Part shown: positions 1 to 41,420 of the stretch, piece by piece
How the letters are laid out: every line of letters starts with the position of its first letter
Numbering within the stretch: the first letter of the stretch is position 1
Notes under the pieces: generated by a model
What the model saw: only the letters and a program-made list of their open reading frames with translations
Database searches by the model: none
Told to the model about the DNA's origin: nothing
Translations under genes and position numbers: made by a program
Origin: a virus
Strand: one strand, 5' to 3'
DNA length: 41,420 nucleotides
Virus record (IMG/VR): IMGVR_UViG_3300035564_000042
Location: 1 to 41,420 of that record

Positions 1-39
1 ATCATCAAGGGGCATCCTCTGGATGCACCGCCCCTGTAA
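1..39 (+). CDS. 3' fragment of capsid-associated protein gene (overlap copy)
   Basis: The first 39 bases read IIKGHPLDAPPL then stop, identical to the end of the gene at 40896-41336. This is the wrap-around copy and not a separate gene. Confidence 0.9.
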   Translation: MIKGHPLDAPPL

Positions 40-66
40 CCTTAACCGTCCCTTTTAGTAGGGTAG

Positions 67-95
67 GAGGCCGGGGCTTCTCCGGCCCCGGCCTC
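67..95 (+). terminator. GC-rich hairpin after capsid-associated gene (left copy)
   Basis: An 11-bp perfect stem, GAGGCCGGGGC with GCCCCGGCCTC, closes a 7-base loop. It lies between the stop at 39 and the start at 125. No T-run follows, so it may act as a weak or Rho-assisted terminator, or as an mRNA 3'-end stabiliser, rather than a strong intrinsic terminator. Confidence 0.6.
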
Positions 96-124
96 TGTAA
101 CCAACGGAGATGGAGGATTGAAAG

Positions 125-754
125 ATGGCAGTAGATACTACCTATCAGCCCAAAACATATCGAAAAGACGGCGGCGACAAGATAATCGTTGCTAGTGGCG
201 GGAATATTACCGTCGAAAGCGGCGGAACCGTCACTGTCGAAAGCGGCGGCGTCGTGACCATCGCGGCGGTCGGCGGTCTGAAGATCGGCGTCGATAATGT
301 CGGCGTCGCTACCATTGCCGACGTGAGTGCAAACGCAGCTGAGATCAACATGGCGGCAGATAGTTCCGTAAATTCCGAAATCGTGACGGCGACCAATATT
401 ATTTTGGCAGCGGAAAGCGGATCAACCTATTTCCTCAATTCGGCAACCGAGTTTGCATCGACCCTTCCCGCTCCGGCCATTGGCCTTCGGTTCACATTCA
501 TCGTGAAGGCGGCTCCATCAGGGGCATCCTATACCATCCTCACCAATGCCTCGGCAAACATCTTGCGGGGTCATGTTCTCCCCGCTGACGGAGCTGCAGG
601 AGATACCGAAGAGTCCGGCGGCGATACCATCACGATCGTTGACGGCCAGGCGGTCGTCGGGGATCGCGTCGACGTCATTTCGGATGGAACATATTGGTAT
701 GTTCAGGCGGCCTGCAAGGTTGCCGCCGGTATCACCATTACGACAGCGAGCTAA
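125..754 (+). CDS. Beta-repeat capsid decoration/head-fibre-like protein
   Basis: 209 aa, with a GGAGG ribosome site in the terminal repeat just upstream. Residues 20-60 hold short Gly-Gly/Val/Thr repeats (GGNITVES, GGTVTVES, GGVVTIAA) that predict a beta-solenoid or triple beta-spiral shaft. The C-terminal two thirds is beta-rich with alternating Gly and Val and ends in a WYV-containing segment typical of phage fibre or decoration modules. On the closed circle it is the second gene after the major capsid gene, and it is followed by a strong terminator, so high-level expression as a virion surface protein is likely. No signal peptide, unlike the next four genes. Function is inferred from position and repeats; I do not recognise a characterised homologue. 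Confidence 0.6.
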   Translation: MAVDTTYQPKTYRKDGGDKIIVASGGNITVESGGTVTVESGGVVTIAAVGGLKIGVDNVGVATIADVSANAAEINMAADSSVNSEIVTATNIILAAESGSTYFLNSATEFASTLPAPAIGLRFTFIVKAAPSGASYTILTNASANILRGHVLPADGAAGDTEESGGDTITIVDGQAVVGDRVDVISDGTYWYVQAACKVAAGITITTAS

Positions 755-765
755 CCTTTTCTCCG

Positions 766-797
766 GGCGGGGTAGGCAATGCCGCCCCGCCTTTTTT
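766..797 (+). terminator. Rho-independent terminator
   Basis: Stem GGCGGGG/CCCCGCC, with an inner GGC/GCC pairing, is followed directly by TTTTTT at 792-797. It starts 11 bases after the stop at 754 and separates the decoration gene from the signal-peptide gene block. Confidence 0.85.
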
Positions 798-813
798 GAA
801 TGAGGATCGAACC

Positions 814-1296
814 ATGAAAAAAATTATCTTGATATTGGCCCTGGCCCTGGCCTTCTTGACATCCTCAGTGTGGGCCGCAACTCCCGGAACCTGCGTCCAA
901 ACGCCCTATCAACTTTCTCCGATGTCCTTTATGGTGCGATTCGTTTGCACGGACTCGGCCGATGGCGGGGGAATGGCGACACAGACGATCCCCGCAAGCA
1001 CCATGGCCGAACTGATCGGTAACTATTTCCTCTATTCCGTCACGGCTTATCGGACAGTCGGCGGAACGGCGCCGGATGCTGCCGATATTCAGGTGCTGAT
1101 GAATGGCATGGATTTGCTCGGCGGAAAGGGCGTCAATCTAATTCCTGCGACAGCCACGCCAAACGACACCCTTCCATACAGCGCCTTCATGGCGTCATAC
1201 CGATACGTGCGGATCAATAACACCATCACGATGCCGATAGCAAACCAGGCAACGGCCTCGGCAAACTATACCATTGACCTTGATTTTGAGAGGTGA
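814..1296 (+). CDS. Secreted protein with Sec signal peptide, unknown function
   Basis: 160 aa. The N-terminus is a textbook Sec signal: MKK, a hydrophobic core to about residue 17, then SSVWAA with likely cleavage after VWA near residue 21. The mature part is about 139 aa, beta-prone, with two cysteines (in GTCVQ and RFVCT) close enough to form a periplasmic disulfide. Start chosen at 814 because the signal begins there; the frame is open further upstream but would run through the terminator. First of four consecutive signal-peptide genes. Could be a periplasmic or surface protein made during infection, or a virion protein exported before assembly. No family recognised. Confidence 0.6.
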   Translation: MKKIILILALALAFLTSSVWAATPGTCVQTPYQLSPMSFMVRFVCTDSADGGGMATQTIPASTMAELIGNYFLYSVTAYRTVGGTAPDAADIQVLMNGMDLLGGKGVNLIPATATPNDTLPYSAFMASYRYVRINNTITMPIANQATASANYTIDLDFER

Positions 1297-1301
1297 CGGC
1301 C

Positions 1302-2189
1302 ATGAAGAAACTACTTTCAATCCTGATCATCCTCCTGGCCTTCGGGCAGGCCATGGCCTTCCCGCCGAGTCCACCGTCGAGCGGCGGTTCCACCACCGTT
1401 GTCGACGCCCTTACCTCAACCTCCTCGACATCGGCCCTTTCTGCCGGGCAGGGGAAGATTCTGAATGATGGGAAGGCTCCTGCCGCCGTCCATACCTACG
1501 GCCTCGAATCTGCAAAGCCCGCAACTTGTACCGCTGGGCAAGGCACCTACTTTGCAACCAATACAAATGGCGGGACTTTGTATTTCTGCGATTCGACGAA
1601 CCACTGGACGGCTTTTTGGGCACTTGGAGCGGACGGCACATACCAATGGAATGTACTGAATAATACAACCTTCACCCCAACCGCTAGCACATACGGTATG
1701 GCCTTTGTAGGCGGTGTGCCGAAGTTTATCATCAATGGGACGAAGTTTTCTCCAGCTTACTCGGCGGATGGATCTCCGGTGACGGACCCGGCCTCTATTG
1801 CAACGGCGCAGACCCTTACCAACAAAACCTTTACCGGCGAAACCTACCCTACCTACGCCTCCACTGGCACCACCGACCAAGGCACGAAAAACATTAACAT
1901 TGACGGTGCGTCTTATGGTGATTACCTCTATTCACCACTGGCAGGCACAGCGGGAACCTACACGCCGGTCATTACCTCTGCTCCAGGATCGGGGAATGTT
2001 CGGTACATTACTTTGACTCTTGGCGGGGGGACGAACGGGATCACTACTATAACCTGGACGAATGTGGATACTATTGGGGGCACGATGGCTACGGCGGTCA
2101 CGGCTACAAAATTCAGCCATTATGCCTGTAAAATCCCGGCAAGCGGTCATGCTCAATGCGCCGTAATTGGCGAGAATAAGGACTATTGA
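1302..2189 (+). CDS. Signal-peptide-bearing fibre-like protein
   Basis: 295 aa. Residues 1-19 are a Sec signal (MKK, leucine/isoleucine core, QAMA cleavage site). Next comes a low-complexity Pro/Ser/Thr stretch, then TSTSSTSALSAGQGKILND, which resembles the linker found in many phage tail-fibre proteins, and TAQTLTNKTFTG, another fibre-type motif. The rest is Gly/Thr/Ser-rich beta structure with four cysteines. ATG at 1302 preferred over GTG at 1293 because it begins the signal peptide and has GAGAGG upstream; the GTG would overlap the previous stop. A fibre-like protein with an export signal is odd, because tail fibres normally assemble in the cytoplasm. Confidence 0.55.
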   Translation: MKKLLSILIILLAFGQAMAFPPSPPSSGGSTTVVDALTSTSSTSALSAGQGKILNDGKAPAAVHTYGLESAKPATCTAGQGTYFATNTNGGTLYFCDSTNHWTAFWALGADGTYQWNVLNNTTFTPTASTYGMAFVGGVPKFIINGTKFSPAYSADGSPVTDPASIATAQTLTNKTFTGETYPTYASTGTTDQGTKNINIDGASYGDYLYSPLAGTAGTYTPVITSAPGSGNVRYITLTLGGGTNGITTITWTNVDTIGGTMATAVTATKFSHYACKIPASGHAQCAVIGENKDY

Positions 2190-2190
2190 T

Positions 2191-2772
2191 ATGAGACGAT
2201 TTATTATTTCCTTATGCTTTTTGTTGATCGCTACACCTTGCTTCTCGGCAGGTCCGGGGATATTCATGGGGGCAGGCTCAGGGGCGGCGGCTCCCGTATG
2301 TGCTGGTACAAATAGTTGGATAGGGTACGGTGGAGGAAGTACATATTCGGGAACATATAATACTTGGGCAGTTCAAACACAAGTATCTAATTGGAAAACT
2401 CCTGCCGGAGTTTCAAAAGTTTGCTCATTAAAACAAGATGCGAGAGTAGTAAGCGGATCAGGGAATGTACGAATGTCTCTCTACGATACATCCTGGAATC
2501 TAATATGCCAATGCTCAAGTGAAATAGCTGTTACATCAGCAGGTTATTATGAATGTGCATATCCCAACCTAACAGGACCTTGCAACGTATCTCCAGAAAC
2601 AGATTATAAATACGCCGTTACAAAAGATGGGGATACCCAGCTTCATTATGAATCAGAAGCGGCAGGATCTGGATGGATCTATGGTGCTGAGTATACAGGT
2701 GGATTCCCTGCAACTTGGACCACAGAAACAACAACCGCACTCATGGCACATGGGGTAGTAGGGGTTCAATAA
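2191..2772 (+). CDS. Signal-peptide-bearing beta-sandwich-like protein
   Basis: 193 aa. Sec signal at 1-20 (MRR, hydrophobic core, PCFSA). The mature region has six cysteines and a pattern like small jelly-roll or carbohydrate-binding modules (SLYDTSWNLICQC, then YYECAYPNL and WIYGAEYTGGFPATW). ATG at 2191 follows the previous stop by one base and the stop overlaps the next ATG (TAATG), so translation is probably coupled. Base composition in this gene is visibly more AT-rich than in the neighbouring virion genes, which fits separate acquisition. Sugar-binding at the cell surface is a guess from fold impression and the adjacent beta-helix protein. Confidence 0.5.
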   Translation: MRRFIISLCFLLIATPCFSAGPGIFMGAGSGAAAPVCAGTNSWIGYGGGSTYSGTYNTWAVQTQVSNWKTPAGVSKVCSLKQDARVVSGSGNVRMSLYDTSWNLICQCSSEIAVTSAGYYECAYPNLTGPCNVSPETDYKYAVTKDGDTQLHYESEAAGSGWIYGAEYTGGFPATWTTETTTALMAHGVVGVQ

Positions 2773-4439
2773 TGCGTAGAATAGTTTTTCTAATTGTTGT
2801 TTTTCTATCACTTCCTTGCCCATTATGGGCAGCGGGAACAACTCGCTATGTTGACGGGACACTGGCGGCAAGTTGTACGTCGGGTGAGTATTCCATTGCC
2901 AATCGCACCTGCACGGGTTCGGATGGAAACGCCTATAAGACGTTTCAGGCCGGGTTAAATGCGACCCTAACGGCTAGCGATATGCTGTACCTAAGAGCCG
3001 GAAACTATTATGAGGATGAGCTTGTCACAAAGGCGAGCGGATCTTCAGGGACGGTAATCACGATTGCTAAATATCTTTCTGAAACGGTTAATATCTCTAG
3101 GATCACCATAGCCCATAATTACAATACTCTTTCTGGATTGCATGTTGTGACTCTCGGATTAGGCAACACGGCCTATGCGGGAATCGTCATCACCGGAAGC
3201 TATAACACAGTTTCCGGGAACACCATCCATGGCGTCACGCCTATGTACACCACAGCCGGAGCTTACGGGATGACTGTGTCCGGGGCGAGTAATACGATTT
3301 TCGGGAATACCTTCGATGGGGGCCTTTGCTATGCGGGGAAACACACAGGATCGAACGGAAGTGCCACATTGGTGGATTCCACAAAAGCATGGTCAGCCGG
3401 AGAACTCAACGGCACTGCAATCAGAAATTGGGACCAGGACGCGAACTGTCTCAGTGTAACCAATACTGCGGCGACGGAGATCACCTGCCCACTGGCCGGA
3501 GGGGTCACATGGAATACGGGCGACGGATATGTGGTAGGGAATAGCATTTATATTTCGATACTTAACGAGGGAGATTCCAACACTTATTCAGGGAACACTT
3601 TTAAGAGAATCTGTGACTCTGAAAGAATCTTTGATCTCGATAAAAACAACGGACATATCACGGGCAATGAATTTTACAGTATTTATGAGAGTCATTCCAA
3701 TGCTGCTCCACATACAGATTTATTCCAGGTTCAGTCCGCAGGTTCGGGGGGAACGACCTTTCACGGCTGGATTATTGAAAACAACTATGCTCACGACATC
3801 CAAGGTCAAATAGGGATTAATGAGAGTCCGGACAGCGATCAACCGAAGATCCGGAATAATGTCTTTGCAAACATCAACCAGGCGGAAATGCTTGGTGGAG
3901 ATATTTACAACAATACTTATTTCAACTGTGGCGGGAATAATGCATCATCAGATCATAGGATTATAGCGATAGGCGATGGGAATCTTGTTAAGAATAATGT
4001 TTTTATCGCAGCTGTGACAGACGACACCCAAATCACGGGCGTGGGGATTCCTACATCTTGCGTTACCCCCCCAGTTATCCTAAACAATTATTACGGCATG
4101 GTGGACTTCACGGCAAGGAATAGTGCGACTGTGACGGGCGCACCGGTGGTTTGCTCAGGTAGTAAAGAGGACGTTCGGCTAGGAGATACCATGGCGGTCA
4201 ATGGTGGCGATCCGAAGTTCGTCGCCCCTTATACGGACTGCGTGAATAACACATGCAATTTCCATTTACAGTCGAGCAGTCCATTAATTGGGAAGGGTGT
4301 TCAGCTCAATGCTTCATTCACGGTTGATAAGGATGGAGTGACTCGCGGTGCGGCCTGGGACATCGGGGCCTATGAATATGGCGGCTCTACACCTTCTTCC
4401 GCCACCATGTCCGGCGGGTCTTGGACTGGTAGATTTTAA
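2772..4439 (+). CDS. Secreted parallel beta-helix protein (pectate-lyase-like)
   Basis: 555 aa. Residues 1-20 are a Sec signal (MRRIVFLIVVFLSLPCPLWA). From about 35 to 510 the protein shows right-handed beta-helix character: repeated Asn ladders and turns such as NTLSGLHV, NTVSGNTIH, NTIFGNTFDG, GHITGNEFYS and IIENNYAHDI. Near the C-terminus, SSPLIGKG and WDIGAYEY form the signature that closes many PbH1/NosD-type extracellular helix proteins. Such proteins usually bind or cleave acidic polysaccharide, which would suit a depolymerase. The signal peptide argues for export from the infected cell, or for the gene having been taken from a secreted host protein. No catalytic residues can be assigned by eye. 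Confidence 0.7.
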   Translation: MRRIVFLIVVFLSLPCPLWAAGTTRYVDGTLAASCTSGEYSIANRTCTGSDGNAYKTFQAGLNATLTASDMLYLRAGNYYEDELVTKASGSSGTVITIAKYLSETVNISRITIAHNYNTLSGLHVVTLGLGNTAYAGIVITGSYNTVSGNTIHGVTPMYTTAGAYGMTVSGASNTIFGNTFDGGLCYAGKHTGSNGSATLVDSTKAWSAGELNGTAIRNWDQDANCLSVTNTAATEITCPLAGGVTWNTGDGYVVGNSIYISILNEGDSNTYSGNTFKRICDSERIFDLDKNNGHITGNEFYSIYESHSNAAPHTDLFQVQSAGSGGTTFHGWIIENNYAHDIQGQIGINESPDSDQPKIRNNVFANINQAEMLGGDIYNNTYFNCGGNNASSDHRIIAIGDGNLVKNNVFIAAVTDDTQITGVGIPTSCVTPPVILNNYYGMVDFTARNSATVTGAPVVCSGSKEDVRLGDTMAVNGGDPKFVAPYTDCVNNTCNFHLQSSSPLIGKGVQLNASFTVDKDGVTRGAAWDIGAYEYGGSTPSSATMSGGSWTGRF

Positions 4440-4505
4440 TTCTGTTCGGAAAGGTGCTCAGTTCTAAGGCTTTGTAACAAATTCAGTTCAATAGGATGGT
4501 TATGA

Positions 4506-4808
4506 ATGGGAGATCCGAGTCCGATGGCAATAGCCCTTATAGGCGTGATAGGTGGTATCCTTGTCTGCATGATCAGCCTTTTGATTGCAATGGTAGTAGG
4601 GCTGAAGAAGGATGTGGAAGGGAACTATACGACCACCAACCGGAAGATTGATGCTATCACAGATCGTCTGCTCCATATGGTTCTGTCGGAAGATTACAAG
4701 TCCGACAAGAAGATGGTAGACCTCAAACTTGACGAACATGGGGATCGGATACTTACCCTTGAGATTCGGGTGAAGAACGTAACAGGGGGCAAAGATGATA
4801 AACAATAA
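4506..4808 (+). CDS. Single-TM coiled-coil membrane protein
   Basis: 100 aa. One transmembrane helix at about residues 7-32 (AIALIGVIGGILVCMISLLI) is followed by a charged, helical tail (60-100) with heptad-like spacing. This resembles phage haemolysin-XhlA-like or holin-accessory proteins in layout, but no motif fixes that. It overlaps the next gene by 14 bases. The 66 bases between 4440 and 4505 hold no gene and no clear hairpin. Possible roles are lysis accessory or a membrane anchor for the surface proteins upstream. Confidence 0.5.
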   Translation: MGDPSPMAIALIGVIGGILVCMISLLIAMVVGLKKDVEGNYTTTNRKIDAITDRLLHMVLSEDYKSDKKMVDLKLDEHGDRILTLEIRVKNVTGGKDDKQ

Positions 4809-5283
4809 GCCTTTATACCTGACGATTCTCTCAATGCTATCCTTCCTTGTCGTATCTCTTATAGTCATAATCATCATGGCCCTCTGGCCTTACGAACCCA
4901 TGAGGATAGACAAGTTTCTCGTGGATAAGACAGAAGTCTGCCGGGGGGGTGTCGTCACGTTTCAATTTGTAGGTGAGAAGATGACTGATGTTTCCCCAGA
5001 CATCTCTGTGGATTTTGTAGACGGTGAGGCCATACCGCTGATGACATACGCAGGCGCGAATCCAAAAGGGACACTCCTGAAGGCACGGAGCTTTGTCGTA
5101 CCGTTTCATTCAAAAGTAAATCAGGATTATCAAATAAGATGGACGGCGAAGTATCCTATGAATATCTTTAATAAAGTGACAATTACAAAGCTCAGTCCTT
5201 TTGTGAAGGTTTTGGACTGTCAGCCTCAACGGGGGATTCAAGGTAAGCAGGGCGTCCCTGGTAAGAACTTCTGGGGGAAGTGA
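4795..5283 (+). CDS. Membrane-anchored beta-domain protein with collagen-like tail
   Basis: 162 aa. A transmembrane helix at about 7-31 (LSMLSFLVVSLIVIIIMALW) anchors an extracytoplasmic beta-sandwich-like domain (35-140) with two cysteines. The last residues read GIQGKQGVPGKN, four Gly-X-Y triplets like the start of a collagen-type trimeric stalk, cut short by the stop codon. The order suggests a topology with cytoplasmic N-terminus and external domain. The triplet run is too short to form a collagen helix alone; it may be a remnant. Unknown function; with its neighbour it may form a membrane complex. Confidence 0.5.
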   Translation: MINNKPLYLTILSMLSFLVVSLIVIIIMALWPYEPMRIDKFLVDKTEVCRGGVVTFQFVGEKMTDVSPDISVDFVDGEAIPLMTYAGANPKGTLLKARSFVVPFHSKVNQDYQIRWTAKYPMNIFNKVTITKLSPFVKVLDCQPQRGIQGKQGVPGKNFWGK

Positions 5284-5300
5284 TCGACAAGCGACCCAAA

Positions 5301-5564
5301 AACGTGGTAGGTTTGTAATAAACAGGCAGGCAGCCCATAAATAAAAAATAAGGAGGAAACAGATGACCGACAACGTATTAAACAAACTCGAATCGTTGCG
5401 ACTCGCTACTCTAATAATGTGTCAGAGTGCGACGGCAGGTAAAGGAGAGGGGCGGCCATCCCCATCCGAAGTATTAATGGAAGCCAAAAAGATTCACGAC
5501 TGGCTAAAGGACGACAAAGGATAACTTAACAAGGCGCTGCCTGCCTTTTATAGAACGTGGTAGG
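5301..5564. repeat. Direct and inverted repeats flanking a small gene
   Basis: AACGTGGTAGG occurs at 5301-5311 and again at 5554-5564. Inside these, GGCAGGCAGC (5325-5334) is the reverse complement of GCTGCCTGCC (5536-5545), which is followed by TTTTA. The small gene 5363-5524 sits between. The pattern could be the footprint of an inserted cassette, or a long-range mRNA stem with terminator character on its right side. Confidence 0.6.
5363..5524 (+). CDS. Small hypothetical protein
   Basis: 53 aa, mostly helical and charged, ending in KKIHDWLKDDKG. It has one of the best ribosome sites in the window (AAGGAGGAAACAG before ATG). No family recognised. It is flanked by paired direct and inverted repeats and lies in a short AT-rich stretch, so it may be a self-contained cassette. 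Confidence 0.55.
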   Translation: MTDNVLNKLESLRLATLIMCQSATAGKGEGRPSPSEVLMEAKKIHDWLKDDKG

Positions 5565-5586
5565 ATGAGGGCAATGGAGGGGATTT

Positions 5587-5766
5587 ATGGGTTGGGTTAT
5601 TATTATAATAGGTAGTGGACTTGCATTTCTCGGCGTTTATCTTATAGGATTTATTTCTTATACCGATGATTTTACGGAGATCATTGTGGGGAGATCTCTT
5701 GGGCTGATGTCCATTGTCGTGGCTTATTTTTCCATCCATGCTGGTCTTCGTTTAATACAAATGTGA
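5587..5766 (+). CDS. Small two-TM membrane protein
   Basis: 59 aa with two hydrophobic helices (about 3-24 and 37-54) joined by an acidic loop, SYTDDFTE. A GGAGGGG ribosome site lies directly upstream. It sits upstream of the lysis cassette, so a holin or antiholin role is possible, but two-helix proteins are common in phage genomes and nothing specific can be seen. Confidence 0.5.
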   Translation: MGWVIIIIGSGLAFLGVYLIGFISYTDDFTEIIVGRSLGLMSIVVAYFSIHAGLRLIQM

Positions 5767-5776
5767 GGGGGGATTT

Positions 5777-7003
5777 ATGATCTGCGATCATTTCAACAAT
5801 AACGGGGATTTTGAACGGGTGGCCGGCCGAAAACTGACCGACGATGAGGCCCGGTTTATCCATGTGGCCTACTCGCAGAGCGAGATTATCGAAGCCCTTT
5901 ATAAACAGGCAGTCTTGATTGATCCTCCCTACGCCAATGATCTTTACACGAAGTTTCTCGCGGGAGGTCACGACCCTGACAATTTGATCAAGAATGCTTT
6001 CCCTCAAATCATCGCGCAAGGAAAATCGGAGCCAGCCGTTCCTCTACCCGTGCCGGATGGAGGACTGGCCCCTCAGCAGACGGGGTTTGTCACCCCGAAG
6101 GTTCCGGGGCCGATATTCATGTCCTCGCTTCCCATGCCTGATGGTCTTTTGATAGGGACGTATAGACCAGCAAGGATTCTGCGCTTTGACGGAGCGATCC
6201 ATGAGGAGTTGGCAACCGGGGCAGAGTCATTTTACTTCCCGTGGATGTGTCCCGATGGTCAACCGATATGGACTACCGAATGTGACCATGCTGCAATTTA
6301 TGGGCGTGACTTTGAGGGTGATTGGTGTAAGCATAACACAAGCCCCCTCGAAAACGCTCTTACCTTCGAGCCCTACCGAATCGGCGACAACCTCTATTGC
6401 TGGCGCCCGGACTATGCCGGGGCAACCTCTGGCACAATAATCAAAGGTGACGTGAACGGATTAAACTGGACACCTTACAGGACGCTCTCAGGGAAGCAGC
6501 TCTTGAACATGGGGAGCGATGGGAACACTCTTCGGCTTGTCGGGAACATGAACGGATATCCCATAGTTACAGATGATACGGGGAAGGTGATTTACAAACG
6601 AGAAGAATACGCTGACAACACCTATGCGTATTGCATCGGAAACAATGGCGTCTGGAACTTCGGTGCAAATTCTCTGAGCGAAAAGACTGACCACCGGAGA
6701 GCCTACATAGATGTTTGGGATGGCAATCTTCATTCAGTGTGCGATCTTGACCGACCCTGGGTCATGGATATGCAGGTTTTTGATGGGCATAGGTACGCTC
6801 TATCCTCTGTCTGGAATGAGACAGATCACCAGACGGCACAACTCCATAGATCAGATGGTGGACAGAAATGGGAGCATGTTTGCGACATTCCGATGCCCTC
6901 GGCGATCAGTATGAGCTTCGTTCCGGGCGGGGTGTATATCAGCGGCGGACTTTACGGGCAGTGGGGCGCGGTGTATTTCGTGAAACTAGAGGATGCGGCA
7001 TGA
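5777..7003 (+). CDS. Beta-propeller-like protein, unknown function
   Basis: 408 aa. Residues 1-90 form a helical domain (DDEARFIHVAYSQSEIIEAL). A Pro-rich linker (about 85-115) precedes a 290-aa all-beta region with recurring blades: YFPWMCPDGQPIWTT, NLYCWRPDYAG, TLRLVGNMNGYPIV, GVWNFGAN and GGVYISGGLYGQWGAVYF. The spacing of W/G-containing strands resembles a six- or seven-bladed propeller of sialidase or Kelch type, though no Asp-box is seen. No signal peptide. Its stop overlaps the start of the hydrolase gene (ATGA). It could be a host-surface or glycan-binding virion component. Assignment rests only on repeat impression. Confidence 0.45.
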   Translation: MICDHFNNNGDFERVAGRKLTDDEARFIHVAYSQSEIIEALYKQAVLIDPPYANDLYTKFLAGGHDPDNLIKNAFPQIIAQGKSEPAVPLPVPDGGLAPQQTGFVTPKVPGPIFMSSLPMPDGLLIGTYRPARILRFDGAIHEELATGAESFYFPWMCPDGQPIWTTECDHAAIYGRDFEGDWCKHNTSPLENALTFEPYRIGDNLYCWRPDYAGATSGTIIKGDVNGLNWTPYRTLSGKQLLNMGSDGNTLRLVGNMNGYPIVTDDTGKVIYKREEYADNTYAYCIGNNGVWNFGANSLSEKTDHRRAYIDVWDGNLHSVCDLDRPWVMDMQVFDGHRYALSSVWNETDHQTAQLHRSDGGQKWEHVCDIPMPSAISMSFVPGGVYISGGLYGQWGAVYFVKLEDAA

Positions 7004-7440
7004 ACCCCGTTTTCCTTACCCTCTCAGACAAGCAGATAATGGCCTTAACCCTTTACGGAGAGGCAAGGGGTGAGCCGTGCGAGGGGAAAATTGCTGTGGG
7101 ATCGGTTATTCTTGAGCGGGTCGAGCATCGGGATTGGGACGGGAAGACAATCCCCGAAGTCTGCCTTAAGCCGTGGCAGTTCTCATGCTTTAACGAGAAA
7201 GACCCGAATTACTGGATAATGGTTCATATTGCAGAGCATTGGGATTATGAGATGAAGTACAATAAGTATCTAAATGACTGCTACACGATTGCCAGCGGGT
7301 TGATTGATGGTTCAATTACCCGAACAAAAGAAATCGCTGAAAACCATGCCACTCAGTACATCCGGATCGACTGTAACGCACCCTGGGAGAAGGAAATGAA
7401 AAAGGTTACAACGATTGGAGGTCATGATTTTTACGCATGA
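7000..7440 (+). CDS. Cell-wall hydrolase, SleB-like (endolysin)
   Basis: 146 aa, matching the core of the SleB/CwlJ hydrolase family (Hydrolase_2). The hallmark LTLYGEARGEP is at 16-26 with the likely catalytic Glu21, followed by GKIAVGSVILERV and TIPEVCLKPWQFSCFN (50-65), the conserved QFSC block. Family members cleave peptidoglycan glycan strands as lytic transglycosylases. Many phages use this domain as endolysin, which fits the small basic and holin-like ORFs directly downstream. No signal peptide or TM segment, so release would depend on a holin. ATG at 7000 overlaps the previous stop. Confidence 0.85.
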   Translation: MNPVFLTLSDKQIMALTLYGEARGEPCEGKIAVGSVILERVEHRDWDGKTIPEVCLKPWQFSCFNEKDPNYWIMVHIAEHWDYEMKYNKYLNDCYTIASGLIDGSITRTKEIAENHATQYIRIDCNAPWEKEMKKVTTIGGHDFYA

Positions 7441-7520
7441 AAGGCACGGCGGCCAAACTCAAACAGGAGGCCCGGAAACAGAAAAGGGCGAAGAGAAAAA
7501 AGAAAGGACGGAAACCATGA
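7437..7520 (+). CDS. 27-aa highly basic peptide
   Basis: Reads MKGTAAKLKQEARKQ then a run of Arg and Lys to the end: 14 of 27 residues are Lys or Arg. Its ATG overlaps the hydrolase stop (ATGA at 7437) and its own stop overlaps the holin-like start (ATGA at 7517), the same coupling used by proven genes here. That arrangement is the main support. Too short for a family call; could be a coupling ORF or a nucleic-acid- or membrane-binding peptide. Confidence 0.4.
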   Translation: MKGTAAKLKQEARKQKRAKRKKKGRKP

Positions 7521-7687
7521 AGTGGAAAAACTGGTTCACGACACTGAGCGGACTTTTGGCAGGACTACCGACGATCATTAACCAGATCACGCCGATCCTC
7601 CCGCCGAAATGGGCAGCGATCCTTTCGGCTCTTGGGGTTATTCTGACTGGTTTGAGCGCAAAAGATTTCAACGAAACGGGGAAATGA
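7517..7687 (+). CDS. Holin-like small protein
   Basis: 56 aa, beginning MKWKNWFTTLSGLLAGLP, with hydrophobic stretches at about 8-28 and 33-48 and a charged end, SAKDFNETGK. The form (KNW start, SGLLAGLPT, then a final AKDFN) is common in small phage proteins next to endolysins that are often annotated as holin-like. It directly follows the SleB-like gene through the 27-aa peptide. Start at 7517 preferred over the longer open frame upstream, which would overlap the hydrolase. Confidence 0.6.
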   Translation: MKWKNWFTTLSGLLAGLPTIINQITPILPPKWAAILSALGVILTGLSAKDFNETGK

Positions 7688-7688
7688 G

Positions 7689-7850
7689 ATGCCCGCCTGG
7701 ATGATCCGCCTCATTCTCTCGACGGTGATCCGAATCCTCGGCGCGATGCTGAAGCGGTATGAAAACCTCACTCCAGAGCAGAAGGCGACAGTGAAAAAGC
7801 AATGGAGCGACAACATTGTCCTTGAAAGGCCCGTAAACACGGATAGGTGA
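7689..7850 (+). CDS. Small amphipathic/membrane protein of lysis region
   Basis: 53 aa. N-terminal hydrophobic, slightly basic helix (WMIRLILSTVIRILGAMLK) and a charged helical tail (LTPEQKATVKKQW). Start one base after the previous stop. Could be a second holin component or membrane-associated regulator; no motif decides. Confidence 0.5.
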   Translation: MPAWMIRLILSTVIRILGAMLKRYENLTPEQKATVKKQWSDNIVLERPVNTDR

Positions 7851-7854
7851 CGAG

Positions 7855-8367
7855 ATGTCTGACATCAACTACCCACTCGAATATTGGAAAGAGTTCCCCG
7901 GACCATTCCCGCAACTGTGTTTTGTGGATAATGCCTTCGGGGGTTTTTCTCTGCTCGTCAAAAAGAAGACCCACGGCCCTTATGGGCATTTCATGTACCT
8001 GATCGGCAAGAATCGGCTCGCTTCTCAGTGGTGGTATTTCCAGTTGCAGAAGCTCGATCAGTATGAAGGGGATTATATCAAGTTTGTCGATATTCCGGCG
8101 TGGACGGATGGGCAACGGACGGAGATGTTGAGGGCGATCAATGCAGATCTTGATCTTCCCTGGTACAGGACGCTCTATGACATACCGGGCGTGATCGGGG
8201 AGTGGTTTGGCTGGAATTGGTGCAACCTGCCGGGGTTCGATTTCTGCTCAGAGCGGGGGAAGTACATCCCCGGCTATGACCTGAAACACCCGTCACCTGT
8301 GGAGCTCGACCAGTGGACCCGGACCCACGGTGGATCGGTCACGGGCCGGTATAATCCGGGGGAGTGA
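7855..8367 (+). CDS. Papain-like (permuted NlpC/P60, YiiX-type) hydrolase
   Basis: 170 aa. The order of possible catalytic residues fits the circularly permuted NlpC/P60 group: a His in YGHFMYLIG (about residue 45) comes before the Cys in FDFCSERGKY (about 130), and the C-terminal HPSPVELDQW resembles the conserved SP-x-DL block of YiiX/YaeF proteins. In that group Cys and His form the active site, cutting amide bonds in peptidoglycan or lipids. Position between lysis genes and head-tail connectors allows either a lytic or a virion role. Assignment is by motif pattern only. Confidence 0.55.
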   Translation: MSDINYPLEYWKEFPGPFPQLCFVDNAFGGFSLLVKKKTHGPYGHFMYLIGKNRLASQWWYFQLQKLDQYEGDYIKFVDIPAWTDGQRTEMLRAINADLDLPWYRTLYDIPGVIGEWFGWNWCNLPGFDFCSERGKYIPGYDLKHPSPVELDQWTRTHGGSVTGRYNPGE

Positions 8368-8375
8368 GGAATGAT

Positions 8376-9329
8376 ATGCAACTGAAACTTTATTCACCGC
8401 CCGCAATCGAGCCTGTCAGCCTGCAGGACATGAAGGATCACCTCTTTCTGAGCTCAGGGGCCTTTATTGACAATCTCTCCCCTTCACAGTCCATCGTTCC
8501 CGGTTCTCATGCCACCACAACCGGATATGGCCTGAAGGGGACCGGCGTTTCAGTCCTTGGATATCAGGCCGTCGTGGTCCTCGATTCAGGGACAAATCAG
8601 GCGACGGGGACGCATGACTGTAAGATTCAGGAATCGGATGATGACGTTGACGCCCATTATACCGACTGGACCGACGGCGCCTTCACCCAGGTGACGACGG
8701 CCAACGACAATGCAATCCAGAAGATCGCCTACACAGGCGCGAAGCAATATATCCGGGTCATCTCCAAGGTTCTCTTAGCCGCTTGTGAGTTCGGGGTTCA
8801 GATCACAAAGTATGCCAGCGATGCGACTGAGGACGCACTCCTCGCGGCCCTGATCACGGCGGCTCGACAACAGGCGGAGGCGATCACGCGGCGTCAGCTC
8901 ATCACGGCTACCTGGGATGCCTTCCATGATGAATTTCCGGACAAGGATTTCATTCCTCTTCCCTTCGGGAACTTGCAGAGCGTGACGTCCGTTGTCTATA
9001 CCGACAGTGACGGGACGGCGCATACCATGACGGTCACGACGGACTATCTTGTGGACGATGATTCGGATCCGGGACGGATTGTCCTCCCTTATGGCGTCTC
9101 CTGGCCATCGTTCACGGCGTATCCAGTCAATCCGATTGCCATCCGATTTGTCTGCGGGTATGGAGCGGCGGCGGCGAATGTCCCGAGGGGGGTCGTGACG
9201 GCGATCAAGATGATTTGCGAGGATCTTTATAATCGCCGCTCAGCCACTGATACCCAGCAGGCGGGGAACGTGACGGAAAATAAGGCGGTCATGGCGCTTT
9301 TGTGGCCATTTAGACTTTGGGAGTTCTGA
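8376..9329 (+). CDS. Head-tail connector (adaptor), gp6/phiE125 gp8-like, with inserted domain
   Basis: 317 aa against roughly 100-200 for this adaptor family. The start, LYSPPAIEPVSLQDMKDHL (4-22), and the block from about 140, DALLAALITAARQQAEAITR then LITATWDAF, are the usual adaptor pattern: helices that dock on the portal ring. Between them about 110 residues (28-138) of beta-rich sequence appear as an extra domain. ATG 8376 chosen over GTG 8364 because GGGGGAGTGAGG precedes it. The stop overlaps the next ATG. Acts in the capsid neck between portal and tail. Confidence 0.75.
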   Translation: MQLKLYSPPAIEPVSLQDMKDHLFLSSGAFIDNLSPSQSIVPGSHATTTGYGLKGTGVSVLGYQAVVVLDSGTNQATGTHDCKIQESDDDVDAHYTDWTDGAFTQVTTANDNAIQKIAYTGAKQYIRVISKVLLAACEFGVQITKYASDATEDALLAALITAARQQAEAITRRQLITATWDAFHDEFPDKDFIPLPFGNLQSVTSVVYTDSDGTAHTMTVTTDYLVDDDSDPGRIVLPYGVSWPSFTAYPVNPIAIRFVCGYGAAAANVPRGVVTAIKMICEDLYNRRSATDTQQAGNVTENKAVMALLWPFRLWEF

Positions 9330-9670
9330 TGCAATCAGGAGACCTTCGCCACAGATTCACATGGGAGATGAAGTCGAGCCGAACGCCGGACGGTGGGGGT
9401 GGGGAAAATGTTACTTGGATCCCTGTTCCTGGCTGCACGAATCTCGCTGCATCGAAATGGCCGGTTAAGGGGAATGAGGCCTTCGAAGGCGGACGGACCG
9501 TTGCGATTGCCGATTACCGTATCCGGATTCGCTACCGCCGCGTTTTCAAATCCACATGGCGCGGCCATGATCTTTTTACCGGGGCATATGTGAATATCGT
9601 AAGCAAACCGCTGGATTTGAATGATGACCACAAATGGCTAGAGTTCATGGTGAAAGAGGTATCCGCATGA
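9329..9670 (+). CDS. Head-tail joining / head-closure protein
   Basis: 113 aa, beginning MQSGDLRHRFTWEMKSSRTP, the typical opening of the SPP1 gp16/lambda FII-like head-closure family (Phage_H_T_join), followed by a small beta-barrel with YRIRIRYRRVF and KWLEFMVKEV. Length is normal. It closes the head after packaging and gives the interface for the tail. It lies in the canonical place between adaptor and tail terminator, overlapping both. Confidence 0.75.
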   Translation: MQSGDLRHRFTWEMKSSRTPDGGGGENVTWIPVPGCTNLAASKWPVKGNEAFEGGRTVAIADYRIRIRYRRVFKSTWRGHDLFTGAYVNIVSKPLDLNDDHKWLEFMVKEVSA

Positions 9671-10110
9671 CCAAAGCCGAGCGCGTCGGACTCATGACCC
9701 TTTTTAATGCCCTTATCGCAGGGGTCCATAATGCTTTTTGGCTCGATATAAACGGGCGTCTCTTTTTCAAAAAGGCCCCTTCAGGGATCAGCCTTGCGGA
9801 CGGCCCCTATGCAATCTTTTTCAGCATATCGGATGTCAATGATGACACTTTTACCGAGGAGATCCGAGACGATTATATCCAATTTTCCCTTTTTTCCGGG
9901 GAATCGAGTGACGACAAGATCCTCGACATGGATGAACATCTTACCGCCCTCTTGAACGGGAAATCCTATACCATCACAGGCGCACAGGTGACTATACTGA
10001 GGCAGCAAGGGAACGGTCCAAATGCTGTATCGGAGACGACAGAGATGGGGACCGAAGAATATAGCCAAACGGATATAGACTATAAATTTTCAATTCAACC
10101 AACTTTGTGA
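9667..10110 (+). CDS. Tail terminator protein
   Basis: 147 aa, alpha/beta, beginning MTKAERVGLMTLFNALIAG, then a beta-meander with PYAIFFSIS and YIQFSLFSGESSDDKILDMDEHLTALL, like the DUF3168/lambda gpU fold. It ends with YKFSIQPTL. Its position between head closure and major tail protein is the usual one for the protein that caps the tail tube. Start ATG overlaps the previous stop. Confidence 0.7.
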   Translation: MTKAERVGLMTLFNALIAGVHNAFWLDINGRLFFKKAPSGISLADGPYAIFFSISDVNDDTFTEEIRDDYIQFSLFSGESSDDKILDMDEHLTALLNGKSYTITGAQVTILRQQGNGPNAVSETTEMGTEEYSQTDIDYKFSIQPTL

Positions 10111-10122
10111 GGAGGCAATACC

Positions 10123-10854
10123 ATGGCAGTCAATCGACAGTTAGGTGTCAATGCGGCAATCGTCCTGAAGTTCGGAACAGTGGATCAGGCCACGGTCAAA
10201 GGACTTAATCAGTTAACTCTCCCGGCTCTGACGAGATCGAAAATCAAGTCCGAAGAGTTTGGGGTTGACTTCGCCGTCAACGACGTGGGCGGTGGAGAGC
10301 ATGGGGACATTTCCTATGGTGGGAATGCGGTCTTCGGCGACACGAAGGGGCAGGACCAGCTGAAGGCATATCTGAAGGCCAACACGAAATTTACCGATGC
10401 CCGCGTTTATATCGATACCGTGGCCGGGCATTTCCTGGCGCCGGATCTGGCCAATGATACCGCAGCCGGATTTCAGGTGATCGCACATACGCCGGGTTCG
10501 GTCAATAAAAACGGAACCTTCCCGTTTACCGGGGCCTGGTCCGTCAATGGCCTGTATGCCATATTTACCGTGCATCGTCCCGACGTCGCCACGCCGAAAC
10601 TCGCATTCGTCATTTCGGCTACTCCCCTGACGGTCGGCGGAACCATTACGGATTCCACGAGCCAATTCGTGATCAATGGATTCGTTGCGGGCCAGACCTT
10701 GATCGTCGAGGGGTCGACCTCCTGTAATGGAGTCTATAAAATCAAGACAGTCGCCGCCGGTACGCTTACCCTTGAGGTTTTGGGAACCGGGAACGGTACG
10801 CTGACGACGGAAGCGGCCCTTGCAACGACTGTTCTGCATGCAGGGATCTTATAA
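10123..10854 (+). CDS. Major tail (tube) protein
   Basis: 243 aa, with a strong ribosome site (GTGAGGAGGC). The N-terminal 160 aa are a beta-sandwich consistent with tube proteins (VLKFGTVDQATVKGLNQL, then GDISYGGNAVF). The last 80 aa (VGGTITDSTSQFVINGF to the end) look like an added Ig-like or beta domain that would project from the tube. It sits between the tail terminator and the frameshifted chaperone genes, which is diagnostic for the tube gene in siphoviruses. Confidence 0.75.
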   Translation: MAVNRQLGVNAAIVLKFGTVDQATVKGLNQLTLPALTRSKIKSEEFGVDFAVNDVGGGEHGDISYGGNAVFGDTKGQDQLKAYLKANTKFTDARVYIDTVAGHFLAPDLANDTAAGFQVIAHTPGSVNKNGTFPFTGAWSVNGLYAIFTVHRPDVATPKLAFVISATPLTVGGTITDSTSQFVINGFVAGQTLIVEGSTSCNGVYKIKTVAAGTLTLEVLGTGNGTLTTEAALATTVLHAGIL

Positions 10855-10892
10855 CCGGCCATCGGCCAGAAAGCGAGAGCATTGGGTGATTT

Positions 10893-11336
10893 ATGATCGT
10901 TGATCTTTCCGACAAAGATGTAGCGGGGAAGTTTGAATTAAAGGGCGGAGGGAAAGTCCACCTCCGCCTCCGGAACGAGAAGGACGAAAGGGAGATCCTG
11001 GCCGCCTGCAGGACGGTCACGGCTGAATACCCTTTCCTTGACGGTCAATACCGGCGCTTTGAAGTGGTGAAAAACGATCAGGATCTTTTCTTTGAAATGA
11101 GCATGGATCGAAATATTACCGGGTGGGATGGCCTATTCGATAAAAACAAAAAGCCGATCCCGGTAACGAAAGAGAATAAGGTTCTTCTGATGAAAGTTGC
11201 CCCCGATTTCCGGGATGCGGTGAACGCTGGCCTTGCGGCACTCAAGGAGGCGGAAACCGCTGAAGCGAAGATTGCGGAGCATGCTGAAAAAAACTCATTA
11301 CCTTTGCTGCCTGGCGAGCCTGCATCGGGCGGCTAG
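10893..11336 (+). CDS. Tail assembly chaperone, short form (gpG-like)
   Basis: 147 aa, acidic and helical after an N-terminal beta part (LKGGGKVHLRLRNEKDE). It lies between the tube gene and the tape measure, the place of lambda G. Its 3' end carries the slippery heptamer A AAA AAC at 11288-11294, with AAA AAC in the zero frame, which would send a fraction of ribosomes into the -1 frame and make the long form. Ribosomes that do not shift read HAEKNSLPLLPGEPASGG and stop. Confidence 0.75.
   Translation: MIVDLSDKDVAGKFELKGGGKVHLRLRNEKDEREILAACRTVTAEYPFLDGQYRRFEVVKNDQDLFFEMSMDRNITGWDGLFDKNKKPIPVTKENKVLLMKVAPDFRDAVNAGLAALKEAETAEAKIAEHAEKNSLPLLPGEPASGG
11288..11294 (+). promoter_or_regulatory. 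-1 programmed frameshift site (A AAA AAC)
   Basis: Zero-frame codons are GAA AAA AAC at 11286-11294, so the heptamer X XXY YYZ is in register. The -1 frame is open from 11288 to the stop at 11690-11692, past the zero-frame stop at 11336. This is the lambda G-GT arrangement. Confidence 0.85.
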
Positions 11337-11692
11337 GGTGTGCGGATTGCAGGGACGCATATGAGGCGCAGAGCACGCCGCTTCCCTTTGAGAAGGAAGT
11401 AAAGCAGGTTGACCCGCCTTGCGATACCTGCCGGCCGGATCTTGATCGGGTCAATATTCCCCCGATTCAGGTCTTTGACAGATGTTGCGACGAGTGGATG
11501 ACAGCGGGGTCTGATGGGAGCAGGATCGCGATTTCAGGCCCATCGATCGAGGCGGCAATGACTGTATCGGGGATCGACGGCAAGCGGGAGCGGGCGGTGA
11601 TGTTCGACAAGGTGAAGCTGATTAGCCGGGTCATCGTCGGGGAGTGGCAGAAAGAACAGGGGAAGATGCGGAGCAAGGGCGATGAGGGTTAG
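11294..11692 (+). CDS. -1 frame extension of tail assembly chaperone (gpGT-like)
   Basis: About 132 codons in the -1 frame, expressed as a fusion to the first 134 residues of the upstream chaperone (total about 266 aa). It has no convincing start of its own until 11498, well inside the open frame. The extension carries two CxxC pairs (CADC and CDTC, about 35 residues apart), so it may bind zinc, then a helical end (VKLISRVIVGEWQKEQ). In lambda the T part binds the tape measure while G coats it. The last 11 bases overlap the next gene. Confidence 0.75.
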   Translation, partial: LITFAAWRACIGRLGCADCRDAYEAQSTPLPFEKEVKQVDPPCDTCRPDLDRVNIPPIQVFDRCCDEWMTAGSDGSRIAISGPSIEAAMTVSGIDGKRERAVMFDKVKLISRVIVGEWQKEQGKMRSKGDEG

Positions 11693-12053
11693 CAACTGGC
11701 GGCCTCAGAAATTTGACGGGGAAATCATTACGGCAAGTATGGACCGCCTTGAGCGGGCCGCCGAAGTGATCGCCGAAGGGGCTCGGCAGCGTGTCCCCGT
11801 CGGCGTGAATGTCCCGAAGGGGAAAGGTAAATGGTCCGGTCGGGATGCCGGAACCTTAAAGAGATCAATCCGGGTTGTGCGCCTGCATGGAGATACGCGG
11901 CGGAACATTCGGATATATGCCGGTTCAAAGATCGCATTTTACGCCCGCTTTGTTGAATACGGAACCATAAAGATGTCGGCGCGGCCTTTCTTACGGCCCG
12001 CTCTGAATGCAAGCAAAAGTACAATTCAAAGTATTTTGAGGGATGGTGGTTGA
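11682..12053 (+). CDS. HK97 gp10-like tail-completion/neck protein
   Basis: 123 aa. It shows the HK97-gp10/phage_HK97_gp10_k pattern: an N-terminal helix, then GARQRVPVGVN, a segment with TLKRSIRV, and the end block YARFVEYGTIKMSARPFLRPAL, the clearest family mark. These proteins usually sit between the head-closure and tail-terminator genes; here it lies after the chaperone pair and just before the tape measure, an uncommon order. Likely acts in neck or tail completion. Confidence 0.7.
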   Translation: MRVSNWRPQKFDGEIITASMDRLERAAEVIAEGARQRVPVGVNVPKGKGKWSGRDAGTLKRSIRVVRLHGDTRRNIRIYAGSKIAFYARFVEYGTIKMSARPFLRPALNASKSTIQSILRDGG

Positions 12054-15000
12054 TATGCCGGGCGGATCAGTCGGAACCATCTATGCGGAACTCGATCTCG
12101 ATGCAAGTCGTTATACGGCGGGCCAACAGAGGCTACTGCAGGATGCGACGTCTACCACTACCAATATCGAGCAGAACTTCAAAAACCTCGGAATAAAGTC
12201 TGCCGCCGAAATGGATCTCATGCGGGCGAAGGTCACAAATTCGTTCGACATGATTGCCAACAGCTCAAAGGCCTCGGCTCAAGACATCATCCGTGCCGAA
12301 GAGGCGAAGAATACCAAAATCCAAGCCCTCAACGAACAGCAGTTCGGGAAACAAACCGACTTTCTTGATTCCATGAAAAGCAACTGGATTGCCGTTTCCA
12401 TTGTTGCCACGGCCGCCCTGCTCGCCATCGAAAAGGCCTGGGATAAGGCAATGATGGGTGCAAAATATCAAGAGCAGAAGGGCATTCTTGATAACCTTTC
12501 CCGGACATACGGGACGACTGCCACTGACATCGTAGACGCGATGGAGAGGGCGAGTACCGGCCTCGTTGCAAAAGCAGACCTCATGCAGACCGCACTTGGG
12601 GGAATTGCCAGAGGGCTGAAACCGGATGATCTTACCGCCCTTGCCGGTGCAGCGGAAATTCTCGGTAAGGCCGCCGGGGTAGATGCGACCTCCGCCCTAC
12701 GGGACCTCACCGAAGCAATGGAGACCGGACGCACAAAAGCCCTCAAACCTTACCTCGGGACATCTCTTGACCTCGCCACCGCCTTTGATGGACTCGATAC
12801 CAAGATGACTGTGGCCGAAAAGTCTCAGGCCATGCTGTCTCTGACAGTGATGAAGGCGGCGGAATTGCAGAGCCAGTTTACGAAAGAGGTTGACGATTCC
12901 GCCGATAAGATGGAGCGAATTGAAGTAAAGTTCAAAAATGCTACCCTTGCCTCGGCGAATTTCTTCAAGAGTTTGGTGGTCGGCATTATCGATGCTCCCG
13001 GCAAGTTTGCGGATATGGCGTCGAATGTTGATTTGCTCACCGGCGCGACAATAAAGGCGGCCGGGGCAACGCAGGGCTATAATATTGATATCGACAACGA
13101 GTTTGCGGCGCATAAAAAGATCGAAGAGATTCTGACGAATGGGAAAATAATCGAGGCCGAGAAGGCGAAGCAAGCGGCCCTCAGGGCCACTGTTCAGGCC
13201 CGCGAGGATGCAAAAAAGGCGGCGGAAGCTCAGGCGAAGGCCGAAGCCGAGGCTGAAAAAACGATCTATGAATTGACTCGTTCCCGTATCGATCAGGCCG
13301 ATAAGGCTGAAATTGAATCACTTGCCAACTTCAAGAAATTCCTTGCAGAAAGGGTCAAGGAAGAAGAGGCGGTGGAGAAAATCATCTATGAGTTGACGCT
13401 TTCCCGAATCCTGCAATCCGAAAAAGCAGATGCCGATTCAGCCGACGCCTTCAAGAAAGCCGAAGAAGATAAAATTAAGGCCGCCGCAAAACTCGCCGAA
13501 CAGCTCCCGCAGATGTACCGGGATGTTTACAAAGACATCCGAGAGTATGCGAAGGACTCCTATGACGCTGAAACAAGACTGATCGATCTTCAGGCAGATA
13601 AGTATAAAAAGGCCGGGATGGATCAGGTTGTCATTGCGAAATGGGTTGCCGATCAGCAAGAAAAAGCCTGGATAAAGATGGGCAAATCCGGCGACGACTT
13701 CTTTGAGGGTATCAAAGCCGGGTATGCGGAATCCCAGCGCGACGCAAAAACATGGGGCGAAACCGGATATGATGTCTTCAAGAAATTCAGCGAGGAGTCC
13801 GCAACGGCGGTCTCGACAGTTCTGTTCGACGCCATAAAGGGGAATGCGACCGACTTTTCGACGGTGTGGCAGACCTTCTCGAATGGGTTATTAAAGACGT
13901 TTACCGACGACCTTGGGCAAATGGTCGTTGCCGCCGTCGAGAAAAAGATCGTTCTTGAGTTCTCCGCAAAATGGACCGACACGGCGCTTTCCGTCATAAA
14001 CTTTATCCTCAATTGGACCGGTTATGGAACAAATACGCTAGGGGGGACTGGTTCTTCTCCTGGGTATAGCATCGGAATGGACCCCGACCCAGGCGGTGCC
14101 TCCGGTTATGCCGAGGGCGGGGCCATCCCGGGCGGAAAGCCAGTATGGGTTGGTGAAAAAGGGCCGGAACTCCTCTTCCCGACAGGTCCTGGTTATGTAA
14201 TGGAGCACGGCCAATCGATGGCCTATGCGGCCCGCAATGGCGGTCTTTATCGCGGTTATGCCGAGGGCGGCGTCCTCAGTGATCTTGAGGAAGGTAATTA
14301 TCTCATGTCGCTCGGTTGGGTTCTCGGCGGCCCCGGCGGAACCGGCTGGGTTGATCCGACCGGGACGGCAAAAATGCCTGACCCCTATATGACTCAATGG
14401 GGGCTGGTGATGCCGCATATGGACGCACCCTATGCGATGAGTGGTGAAGGAGGCGGTGCCGATGTAAATCAGTTGGCCTTGAGGCCGGGGCCTGGGTATA
14501 TCTCACATTCCGGCGGATGGTTTAGCGTCATTCCCTGGTGGGCGAGCCTATTGGATACGGGTTTGTCGATTGCCAGTCCGGCCTTTCGCATGTTCAGCGG
14601 GGCGGCGAAGTTTGGTGTCGGAGCACTCGATTTGATAACCGGATCGAATGACAAGAACACAGCATATGCAATGATGGCACTCGGTGCACTTCAGGGATAC
14701 AGTGGTTATAGTAATCTTGGACAGGGAGCTGGTGGTGCAGCGGCGGGCTATTCAGCGACAAATGCTGCCATTATTGCAGGTGCGAAATACGGAATCGGCT
14801 ATCTTTTGAATCAATTATTCGGAAAAGGTGGCGGGCTGCAAATCGGCTTTGAAGGGATGAATGACAGTGGTCTGATGGCCGCACTTAGCGCAGGCATGGC
14901 CGACATCGCCCCGAAGTCAAACAGCTTCGCCTTCTCCGCGAGGAACGGCCTCGACTATGTACCGTATGACAATATGCCAGTCATAACGCATAAGCGTGAG

Positions 15001-15174
15001 GCAATCCTTGACGAGACTGATGCAGACGAATGGAGGGCAAATAAGAGAAACAGAGGCGGAAACACACTTCATTTCCACTTTCCGAATGCTCTCGTGGTTG
15101 ACAAGGGGGCCGTCAATGACTTGGCCGAACTCATTTATCCTCGGCTAAAAAAGCTTGAAGCATGGGGGCACTGA
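12043..15174 (+). CDS. Tail tape measure protein
   Basis: 1043 aa, the largest protein in the window. N-terminal domain about 1-110, then a hydrophobic segment near 115-130 (WIAVSIVATAALLAIEKAW). A helical region at 130-560 includes Ala/Lys/Glu-rich coiled coil with two tandem copies of a motif beginning IYELTxSRI (about residues 407 and 447). The Gly-rich C-terminal half holds two YAEGG motifs with KPVWVGEKGPELLFPTG between them, typical of tape-measure C-termini. ATG 12043 opens the frame; ATG 12055 (MPGGSVGTIYAEL) has better ribosome-site spacing and may be the true start. It sets tail length and helps DNA entry. Confidence 0.9.
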   Translation: MVVDMPGGSVGTIYAELDLDASRYTAGQQRLLQDATSTTTNIEQNFKNLGIKSAAEMDLMRAKVTNSFDMIANSSKASAQDIIRAEEAKNTKIQALNEQQFGKQTDFLDSMKSNWIAVSIVATAALLAIEKAWDKAMMGAKYQEQKGILDNLSRTYGTTATDIVDAMERASTGLVAKADLMQTALGGIARGLKPDDLTALAGAAEILGKAAGVDATSALRDLTEAMETGRTKALKPYLGTSLDLATAFDGLDTKMTVAEKSQAMLSLTVMKAAELQSQFTKEVDDSADKMERIEVKFKNATLASANFFKSLVVGIIDAPGKFADMASNVDLLTGATIKAAGATQGYNIDIDNEFAAHKKIEEILTNGKIIEAEKAKQAALRATVQAREDAKKAAEAQAKAEAEAEKTIYELTRSRIDQADKAEIESLANFKKFLAERVKEEEAVEKIIYELTLSRILQSEKADADSADAFKKAEEDKIKAAAKLAEQLPQMYRDVYKDIREYAKDSYDAETRLIDLQADKYKKAGMDQVVIAKWVADQQEKAWIKMGKSGDDFFEGIKAGYAESQRDAKTWGETGYDVFKKFSEESATAVSTVLFDAIKGNATDFSTVWQTFSNGLLKTFTDDLGQMVVAAVEKKIVLEFSAKWTDTALSVINFILNWTGYGTNTLGGTGSSPGYSIGMDPDPGGASGYAEGGAIPGGKPVWVGEKGPELLFPTGPGYVMEHGQSMAYAARNGGLYRGYAEGGVLSDLEEGNYLMSLGWVLGGPGGTGWVDPTGTAKMPDPYMTQWGLVMPHMDAPYAMSGEGGGADVNQLALRPGPGYISHSGGWFSVIPWWASLLDTGLSIASPAFRMFSGAAKFGVGALDLITGSNDKNTAYAMMALGALQGYSGYSNLGQGAGGAAAGYSATNAAIIAGAKYGIGYLLNQLFGKGGGLQIGFEGMNDSGLMAALSAGMADIAPKSNSFAFSARNGLDYVPYDNMPVITHKREAILDETDADEWRANKRNRGGNTLHFHFPNALVVDKGAVNDLAELIYPRLKKLEAWGH

Positions 15175-16241
15175 TGGGCAAGCACCGATTTTTATATGAC
15201 AACCTGATCACCGATGAATCCATGCTCGCGGTTTCCTCCCTTCGCGCCGGGACAGTTTCATCGGCACTGAAGGAAGGTGCAGGAGCGGCAACCCTGAACC
15301 CCTCCGGCGTTTATACCGGGACAGTCGATCGGGAATATATCGTTGAGATTGAGTCTATTGCGGGCGGGGCGGAAGTCGGCCAGGCGACCTTCAGATGGTC
15401 TGACGGTTCGGGCGCATGGAACGCAACGGGTGTCACTACCAGCGCCGCCGACATAAACCTCAATTATGGCGTAAAGGTCAACTTCACAACCGGATCCGGG
15501 GCCGACTTTGTTGTCGGGGATCGGTGGTATTTCAAAGGAATCAACCTTTTCAGCGTCGGGAAAATGATCGACAGGGATCGGGATCACCGGTATCGTTCGG
15601 CCGCCCTCCAATCCCCAAATACAATCACCATCACTTTGGCATCCGCGCAAGAAATCAAGGCACTGGTCTTCTATGATCACAATCTTTCCGCAGCGGCCAC
15701 GATCACGCTCAAGGGGAATTCGGTCGATGTCTGGAGCTCCCCGCCCTTTTCTGAGGCGATCGCATGGAATGAAGGCAAGATCGTTCACTATCTTGCCACG
15801 CCGACAACCTACAAATGCTGGCAAATCCAGATCACCGATACCGGGAATCCGGACGGTTTCATTGAAATAGCAGACCTTTTCCTCGGTTCATATATGGAGC
15901 TGTCGAGGAACTATTCACAGGGATTCTCGGTGCAGACTGACTTCTTAAAGGACACAAATTCAACTCCTTACGGTATCAGGCGTCATCGTTTCTATAATAC
16001 CCAAAAGACATTCGGTTTCGATTTCAATGTCATGGTTGCGGCCGACATAACCGCCATGGAAACCCTCATTGAGTCCATTTGTAGCCGGGCCGACGGAACC
16101 TTCAAGCCGTTTTGGTTCAATAAGGATTCGGCCACTCCGGATACCTATTTGGTTGAACTGGAATCGTTGCCGGTAAAGCATCTCGGAATGACATTCTATG
16201 ATATCCCGCTTACATTCACCGAGGTTTTGACGAGTGTATAG
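15174..16241 (+). CDS. Distal tail-like protein
   Basis: 355 aa, directly after the tape measure, with the start overlapping its stop (TGATG) and GGGGG upstream. N-terminal half: beta domain with WSDGSGAWNATGV and GDRWYFKGINLF. Middle: a discoidin-like sandwich (TITITLASAQEIKALVFYDHN). The C-terminal 130 aa read like a distal-tail or baseplate-ring domain (RRHRFYNTQKTFGFDFNV, then TFKPFWFNKDS and FYDIPLTFTEVL). It probably forms the ring that joins the tube to the tip hub. Call rests on position and fold impression. Confidence 0.65.
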   Translation: MGKHRFLYDNLITDESMLAVSSLRAGTVSSALKEGAGAATLNPSGVYTGTVDREYIVEIESIAGGAEVGQATFRWSDGSGAWNATGVTTSAADINLNYGVKVNFTTGSGADFVVGDRWYFKGINLFSVGKMIDRDRDHRYRSAALQSPNTITITLASAQEIKALVFYDHNLSAAATITLKGNSVDVWSSPPFSEAIAWNEGKIVHYLATPTTYKCWQIQITDTGNPDGFIEIADLFLGSYMELSRNYSQGFSVQTDFLKDTNSTPYGIRRHRFYNTQKTFGFDFNVMVAADITAMETLIESICSRADGTFKPFWFNKDSATPDTYLVELESLPVKHLGMTFYDIPLTFTEVLTSV

Positions 16242-16737
16242 AATCCCCATCTCATTTCATAATCGGCTCATGCGCGGGGAAGTTCCGATCACCTATCTGA
16301 TGATTCAGACTCATATGGGATACCGGGCCTATGCGGAAAAGGAGCTGACATCAATCTTTGATACCCAGGGAAACCTCCTTGACGGCAGTTTTCTCCTTGA
16401 CGGGTCCGTTGTGCTGGGTTCTCGAAGTATCGGCGTGATCGATAAGGCGGCCCGTGTCCTATCCTTCGGTTCTTTCGAGCGGACGATTCAATCACAGAAA
16501 GACGACATCCTCGCATCATACAGCGGAAAGCAGCTCCAGCATGTCAGCCTTGAGCTGGACAATGGGGATCGGTATTTTTCCCGGCTGATCGCAACGGAAC
16601 CCTTTCTAGGCCGCCCGGCAAATATTTATATGGGATTTGAGGCGGATCCACAAGGTGACCACCTGAGCATTTTCCGGGGAATCATCTCGGAATTATCGGT
16701 AATGCCGAAACTGACGATTGAGGCGGATGAACGATGA
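16234..16737 (+). CDS. Tail-tip hub protein, N-terminal part
   Basis: 167 aa; overlaps both neighbours by a few bases. It includes the motif LLDGSFLLDGSVVLGS (about residues 48-63), which recurs at the very end of the next protein, and ends in a beta domain (LQHVSLELDNGDRYFSRLI, then FRGIISELSV). The division suggests this and the following gene are two pieces of one functional hub, split either in ancestry or by design. It lies between the distal tail and the receptor-binding genes, so a baseplate role is likely. Confidence 0.55.
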   Translation: MYRIPISFHNRLMRGEVPITYLMIQTHMGYRAYAEKELTSIFDTQGNLLDGSFLLDGSVVLGSRSIGVIDKAARVLSFGSFERTIQSQKDDILASYSGKQLQHVSLELDNGDRYFSRLIATEPFLGRPANIYMGFEADPQGDHLSIFRGIISELSVMPKLTIEADER

Positions 16738-19043
16738 GCTATACTACTCAACTACCATCCAGCGTAAGTGCCTCTTCTCAGTATAGCGGCAGTCATCTAC
16801 CCGGATATACCTTCGATACCTCAAAATCGGTCACGGGCGGCAGCGATGGGAATTGCTGGGCCTCGCAGATGGGATCGAATACCTGGCAATGGCTTCATGC
16901 CGTCTTTTCCAGCCCACAGGCAATCACGCGAATCGTCTACCAGAACTTTTTCGATACCGTTCCGGGATCCAATACCGCCGGGGTGATGGATTTTTCCCTT
17001 TGGGCCGGGAATGACGGGGTAAACTGGACTCAGCTCATCACTTCGCAGGGGACGTTCGACCAGCATGTCAACAATGATCAGGCCGATGCCCGGTCAATCA
17101 ATGTTGACAACGCCGTCGCCTATACACATTTCATTTTCTATCTCGTCAACGGATACGGCGCGAGTCTCATTGGAATGCGGCGGATCGAGCTGCAGACGAC
17201 TGACGGCGGTGTGCCGACTCCTCCCCCCGGGGGGACCATTCCGACAGTAACGACGGCCGGAATAACTGCAATTACGGCGGGGACGGCCACGGGCGGCGGG
17301 AATGTGACGAGCGACGGCGGACTTACCGTAACGGCGCGCGGCATCTGCTGGAATACGACGGGGAATCCGACAACTTCAGATTCAAAGACCAGTAACGGAA
17401 CCGGAACGGGATCTTTTACCAGTAGCCTTACCGGACTCACAGCGCCGACAACCTACTATGTTCGGGCCTATGCCACGAATTCAAAAGGGACATCATACGG
17501 CGCCGAAACCTCTTTTTCTACGATCGCCCTACCGACCGTCACGACTACAAGTCCGGCTTCGAAGATCAAAAGTACAAGTGCAATCGTGCGGGCGGAGATA
17601 GTTTCCACGGGCGGAGTGGCGCCGACTGCAAGAGGCGTTTGTTGGAATACGACGGGTAGCCCGACAACGGCGGACAGCAAGGTTTCCGAAACAGGAACGT
17701 TCGCAATCGGCACATTTGCGGAAGCACTTTCCGGTCTCACCCGGGCGACTCTCTACCATGCCCGGGCCTATGCGACAAATTCGGAAGGAACTGCCTATGG
17801 CGCCGAAATCACCTTCACGACTCTGAGCATTGAAAGCATTGCAGACCCGCAACCAACACTGACCGACACCTTCTACCTTCCCCGTGCCGGCCGATATTCG
17901 AACCCACAAAATACGAATGATACCCTTCCTTTTCCTTACGGCGATCTGACGGATGGAACCGCCGGAGTCTGGACTCTTCCCTACATCGACACGGTCAATT
18001 TCGTTTATTGCTTTGCCGCCTTCCCGGTCCTTTCCGTGGCCAACGGAAACTCAATCAATATCTATGCTGACGGAGTTCTTGTCAATCCAGTGAATTATTC
18101 ATTTGACGAGGATGACGATTATGAGGGGGAGGGGCATATTGCAAAGATTACCTTCACAAGCGATCAGGCAAACGCTACAATCACCGCCCGCGGTAAAGGA
18201 AAAGCTCTGACTGGGGCGACCCTGATGGAAAATATCATTGATATCGTCTTCGATTTTCTCACCGTTCAAAACAATTTCACGGCTGATCTGTTTGATTCAA
18301 CCCGAAAGGCCATGGCGGCACTCACCTTTAATACTCAAGGATATCAGGCTGCTGGGGTGATAACTGAGGATGGTGTTTTTTGGGATATCGTCACGGGCAT
18401 GATGGCGTCGTTTTTGGGGTCCGCCTATCTGAGCGGGAACGGAGATCTCGCCCTCGATATTGACAATGGAGATATGTCGCTTTATGGGGCGACCATCATC
18501 CGAAAGTCCGATGCCGAACTGAAAGAAGCCCGCCAACGACTCGTGAACATCATCAACCAATGCCCAGCCCACTATGCCTACAATTATGATGAAGGGACAT
18601 TCAAGCAAGAGACAAATACCGCCGCTCACGTCAATGTCATTTCTCAGGGGATTCATGGTGTCCGGGAGCCGAATGAACCGCTCCAGCTCTATTGGTGCCG
18701 GAACCTCAGTGATGCACAGGCGGTGCAGGACATCATTGTCAATAAACTGAAAGATCCGATTTATGAGATTGAGATTGAGGATAAATCGCTGAAACATCTC
18801 CACCTTGACGTCGGGGACTATTTTGTCAATTCGATTGACTCGCTTTATGACAAAGAAGGCTCTGAGCTGTTCAATCATATCTGGAAAGTAATCTCGGTAC
18901 GGCCGGATTTTTCAAAGGCACTGATCGCGCTCAGGGCATTGCAGACCCCATATTTTTTGACAACCGCCTTCCTGCTCGACGGATCTTTTGAACTGGATGG
19001 GTCCGTAAAGCTCGGGAGTGACCGGGATACCGTAATTTATTAA
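16734..19043 (+). CDS. Multidomain tail-tip protein (discoidin, two Fn3-like, hub domain)
   Basis: 769 aa. Residues about 8-155 look like an F5/8-type-C (discoidin) sandwich (WASQMGSNTWQWLHAVF; FSLWAGNDGVNWTQL; MRRIELQTTDGG). A Pro/Gly linker (PTPPPGGT) leads to two tandem Fn3-like repeats at about 170-263 and 264-363; both contain TARGxCWNTTGxPTT and end RAYATNSxGTxYGAE. The last 400 aa resemble a tail-hub domain and finish with FLLDGSFELDGSVKLGS, the motif shared with the previous gene. Discoidin and Fn3 domains probably bind surface sugars. The near-identical Fn3 copies suggest recent internal duplication. Confidence 0.7.
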   Translation: MSYTTQLPSSVSASSQYSGSHLPGYTFDTSKSVTGGSDGNCWASQMGSNTWQWLHAVFSSPQAITRIVYQNFFDTVPGSNTAGVMDFSLWAGNDGVNWTQLITSQGTFDQHVNNDQADARSINVDNAVAYTHFIFYLVNGYGASLIGMRRIELQTTDGGVPTPPPGGTIPTVTTAGITAITAGTATGGGNVTSDGGLTVTARGICWNTTGNPTTSDSKTSNGTGTGSFTSSLTGLTAPTTYYVRAYATNSKGTSYGAETSFSTIALPTVTTTSPASKIKSTSAIVRAEIVSTGGVAPTARGVCWNTTGSPTTADSKVSETGTFAIGTFAEALSGLTRATLYHARAYATNSEGTAYGAEITFTTLSIESIADPQPTLTDTFYLPRAGRYSNPQNTNDTLPFPYGDLTDGTAGVWTLPYIDTVNFVYCFAAFPVLSVANGNSINIYADGVLVNPVNYSFDEDDDYEGEGHIAKITFTSDQANATITARGKGKALTGATLMENIIDIVFDFLTVQNNFTADLFDSTRKAMAALTFNTQGYQAAGVITEDGVFWDIVTGMMASFLGSAYLSGNGDLALDIDNGDMSLYGATIIRKSDAELKEARQRLVNIINQCPAHYAYNYDEGTFKQETNTAAHVNVISQGIHGVREPNEPLQLYWCRNLSDAQAVQDIIVNKLKDPIYEIEIEDKSLKHLHLDVGDYFVNSIDSLYDKEGSELFNHIWKVISVRPDFSKALIALRALQTPYFLTTAFLLDGSFELDGSVKLGSDRDTVIY

Positions 19044-19054
19044 AGGAGGACACC

Positions 19055-19765
19055 ATGGGAGCAGACCAGACAGCAAAATACAATGAGGAGGCGGTTGGAT
19101 CAGGGCATCCCACTAAGGCGGATACGGTCAACCGGCTGACTCTCGTCGAGCACAATACCGACGGAACCCATAAGATGTCATCCGCAGTTGCCGGTGATAC
19201 CTTTTACTTCGATGGAACGAAATTAACGCGTATTCCGAAAGGAACTGCCGGGCAATCCTGGAGAATGAAGGCCGATATTACGGGGCCTGAGTGGGCGTCT
19301 GGTGGACTTATCCAGGCCAAACATGCGGCAGTGACCGCTTTGGTTTCAGGATCAACGGTGATGCCGGTCGACGACACCATACCTCAAATTACCGAAGGAA
19401 ACGAGATCATTCCCGCCCTGGCTATAACTCCCCAATCAGCGACAAACATCCTCCTGTTTTTTGTGAACCTTGGCATTGCAAGTGGTATCAGTTCACCTTG
19501 GCTATGGGGGACAGCTCTTTTCAAGACCGGGGTGAGCAATGCCTTGGCCGCAGCGGCGGCGTGTACGATAGGTTATACTCTCGGAGGAGGTGGTTCGTTT
19601 CAATATAGAATGGTAGCCGGAGTGACAACCGAGATCAGTTTCAGTGTTCGTGCCGGGCAAGCGGCCGCAGGAACCGTCTATGTGAACAATGTACCAGGTG
19701 CGACTGGTCGGGTATTCGGCGGCGTGGCTGCATCGACGCTGACGATCATGGAAGTCACGCCATAA
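19055..19765 (+). CDS. Receptor-binding tail fibre/tip protein
   Basis: 236 aa, with an AAAGGAGG ribosome site. Residues 1-80 form a virion-attachment region (NTDGTHKMSSAV is common at phage fibre N-termini). The Gly/Ala-rich C-terminal 100 aa read like a trimeric beta head (FQYRMVAGVTTEISFSVRAG; GATGRVFGGVAASTLTIMEV). It is the last virion gene of the tail block and precedes a promoter-like region, which fits the receptor-binding position in siphoviruses. Confidence 0.65.
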   Translation: MGADQTAKYNEEAVGSGHPTKADTVNRLTLVEHNTDGTHKMSSAVAGDTFYFDGTKLTRIPKGTAGQSWRMKADITGPEWASGGLIQAKHAAVTALVSGSTVMPVDDTIPQITEGNEIIPALAITPQSATNILLFFVNLGIASGISSPWLWGTALFKTGVSNALAAAAACTIGYTLGGGGSFQYRMVAGVTTEISFSVRAGQAAAGTVYVNNVPGATGRVFGGVAASTLTIMEVTP

Positions 19766-19769
19766 TAAG

Positions 19770-19795
19770 GTTATATATTGCCATTTATATATAAC
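19770..19795. promoter_or_regulatory. Operator-like palindrome
   Basis: GTTATATAT (19770-19778) and ATATATAAC (19787-19795) are perfect 9-base inverted arms around an 8-base spacer. The site sits 10 bases upstream of a -35-like box and 46 bases upstream of a gene whose N-terminus is an HTH domain, so autoregulation is a natural guess. It could also form a weak RNA hairpin after the fibre gene. Confidence 0.55.
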
Positions 19796-19805
19796 ATTAT
19801 TTACC

Positions 19806-19832
19806 TTTACAAATCCTTAAAACATCTATACT
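19806..19832 (+). promoter_or_regulatory. Putative sigma70-type promoter, near-leaderless
   Basis: TTTACA (19806-19811) and TATACT (19827-19832) each match the consensus at five of six bases, with a short 15-base spacer. The expected transcription start is about 8 bases on, practically at the ATG at 19841, where no ribosome site is visible. A leaderless message is therefore possible, as for lambda cI from PRM. Confidence 0.5.
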
Positions 19833-19840
19833 GTGCAGCC

Positions 19841-20671
19841 ATGCTAATTTACCGGCTGAACAGAATCAGGATTGAAGAGGAGATGGAAAAGCGGGCGATG
19901 AACTATACCGACCTTGCCCGCCTCCTTGGATGGTCACGCCAACTTGTCAATTATGCCCTCTATCACGGCGGTAAATCATTCGCGCCGAAAATCGCTACAG
20001 TTCTCGGGATTGAAGATCCCAATGAAATTATCACATCAAGAAAAAAAGAAACGCGGCTGAATATTGCGGCCCTGATTTTCATTGCATTTTTCGCTTTTGG
20101 TTGCGGCGGCGCAGGGTCAGAGGACCCCAGCGGCCCGGCACTAAACAACGTCTGCGTCGCCATGGGTGACAGTATTACAAACGGGTATGGCGCCGACGTT
20201 CCGTATGTTGCGACCCTATCGAAGATTCTCAAGAAAGGCGTGATCAACGGCGGTGTCAACGGGGCGCATACGGATGACGGCGCGGGGGCGATCAAGGGAA
20301 TCATCGAACAGTATCACCCTGACTGTATAACAATCTATTACGGCACCAACGATGCAGGGTTTTATGACCTCTGCTGGATTACCGAAAACCTGCGATCGAT
20401 GGTCCGGATGGCCAAAGAAAGCGGGGCGCTGGTCGTGATTGCGACCATTCAGCCGGCCTTCGGTCCATGGGCGTGGCGAAACGAATCAATGCGGCAGGTC
20501 AGCGCGGCGGTACGGGAGATCGCAAAAGGTGAAGGCGTGGCATGTGCCGATCTCGAACGAGCAGTGTGCTGGGATGAATCCTATTTCATTGAAGACGGAC
20601 TCCATCCTAACGACAAGGGGCATCTTGTGATCGCTGAGAAGTTCGGGAGTGCATTGCTCCCGGTGAAATAA
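19841..20671 (+). CDS. HTH - lipoprotein-like signal - SGNH/GDSL hydrolase fusion
   Basis: 276 aa. Residues 20-62 look like an XRE/Cro-type HTH (YTDLARLLGWSRQLVNYAL). Then RKKETR precedes a 15-residue hydrophobic stretch (73-87) and Cys88 followed by GGAGSED, like a lipoprotein signal and lipobox (AFGC) placed inside the chain. Residues 105-276 are an SGNH hydrolase with all blocks: GDSITNG (Ser111), Gly near 137, GTND (Asn170) and DGLHPND (Asp252, His255). It probably removes ester groups from a surface glycan or lipid. No internal ATG/GTG/TTG precedes the signal, and a seven-A run (20041-20047) lies in the linker, so fusion, slippage or a sequencing indel must all be considered. Confidence 0.75.
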   Translation: MLIYRLNRIRIEEEMEKRAMNYTDLARLLGWSRQLVNYALYHGGKSFAPKIATVLGIEDPNEIITSRKKETRLNIAALIFIAFFAFGCGGAGSEDPSGPALNNVCVAMGDSITNGYGADVPYVATLSKILKKGVINGGVNGAHTDDGAGAIKGIIEQYHPDCITIYYGTNDAGFYDLCWITENLRSMVRMAKESGALVVIATIQPAFGPWAWRNESMRQVSAAVREIAKGEGVACADLERAVCWDESYFIEDGLHPNDKGHLVIAEKFGSALLPVK

Positions 20672-20740
20672 TCTCAAAAAGGAAAGGAGACGCGGCGTCA
20701 ACATAGGTCAAGCGGCGGGAAGTAACCAGCGAAGAATGCA

Positions 20741-20765
20741 GGCCGGGGTTGTAGCGGCCCCGGCC
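20741..20765 (+). terminator. GC-rich hairpin
   Basis: GGCCGGGG (20741-20748) pairs with CCCCGGCC (20758-20765) around a 9-base loop, followed by ATTAAAAA. It ends the unit of the HTH-SGNH gene and lies 18 bases before the next start. The stem resembles the hairpins after the capsid-region genes. Confidence 0.6.
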
Positions 20766-20783
20766 ATTAAAAAGGAGGCGGCC

Positions 20784-20945
20784 ATGATTCAAGATTACAT
20801 CACCCCGGATCAGTTTTTCAATGGCATCGTTTGGACCGTAATCATTATCGCTGCCCTGTTTGTCGTATTTCTCGGGGTCGCCCTGGTCTGCCTAATGGCC
20901 GTCGATCCGAAATGCCCGGACCACATGAGGAGGCTTAAGCCATGA
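20784..20945 (+). CDS. Small single-TM membrane protein
   Basis: 53 aa with a strong AAAGGAGG ribosome site. One long hydrophobic helix at about 15-40 (IVWTVIIIAALFVVFLGVAL), then a short basic tail with DPKCPDHMRR. It opens the next gene run after the hairpin at 20741. Its stop overlaps the next start. Function unknown. Confidence 0.6.
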   Translation: MIQDYITPDQFFNGIVWTVIIIAALFVVFLGVALVCLMAVDPKCPDHMRRLKP

Positions 20946-21217
20946 CGCAGATACCTCTACCGCTGGAACGAGATCCCCTGCCGCCGAACCCATACAAGAC
21001 CGGATCACAGTGTTACCGGATCTATCATCGTCTTCAGAGATATGGCCGGGTCAAGAATATCGAGATCATGCTCGGCCTGGGTGGACCCCGGATAATGAAT
21101 ACCACGGGCCGCTGCTCGTCAATCAGAAAATTCCTCAGAGATTACGGAATCAATCTCAACTGTCAGCCGGTGAACAACGACGGCGTACATGAGTATTTTG
21201 TCGGGGGTCACTCATGA
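20942..21217 (+). CDS. Winged-helix-like DNA-binding phage protein
   Basis: 91 aa. After a Pro-rich start (PLPLERDPLPPNPYKTGSQ) the order is helix (YRIYHRLQRYGRV), helix-turn-helix (NIEIMLGLGG, then TTGRCSSIRKFLRDYGI) and a beta-wing (VNNDGVHEYFVGG). This matches a small phage winged-helix group that resembles NinH-like regulators. It lies directly upstream of the DNA-modification genes and may control them. The fold is inferred from pattern, not proven. AGGAGG precedes the start. Confidence 0.5.
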   Translation: MTQIPLPLERDPLPPNPYKTGSQCYRIYHRLQRYGRVKNIEIMLGLGGPRIMNTTGRCSSIRKFLRDYGINLNCQPVNNDGVHEYFVGGHS

Positions 21218-21270
21218 CCCGCTGTCTCATCGCCGCAATCCTGGCCTATGGGTGGGGGAAATGGAAGTAA
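21214..21270 (+). CDS. Possible 18-aa coupling peptide
   Basis: MTRCLIAAILAYGWGKWK. Its ATG overlaps the preceding stop (ATGA) and its end overlaps the next gene, keeping ribosomes moving. The hydrophobic start resembles the 24-aa peptide at 23628. It may be only a translational-coupling ORF. Confidence 0.25.
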   Translation: MTRCLIAAILAYGWGKWK

Positions 21271-21422
21271 AATTTACGACTATTACCGATAAAGGGTTGT
21301 TGATGAACCTTATCAGAGACATAAACAATGTCCGAAAAACTAATCACCCAAACGCTCAAAAACTGGATGAAATCATGAAACTTTGTGATGAATGCGAAGA
21401 TATGATCAGGAATAACAAATGA
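21261..21422 (+). CDS. Small hypothetical protein
   Basis: 53 aa, helical and charged, with LMNLIRDINNVRKT and DEIMKLCDECEDMI containing a CxxC. ATG at 21261 follows GGGGGAA. Its stop overlaps the start of the 734-aa modification protein (AAATGA), so the two are probably translated together in a fixed ratio. No family recognised; a partner or regulator of the large protein is possible but not shown. Confidence 0.5.
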   Translation: MEVKFTTITDKGLLMNLIRDINNVRKTNHPNAQKLDEIMKLCDECEDMIRNNK

Positions 21423-23623
21423 AATCAGCCCTGCTATTCGACGATATAGAATTTGAAGAATTCTCATATAAGGGAACTTACCGGCCGGTCCTGACCATTG
21501 TTGAAAACAGAAAGGGAGTTCTTGACGTTGATACGGTGAAGGGTTGCACGATGGGGATGGCGGCGTATCCTGGCGGCGGTTGTTATGACGAATGTTATGC
21601 TCAAAAACAAGCGGCACTTTACGGGATAGATTTCAGTATAAGTGTGAGCAGGAAAATAATGGGCAGAGAACACGCCGCAACGCTAAGACGGATAATGAAC
21701 CACTACGAAACGGCATGGTATCGAATCGGGACAGCTGGTGACCCCTGCCATGATTGGGACGGAACGATTGCAGTATGCAACGCTCTTTGGCATACAAAGA
21801 AGATTCCCGTTATTATCACAAAACATTGGATCGCGCTTTCGGATGAACAGATAGAACGGCTAAGATTGCTTAAAGCCGTCGTGAATACCTCGACAAGTGG
21901 TCTTGATACCGACGAAGAAATTAAGCATCGGACGACGCAAATTGAACGTCTAAGATCGGCGGGGGTCAGTAGCATAAACCGTGTCGTTACCTGTAATTTC
22001 GGGCCGTCAGAATGGGGCCAGAAGCGAAAGGAAAAGCAAGAATATTTATTGTCAATCACTCCATATATCGACAATCCTCTCCGGGCAAGAAAATCAAATG
22101 GACACGTCATTAACGGCGACATTATTTTGACAAAAAAACAAAAAGCGGTAGGCGGGGGTAAATTCATTTCTCTACACCGCCCTGGGGTGTACCTTGAAAC
22201 GTGTGATAAATGCCCCGATCAGTGTGGCGTGAATCACCTTGACATTCAATTACAGAAGGAGAGGCGGAAAATGCTTCAAGTCCAAACATCCCTGCTAAGA
22301 CAAAGCGTTGAGTTTTTATATGTGAAGAGTGTTATCGGTTCGGGTTATGAAAAAGACGTGGCGAAACTAGCACTTGAGGATGGTATCGCTCAAAGAGCGG
22401 CAAGAAAAAACATGCAGATTCACTCGGCGATAATCCTTGAGATTAATGGTGAATTTAGTGGATTCATGACCTTTCAAAATAACGATATTTGCAAGGAATT
22501 TTGTTTGCTTCAATCTGTCATAAGGCCGGATTGTTACGACGACGACCTATACCGGGGCATGGTACAGGCTGTAATTGATCAGAATGTGCATGGATATCCA
22601 GCAATCATAACGACCGATCCAAAAAGCAAGTTTGAAACGCCCCGCCTGTTTGAAAGTCTAGGGTTTGTGACCTACCTTAAAATGTCGGGATTTCACTACA
22701 TGGTAAAGGGTGATTTGTCGGCTGTTCGCCATAAGCTGCTCGCACATATCACTATGACAAACGCCTGGGATACCGTTAAGGGTGACTGGTTACGGATCAA
22801 GAGGGAATGGAACGAGCAGATAGAAAAAGCTGGTTCGGCGCGGGGTGTGATAAATCCCCTTTACGCTTCAAGAGATGGATGCTGGCAGGGTACAAACGGA
22901 TTCGCAAACGTCGTTACCGGCCACTCGCACAACGGGAATGCCTCTGTCCTTGATCCAACGGCTTGTGAGGTTATTCTTCGATTCTTCATGCCGAAGGAAG
23001 GGAGAAGGGTTTACAATCCGTTCGGTGGTGGGGTCCAGTTCGGATTTGTAGCCGGATCATACGGTTATGAATATATCGCAAGCGAAATAAGACAGAACCA
23101 ATGCGATGCAAACAACCTGATTTGTCAAGCCCTGATCAGCGCAAAGTGGATAAAAAGCGACAGTTCAACCTATTCACCTGAAGGGATGTTTGATCTCGTT
23201 TTTACCTGCCCCCCTTATTACAAGGTCGAAAAATACGTCGATTATGATGGGTTGTCGCCAGAGGGTGAAATAAACTCTCTAAGCACCTACGAACAATTCA
23301 GGGACGTACTGTTTTCTGGATATATAAAGGCCATTGAGCACCTTAACGACAACTGTTTTTTTGTGGTCATGACGGGTGACAGCCGGGATAAAAATGGGGC
23401 TTATTATTGCTCTGAGGCCGAAACGATAATGTTCCTGAAGGCGCAAGGATTATCAATTTACAACATGATCGTCTACCTTGAATGTGAGTTTACCCGTTTG
23501 GCTCATGCAAAGAAAACCTTAAATATGAGGAAGTTCCCAAAGCGAGAGCAGAAAATCATTGTCGCATACAAGGGCGATATATCAAAAATAAAAGACCTTT
23601 ATCAGCCAGTTGGGAGGCTGTGA
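21419..23623 (+). CDS. Radical-SAM-like / GNAT / DNA methyltransferase triple-domain protein
   Basis: 734 aa. Domain 1 (about 1-280): radical-SAM-like, with Cys43, Cys55 and Cys59 (GGGCYDECYA) as a non-standard Cx11Cx3C cluster, barrel-like VVNTSTSGLDTDEEI, and a second group Cys262, 265, 269 (CDKCPDQC) that could hold another cluster. It recalls the phage Gp37/Gp68 (DUF5131) group. Domain 2 (about 285-432): GNAT fold (AIILEINGEFSGFMTF; PRLFESLGFVTYLKMSGFHY), the fold of phage Mu Mom. Domain 3 (about 440-734): amino-methyltransferase-like, motif I as NPFGGG (533-538) and motif IV as CPPY (597-600). Probably makes a complex base modification on phage DNA to evade restriction. I know of no characterised protein with this architecture. 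Confidence 0.75.
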   Translation: MKSALLFDDIEFEEFSYKGTYRPVLTIVENRKGVLDVDTVKGCTMGMAAYPGGGCYDECYAQKQAALYGIDFSISVSRKIMGREHAATLRRIMNHYETAWYRIGTAGDPCHDWDGTIAVCNALWHTKKIPVIITKHWIALSDEQIERLRLLKAVVNTSTSGLDTDEEIKHRTTQIERLRSAGVSSINRVVTCNFGPSEWGQKRKEKQEYLLSITPYIDNPLRARKSNGHVINGDIILTKKQKAVGGGKFISLHRPGVYLETCDKCPDQCGVNHLDIQLQKERRKMLQVQTSLLRQSVEFLYVKSVIGSGYEKDVAKLALEDGIAQRAARKNMQIHSAIILEINGEFSGFMTFQNNDICKEFCLLQSVIRPDCYDDDLYRGMVQAVIDQNVHGYPAIITTDPKSKFETPRLFESLGFVTYLKMSGFHYMVKGDLSAVRHKLLAHITMTNAWDTVKGDWLRIKREWNEQIEKAGSARGVINPLYASRDGCWQGTNGFANVVTGHSHNGNASVLDPTACEVILRFFMPKEGRRVYNPFGGGVQFGFVAGSYGYEYIASEIRQNQCDANNLICQALISAKWIKSDSSTYSPEGMFDLVFTCPPYYKVEKYVDYDGLSPEGEINSLSTYEQFRDVLFSGYIKAIEHLNDNCFFVVMTGDSRDKNGAYYCSEAETIMFLKAQGLSIYNMIVYLECEFTRLAHAKKTLNMRKFPKREQKIIVAYKGDISKIKDLYQPVGRL

Positions 23624-23627
23624 ACCT

Positions 23628-23702
23628 ATGACCCCCCGTTTCTGGTGCATCAGCGTAATATTGATCCTCCTCGCCATCGACGCCCTGGAAGTGAGGCAAT
23701 GA
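23628..23702 (+). pseudogene. N-terminal fragment of duplicated small membrane gene
   Basis: 24-aa ORF, MTPRFWCISVILILLAIDAL then EVRQ, with its own ribosome site (GGGAGG). The ILLAIDAL part matches LLLAIDAL of the intact gene at 24600, and 15 bases (23673-23687 and 24645-24659) are identical. It ends where dcm begins, overlapping its ATG. Best read as a left-over copy created when dcm was inserted, possibly kept as a coupling peptide. Confidence 0.6.
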
Positions 23703-24607
23703 ATGAACTATCCCTATTCTCAGGTGCAGGCGGCGGACTCCTCGGAACGATGCTCCTCGGATTCAGGCCCATCGGATACGTCGAGTGGGATGACTATTGT
23801 CAGCGGGTGCTTGCCGCCCGAATCCGTGACGGAATCCTGCCCGATGCCCCTATATTCGGCGATATCAAAACATTCATCAGTGACGGGTACGCCGCAAGCT
23901 ATACGGGGCTGGTTGATGTCATTACCGCCGGATTCCCCTGTCAGCCCTTCTCCGTCGCCGGAAAGCAAAGGGGAGCCGATGATGAAAGGAATATGTGGCC
24001 CGCCACGGCAACCGTCATTGGAATTGTCCGCCCCCGATTCGTTTTGCTTGAAAACGTGCCGGGAGTCCGTTCCTATTTGCCCGTGGTTGTCAGAGACTTG
24101 CGCCGACTTGGGTATGAAGTTTCAAGACCCCTCATCCTTGGGGCTGACGATGTCGGGGCGCCGCACAGGAGAAAGCGGGTGTGGATCATGGGCGACGCCG
24201 AACAGCGCGGACTCGGTTGGAAGTCACGGTGGAGGGCAGGGCAGGAGTTTGCGAACGGACATCCACAACTGGAAAAAAGCAATGTGGCCAACTCCCCGCA
24301 GCGGCAAGACGACGGACGAGAACGAGCAAGCTTGGACGGAACGGCAGGAGGCCGGGAAGGTATCGACACCACCGCTGACTTTGGCCGTGAAGATATGGGG
24401 AACTCCGAACGCACACCCGCGGAACGGATCACCAAGGCAAGTGGATCACGGTGTGCAATTAGCGAATCAAGTTGGTGGAACTCTGAACCCGACGTGGGTA
24501 GAGTGGCTAATGGGGTGGCCTCTAGGGTGGACAGACTTAAAGCCATTGGAAATGGGCAGGTTCCGGCAGTGGTGGAAACAGCATGGAGGTTTCTGACAGG
24601 TGAATAA
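23699..24607 (+). CDS. dcm: DNA (cytosine-5) methyltransferase
   Basis: 302 aa with the C5-methyltransferase motifs in order: motif I LSLFSGAGGG, motif IV GFPCQPFS with catalytic Cys81, motif VI ENVPG (Glu118), motif VIII-like GAPHRRKRVW, a short target-recognition region, and motifs IX-X as GRVANGVASRVDRLKAIGNGQVPAVVETAW. Uses SAM to methylate cytosine in a recognition sequence I cannot predict. ATG at 23699 preferred because motif I starts five residues later. It directly follows the triple-domain modification gene, which supports a shared anti-restriction role. A second long frame overlaps it from 23703 to 24596. Confidence 0.9.
   Translation: MNELSLFSGAGGGLLGTMLLGFRPIGYVEWDDYCQRVLAARIRDGILPDAPIFGDIKTFISDGYAASYTGLVDVITAGFPCQPFSVAGKQRGADDERNMWPATATVIGIVRPRFVLLENVPGVRSYLPVVVRDLRRLGYEVSRPLILGADDVGAPHRRKRVWIMGDAEQRGLGWKSRWRAGQEFANGHPQLEKSNVANSPQRQDDGRERASLDGTAGGREGIDTTADFGREDMGNSERTPAERITKASGSRCAISESSWWNSEPDVGRVANGVASRVDRLKAIGNGQVPAVVETAWRFLTGE
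23703..24596 (+). CDS. Overprinted protein in +1 frame over dcm
   Basis: 297-codon open frame shifted by one base from dcm, starting at an ATG 4 bases after the dcm ATG and ending 11 bases before its stop. It is more than an absence of stops: its end reads WPTPRSGKTTDENEQAW, then QLANQVGGTLNPTWVEWLM and GWPLGWTDLKPLEM. I recognise this NPxWVEWLMGxPxGWT block as a recurrent phage/prophage protein signature often annotated as methylase-associated. The Ser/Pro-rich N-terminal half looks less constrained. It may be translated on its own by coupled reinitiation, or it may be a conserved shadow. Not proven to be expressed. Confidence 0.5.
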   Translation: MNYPYSQVQAADSSERCSSDSGPSDTSSGMTIVSGCLPPESVTESCPMPLYSAISKHSSVTGTPQAIRGWLMSLPPDSPVSPSPSPESKGEPMMKGICGPPRQPSLELSAPDSFCLKTCRESVPICPWLSETCADLGMKFQDPSSLGLTMSGRRTGESGCGSWATPNSADSVGSHGGGQGRSLRTDIHNWKKAMWPTPRSGKTTDENEQAWTERQEAGKVSTPPLTLAVKIWGTPNAHPRNGSPRQVDHGVQLANQVGGTLNPTWVEWLMGWPLGWTDLKPLEMGRFRQWWKQHGGF

Positions 24608-24854
24608 AGCAAAATGGATCATCTTAGTCTTCCTACTTCTTTTAGCCATCGACGCCCTGATCCTCTGGCAATCAGTTGACCGCCCCTACGTCCGCCCCAC
24701 GAAGCAGACGCCGGAGGAGACGGAGCAGGTCATAAGGGCACTGAAGCGGCATGGGCGGATAACGCCGATCACGACACCGACAAGGATCTATTTCGTCAGA
24801 GGGAAAAGGGAAATAACAATACTTTGGAGGAGGTATGAACGCAAAGAAGTTTGA
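24600..24854 (+). CDS. Small membrane protein, intact copy of duplicated gene
   Basis: 84 aa from a GTG start that overlaps the dcm stop. An N-terminal TM helix (KWIILVFLLLLAIDALIL) is followed by a short cytoplasmic or periplasmic tail with TPEETEQVIRALKRHG and the end block TRIYFVRGKREITILWRRY. Partial copies flank the neighbours: the N-terminal part at 23628 before dcm and the C-terminal part at 25176 after the next ORF. So this locus has been a repeated insertion point. Function unknown. Confidence 0.6.
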   Translation: MNKAKWIILVFLLLLAIDALILWQSVDRPYVRPTKQTPEETEQVIRALKRHGRITPITTPTRIYFVRGKREITILWRRYERKEV

Positions 24855-25176
24855 AGAGATCGTCAAGGCACGAGCGGCAAAACGAGTACAGGATAAAATA
24901 GCCAAATTCAAATCTGAGTTGGGATCGGTCTTTAACAGATTAACGGGAGAAAGCTGGTATCCCACCGCAGACTTCAATTCAAGCCCCTTCGCCAAGAGAA
25001 TCTTTCTGGTACTGGCAAGCAATGATCACTCAAAGGGATGGCCTAAAGAGTTATGGGAAAGAGAGGAAGCCACCGTACAGGCTGAATTATTTTCCATCAT
25101 GGACGAGATGCAGAAAGCACTGATCGATGCCGGGAGAGTAGTCCCCGAAGAAAACAAAATGGAAGAAACTCTTTGA
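24835..25176 (+). CDS. Hypothetical helical protein
   Basis: 113 aa, mainly charged helices: KKFEEIVKARAAKRVQDKIA, a middle part with LTGESWYPTADFNSSPF, and an acidic end. Overlaps the preceding gene by 20 bases. The ribosome site is the GGAGGAGG inside that gene's tail-coding repeat block. It is bracketed by two copies of a DNA block encoding TRIYF-x8-ITI, so it looks like an inserted cassette. No family recognised. Confidence 0.55.
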   Translation: MNAKKFEEIVKARAAKRVQDKIAKFKSELGSVFNRLTGESWYPTADFNSSPFAKRIFLVLASNDHSKGWPKELWEREEATVQAELFSIMDEMQKALIDAGRVVPEENKMEETL

Positions 25177-25232
25177 CAAGGATTTACTTTGAGAGGGACG
25201 GGCAGGAAATAACGATAATGTGGAGGGGGTAG
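25176..25232 (+). pseudogene. C-terminal remnant of the small membrane gene
   Basis: Reads TRIYFERDGQEITIMWRG then stop, matching TRIYFVRGKREITILWRR at 24780 onward in the intact gene. No start codon precedes it. Its GGAGGGGG now serves as ribosome site for the gene at 25236. Confidence 0.65.
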
Positions 25233-25235
25233 GAA

Positions 25236-25397
25236 ATGAAATGCATAAAATGTGGGTCAGAAAATCTTACTATAATTTTATCCGGGCCACACAGAAAATT
25301 AGTCTGCGTAGATTGTCTGGCATTCCAAAAGTTTTTATCAGTGAAGGATGCACAGACCTTCTTAGCTATACAGCCGGATGAGGGGGTGAAGAAATGA
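25236..25397 (+). CDS. Small zinc-ribbon protein
   Basis: 53 aa with CIKC (3-6) and CVDC (24-27), the two knuckles of a zinc ribbon, then a helical tail. GGAGGGGG precedes the start. The stop overlaps the next ATG. Possibly nucleic-acid binding or an anti-host protein; no closer match. Confidence 0.6.
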   Translation: MKCIKCGSENLTIILSGPHRKLVCVDCLAFQKFLSVKDAQTFLAIQPDEGVKK

Positions 25398-25519
25398 AAA
25401 AGAAAGGCAAAGCGCGGAAGGTGGTGGACAGGATTCTCGGAAAGTTCGGAGTTCACCTACATAAGAACCCGCCTCGTACCGGGAAGGGATCGAGAAAGAA
25501 GGAAACGGTGACGGTATGA
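25394..25519 (+). CDS. Small basic protein
   Basis: 41 aa, beginning MKKKGKARKVVDRILGKFG and ending RKKETVTV; about a third Lys/Arg. Both ends overlap neighbours (ATGA), indicating coupled translation. Could bind nucleic acid. No family recognised. Confidence 0.45.
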   Translation: MKKKGKARKVVDRILGKFGVHLHKNPPRTGKGSRKKETVTV

Positions 25520-25959
25520 CCGAACCTACCATCGAGCAGGAAATACCAATATACGTTAAAATGCAACCAAAGGCCGTAAGGACGGTAAGATTAGAAATAC
25601 ACCCTACCATCGAGACAATGACCCGCGATGTATTTGGGTGGTTGCATCCGGGGGGGTGCTGGCATGAAAAGACCATCTCGACAATGGGACGTCATCAATG
25701 TTCCTGCGGTGCTATTTTTGATGTTGGGGTGGATATCATAAATCATACCAATAGACTTAACCCTGAATACATCTCTCCCGCTGGCCGGGTGTTGCTATTG
25801 CGGGAGATGGAAGTAAAGAAACCACATATTTTTTTAAGGTGGCTAGTTACTCTAAGGGCTGTCCCTCCTGAACAGCAGATAGCGGATTACATCACCGACG
25901 ATACAGGTCTGCTCCTCAAGGCGGTCTATGATTTCATCACGGGGAAGGCGACGCCATGA
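25516..25959 (+). CDS. Hypothetical protein with Cys/His cluster
   Basis: 147 aa. A possible metal site is formed by GGCWHEKT and RHQCSCGAIF (about 47-71). The C-terminal third is helical (EQQIADYITDDTGLLLKAVY). The start overlaps the previous stop and the end overlaps the next start. I do not recognise the family. It lies in a run of small Cys-rich early-type genes, so regulation or host takeover is possible. Confidence 0.5.
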   Translation: MTEPTIEQEIPIYVKMQPKAVRTVRLEIHPTIETMTRDVFGWLHPGGCWHEKTISTMGRHQCSCGAIFDVGVDIINHTNRLNPEYISPAGRVLLLREMEVKKPHIFLRWLVTLRAVPPEQQIADYITDDTGLLLKAVYDFITGKATP

Positions 25960-26150
25960 CCATCCAGCGAATCAAGCAACTGAGGGATGAGTATCTGACT
26001 GCAGACCTCGCCCGTCAGTACGAGATCGCCGAGGAGATCCGGAAGCTGGAAATCTTGGCTGAGCTGGATATCGTTCTTGTCGATCCGGCGGACCCAGCTG
26101 AGGTAAAGGCAGCGATTGAGGAGTTTTTGGAGGGGGAACGGGAAGCATGA
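25956..26150 (+). CDS. Small helical protein
   Basis: 64 aa, almost wholly helical: MTIQRIKQLRDEYLTADLA then EIAEEIRKLEILAELDIV, with an acidic end (AIEEFLEGEREA). Coupled to both neighbours by ATGA overlaps. Unknown function. Confidence 0.5.
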   Translation: MTIQRIKQLRDEYLTADLARQYEIAEEIRKLEILAELDIVLVDPADPAEVKAAIEEFLEGEREA

Positions 26151-26467
26151 GTAAGAAGGAATGTACTGGCTGTGGTCAATGTTGCCTTGCCGAAAAGTGT
26201 GAAGCCGCAAAGATCGCCTTTGGGGATAAAGATGAAATTTGCCCTGCACTTCGATTTGTCTGTGAAGGATTTTATCGGTGCCTTTTAATTGAGTGGGAAT
26301 CTTTTGCGCACGGGCGGTCTTTAATCAAGAAAGCTCTTGGGATAGGAATGGGATGCACCAATGAGGAACGGGAAGCGGTCAGGCCGATGGGCCGACGCTG
26401 GCTGACGGAGGAGCAGTATCGAGAGGAACAGGACCTGATGGAAAGGCGTGATGAGGTGGGGCTATGA
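26147..26467 (+). CDS. Cys-rich metal-binding protein (CxxCxxCC type)
   Basis: 106 aa. The N-terminus has CTGCGQCC (6-13), the signature of the YkgJ-like zinc/iron-chelating family, followed by further cysteines (EKCEAA, EICPAL, FVCEG, YRCLL). The C-terminal third is helical and charged (LTEEQYREEQDLMERRDE). Such proteins bind Zn or Fe-S clusters; their role in phages is not known. An Fe-S link to the two radical-SAM proteins in this genome is speculative. Confidence 0.6.
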   Translation: MSKKECTGCGQCCLAEKCEAAKIAFGDKDEICPALRFVCEGFYRCLLIEWESFAHGRSLIKKALGIGMGCTNEEREAVRPMGRRWLTEEQYREEQDLMERRDEVGL

Positions 26468-26655
26468 TGCATTGTGTCACCTGGACGTGCCGAAAGTGCG
26501 GAAGCCTTTTCAAGTACAAGATCGTGTGCCCATTTTGCAATGGAACGGTGACGAAGATAATCAGTGAAAGGCGCCTCTCCGATGCGGTGGAGGCAACGGC
26601 CATCGAAATGGCAGGGGATTATTCTATAGAGGAGGGGGAAAGAGATGGAGAATGA
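26464..26655 (+). CDS. Zinc-ribbon protein whose 3' end carries the 77-bp repeat
   Basis: 63 aa. CRKC and CPFC near residues 10-26 form a zinc ribbon. The second half, from ERRLSDAVEATAIEMAG on, is encoded by the left copy of a 77-bp perfect direct repeat. The same peptide sequence is open in the frame upstream of the gene at 26901. So the repeat block originally belonged to this reading frame. Confidence 0.6.
   Translation: MMHCVTWTCRKCGSLFKYKIVCPFCNGTVTKIISERRLSDAVEATAIEMAGDYSIEEGERDGE
26566..26642. repeat. 77-bp direct repeat, left copy
   Basis: Identical over 77 bases to 26823-26899. It contains coding sequence for the end of the zinc-ribbon protein and a strong ribosome site (GGAGGGGG) just upstream of an ATG. 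The start regions after both copies are also similar (ENEVMVYD and GNEMTVYD), so each copy delivers a start signal to a related gene. Confidence 0.95.
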
Positions 26656-26911
26656 AGTGATGGTCTATGACGACAACATTCCGGCCATAGCAGACGACAA
26701 CCTTTTAAGGGTCGCCGAGATGGCGGAAAGGCGGATCGACGCCGTCATCAAGATCAAGCAGATGGCGTTGAAAGTGACAAATGCGAATGACTGGAATGAT
26801 CAGGGCGGAAAACCGTATCTGCGAAAGGCGCCTCTCCGATGCGGTGGAGGCAACGGCCATCGAAATGGCAGGGGATTATTCTATAGAGGAGGGGGAAAGT
26901 ATGGGAAATGA
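26645..26911 (+). pseudogene. Truncated paralogue of the recombination-type protein
   Basis: 88-codon frame. The first 60 residues look genuine (LLRVAEMAERRIDAVIKIKQ then ALKVTNANDWNDQGGKPYLR), the usual N-terminus of a phage protein that continues with a longer recombination-type domain. After that the frame runs into the right copy of the 77-bp repeat and reads nonsense rich in Gly and Arg (GGGNGHRNGRG). The intact relative at 26901 starts with a similar sequence. It was probably cut short by recombination through the repeat; a short product may still be made. Confidence 0.65.
26823..26899. repeat. 77-bp direct repeat, right copy
   Basis: Identical to 26566-26642, 257 bases away. The right copy cuts off the reading frame that starts at 26645 and supplies the ribosome site for the gene at 26901. 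Confidence 0.95.
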
Positions 26912-27935
26912 AATGACAGTTTATGACGTAAGTCAGGATATTACCGTTTCGCGTCCGCCTGAGATCGTTCTTGAGGAGGCGACGCGGGCAGCGAAGGCGC
27001 TGGGGACGGTTCTCGCCGCGAAAAAGAAGAAGGTCATGATGAACGGCGAGCAGTACCTTGAATTTGAGGACTGGCAGACCGTGGGCCGTTTCTATGGAGT
27101 GACGGCGAAGGTGAAAGAAACCGCCTTCATCAATTACGGCGGTGTACAAGGCTTTGAGGCCAAAGCAGCCGCGATTCGGGCCGACGGCGCCGAGATCAGC
27201 GCAGCAGAGGCCATGTGTCTCAATGATGAGGAAAAGTGGAGGGCACGGTCAAAGTATAAATATCTCTACATTCTGAAGGATGGCTCGAAGGTGGAGGATG
27301 ATCCGCCTAAAGATCAAATTGTCTGGATCGACAACCCAGATAAACCCGGAAAGAAGATGCCGAAAAAGGAGCGTACTTTGATGGGGGAAGAGGCCGTTCC
27401 TCTCTTCCAGCTTCGCAGTATGGCCCAGACTCGGGCTTGCGCGAAGGTGCTACGCAACGTGCTCGCCTGGGTTGTGGTCCTGGCCGGTTACAAACCGACT
27501 GTTGCGGAAGAACTGGACGGGCAGGCTGAAGAAAGTGGCGGTGATGATCACGGCGATCCGCCTCCTGTTTCCGATACCGTCAAGAAAAAGCCTCCTACAG
27601 AAGGCAAGGAAAAGACCGTCAACGACACCCTGGCCGAAGAGCTGGCCGCCTACTGTCCGGACCCTGCCATGCGACCCGCGCTGCTGAAACAGATCACGTC
27701 ATTCACCGACAAAGACAAAAAGCTCGTTTTTGCTGATGACATTTCAAAGATGTCGAACAAGTGGGCCGGGACCGCCATCGGCAAGCTCCGGGAACTGGCA
27801 AAGAAAAAGGAGGGCGGAGATCTGCCGGCGAACTGCCCGAAGAATCCGCGGGAGTGCGAGCATAGCGGGTGGGTCGACGGAGTCCCAGGGTGTGGACCTG
27901 AAAGGCTCGCTTGCTCCTACGTTGAGGCGAAGTGA
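26901..27935 (+). CDS. Putative single-strand annealing / recombination protein
   Basis: 344 aa. ATG at 26901 follows GGAGGGGGAAAG in the repeat. Residues 1-215 are the conserved part: YLEFEDWQTVGRFYGVTAKV, a central alpha/beta region, and the block LRSMAQTRACAKVLRNVLAW then VVLAGYKPTVAEEL, which I associate with phage annealing or Erf/Rad52-like recombination proteins. A Pro/Lys-rich linker (about 225-255) precedes a C-terminal domain with four cysteines (ANCPKNPRECEHSGW, PGCGPERLAC). A RecB-like nuclease gene follows shortly, the classic exonuclease/annealase pairing. The family call is tentative. Confidence 0.55.
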   Translation: MGNEMTVYDVSQDITVSRPPEIVLEEATRAAKALGTVLAAKKKKVMMNGEQYLEFEDWQTVGRFYGVTAKVKETAFINYGGVQGFEAKAAAIRADGAEISAAEAMCLNDEEKWRARSKYKYLYILKDGSKVEDDPPKDQIVWIDNPDKPGKKMPKKERTLMGEEAVPLFQLRSMAQTRACAKVLRNVLAWVVVLAGYKPTVAEELDGQAEESGGDDHGDPPPVSDTVKKKPPTEGKEKTVNDTLAEELAAYCPDPAMRPALLKQITSFTDKDKKLVFADDISKMSNKWAGTAIGKLRELAKKKEGGDLPANCPKNPRECEHSGWVDGVPGCGPERLACSYVEAK

Positions 27936-28139
27936 ATGGGAAAAGACAAAAGAGGCACCGTGCAAGCTGCCCTCAATCTCGGGAAAACTTTATCGGTTGA
28001 AACAAACGTCGGGCGTATCGTGATCGGCAAGGGTGCGGATTCACTTATGCGGTGGTTAGATAGCGGACCACATGGGGAGGCGGCGCAGAGTTCGATGGAT
28101 GATGGGCATTTTGAGGAAGATGATTATGAGGGGTACTGA
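27936..28139 (+). CDS. Small hypothetical protein
   Basis: 67 aa. A basic start (MGKDKRGTVQAALNLGKTL) leads to a small beta/alpha part (NVGRIVIGKGADSLMRWLD) and an acidic end (DDGHFEEDDYEGY). It follows the recombination gene without a gap. The acidic tail could mimic DNA or bind single-strand-binding protein, but nothing confirms this. Confidence 0.5.
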   Translation: MGKDKRGTVQAALNLGKTLSVETNVGRIVIGKGADSLMRWLDSGPHGEAAQSSMDDGHFEEDDYEGY

Positions 28140-28163
28140 GTGTCAGTTCGGGGAGGTGAAGGG

Positions 28164-28406
28164 ATGAAACGCACGCCAAGACCATGGAAAATGGATCGGG
28201 CTATTATTAAGAAGCTGTCCCCCTGTTATTTTGGGACCGCACTCTTAACAAACATTGAAGGTGCGTTGCCGGTTATTATTGTCGCGGAGAATAGCGCCGC
28301 CCTTGATGCTATATGGGAATCGCTTTTCCCGTTGGCGACAATTAACCCCACCCACAGAAAGCAAGTAGCTCTTTTTGACCAAAAAGTTACTAGGGTGGAG
28401 GATTAA
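28164..28406 (+). CDS. Small hypothetical protein
   Basis: 80 aa from ATG 28164, which has GGGGAGGTGAAGGG upstream; a GTG at 28140 would add eight residues. Mixed alpha/beta with LLTNIEGALPVIIVAENSAA. Its stop overlaps the nuclease start (TAATG). No family recognised; coupling suggests a link to the nuclease. Confidence 0.5.
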   Translation: MKRTPRPWKMDRAIIKKLSPCYFGTALLTNIEGALPVIIVAENSAALDAIWESLFPLATINPTHRKQVALFDQKVTRVED

Positions 28407-29017
28407 TGCTGACCTTCTCCCCCGCCGATCATCGGTATGAATTTGATGGGAAGGAAGTTCCCTCAGTCACGAAAATATTGGGCGAATTCATCACCATCGG
28501 CCTCGTCTACATCAGCACTTTCACAGGTGCCCGCATCCTCGCCGAGACGATGGAGGCCGCCCGAGACTTCGGGAAGGCCGCTCACAGCATGATCGCCCTC
28601 GACATCGCCGGGGAGTTGGACGAGGACGCGCTTGATCCGAAGTTGGCCGCCGTCCTTATACAATGGCATCGTCTCTGCTGCATGGTCCGGCCGGAGATCA
28701 TCATGTCGGAAACGCCGCTGTACTGTTCGGCACATGGGTACGCGGGGACGCCTGATATCGTCTGTAAGATCAAGGGCGTTCTTTCCCTTATTGACTGCAA
28801 GACTGGGATGATGGGCATGACCGGACCCCAAACGGCAGGATACGAGATGCCCGTCCGGGAACATCTCAAAACGCGGGCAAGGTTCGATCGGTATGGGCTG
28901 CATCTGCCGAAGGACGGATCGGGTTTCCGGCTGGTCAAGTATGACGACCGGAACGATCTGCAATTCTTTTTGTCAAGACTTTTTCAGTATCGTTACCTTC
29001 AGGGGCGAAAGACATGA
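28406..29017 (+). CDS. PD-(D/E)XK nuclease (RecB-like exonuclease)
   Basis: 203 aa. It begins LTFSPADHRYEFDGKEVPSV, usual for phage RecB-type nucleases that recognise a motif start of T(K)xL. The catalytic core is GTPDIVCKIKGVLSLIDCKT, giving the D-x(n)-(D/E)xK pattern (GTPD, then IDCK), and a downstream Gln/Tyr helix (GPQTAGYEM) completes motif III. Such enzymes resect double-stranded ends to feed a single-strand-annealing protein, here probably the gene at 26901. Metal-dependent, cytoplasmic. Confidence 0.8.
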   Translation: MLTFSPADHRYEFDGKEVPSVTKILGEFITIGLVYISTFTGARILAETMEAARDFGKAAHSMIALDIAGELDEDALDPKLAAVLIQWHRLCCMVRPEIIMSETPLYCSAHGYAGTPDIVCKIKGVLSLIDCKTGMMGMTGPQTAGYEMPVREHLKTRARFDRYGLHLPKDGSGFRLVKYDDRNDLQFFLSRLFQYRYLQGRKT

Positions 29018-29874
29018 AGATCATCCGGGTATTCCCTCGTAAAACAAAAGCGACACCGACCGATGAAAACGTGCGGATTAACTGCGGTCCAGGACTGTGG
29101 GATTTTAACTTTAATGGTGAAATTGATGAGGTTCATATTTCCGTGACATTTTCCGAAGACCTCCACTGCGCTGAATATCTTGCTAAGCAATGGCGGGTTG
29201 TTGCTCCGGTAAAGATCGGCGGCCCTGCGACCGGCGACAAGGGCGGGGAGTTCACGCCGGGGATGTATCTAAAGCCCGGCTATATCATCACTTCGCGGGG
29301 GTGTCTCAATGATTGCTGGTTTTGTGATGCCTGGAGACGAGAAGGACGAATCATCCGAGAGTTGGAAGTTAAGGATGGCTTCAATCTCCTTGATAACAAC
29401 ATTCTCGCCTGTTCACGCGAACATCAAAAGAAGGTTTTTTCAATGCTTGAACGGCAAAAGGAGCGGCCGATGTTGACCGGGGGGCTTGAGGCGGCAAGGT
29501 TCACTGAATACCATGCAGAAGTATTGCAAAGGATAAAACCTGTAACCTACGCCTTTGCCTATGATGAACCATCGGATTGGGGACCGCTTGTCAACGCCGC
29601 CCGGATTTGCCGGGAAGCGGGGCTGATCGGCCCACGGAAAGGCCATACTTGCCGGGCTTACGTTCTTGTAGGATATCCCAAAGACACAATGAAGGCGGCA
29701 GAGGAACGCTTACGGTCGGTGTGTTCTCTCCATATCATGCCGGAGGCGATGCTTTACGACAAAGAAAATCACCGGGAAGCAAATGACGGGTGGGTGCATT
29801 TTCAAAAAGAATGGATTCACCCGGTCATGGTGGGACAGAAGATGAAGCAAACTATTAATGAAAGGAATCCATAA
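29014..29874 (+). CDS. Radical SAM protein (phage type)
   Basis: 286 aa. Canonical radical-SAM cluster CLNDCWFC with Cys97, Cys101 and Cys104. The barrel continues with LDNNILACSREHQKKVFSML, the Gly-rich TGGLEAARF, then VTYAFAYDEPSD and CRAYVLVGYPKDT. N-terminal 90 aa are an added domain ending in FTPGMYLKPGYIIT. I have seen this type in other phages, annotated only as radical SAM. It may act on a base, nucleotide or protein; with the radical-SAM-like domain at 21419 it could belong to the same DNA-modification pathway, but it lies in the recombination block. Confidence 0.8.
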   Translation: MKIIRVFPRKTKATPTDENVRINCGPGLWDFNFNGEIDEVHISVTFSEDLHCAEYLAKQWRVVAPVKIGGPATGDKGGEFTPGMYLKPGYIITSRGCLNDCWFCDAWRREGRIIRELEVKDGFNLLDNNILACSREHQKKVFSMLERQKERPMLTGGLEAARFTEYHAEVLQRIKPVTYAFAYDEPSDWGPLVNAARICREAGLIGPRKGHTCRAYVLVGYPKDTMKAAEERLRSVCSLHIMPEAMLYDKENHREANDGWVHFQKEWIHPVMVGQKMKQTINERNP

Positions 29875-30680
29875 TGGAAAATGAAATAACCGCGATTGTT
29901 AAAAAAGTAAACCCTATCATCGAACAGGCCGGGCGTCTCGTCGTGAAATGCCAGGCCGATCTTGAAACAGCGAAGGACCTTATCAGCAACGTCATAAAGG
30001 CACTGAAAAAGGAGATGGACGACACCTTTGACGGCATAATTGCAAAGGCCCACGCCGCCCACAAAGAGGCCGTCGCACAGAAGAAGCGCCACTATGAACC
30101 CCTGGAGGCGGCGGAACGGCAGATCAAGCAGAAGATGGGCGTCTACCTCGACGAACAGGATCGGCTCAGACGCGAAGAGGAGGCCCGGCAACGGCAGGAG
30201 GCCGAACGGATCCGGGCCGCCGCCATTGCCGCCGCCGACAAGAAGATCGCCGCCCTGATGGAGAAGTCCGGCGACCTCTCCGCGCAGATCACGGCGTTTC
30301 AGGCCGAACTCGATAACCCGGAATTGCCCGACCTTGACCGGGAGCGGATCGGCGCACAGCTCCAGGCGCTCCAGAGAAAATATAACGACCTACAGGGCAA
30401 GGCTGAAGAAAAACAGGCACAAATAGAGACCATCCTGTCAACCCCGGCGCCTTCCCTAGTTGTCAACAATGCGCCGAAAGTGGCGGGGCTGTCCTCCCGT
30501 ACCGAGCTGATCCCGGAGGTTATCAACCCCTTGGCGCTGATCAAGGCGATTGCGGATGGGCGGTATCCGGCCAAGCTGGTCAAGGAATGGAATTACTCCC
30601 TGCTCAAAGATCTGGTCAACAGCGGGATGAACATTCCGGGCGTGGCGTCACAATCGAGAAGGGTGATGGGGGTGAGGTGA
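29874..30680 (+). CDS. Coiled-coil phage protein
   Basis: 268 aa, nearly all helical: two long coiled coils, about 1-125 (HAAHKEAVAQKKRHYEPLEA; DEQDRLRREEEARQRQEA) and 140-200. A compact C-terminal domain reads VINPLALIKAIADGRYPAKL and LLKDLVNSGMNIPGV. The layout matches a widespread phage early protein found next to recombination genes; function not established. TGATG overlap with the next gene. It may bind single-stranded DNA or scaffold the recombination proteins. Confidence 0.55.
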   Translation: MENEITAIVKKVNPIIEQAGRLVVKCQADLETAKDLISNVIKALKKEMDDTFDGIIAKAHAAHKEAVAQKKRHYEPLEAAERQIKQKMGVYLDEQDRLRREEEARQRQEAERIRAAAIAAADKKIAALMEKSGDLSAQITAFQAELDNPELPDLDRERIGAQLQALQRKYNDLQGKAEEKQAQIETILSTPAPSLVVNNAPKVAGLSSRTELIPEVINPLALIKAIADGRYPAKLVKEWNYSLLKDLVNSGMNIPGVASQSRRVMGVR

Positions 30681-30892
30681 TGCTCCCCTTTGGTACTCAC
30701 AAGGGCAAGGAACTGACCGACCCGTCTATCCCCGACGGATACATCGGCTGGCTTGCCCGGCGGGGATCTTATCAAGAGCCCGGAAACAGGTTTGAAATAA
30801 AGTGGAAGGTGCCGATTGACATCAGCATCGAAGCCCGGAGAGAGATGGAGCGGCGTGGATACCGAAGAGTTGACGACCATTACGAAAAGTGA
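30680..30892 (+). CDS. DUF3820-like small protein
   Basis: 70 aa. The opening LPFGTHKGKELTD, followed by PDGYIGWLARRGSY, is the DUF3820 (QSregVF-like) hallmark: a PFGxHKGK block and a YxxWL block. ATG 30680 overlaps the previous stop and has GGGGGTGAGG upstream. The family is found in phages and bacteria with no firm function, often near nucleases. Confidence 0.6.
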   Translation: MLPFGTHKGKELTDPSIPDGYIGWLARRGSYQEPGNRFEIKWKVPIDISIEARREMERRGYRRVDDHYEK

Positions 30893-31001
30893 CGAACCCT
30901 ATCCTGTCCGCTGCGATTGTGGTTACATCGGCATGTCCGACGACTGCCTTTATGGGCGGTGTCGGAATTGCGGGGAGAGGGTTAAGAGGGAGAAGGAGTG
31001 A
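30855..31001 (+). CDS. Small zinc-ribbon protein (GTG start)
   Basis: 48 aa if started at GTG 30855. CDCG at 19-22 and CRNCG near 35-39 form a zinc ribbon, and it ends in KREKE. It overlaps the previous gene by 38 bases, so start choice is uncertain; only the region after 30892 is unique. The knuckles support it being real. Confidence 0.45.
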   Translation: MDTEELTTITKSDEPYPVRCDCGYIGMSDDCLYGRCRNCGERVKREKE

Positions 31002-31004
31002 GAT

Positions 31005-31286
31005 ATGGGAGACACAGAAATGCCGAGCGTGTTTTCTGACATTGTTCGGAAAGCTCACCGTGAACATAAATGCTGCGAATGCCAACAAGCTATAAAGGTC
31101 GGTGAAAAATATCACCTTTTCAAGGGATGCTGGGAAGGGAAATGGAGCGAATTCAAAACCTGCATGGGCTGTGATGAGTTAAGGCGAGAAGTTGGGAAGT
31201 TATACCGTGAAGACGAATGGCCAGCCTTTGGAGAGTTGGGGGAGTATGCACGGGAGGCGGGGATGCAATTCCCGGTTTTGGCATGA
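31005..31286 (+). CDS. Zinc-binding phage protein
   Basis: 93 aa. HKCCECQQAIKVGEKYHLF is followed by CWEGKWSEFKTCMGCDEL. The spacing of CxxC and CxxC around a KVGEKY turn is a recurrent small phage zinc-domain protein. The helical end (AFGELGEYAREAGM) overlaps the helicase start. GAGAAGGAG lies upstream of its ATG. May serve as accessory to the helicase, judged only by coupling. Confidence 0.6.
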   Translation: MGDTEMPSVFSDIVRKAHREHKCCECQQAIKVGEKYHLFKGCWEGKWSEFKTCMGCDELRREVGKLYREDEWPAFGELGEYAREAGMQFPVLA

Positions 31287-32914
31287 AACGCCAACATCAA
31301 ATCCAATTTGACCGCACCATCGACGGGATCATCGGGGGCTCCGGGGTCCGTGACATCGTCTGTCACGTGACGCCCGGCGGCGGAAAGTCAACCTTGCCCA
31401 TTCAGGCCGGCCGCCTCATCAAACACGGACTCGCTGATCGTATATGCTGGATCTGTCCCCGGGCGAGCCTCCAGGATCAGGCCGAGCGGAATTTCATCGA
31501 TCCGAAGTTCCGGCAGATGTTCAATCATGGCCTTACCATACGATCAAGCACAAATCAGTCTGATCCTTGCCGTGGTACGCAGGGATTCGTCACTACTTAC
31601 CAAGCCGCGGCCGTTGACTATGACCATTCCATTTTGCAGGACTTCAGAAGGCACCGCTACATTCTCGTGGCGGACGAATTCCATCATCTCGCCGCCGACG
31701 GGGAATGGACCGAGCCGATCCGGGAGCTGTACGACCGGGCGGCATATCGTGTGTTAATGACGGGGACGCTGACAAGGGGGGATGAAAAGCGGATTGCGTT
31801 TATCCCCTACATAGAAGAAAGCCCCGGTAATTTTGTAACTTGTTGCCCTGAAATTGGTCAGGACATGATCACCTACACCCGCCGGGACGCCCTCGCCGAC
31901 CGCGCTATCATCCCTCTTGAATTCCACTTCGCCGATGGGGTGGCGGAATGGCAAAAAGAGAGCGGACAGGTGACAAAGGCCAAACTTTCGACCGGCAGGG
32001 GGGACGCTAATCAGGCGCTTTATACGGCTCTCAAAACTGAGTATGCCCAGGAACTTTTGACGGAAGGCGTCAACCACTGGCAACGGAAAGCGGAGCATTG
32101 CAATTTCAAACATAGGGGTGCCCTTTTGGTCGTCGCCGCGTCCATCGAATCGGCCAAGGAATACACCGCCCTCCTCAAGCAGCAGGGGCTACGCGCTGAG
32201 ATCGCCACCTCGGACGATACACCGGAGGCGGTCAAGCAGATAAAGGCCCTGAAGGGCGGGAAACTGAAAATCCTCGTCACGGTGGCGATGGCATATGAAG
32301 GTTTGGATGTGCCTTCCATCTCGCATATCATTTGTCTGACGAACGTTCGGTCAATGCCCTGGATAGAGCAGATGGTGGCCAGGGCAAACCGCATCGACCC
32401 ACTTGCCGGACCCTACGAGACGCAAAAGGGCTATATTTTCGCCCCGGCCGATCGGATGTTCGTCGAGCTGGCCCGGAAGATCGAAAATGATCAGTGTGAG
32501 GCGATAGCAAGACAGAAACAAGGGACACTTTTGGTGAAGGAGGGGGGTGAGGGGTCCGGCGGATCACGCCCCGGGATCACCCCCCTCTCATCAAAATTGA
32601 TCCAATCCGATACGATCTCCCTATTTGGTGAAACGATATCGTCCTTTCGTGAAACGATGGGGGATGTTTGCGAGAAAACCCAACGCGAAATCGAGACCGA
32701 GCTCCGGGAGGAGATCGACGACCACGTGCGGGCATGGTGCCGGGCCTTCGGCTACATTCCCGCCCTGCTTAACCGGCGGATCAAGGGGCAGTTTGAAAAG
32801 GCGCGGGAGAACATGACGGTAAAGGAGCTGGAGCGCGTCAAGGTGTGGCTGGCCGGGAATTATCAGGTTCCGGAGAGGCGGGCGGGGATGGGATTGGAGA
32901 GGGTGAGGGTATGA
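31283..32914 (+). CDS. Superfamily 2 DNA helicase
   Basis: 543 aa. Walker A is VTPGGGKST (29-37), Walker B/DEAH-like ADEFHH (Asp131, Glu132), motif III TGT (160-162), the second RecA domain has VTVAMAYEGLDVPS, and motif VI is QMVARANR (363-370, Arg finger 367 or 370). The C-terminal 110 aa contain a linker (GGEGSGGSRPG) and charged helices. ATG 31283 overlaps the previous stop. SF2 enzymes of this layout in phages restart or initiate replication or process recombination forks; with no polymerase or DnaB-like helicase visible, it probably prepares DNA for host replication proteins. Confidence 0.85.
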   Translation: MKRQHQIQFDRTIDGIIGGSGVRDIVCHVTPGGGKSTLPIQAGRLIKHGLADRICWICPRASLQDQAERNFIDPKFRQMFNHGLTIRSSTNQSDPCRGTQGFVTTYQAAAVDYDHSILQDFRRHRYILVADEFHHLAADGEWTEPIRELYDRAAYRVLMTGTLTRGDEKRIAFIPYIEESPGNFVTCCPEIGQDMITYTRRDALADRAIIPLEFHFADGVAEWQKESGQVTKAKLSTGRGDANQALYTALKTEYAQELLTEGVNHWQRKAEHCNFKHRGALLVVAASIESAKEYTALLKQQGLRAEIATSDDTPEAVKQIKALKGGKLKILVTVAMAYEGLDVPSISHIICLTNVRSMPWIEQMVARANRIDPLAGPYETQKGYIFAPADRMFVELARKIENDQCEAIARQKQGTLLVKEGGEGSGGSRPGITPLSSKLIQSDTISLFGETISSFRETMGDVCEKTQREIETELREEIDDHVRAWCRAFGYIPALLNRRIKGQFEKARENMTVKELERVKVWLAGNYQVPERRAGMGLERVRV

Positions 32915-33288
32915 CGTCGATGAAGTGGACGCCGGAGCAATACGCCGAATACATGGCAAGGAAGGGTCAGCCGGCCCCCTTGCCCGCAAAGCCATCAAAG
33001 TACCACGCCGTCATGGAGGAGTGCGACAACATCAAATTCCAGAGCAAGAAAGAGGCGAAATACTACAGGGAGCTGTTGTGCCGGGTCCATGCCGGAGAAG
33101 TGAAATATTTCCTCAGGCAGGTGCCGTTTGAGCTGATTGGCGGCATCAAATACCGAATCGACTTTATGGAAGTATGGAACGATGGTTCTATCCACTGGAT
33201 TGACGTCAAGGGATTCAAAACCCAAACATACAGGATGAAAAGACGGATGGTGGAAGCGAGCTATCCGATCAAAATAATCGAGGCATAA
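32911..33288 (+). CDS. DUF1064 family protein (endonuclease-like)
   Basis: 125 aa. Family marks: SKYHAV, IKFQSKKEAKYYRELLC, FLRQVPFELIGG, YRIDFMEVW and WIDVKGFKTQTYRMKRRM. The E/D...D...DVK arrangement (KKEAKYY, RIDF, DVKG) is that of a PD-(D/E)XK fold, so a Holliday-junction-like or DNA-end nuclease is likely. Such genes sit in phage replication regions, as here between the helicase and the replication protein. ATGA overlap with the helicase. Confidence 0.75.
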   Translation: MTSMKWTPEQYAEYMARKGQPAPLPAKPSKYHAVMEECDNIKFQSKKEAKYYRELLCRVHAGEVKYFLRQVPFELIGGIKYRIDFMEVWNDGSIHWIDVKGFKTQTYRMKRRMVEASYPIKIIEA

Positions 33289-33290
33289 AG

Positions 33291-34169
33291 ATGGCTGAAG
33301 GGCGAATGTTGAAAAAAGTTATCTGTGAATCTCCCCGTCTCGCGGCGCTCAAAAACGACACGCATCGCCTGATTTATACCTGGCTGATACCCCATTTAGA
33401 CGTTGAGGGCAGGCATTCTGCCGATCCGCGCGTCGTAAAATCACATGTCGCGCCACTACTCGACCATATTTCTCATAAAATTATCCGGAGTTCTCTCAAT
33501 GACATGGCTGTTCATAACTTAATCATTCTCTACTCGATAGATGGTCAAGATTTCCTTGAATTATGCAGGTTTAAGAAACATCAGGTATTGAGAGAGGGGA
33601 GGGAAAAGCCATCAGATATTCCCCCCTCTACTCCGTCGGCCCTCCGTCGGCCCTCCGTCGATACCGCCCGACAAGAGAAGTTAATAGAAGATAAGTTAAT
33701 AGAAGCTAAGGGGCACGACCTTAATCAGCCTGTTGATAACTCAGCCCCGCCGCCCCAAAAAGAGGCCCCTTTAGAAAAGCCAAAAAGCCAAAACACCCAT
33801 GGCGAAAGGTGGACGGAAAAGCAAGGCGCCGATCTGGACGAGCTGATGCAGGACATCAAATCCAGAAAAGGGCCTCGATATCATCAAAGCCTCTACATCA
33901 CCGTCCAGGCAAACTATAACCGATGCAATCCCGACGCAATGCTCCATTGTCTGCAAAATCTGATCAGGGATCTACTTGCCGATAAACCAATCCCCTACCC
34001 TGGGCCATGGTTGGACGCTGCACTAAATGGAAACGGAAAACAGGCTGGAGAGAATGGGAAGTTTGAAGCGGCTGAGGCGGAAAAGGAAAGTGAAGAGATG
34101 AAAGGCGCTCCCCTATCTGATGCGGTTAAGGGATTGACTGCCGGTATTGGATCGAGGGCATCACCATAG
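33291..34169 (+). CDS. Replication initiator / DnaD-like protein
   Basis: 292 aa. N-terminal winged-helix region (about 1-105): LAALKNDTHRLIYTWLIPHL, then ADPRVVKSHVAPLL and LELCRFKKHQVLREG, typical of phage replisome-organiser proteins. A Ser/Pro/Lys linker (105-180) leads to a helical part (about 180-245) with YHQSLYITVQANYNRCNPDA. Such proteins bind the origin and load the host helicase. A candidate origin could lie inside this gene, where short direct repeats occur (CTCCGTCGGCC twice near 33630-33660, AAGTTAATAGAAG twice near 33680-33706). Confidence 0.65.
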   Translation: MAEGRMLKKVICESPRLAALKNDTHRLIYTWLIPHLDVEGRHSADPRVVKSHVAPLLDHISHKIIRSSLNDMAVHNLIILYSIDGQDFLELCRFKKHQVLREGREKPSDIPPSTPSALRRPSVDTARQEKLIEDKLIEAKGHDLNQPVDNSAPPPQKEAPLEKPKSQNTHGERWTEKQGADLDELMQDIKSRKGPRYHQSLYITVQANYNRCNPDAMLHCLQNLIRDLLADKPIPYPGPWLDAALNGNGKQAGENGKFEAAEAEKESEEMKGAPLSDAVKGLTAGIGSRASP

Positions 34170-34179
34170 GAGTGTGGCC

Positions 34180-34401
34180 ATGGACGACACTGTGCGTGAG
34201 GACATTGGATATCGGGAGGGTGAGATGAAGGATCAGGTCTATCCACAACGGGTAAGATTTCAGGTTGAGAAGAAACGGATCCGGTACACACAAGGCGAAC
34301 TCAAGGGGCAGGAAAGGGAGTTGAACGTGGCGATTGCCGATGACCTGATTGAGAGAGGGTTTGCGGTGTCCGTGTCGAGGGAAGCGGGGGAGGAAGGGTG
34401 A
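34180..34401 (+). CDS. Small hypothetical protein
   Basis: 73 aa. Basic/acidic mix with YPQRVRFQVEKKRIRYTQGE and a helical end (AIADDLIERGFAVSVSREAG). ATG at 34180 chosen, as the frame further upstream overlaps the replication gene. Alpha/beta pattern may be a small DNA-binding fold; no family recognised. Confidence 0.5.
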   Translation: MDDTVREDIGYREGEMKDQVYPQRVRFQVEKKRIRYTQGELKGQERELNVAIADDLIERGFAVSVSREAGEEG

Positions 34402-34405
34402 CACC

Positions 34406-34528
34406 ATGCTCGTAATCATAATCATCATGATCATCGTCGTGGCGCTGGGTGTGTGGCTCCTGTGCAGGGCGACAAAGCAGCGGGAAGAGTACAATCGGGT
34501 TGTGATGCAGAACGTGAAGAGGAAGTAA
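34406..34528 (+). CDS. 40-aa single-TM protein
   Basis: MLVIIIIMIIVVALGVWLL forms one transmembrane helix, followed by a basic tail (ATKQREEYNRVVMQNVKRK). The TAATG overlap with the HNH gene supports translation. No function can be assigned. Confidence 0.5.
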   Translation: MLVIIIIMIIVVALGVWLLCRATKQREEYNRVVMQNVKRK

Positions 34529-34851
34529 TGCCAAAGATCAACACACTCAAGCCAAGGATCAGCACCATTGATACGCGGCAGGGATCGAGCGTCGCTGTTG
34601 AGCGCATCAGAGGTTACGAGCTGACAAAGATCAGGGAACGCATACTGCTACGTGATGGGTACGCATGCCAAGTATGTGGGCGTGTGTCTGTCCATAACCT
34701 TGTTGATCATATCGTACCGTTACATTTAGGTGGGCGTGAGAGTGACGAGAATCGGCAGACGTTGTGTGGGGTTTGCCATGATTTGAAATCGGCGAGAGAA
34801 GAGAAGGTGAGGGGGGCGGGTCAAATCTCTGGCGGGATTAAAGCCAAGTAA
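34528..34851 (+). CDS. HNH endonuclease
   Basis: 107 aa. Zinc knuckles CQVC and CGVC bracket the HNH core, LVDHIVPLHLGGRESDENRQ, with the catalytic His in VDHIVPL and the Asn in ENRQTLC. It lies directly upstream of the terminase genes; in HK97-type phages such HNH proteins work with the terminase in cos cleavage. That supports cos-type packaging and argues against the 123-bp terminal repeat being a packaged end. Confidence 0.85.
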   Translation: MPKINTLKPRISTIDTRQGSSVAVERIRGYELTKIRERILLRDGYACQVCGRVSVHNLVDHIVPLHLGGRESDENRQTLCGVCHDLKSAREEKVRGAGQISGGIKAK

Positions 34852-34885
34852 CCGCATGGTTTCTCATTCGCAGAATTAATTTGGC

Positions 34886-34938
34886 GTTTGAACATTTTAA
34901 GACGAAAGTTCAAACCGTAAAGTTCAAAAAAGTTCAAA
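34886..34938. repeat. GTTCAAA repeat cluster before terminase genes
   Basis: GTTTGAAC at 34886-34893 is the inverted copy of GTTCAAAC at 34908-34915. Further GTTCAAA copies occur at 34922 and 34932. All lie within a 100-base AT-rich gap between HNH and small terminase. This is a good candidate for the terminase recognition (cos/pac) site or an operator. Confidence 0.55.
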
Positions 34939-34951
34939 AGGGGTATTGAAG

Positions 34952-35329
34952 ATGAGAGGCGGATATCGACCGGGATCAGGGCCACAAAAGGGAACTAAGT
35001 ATGGGCCGAGGAAACCGAAAACGGACGGAGCGGGCAAGAAGAAGCGTGTAAAGAAGCCCGGCAAGCCTCCAGGCATCCCCGCGGACATCACACAGGCCGC
35101 CGCCGCCGAGAACATGACCCCTCTCGCCTACATGCTCAAGGTGATGAACGATGCCGAAGCCGCGAAGGAACGTCGCGACCGCATGGCAGTAGCCGCCGCT
35201 CCCTTTATCCATCCCCGCAAGGGCGAAGGCCAGGGCAAGAAGGATGAAAAGGCGGACCGGGCGAAAGCGGCCGGATCCGGGAAATTCGCGGCAAGTAAGC
35301 CGCCCCTAAAGCTGGTAAGTAAAAAATGA
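34952..35329 (+). CDS. terS: Terminase small subunit
   Basis: 125 aa. Gly/Lys-rich start (GYRPGSGPQKGTKYGPRKPK), Lys-rich linker, then MTPLAYMLKVMNDAEAAKER and AVAAAPFIHPRKG, a block typical of phage small terminases (MTPLEYML and AAPYVHPR). The Ala/Lys-rich end runs into the large-subunit gene (ATGA overlap). The protein binds the packaging site and hands DNA to the motor. ATG 34952 preferred to the TTG at 34946. Confidence 0.75.
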   Translation: MRGGYRPGSGPQKGTKYGPRKPKTDGAGKKKRVKKPGKPPGIPADITQAAAAENMTPLAYMLKVMNDAEAAKERRDRMAVAAAPFIHPRKGEGQGKKDEKADRAKAAGSGKFAASKPPLKLVSKK

Positions 35330-37017
35330 ATTGGCAAACCTCATGCAAAGATTGGGAGCGCCGCGTCCTCGCCGGTGAATCCCTGATCACCTTCCCGCCG
35401 CTGTTTCCTCAAGAGGCCGACAGTGCCCTCGCCGTATTCAAGGAGCTCCACCTTGTCGATGTCCTGGGCCGTCCGACTTTGGGTGAGGCGGGCCGTCAAT
35501 GGCTTTTCGATTTTGTTGGAACGATCTTTGGGGCGTATGATCCGGTTGAGGGACGGCGGCTTATTCAGGAATTCTTTCTATTGATCAGTAAAAAGAACTC
35601 AAAATCAACCGGCGCCGCGGCGATCATGCTGACCGCCTTGATTCGTAATTGGCGAGATTCCGCTGAATTCCTGATTCTTGCGCCTACTGTGGAGATCGCG
35701 CAGAATTCATTCTCTCCCGCCCGTGACATGGTGAAGGCCGACGAGGAGCTTTCCGATCTATTCCTGATTCAGGAGCATTACCGGCAGATCACGCACCGGG
35801 GGAACGGCGCCGTCCTGAAGGTCGTCGCTGCCGATAACGAGACGGTCGGCGGCAAGAAGGCGACGGGAATCCTGATTGATGAGGCGTGGATTTTCGGCAG
35901 TCGGGCGAACGCAGAAAACATGCTGCGGGAGGCCTGTGGTGGGCTCGCCTCAAGACCGGAGGGGTTTGTTATCTGGCTGTCAACGCAATCCGACGCGGCA
36001 CCTTCAGGAGTGTTCAAGCAAAAACTGGGCTATGCGCGGGGGGTACGGGACGGAAAGATTGACGACAACCGTTTCCTACCGGTCCTATATGAATTCCCTG
36101 ATTCCGTCTTGAAAGAGAAGCGGCACCTTGACCCGAAGATGTTTTACGTCACAAACCCAAACCTCGGTGCGTCGGTTGATGAAGAGTATATCAACCGGGA
36201 GTTCAGAAAGGCGGAAAACGACGGTCACGAGTCCATGCGTGGCTTCCTTGCCAAACATCTGAACGTCGAAATGGGTATGGCCCTCAAAACGCAACGGTGG
36301 GCCGGTGCAGACTTCTGGGAAGTGGCCGGCGGGACCGTGACCCTCGACCTGATTCTTGAACGATGCGAGGTAATTGAGATCGGTATCGACGGCGGCGGAC
36401 TCGACGACCTTCTCGGCCTGGCCATCCTCGGCCGGGAAATCGAAACCGGGAACTGGTTGCTCTGGACGCGGGCATGGTGCAACCCGATCGCTATTGAGCG
36501 CCGGAAGTCTGAGGCACCAAAATACCATGACTTTGAAAAGGACGGCGATTTGACCATCGTCTCGGAGATCGGGCAGGACCTCAAGCGGGCGGGAGAGATC
36601 GTCAGAAAGTGCGAGGCCACGGGTCTCCTTGATCGAATCGGCGTCGATCAGCACGGGCTCGGATCAATCGCCGACGAACTGGAGGCGGGCGACGAAAAAG
36701 GCGACGGAAAGATTGAACACGACCGGATCGTCGGTATTCCTCAAGGATGGCGGCTCAACGGGGCGATTAAGACGGCAGAGCGCAAGGTGGCGGAGAAAGC
36801 CCTGATTCACGGCGGGCAGCCACTTATGGCCTGGTGTGTCGGAAATGCCAGAGTCGAGCAGAAGGGGAACGCGATCAGCATCACGAAACAGGCGAGCGGA
36901 ACCGGGAAGATCGATCCGCTCATGGCGATGCTGAATGCGGTGGCGCTCATGGCGATGAATCCAGAGGCGCGGGTCGTCGGGAATGTGTATGATAAATATG
37001 AACTTGTGAGGGGATGA
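35326..37017 (+). CDS. terL: Terminase large subunit (Terminase_1, HK97-like)
   Basis: 563 aa. ATPase: Walker A variant KKNSKST (89-95), Walker B GILIDEAW (Asp185, Glu186), and the coupling segment WLSTQSD. Nuclease: acidic residues in EIGIDGGGLDD (about 347-357), GVDQHG and KIDPLMAMLNA near the C-terminus. The Walker A with KKNSKS is typical of the HK97/phiC31 Terminase_1 group. It drives DNA into the prohead and cuts concatemers. Confidence 0.95.
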   Translation: MNWQTSCKDWERRVLAGESLITFPPLFPQEADSALAVFKELHLVDVLGRPTLGEAGRQWLFDFVGTIFGAYDPVEGRRLIQEFFLLISKKNSKSTGAAAIMLTALIRNWRDSAEFLILAPTVEIAQNSFSPARDMVKADEELSDLFLIQEHYRQITHRGNGAVLKVVAADNETVGGKKATGILIDEAWIFGSRANAENMLREACGGLASRPEGFVIWLSTQSDAAPSGVFKQKLGYARGVRDGKIDDNRFLPVLYEFPDSVLKEKRHLDPKMFYVTNPNLGASVDEEYINREFRKAENDGHESMRGFLAKHLNVEMGMALKTQRWAGADFWEVAGGTVTLDLILERCEVIEIGIDGGGLDDLLGLAILGREIETGNWLLWTRAWCNPIAIERRKSEAPKYHDFEKDGDLTIVSEIGQDLKRAGEIVRKCEATGLLDRIGVDQHGLGSIADELEAGDEKGDGKIEHDRIVGIPQGWRLNGAIKTAERKVAEKALIHGGQPLMAWCVGNARVEQKGNAISITKQASGTGKIDPLMAMLNAVALMAMNPEARVVGNVYDKYELVRG

Positions 37018-37018
37018 C

Positions 37019-37195
37019 ATGACGGATATTCTGATTGGCTGGAAAGAGATTTCAACCTACCTTCGTGTCAGTGAAAGGACGGCCCAGCGATATCGTGAAG
37101 AAAGAGAACTCCCGATTGAGAAGGACCCCGCCGGACATCCTATTATCAAGAAATCCGCCGCCGAAGAGTGGCGTTTGAAAGAACAATCCATCTAA
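37019..37195 (+). CDS. Small HTH (excisionase/MerR-like) protein
   Basis: 58 aa. GWKEISTYLRVSERTAQRYR, then LPIEKDPAGHPIIKKSAAEE, is the HTH_17/AlpA-like pattern: two helices, wing, helix. It starts one base after the terminase stop. Short DNA-binding proteins of this kind act as regulators or excisionases; with no integrase seen, regulation, perhaps through the palindrome downstream, is more likely. Confidence 0.65.
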   Translation: MTDILIGWKEISTYLRVSERTAQRYREERELPIEKDPAGHPIIKKSAAEEWRLKEQSI

Positions 37196-37207
37196 ATGTC
37201 GCATATT

Positions 37208-37301
37208 GGCGCCTTTTGGCGCCTTTTGTCCGTTGTGAATCAAAAATAAATTTCTAATAATATAGCCGTATAGGTAAATTGTCAAACTTGATACTTTTGA
37301 C
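37208..37301. promoter_or_regulatory. Regulatory region: tandem repeat, promoter-like boxes, palindrome
   Basis: This 133-base gap holds GGCGCCTTTT twice in tandem (37208-37227), an AT-rich stretch with a possible promoter TTGTGA (37233) - 16 bases - TAATAA (37255), and the inverted repeat GTCAAA (37281-37286)/TTTGAC (37296-37301). It could drive and control the portal-protease-capsid genes. Confidence 0.45.
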
Positions 37302-37328
37302 GTTTAAGGGCTGTATTGTGATGAAATA

Positions 37329-37502
37329 GTGAAGAAACTCCTTGAGTTTATCAGCTGCGTAATAGGCCTCCGGGAAGTCCTCCTGATTTCCGGCTTCGTT
37401 GCGCTCGGTTACGGCCTCTATCTCTTCCGGCCATGGATATCGTTTGCCGCCTGCGGATCATTGCTGATCGTGGGCGGTCTTTTTTTTATGAAGGCTGAAT
37501 AA
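37329..37502 (+). CDS. Small two-TM protein upstream of portal
   Basis: 57 aa from a GTG start. Two hydrophobic segments (about 15-32 and 36-52) with FRPW between; basic start MKKLLEF. The stop overlaps the portal ATG (TAATG). A small membrane protein at this position is seen in other HK97-type packaging operons; its function is unknown. No clear ribosome site. Confidence 0.5.
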   Translation: MKKLLEFISCVIGLREVLLISGFVALGYGLYLFRPWISFAACGSLLIVGGLFFMKAE

Positions 37503-38779
37503 TGGGCTTTCTATCGAAACTTAGACCGATGGCCATGGACTCCGGCGACCTCGCCCGGATGATCGGCTCCGTCTATGGCGGCGGTTCTACATCCACGGGG
37601 ATCTCCGTAAACTCTGATTCGGCCATGCGGGCCATGGCCGTCCATACCTGTGTTGTTATCAAAGCCAATGCCCTTGCACAACTCCCCTGTCACCTCATGC
37701 AGATAAACGGAATAAATAAGGATGTTGCTTCCGAGCACTATTTATATCGGATTTTACGCGATCAACCTAACGAATGGATGACCGCCCCTGAGTTCTGGGG
37801 TATGGCATCGGCCTGTCTGGATCTTCGCGGGAATTTTTTCGCCCTCAAAAGCGGTCTTCCGGGGCGACCGATCCGGGAGCTCATCCCCCTTGCCATCGGA
37901 TCGGTTCAGGAAGTTATCCAGACCCCGAATTATGGACTTTTTTATAGAGTTCTACGTCCTACCTTTGACAACCGCGCCTCCGATCTTGCGAGTCAGGGAG
38001 TTGGTCAGTTGGCTGGTGGCACCCTTGATACCATTCCCGGCAACCGTATCATGCATATTCGTGGCCTCGTTCTCAACGGATTCATGGGCCTCAATCCCAT
38101 TGCTTACGCCCGCGAATCAATCGGCCTTGCCCTCGCCACCGAGAAACATGGTGCGAAGTTGTTCGGCCAGGGGACCATGATCGGTGGTGTTCTCACCATG
38201 CCTCCCGGTCAGTTTTTTAAGGATCGTACTAAAGCAAAAGAATTCCTGGATGACTTCAATGAAAATTATTCAACCGTCACGAATGCCCACAAGTCGGCCT
38301 TACTGGAAAACGGCGTGACCTGGACAAAGATGGGGATGACCTCCGTTGATTCGCAGTTCCTTGAGGCTCGCCATTTCCAAAAAAAAGAAATCGTTGACCT
38401 CTTCTTTGGCCTTCCGCTTTCCATGATGACAGAGGGCTCCCGCACGGCGACCTATGCTTCAGCACCGGCATTTTCTCAGGATTTCGTAAACTACGCACTC
38501 GTCCCCCGGCTCGTGAACATTGAAAAGGCCATTGCCCGCGATCTATTCACCGAAGAGGAAAAGAAGACATACTACGCGAAATTCGACGCCACTGAATTGC
38601 TACGCGGCGACATCAAAAGTCGGTTCGAGGCATACGCAATCGGCATTGAAGAAGAGGTTCTTAATCCAAACGAGTGCCGGGGTTGGGAAGACCTTAACCC
38701 GTATCCAGGAGGCGATATCTACAAGGCCAGAAAGACATCGAAAGCGCCGGACGGAACACTTGGGGCGCAAGGAGCATAG
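37502..38779 (+). CDS. Portal protein (HK97 family)
   Basis: 425 aa, normal for HK97-type portals. AMRAMAVHTCVVIKANALAQ then LPCHLMQ near 40-65 is the family opening (AVxAxVxxxAxxVAxLP). Later, PNEWMTAPEFWGMASACLDL, RIMHIRGLVLNGFMGLNPIA, and the end part FGLPLSMMTEGSRTATYASA with the C-terminal NPNECRGWEDLNPYPGGD are all typical. Forms the twelve-fold ring at one capsid vertex through which DNA enters and leaves. Confidence 0.95.
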   Translation: MGFLSKLRPMAMDSGDLARMIGSVYGGGSTSTGISVNSDSAMRAMAVHTCVVIKANALAQLPCHLMQINGINKDVASEHYLYRILRDQPNEWMTAPEFWGMASACLDLRGNFFALKSGLPGRPIRELIPLAIGSVQEVIQTPNYGLFYRVLRPTFDNRASDLASQGVGQLAGGTLDTIPGNRIMHIRGLVLNGFMGLNPIAYARESIGLALATEKHGAKLFGQGTMIGGVLTMPPGQFFKDRTKAKEFLDDFNENYSTVTNAHKSALLENGVTWTKMGMTSVDSQFLEARHFQKKEIVDLFFGLPLSMMTEGSRTATYASAPAFSQDFVNYALVPRLVNIEKAIARDLFTEEEKKTYYAKFDATELLRGDIKSRFEAYAIGIEEEVLNPNECRGWEDLNPYPGGDIYKARKTSKAPDGTLGAQGA

Positions 38780-38781
38780 CC

Positions 38782-39603
38782 ATGAAATTATCCTATCGCA
38801 ATCCGAAAAATGCCATCGCAGTCGCGGCCTATTGGGGGAAGTCTCTCGACAAGCCGGACTGGTACGAATTCAAAGCCCTCTCCGGCGACACGGCAGAGAT
38901 CTTCATCTTCGATGTGATCGGGTGGCCTTTTAACGATATCGGCGGCCTCATCCGCAGCATGGCGGCGGAGAAAGACAAGCCGATCCTGGCCCGGATCAAT
39001 TCGCCCGGCGGTGATGTCTTCGACGGCATGAGCCTTTACAACGCTTTTGCCAATCATCCGGGAGGCGTGACGGTCAGAATTGAAGGGCTCGCGGCCTCCA
39101 TCGCCTCCATTGTCTCCATGGGCGGGAAGAAAGTCGAGGCATATCAGAACACAATGCTGATGGTCCATAACGCATGGACCGTAATAGGCGGCGATCATAA
39201 CGCCATGCGGGAAATTGCCGACATCATCGAAAAAATCAGTGGGCAAATGCAGGATGTCTATACCGGGAAAACTAAGTCCGGCAAAAAAGAAATGAAGGCG
39301 ATGATGGATGAGGAAACCTGGCTTACGGCGAAGGAGGCCGAAGCAAAGGGCTTCATTGATACCGTCTTGACTTCTGGCAAGGGGGCAAAGGGTCAGTTCG
39401 ACCTCTCTGTCTACGCCAACGTCCCCGATGACCTTCTGGAAGATCGGGAATTGACCGAACGGGATGCAGAGAGAGCCCTGCGGGATGCCGGGTTTTCACG
39501 ACATAAAGCCAAGGCCCTGCTTGCGGGACGCTCTCAGGATACCGAAGGCGCGGAAGATTTAATCGCAGCATGTAAAAGAACTCTATCAATCATAGGAGGA
39601 TAG
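38782..39603 (+). CDS. Prohead protease (ClpP-like)
   Basis: 273 aa. ClpP/crotonase-type Ser protease: INSPGGDVFDG (72-82), catalytic Ser106 in GLAASIAS, His129 in LMVHNAW, and a likely Asp in the TWLTAKEAEAKGFIDTV region. The extra C-terminal part (about 205-273) is charged and helical. Standing between portal and capsid, it matures the prohead by removing the capsid's N-terminal delta domain and then itself. Two bases separate it from the portal gene. Confidence 0.92.
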   Translation: MKLSYRNPKNAIAVAAYWGKSLDKPDWYEFKALSGDTAEIFIFDVIGWPFNDIGGLIRSMAAEKDKPILARINSPGGDVFDGMSLYNAFANHPGGVTVRIEGLAASIASIVSMGGKKVEAYQNTMLMVHNAWTVIGGDHNAMREIADIIEKISGQMQDVYTGKTKSGKKEMKAMMDEETWLTAKEAEAKGFIDTVLTSGKGAKGQFDLSVYANVPDDLLEDRELTERDAERALRDAGFSRHKAKALLAGRSQDTEGAEDLIAACKRTLSIIGG

Positions 39604-39607
39604 CAAA

Positions 39608-40822
39608 ATGGACGAATTAAAGAAACTCATCGAAGCAATGGGCCGTGCCTTTGAGGAATTCAAGGCGGCGAATGATACACGGATCAAGCAGATCGAAGCA
39701 AGGGGCCATGCTGATCCGCTCCTCGTCGAGAAAGTAGACAAAATCAATGCCGCGGTCGGGGAGTTCGCGGCTTTGAAGCGGCAACTTGAGGCAATCGAAA
39801 CGGCTGTCGCCCGCACTCAGTTCTCCGGAGGCGGGTCAAGCAAAACCAATCCTGCAATAGCGGCCTATGCGGCAGCCCATAACAAGTGGCTCCGCACGGG
39901 AGCCGATGCCGGTCTCCGGGATCTCGCAATCCAGGCGGCCATGACCACGCAGGACGACACGGCGGGCGGCTTCCTGGTCTCCGATCCGGTTCATGGCCCC
40001 ATGAAAGAAGTCCTGAGCTTGATATCTCAGATGCGGTCCTTGGCAACCGTCATTTCCATCGGAACTTCGGAATACAAGGCCCTTGTGGACCAGTTGGGGG
40101 AGACCTCCGAGGATGCAAGCGAAACCAGCACACGAGCCGAAACCGATACGCCGGGTCTCAAGGAAATCTCCATTGTCCCGCAGGAAATGGACGCAACGCC
40201 GAAGGTTACACAGACCATGCTCGATGATGCGGCATTCGACATTGAGGCTTATGTCGGGCGCTTCCTGGGGCGTACCTTCGCCAAGCGTGAGGGGACGTGG
40301 TTTTGGGAAGGGTCGGGCGTCAAACAGGCGAAGGGAATCAGTGCCTATACCATGATCGCTAACGCCTCCTATGCCTGGGGGAAAGTCGGCTATGTTGTCG
40401 GCGGCCATGCAACGTTGTTGAACAAGGCCGATGCTCTGATCGAACTCCAGCATGCCCTCAAGAGGCCTTATCGCGCCGGATCGACGTTCCTGATGAACGA
40501 TACGACCCTCCTGGCCATTCGCAAGCTCAAGGATGGTGAGGGAAATTATCTGTGGCGGCCCGGTCTGGAGCAGGGTGCTTCCGAAACCCTCCTCGGCAAA
40601 CCAGTTGCCATTGATGATTTTGTCGATGACATCGGGGCCAACACGTATCCGATCTGGTATGCCAATTTCAAAGAGGCTTATCTGATCGTGGACCGCATGG
40701 GTGTGCGGATGCTGCGTGATCCTTACACGGCGGCACCTTACGTGAAGTTCTACACCACGAAGCGGGTTGGCGGCGGGATTCAGATGTATGAGGCAATCAA
40801 GGCACTTAAGATTTCCGTCTAA
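39608..40822 (+). CDS. Major capsid protein (HK97 fold)
   Basis: 404 aa. Residues 1-75 are a coiled-coil delta/scaffold domain (ELKKLIEAMGRAFEEFKAAN), expected to be cut off, probably in the stretch around residues 75-110. The fold begins near 110 with AAMTTQDDTAGGFLVSD, and its P-domain and A-domain blocks include TVISIGTSEYKALVDQLG, YVGRFLGRTFAKREGTWFW, and MNDTTLLAIRKLKDGEGNYL then PVAIDDFVDDI. Strong AGGAGG ribosome site. Followed by a hairpin, in line with high expression. Confidence 0.95.
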   Translation: MDELKKLIEAMGRAFEEFKAANDTRIKQIEARGHADPLLVEKVDKINAAVGEFAALKRQLEAIETAVARTQFSGGGSSKTNPAIAAYAAAHNKWLRTGADAGLRDLAIQAAMTTQDDTAGGFLVSDPVHGPMKEVLSLISQMRSLATVISIGTSEYKALVDQLGETSEDASETSTRAETDTPGLKEISIVPQEMDATPKVTQTMLDDAAFDIEAYVGRFLGRTFAKREGTWFWEGSGVKQAKGISAYTMIANASYAWGKVGYVVGGHATLLNKADALIELQHALKRPYRAGSTFLMNDTTLLAIRKLKDGEGNYLWRPGLEQGASETLLGKPVAIDDFVDDIGANTYPIWYANFKEAYLIVDRMGVRMLRDPYTAAPYVKFYTTKRVGGGIQMYEAIKALKISV

Positions 40823-40845
40823 GCGTAAAAGGACCACTTTACAGG

Positions 40846-40865
40846 GGCGGGGATAACTCCCCGCC
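40846..40865 (+). terminator. Hairpin after major capsid gene
   Basis: Perfect 8-bp stem GGCGGGGA/TCCCCGCC with a TAAC tetraloop, 23 bases after the capsid stop. No T-run. Likely a partial terminator or mRNA-stabilising element. Confidence 0.65.
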
Positions 40866-40895
40866 GCCCACAACCCAAAATTGGAGGATACGAAA

Positions 40896-41336
40896 ATGAA
40901 AGACCTTTATAACCATATCAAGACGATCCAGGCAGTCGAACCCTTTAAGGTTCTGGATGCCACCGTCCCCACAACGGTCGAGATTGACCTCGCCGGGTTC
41001 AATTCGGCAGTCATCGAAATAAGTCATGCCGAAAAGCCGGTGGGGGATACCGGAACCATCGATGTGACCCTTACCCATGCCGATGATGACGGAACCGGCG
41101 TGGCCGGATCTTATACCGCCGTTGCGGCGGCAGATGTCCAGGGCGTGACACCTGTAGCCGGAGTCATTCTGAACCTCGCAACTGCGTTAGTGGCGAAAGC
41201 CATTCACAGGGTCGGCTATATCGGCGGAAAGCGGTTCATCAAAGCCGCCGTGACGGAAACCGGGTCGAATGCGACCGGCACGCTCATGTCGATTACGATC
41301 ATCAAGGGGCATCCTCTGGATGCACCGCCCCTGTAA
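40896..41336 (+). CDS. Capsid-associated (decoration-like) protein
   Basis: 146 aa. ATG 40896 is preceded by GGAGG at 40883-40887; an in-frame TTG at 40881 would overlap that site. Beta-rich with Gly/Thr/Val runs (TVPTTVEIDLAGFNSAVIEI; TGTIDVTLTHADDDGTGV; GTLMSITIIKGHPL). This form is frequent directly after HK97-type capsid genes, and such proteins often stabilise or decorate the shell. Its last 39 bases are repeated at the window start because of circular closure. Confidence 0.65.
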   Translation: MKDLYNHIKTIQAVEPFKVLDATVPTTVEIDLAGFNSAVIEISHAEKPVGDTGTIDVTLTHADDDGTGVAGSYTAVAAADVQGVTPVAGVILNLATALVAKAIHRVGYIGGKRFIKAAVTETGSNATGTLMSITIIKGHPLDAPPL

Positions 41337-41420
41337 CCTTAACCGTCCCTTTTAGTAGGGTAGGAGGCCGGGGCTTCTCCGGCCCCGGCCTCTGTAACCA
41401 ACGGAGATGGAGGATTGAAA
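41298..41420. repeat. Terminal direct repeat (right copy)
   Basis: Exact copy of bases 1-123. It joins the capsid-associated gene ending at 41336 to the decoration/fibre gene starting at 125, so gene order continues across the window ends. The right copy lies inside an intact gene and the left copy holds only that gene's 3' end. Confidence 0.95.
41364..41392 (+). terminator. GC-rich hairpin after capsid-associated gene (right copy)
   Basis: Same 11-bp stem and 7-base loop as at 67-95, in the right terminal copy, 27 bases after the stop at 41336. Confidence 0.6.

Follow-up and report, generated by a model that had tools for sequence, protein, structure and literature searches.

An apparently undescribed phage protein family joining radical-SAM-like, GNAT and methyltransferase domains, and its possible role in nucleobase modification

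Introduction

The Mom protein of phage Mu, which functions in phage DNA modification, has a GNAT-type fold without a canonical CoA loop and requires neither a radical-SAM (rSAM) nor a methyltransferase (MTase) partner. In the tRNA pathway to which Elp3 belongs, a methyltransferase acts as the step after Elp3. Elp3 itself consists of an rSAM domain and a GNAT domain connected by a three-cysteine linker, which in bacteria and archaea is zinc-binding (PMC6367351). It makes carboxymethyl-uridine in tRNA, and the mechanism proposed for it combines a radical with an acetyl group derived from the GNAT domain (PMC6367351). On the DNA side, phages carboxymethylate cytosine via the CmoX/CmoA/CmoY 5-carboxymethylcytosine pathway (PMC12783734). 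Hypermodification of phage DNA is of a known kind, and the set of rSAM, GNAT and MTase domains described here is not among the described ones that we found.

Results

The fusion gene and its genomic context

The window, that is, the whole 41,420-base virus record that was analyzed, carries terminase, portal, protease and capsid genes, and its terminase, portal and capsid genes identify it as that of a tailed phage. It contains an unbroken frame of 734 residues, from ATG to stop (Table 1), which a sequence-only reading had described as three domains in one chain. That description held, as each domain is supported (see below) and the fusion is found as one frame in 49 non-redundant loci; cysteines 43, 55 and 59, cysteines 262, 265 and 269, and the motifs NPFGGG and CPPY are all located in the translation where that reading had put them. 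The frame is far beyond chance, based on its many relatives, the recurrent fusion, the low level of nonsynonymous change and the invariant cysteines. In the comparison with the closest relative, pS was 0.79 (near saturation) and pN was 0.12 (low), and this was the same in all three domains.

Table 1. Features of the fusion gene, its neighbors and related loci (positions are those of the window unless a locus is named).
Feature	Position	Strand	Details
Small ORF upstream of fusion gene	21189..21422	+	4-base overlap with start codon
rSAM-GNAT-MTase fusion gene	21419..23623	+	734 aa
Radical-SAM-like (beta-alpha)6 barrel domain, aa 21-270	21479..22228	+	alignment; beta/alpha order of model; register with Radical_SAM family
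Predicted 4Fe-4S cysteines C43-x11-C55-x3-C59, after strand 1	21545..21595	+	invariant in 35/35 relatives
Linker cysteines C262-x2-C265-x3-C269, between rSAM and GNAT	22202..22225	+	invariant in 35/35 relatives
GNAT-fold acyltransferase domain, aa 295-433	22301..22717	+	fold match, profile match, alignment
Class I SAM-dependent MTase domain, phage ParB-MTase family, aa 447-734	22757..23620	+	PHROG and fold match
MTase motif I, NPFGGG, aa 533-538	23015..23032	+	invariant in alignment
MTase motif IV, CPPY, aa 597-600	23207..23218	+	invariant in alignment and in ParB-MTases
C5-cytosine DNA methyltransferase gene, directly downstream of fusion gene	23645..24607	+	PF00145, E 3e-35
PLP-enzyme/MTase loci	L255 1512-4001; L258 1536-3974; L257 1406-2275
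Genome-collection relatives			assemblies of Spirochaetes, Smithella, Candidatus Desulfobacula, Desulfobacterales, Massilibacteroides, an unnamed bacterium, Riemerella

Against Pfam and NCBIfam the fusion protein had just two matches, one to N6_N4_Mtase below threshold and the other at the level of chance; PHROGs identified a phage DNA methyltransferase at residues 490-730, and PADLOC gave weak methyltransferase matches only. The AlphaFold2 model of the protein has a mean pLDDT of 84, with values >90 across most of residues 30-240.

The small ORF upstream of the fusion gene matched no known family and is probably on the same transcript, judging from the gene arrangement. The C5-cytosine DNA methyltransferase gene downstream is an optional companion, as it was present in 6/82 of the sequences compared. 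Elsewhere in the window, positions 29014-29874 encode a second radical-SAM protein (CX3CX2C; phrog_9298, E 3e-17) flanked by exonuclease-like genes (28406-29017 and 29874-30680), and positions 19778-20671 encode an odd pairing, in which a protein with a GDSL lipase/esterase domain (E 1e-24) has a helix-turn-helix-like match close to its start. The product of 19055-19765, likely in the tail-fiber region, has a sub-threshold match (E 2e-5) to the Chlamydia Pgp3 C-terminal domain.

Relatives are encoded by 168 IMG/VR stretches, many of them full-length with 57-82% identity, and seven were found in the genome collection (Table 1). The bacterial assemblies with relatives are largely those of lineages known as anaerobic (Smithella, Desulfobacterales, Spirochaetes). 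When the rSAM and GNAT parts were searched by tblastn against named phages there was no match; these phages have the methyltransferase part only, usually fused to ParB. Riemerella columbipharyngis DSM 24015, a culture-collection strain, encodes the same MTase (about 62%) with a different GNAT-like domain (L254, 5683-7323) that has a weak LPG_synthase_C match, and a neighboring gene (1481-4150) encodes an 889-residue protein that appears Cas9-like by eye.

The N-terminal radical-SAM-like domain

Support for a radical-SAM-like N-terminus, as previously proposed, was strong but indirect. All six cysteines (Cys43, 55, 59, 262, 265, and 269) are invariant in an alignment of 35 relatives, in which the motifs R-x-G-x-x-GDP, TKHW and NTSxS are also found. 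In the model a strand (E40-42) is positioned just ahead of the cysteine loop and is followed, at high confidence, by a repeating beta-alpha order. The cysteine spacing of the domain is CX11CX3C and not the canonical CX3CX2C; exceptions to the canonical spacing are known in the radical-SAM superfamily, and Elp3 likewise has a long spacing in its Fe-S cysteine motif. In 11 loci the domain is replaced by a partner gene for an rSAM protein with the canonical CX3CX2C, which matches Pfam Radical_SAM (E 4e-10) and, at E 9e-4, a “DNA repair photolyase” PHROG of phages. Alignment of the window rSAM domain with the profile of this canonical partner by hhalign gave an E-value of 0.003 in one comparison, at a probability of 11%, and the two profiles were in register through CYA, RxG..TD/GDP, xIxTKxx and the next strand. 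The swap with a bona fide Radical_SAM gene, taken with the invariant cysteines, the motifs, the beta-alpha order and the profile register, leaves a radical-SAM enzyme as much the most probable interpretation of the domain, and one that we hold with high confidence.

By sequence, the rSAM part had no match among the radical-SAM entries of Pfam or the PDB, and its PDB profile matches, which were short pentatricopeptide-repeat and low-score ones only, were judged to be chance. The domain was never listed in the fold search of the whole model, the lists being filled by the GNAT and methyltransferase domains. The linker cysteines C262, C265, and C269 are a candidate auxiliary cluster or zinc site. 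A canonical rSAM partner (60% identical) is also encoded in the human gut phage MT835521 (L099, 3980-4816), with no GNAT-MT gene nearby.

The GNAT domain

The middle domain is confidently predicted to have a GNAT fold. The predicted model matched 1xeb with a Z of 16.7 (rmsd 1.9 Å over 130 residues), a separate model of the domain gave a Z of 15.7, and GNAT matches overall had Z of 14-17; in the PDB profile search three GNATs were the only matches, the best being 3bln (E 0.005). The GNAT assignment of the sequence-only reading is thereby strongly supported, but its description of the domain as “Mom-like” is not. The fusion protein did not match the Mom PHROG, phrog_1384, which Mu Mom itself matches at 7e-84, and when the GNAT profile was compared by hhalign with a profile of 12 Mom members the probability was 0.5%, with the cores in register. 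Similarly, the invariant residues of Mom (H48, Y49, E98, D139, G146, Y149, and N153) had no clear conserved counterparts in two alignments. A Mom relationship was rejected on these three grounds, and by the tests made the domain is not a member of the Mom family. The fold lists for the domain were of ordinary GNATs, and the absence of Mom from them is no test of Mom kinship.

The Q/RxxGxG/A acyl-CoA pyrophosphate loop is absent from the GNAT alignment, making the use of acetyl-CoA doubtful. Only a divergent paralog, P0005, has this loop, from which we deduce that the window GNAT has probably lost it. P0005 is a divergent second GNAT copy (32% identical, with weak GNAT-family matches) encoded directly after a GNAT-MT gene (L054, 5209-5871), and the beginning of the same MTase linker comes after it.

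The methyltransferase domain and the CPPY motif

The assignment of the C-terminus to a DNA-methyltransferase family is strong, based on its matches to phrog_12517 (E 1e-35) and phrog_498 (E 4e-34) and its class I fold. Its nearest relatives by sequence are phage ParB-MTases, whereas its nearest folds are tRNA m2G enzymes (aTrm11, 5e71, Z 17.4 for the predicted model). The fusion protein has no ParB_N match to an N-terminal ParB domain, and the rSAM and GNAT domains are in its place. The cysteine of the CPPY motif had been taken as a sign that the domain may be non-catalytic, which was not borne out: CPPY was present in 10/10 of the named-phage homologs examined, most of them ParB-MTases, and is thus a family motif. 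We consequently rejected a decayed motif IV, CPPY being the signature of the whole ParB-MTase family, of which we know of no tested member.

Most of the CPPY MTases sampled have ParB only, without recognized extra chemistry adjoining, and evidently are able to work alone; among 80 sampled, SpeD was beside none and a PLP-enzyme gene was beside one. A minority of CPPY MTases do have extra chemistry, with an S-adenosylmethionine (SAM) decarboxylase beside two, and a PLP enzyme inside two and adjacent to others. Taken together, these arrangements suggest that the CPPY MTase is a module able to work alone that has on several occasions acquired additional chemistry. The two decarboxylase genes match PF02675 (E 2e-19 and 2e-23, respectively) and each overlaps the end of a CPPY ParB-MTase gene, in Croceibacter P2559S (L082, 4866-5186) and Pseudomonas ZRG1 (L084, 4941-5330), and it is possible that aminopropyl transfer to DNA from decarboxylated SAM occurs there. 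These SpeD genes prompted the idea that the MTase uses decarboxylated SAM, which we did not adopt as SpeD was absent from 34 records of the rSAM-GNAT-MT family and from the neighborhood of all 80 CPPY MTases. A PALP-fold PLP enzyme interrupts the MTase of Pseudanabaena Pam4 and of Erythrobacter ZS04, with motif II on one side of the insertion and CPPY on the other; in Mycobacterium AlanGrant it is a separate gene overlapping the MTase (Table 1).

Partnership of the three activities

Among the sequences retrieved we classified at least 109 non-redundant loci, of which 49 are fused, 19 have a separate rSAM gene just upstream, 26 have one just downstream, 11 have a different, canonical rSAM just downstream and four have none in view. 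As this set was partly recruited by the rSAM itself, the partnership was recounted on 66 non-redundant loci recruited by the GNAT domain alone. An rSAM partner was present in 64/66 of these, whether fused (39), just upstream (17), just downstream with the same cysteine type (5) or just downstream with the canonical CX3CX2C (3), and two had none in view. Where rSAM and GNAT-MT genes are separate they mostly overlap, abut or nearly touch, and the rSAM has been exchanged for another rSAM family while the GNAT-MT was retained. The occurrence of the rSAM, fused or adjacent, in three gene orders and the family swap argue for a shared pathway, and its presence in 64/66 loci suggests that the three activities probably work together. 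The partnership is strong and not absolute, as no rSAM was detected with the Radical_SAM, window-type or canonical-partner profiles on the 40.8-kb contig of one GNAT-MT gene (L185).

Discussion

We favor, as reasonably probable, a role for the fusion protein as a multi-step nucleobase-modification enzyme of a tailed phage that acts most likely on the phage's own DNA after replication. We infer the scheme that follows, from Fe-S cluster, radical chemistry and step order to DNA substrate, product and protection from restriction. The MTase domain would bind SAM, flip out the target base and alkylate either the base itself or a group added to it. With a 4Fe-4S cluster on C43, C55, and C59, the rSAM barrel would generate a 5'-deoxyadenosyl radical by cleaving another SAM and would activate a carbon-hydrogen bond, and the GNAT domain would supply or attach an acyl-type group. 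If the rSAM-GNAT pair were Elp3-like, the rSAM radical would lead to a carbon radical on a GNAT-bound acetyl group and to its addition to a pyrimidine, with the MTase paralleling the methyltransferase that follows Elp3. This specific version, in which one phage polypeptide acylates a DNA base by Elp3-type radical chemistry before methylating the product, is tentative and unlikely; if true, it would be a DNA counterpart of Elongator and its methyltransferase, producing a base not yet known from any virus. That a base modification shields the phage DNA, as had been suggested, is plausible.

DNA is the likelier substrate because the MTase is in the phage ParB-MTase family, the window is that of a tailed phage and a C5 DNA methyltransferase gene adjoins. 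The main rival, which we consider unlikely, is an enzyme that modifies tRNA or another RNA in an Elp3-like step (cm5U) followed by methylation (mcm5U), aiding translation takeover or protection. The order of rSAM, cysteine linker and GNAT is that of the tRNA enzyme Elp3, and the nearest solved MTase folds, the tRNA m2G enzymes aTrm11, TrmN, and Trm14, count against the DNA reading. In addition, conservation is high across unrelated bacterial lineages, and the GNAT-MT part has no hypervariable target-recognition segment, a feature that would be compatible with a fixed RNA target as well. However, the MTase sequence belongs with the ParB-MTases, annotated as DNA methylases, and not with the Trm11 family, and no THUMP or other RNA-binding domain was found in the fusion protein by a Pfam-type search.

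It is quite improbable that the MTase carries out plain DNA methylation while the rSAM and GNAT domains serve elsewhere (for example, in modifying a host protein or disarming a defense) and are joined for expression only. Most sampled CPPY MTases do manage with ParB, and L185 has a GNAT-MT without rSAM, but the near-constant association of rSAM with GNAT-MT in three gene orders, and the swap of its family, are contrary to such independence. Mom-type chemistry, in which the product of the GNAT would be N6-carbamoylmethyl-adenine or a related adenine adduct and the rSAM and MTase would be helpers, is highly improbable, for the fold, the missing CoA loop and the in-register cores are outweighed by the failure to match phrog_1384, the lack of Mom's invariant residues and the fact that Mu Mom needs neither partner.

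The family is apparently undescribed, widespread and conserved; as the earlier reading had supposed, no published description of the architecture was found in the literature searched, although an earlier mention is possible. It is common, occurs in bacterial assemblies also, and is available as one expressible protein. Its product is within reach of one mass-spectrometry experiment, and it allows the role of the broad CPPY ParB-MTase family to be tested directly. Should the chemistry be as inferred, one protein would yield a DNA base that is new and a radical enzyme that works on DNA, and would offer a new tool for studies of anti-restriction and for sequencing.

The window protein and Elp3 share the order of rSAM, three-cysteine linker and GNAT in one chain, but the window GNAT has no CoA loop, the chain is extended by an MTase domain, the gene is phage-borne and the rSAM motifs look nearer to those of SPL-type proteins. 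Elp3 profiles gave no Pfam match, no NCBIfam match (E up to 1) and, with the rSAM profile, no PDB Elp3 match (E up to 10). With no sequence match and no CoA loop, the likeness to Elp3 is one of layout and not of membership. The canonical partner of the 11 loci matches Pfam Radical_SAM, phrog_13321 and phrog_9252, the latter two of which we take to represent spore-photoproduct-lyase-like (SplB/COG1533) radical-SAM proteins. Its motifs align with those of the window N-terminal domain, which differs in having CX11CX3C in place of CX3CX2C and the additional C262, C265, and C269. With Mom of Mu there is a GNAT-type fold and a missing CoA loop in common, and neither a profile match nor common invariant residues. 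The CmoX/CmoA/CmoY pathway is, similarly, a route of base hypermodification in phages with a modified MTase at its core, but it uses carboxy-SAM and an ATP-dependent ligase encoded by separate genes, with no rSAM or GNAT (PMC12783734). Lastly, the phage ParB-MTases (Listeria B054 gp77, Enterococcus phiFL3A gp36, phrog_498/phrog_12517) have a homologous MTase domain (about 30% identity, E to 6e-25) in which the order of motifs and the CPPY of motif IV are unchanged and motif I is similar, but those proteins bear an N-terminal ParB and no Fe-S domain, whereas the window protein bears an rSAM and a GNAT domain.
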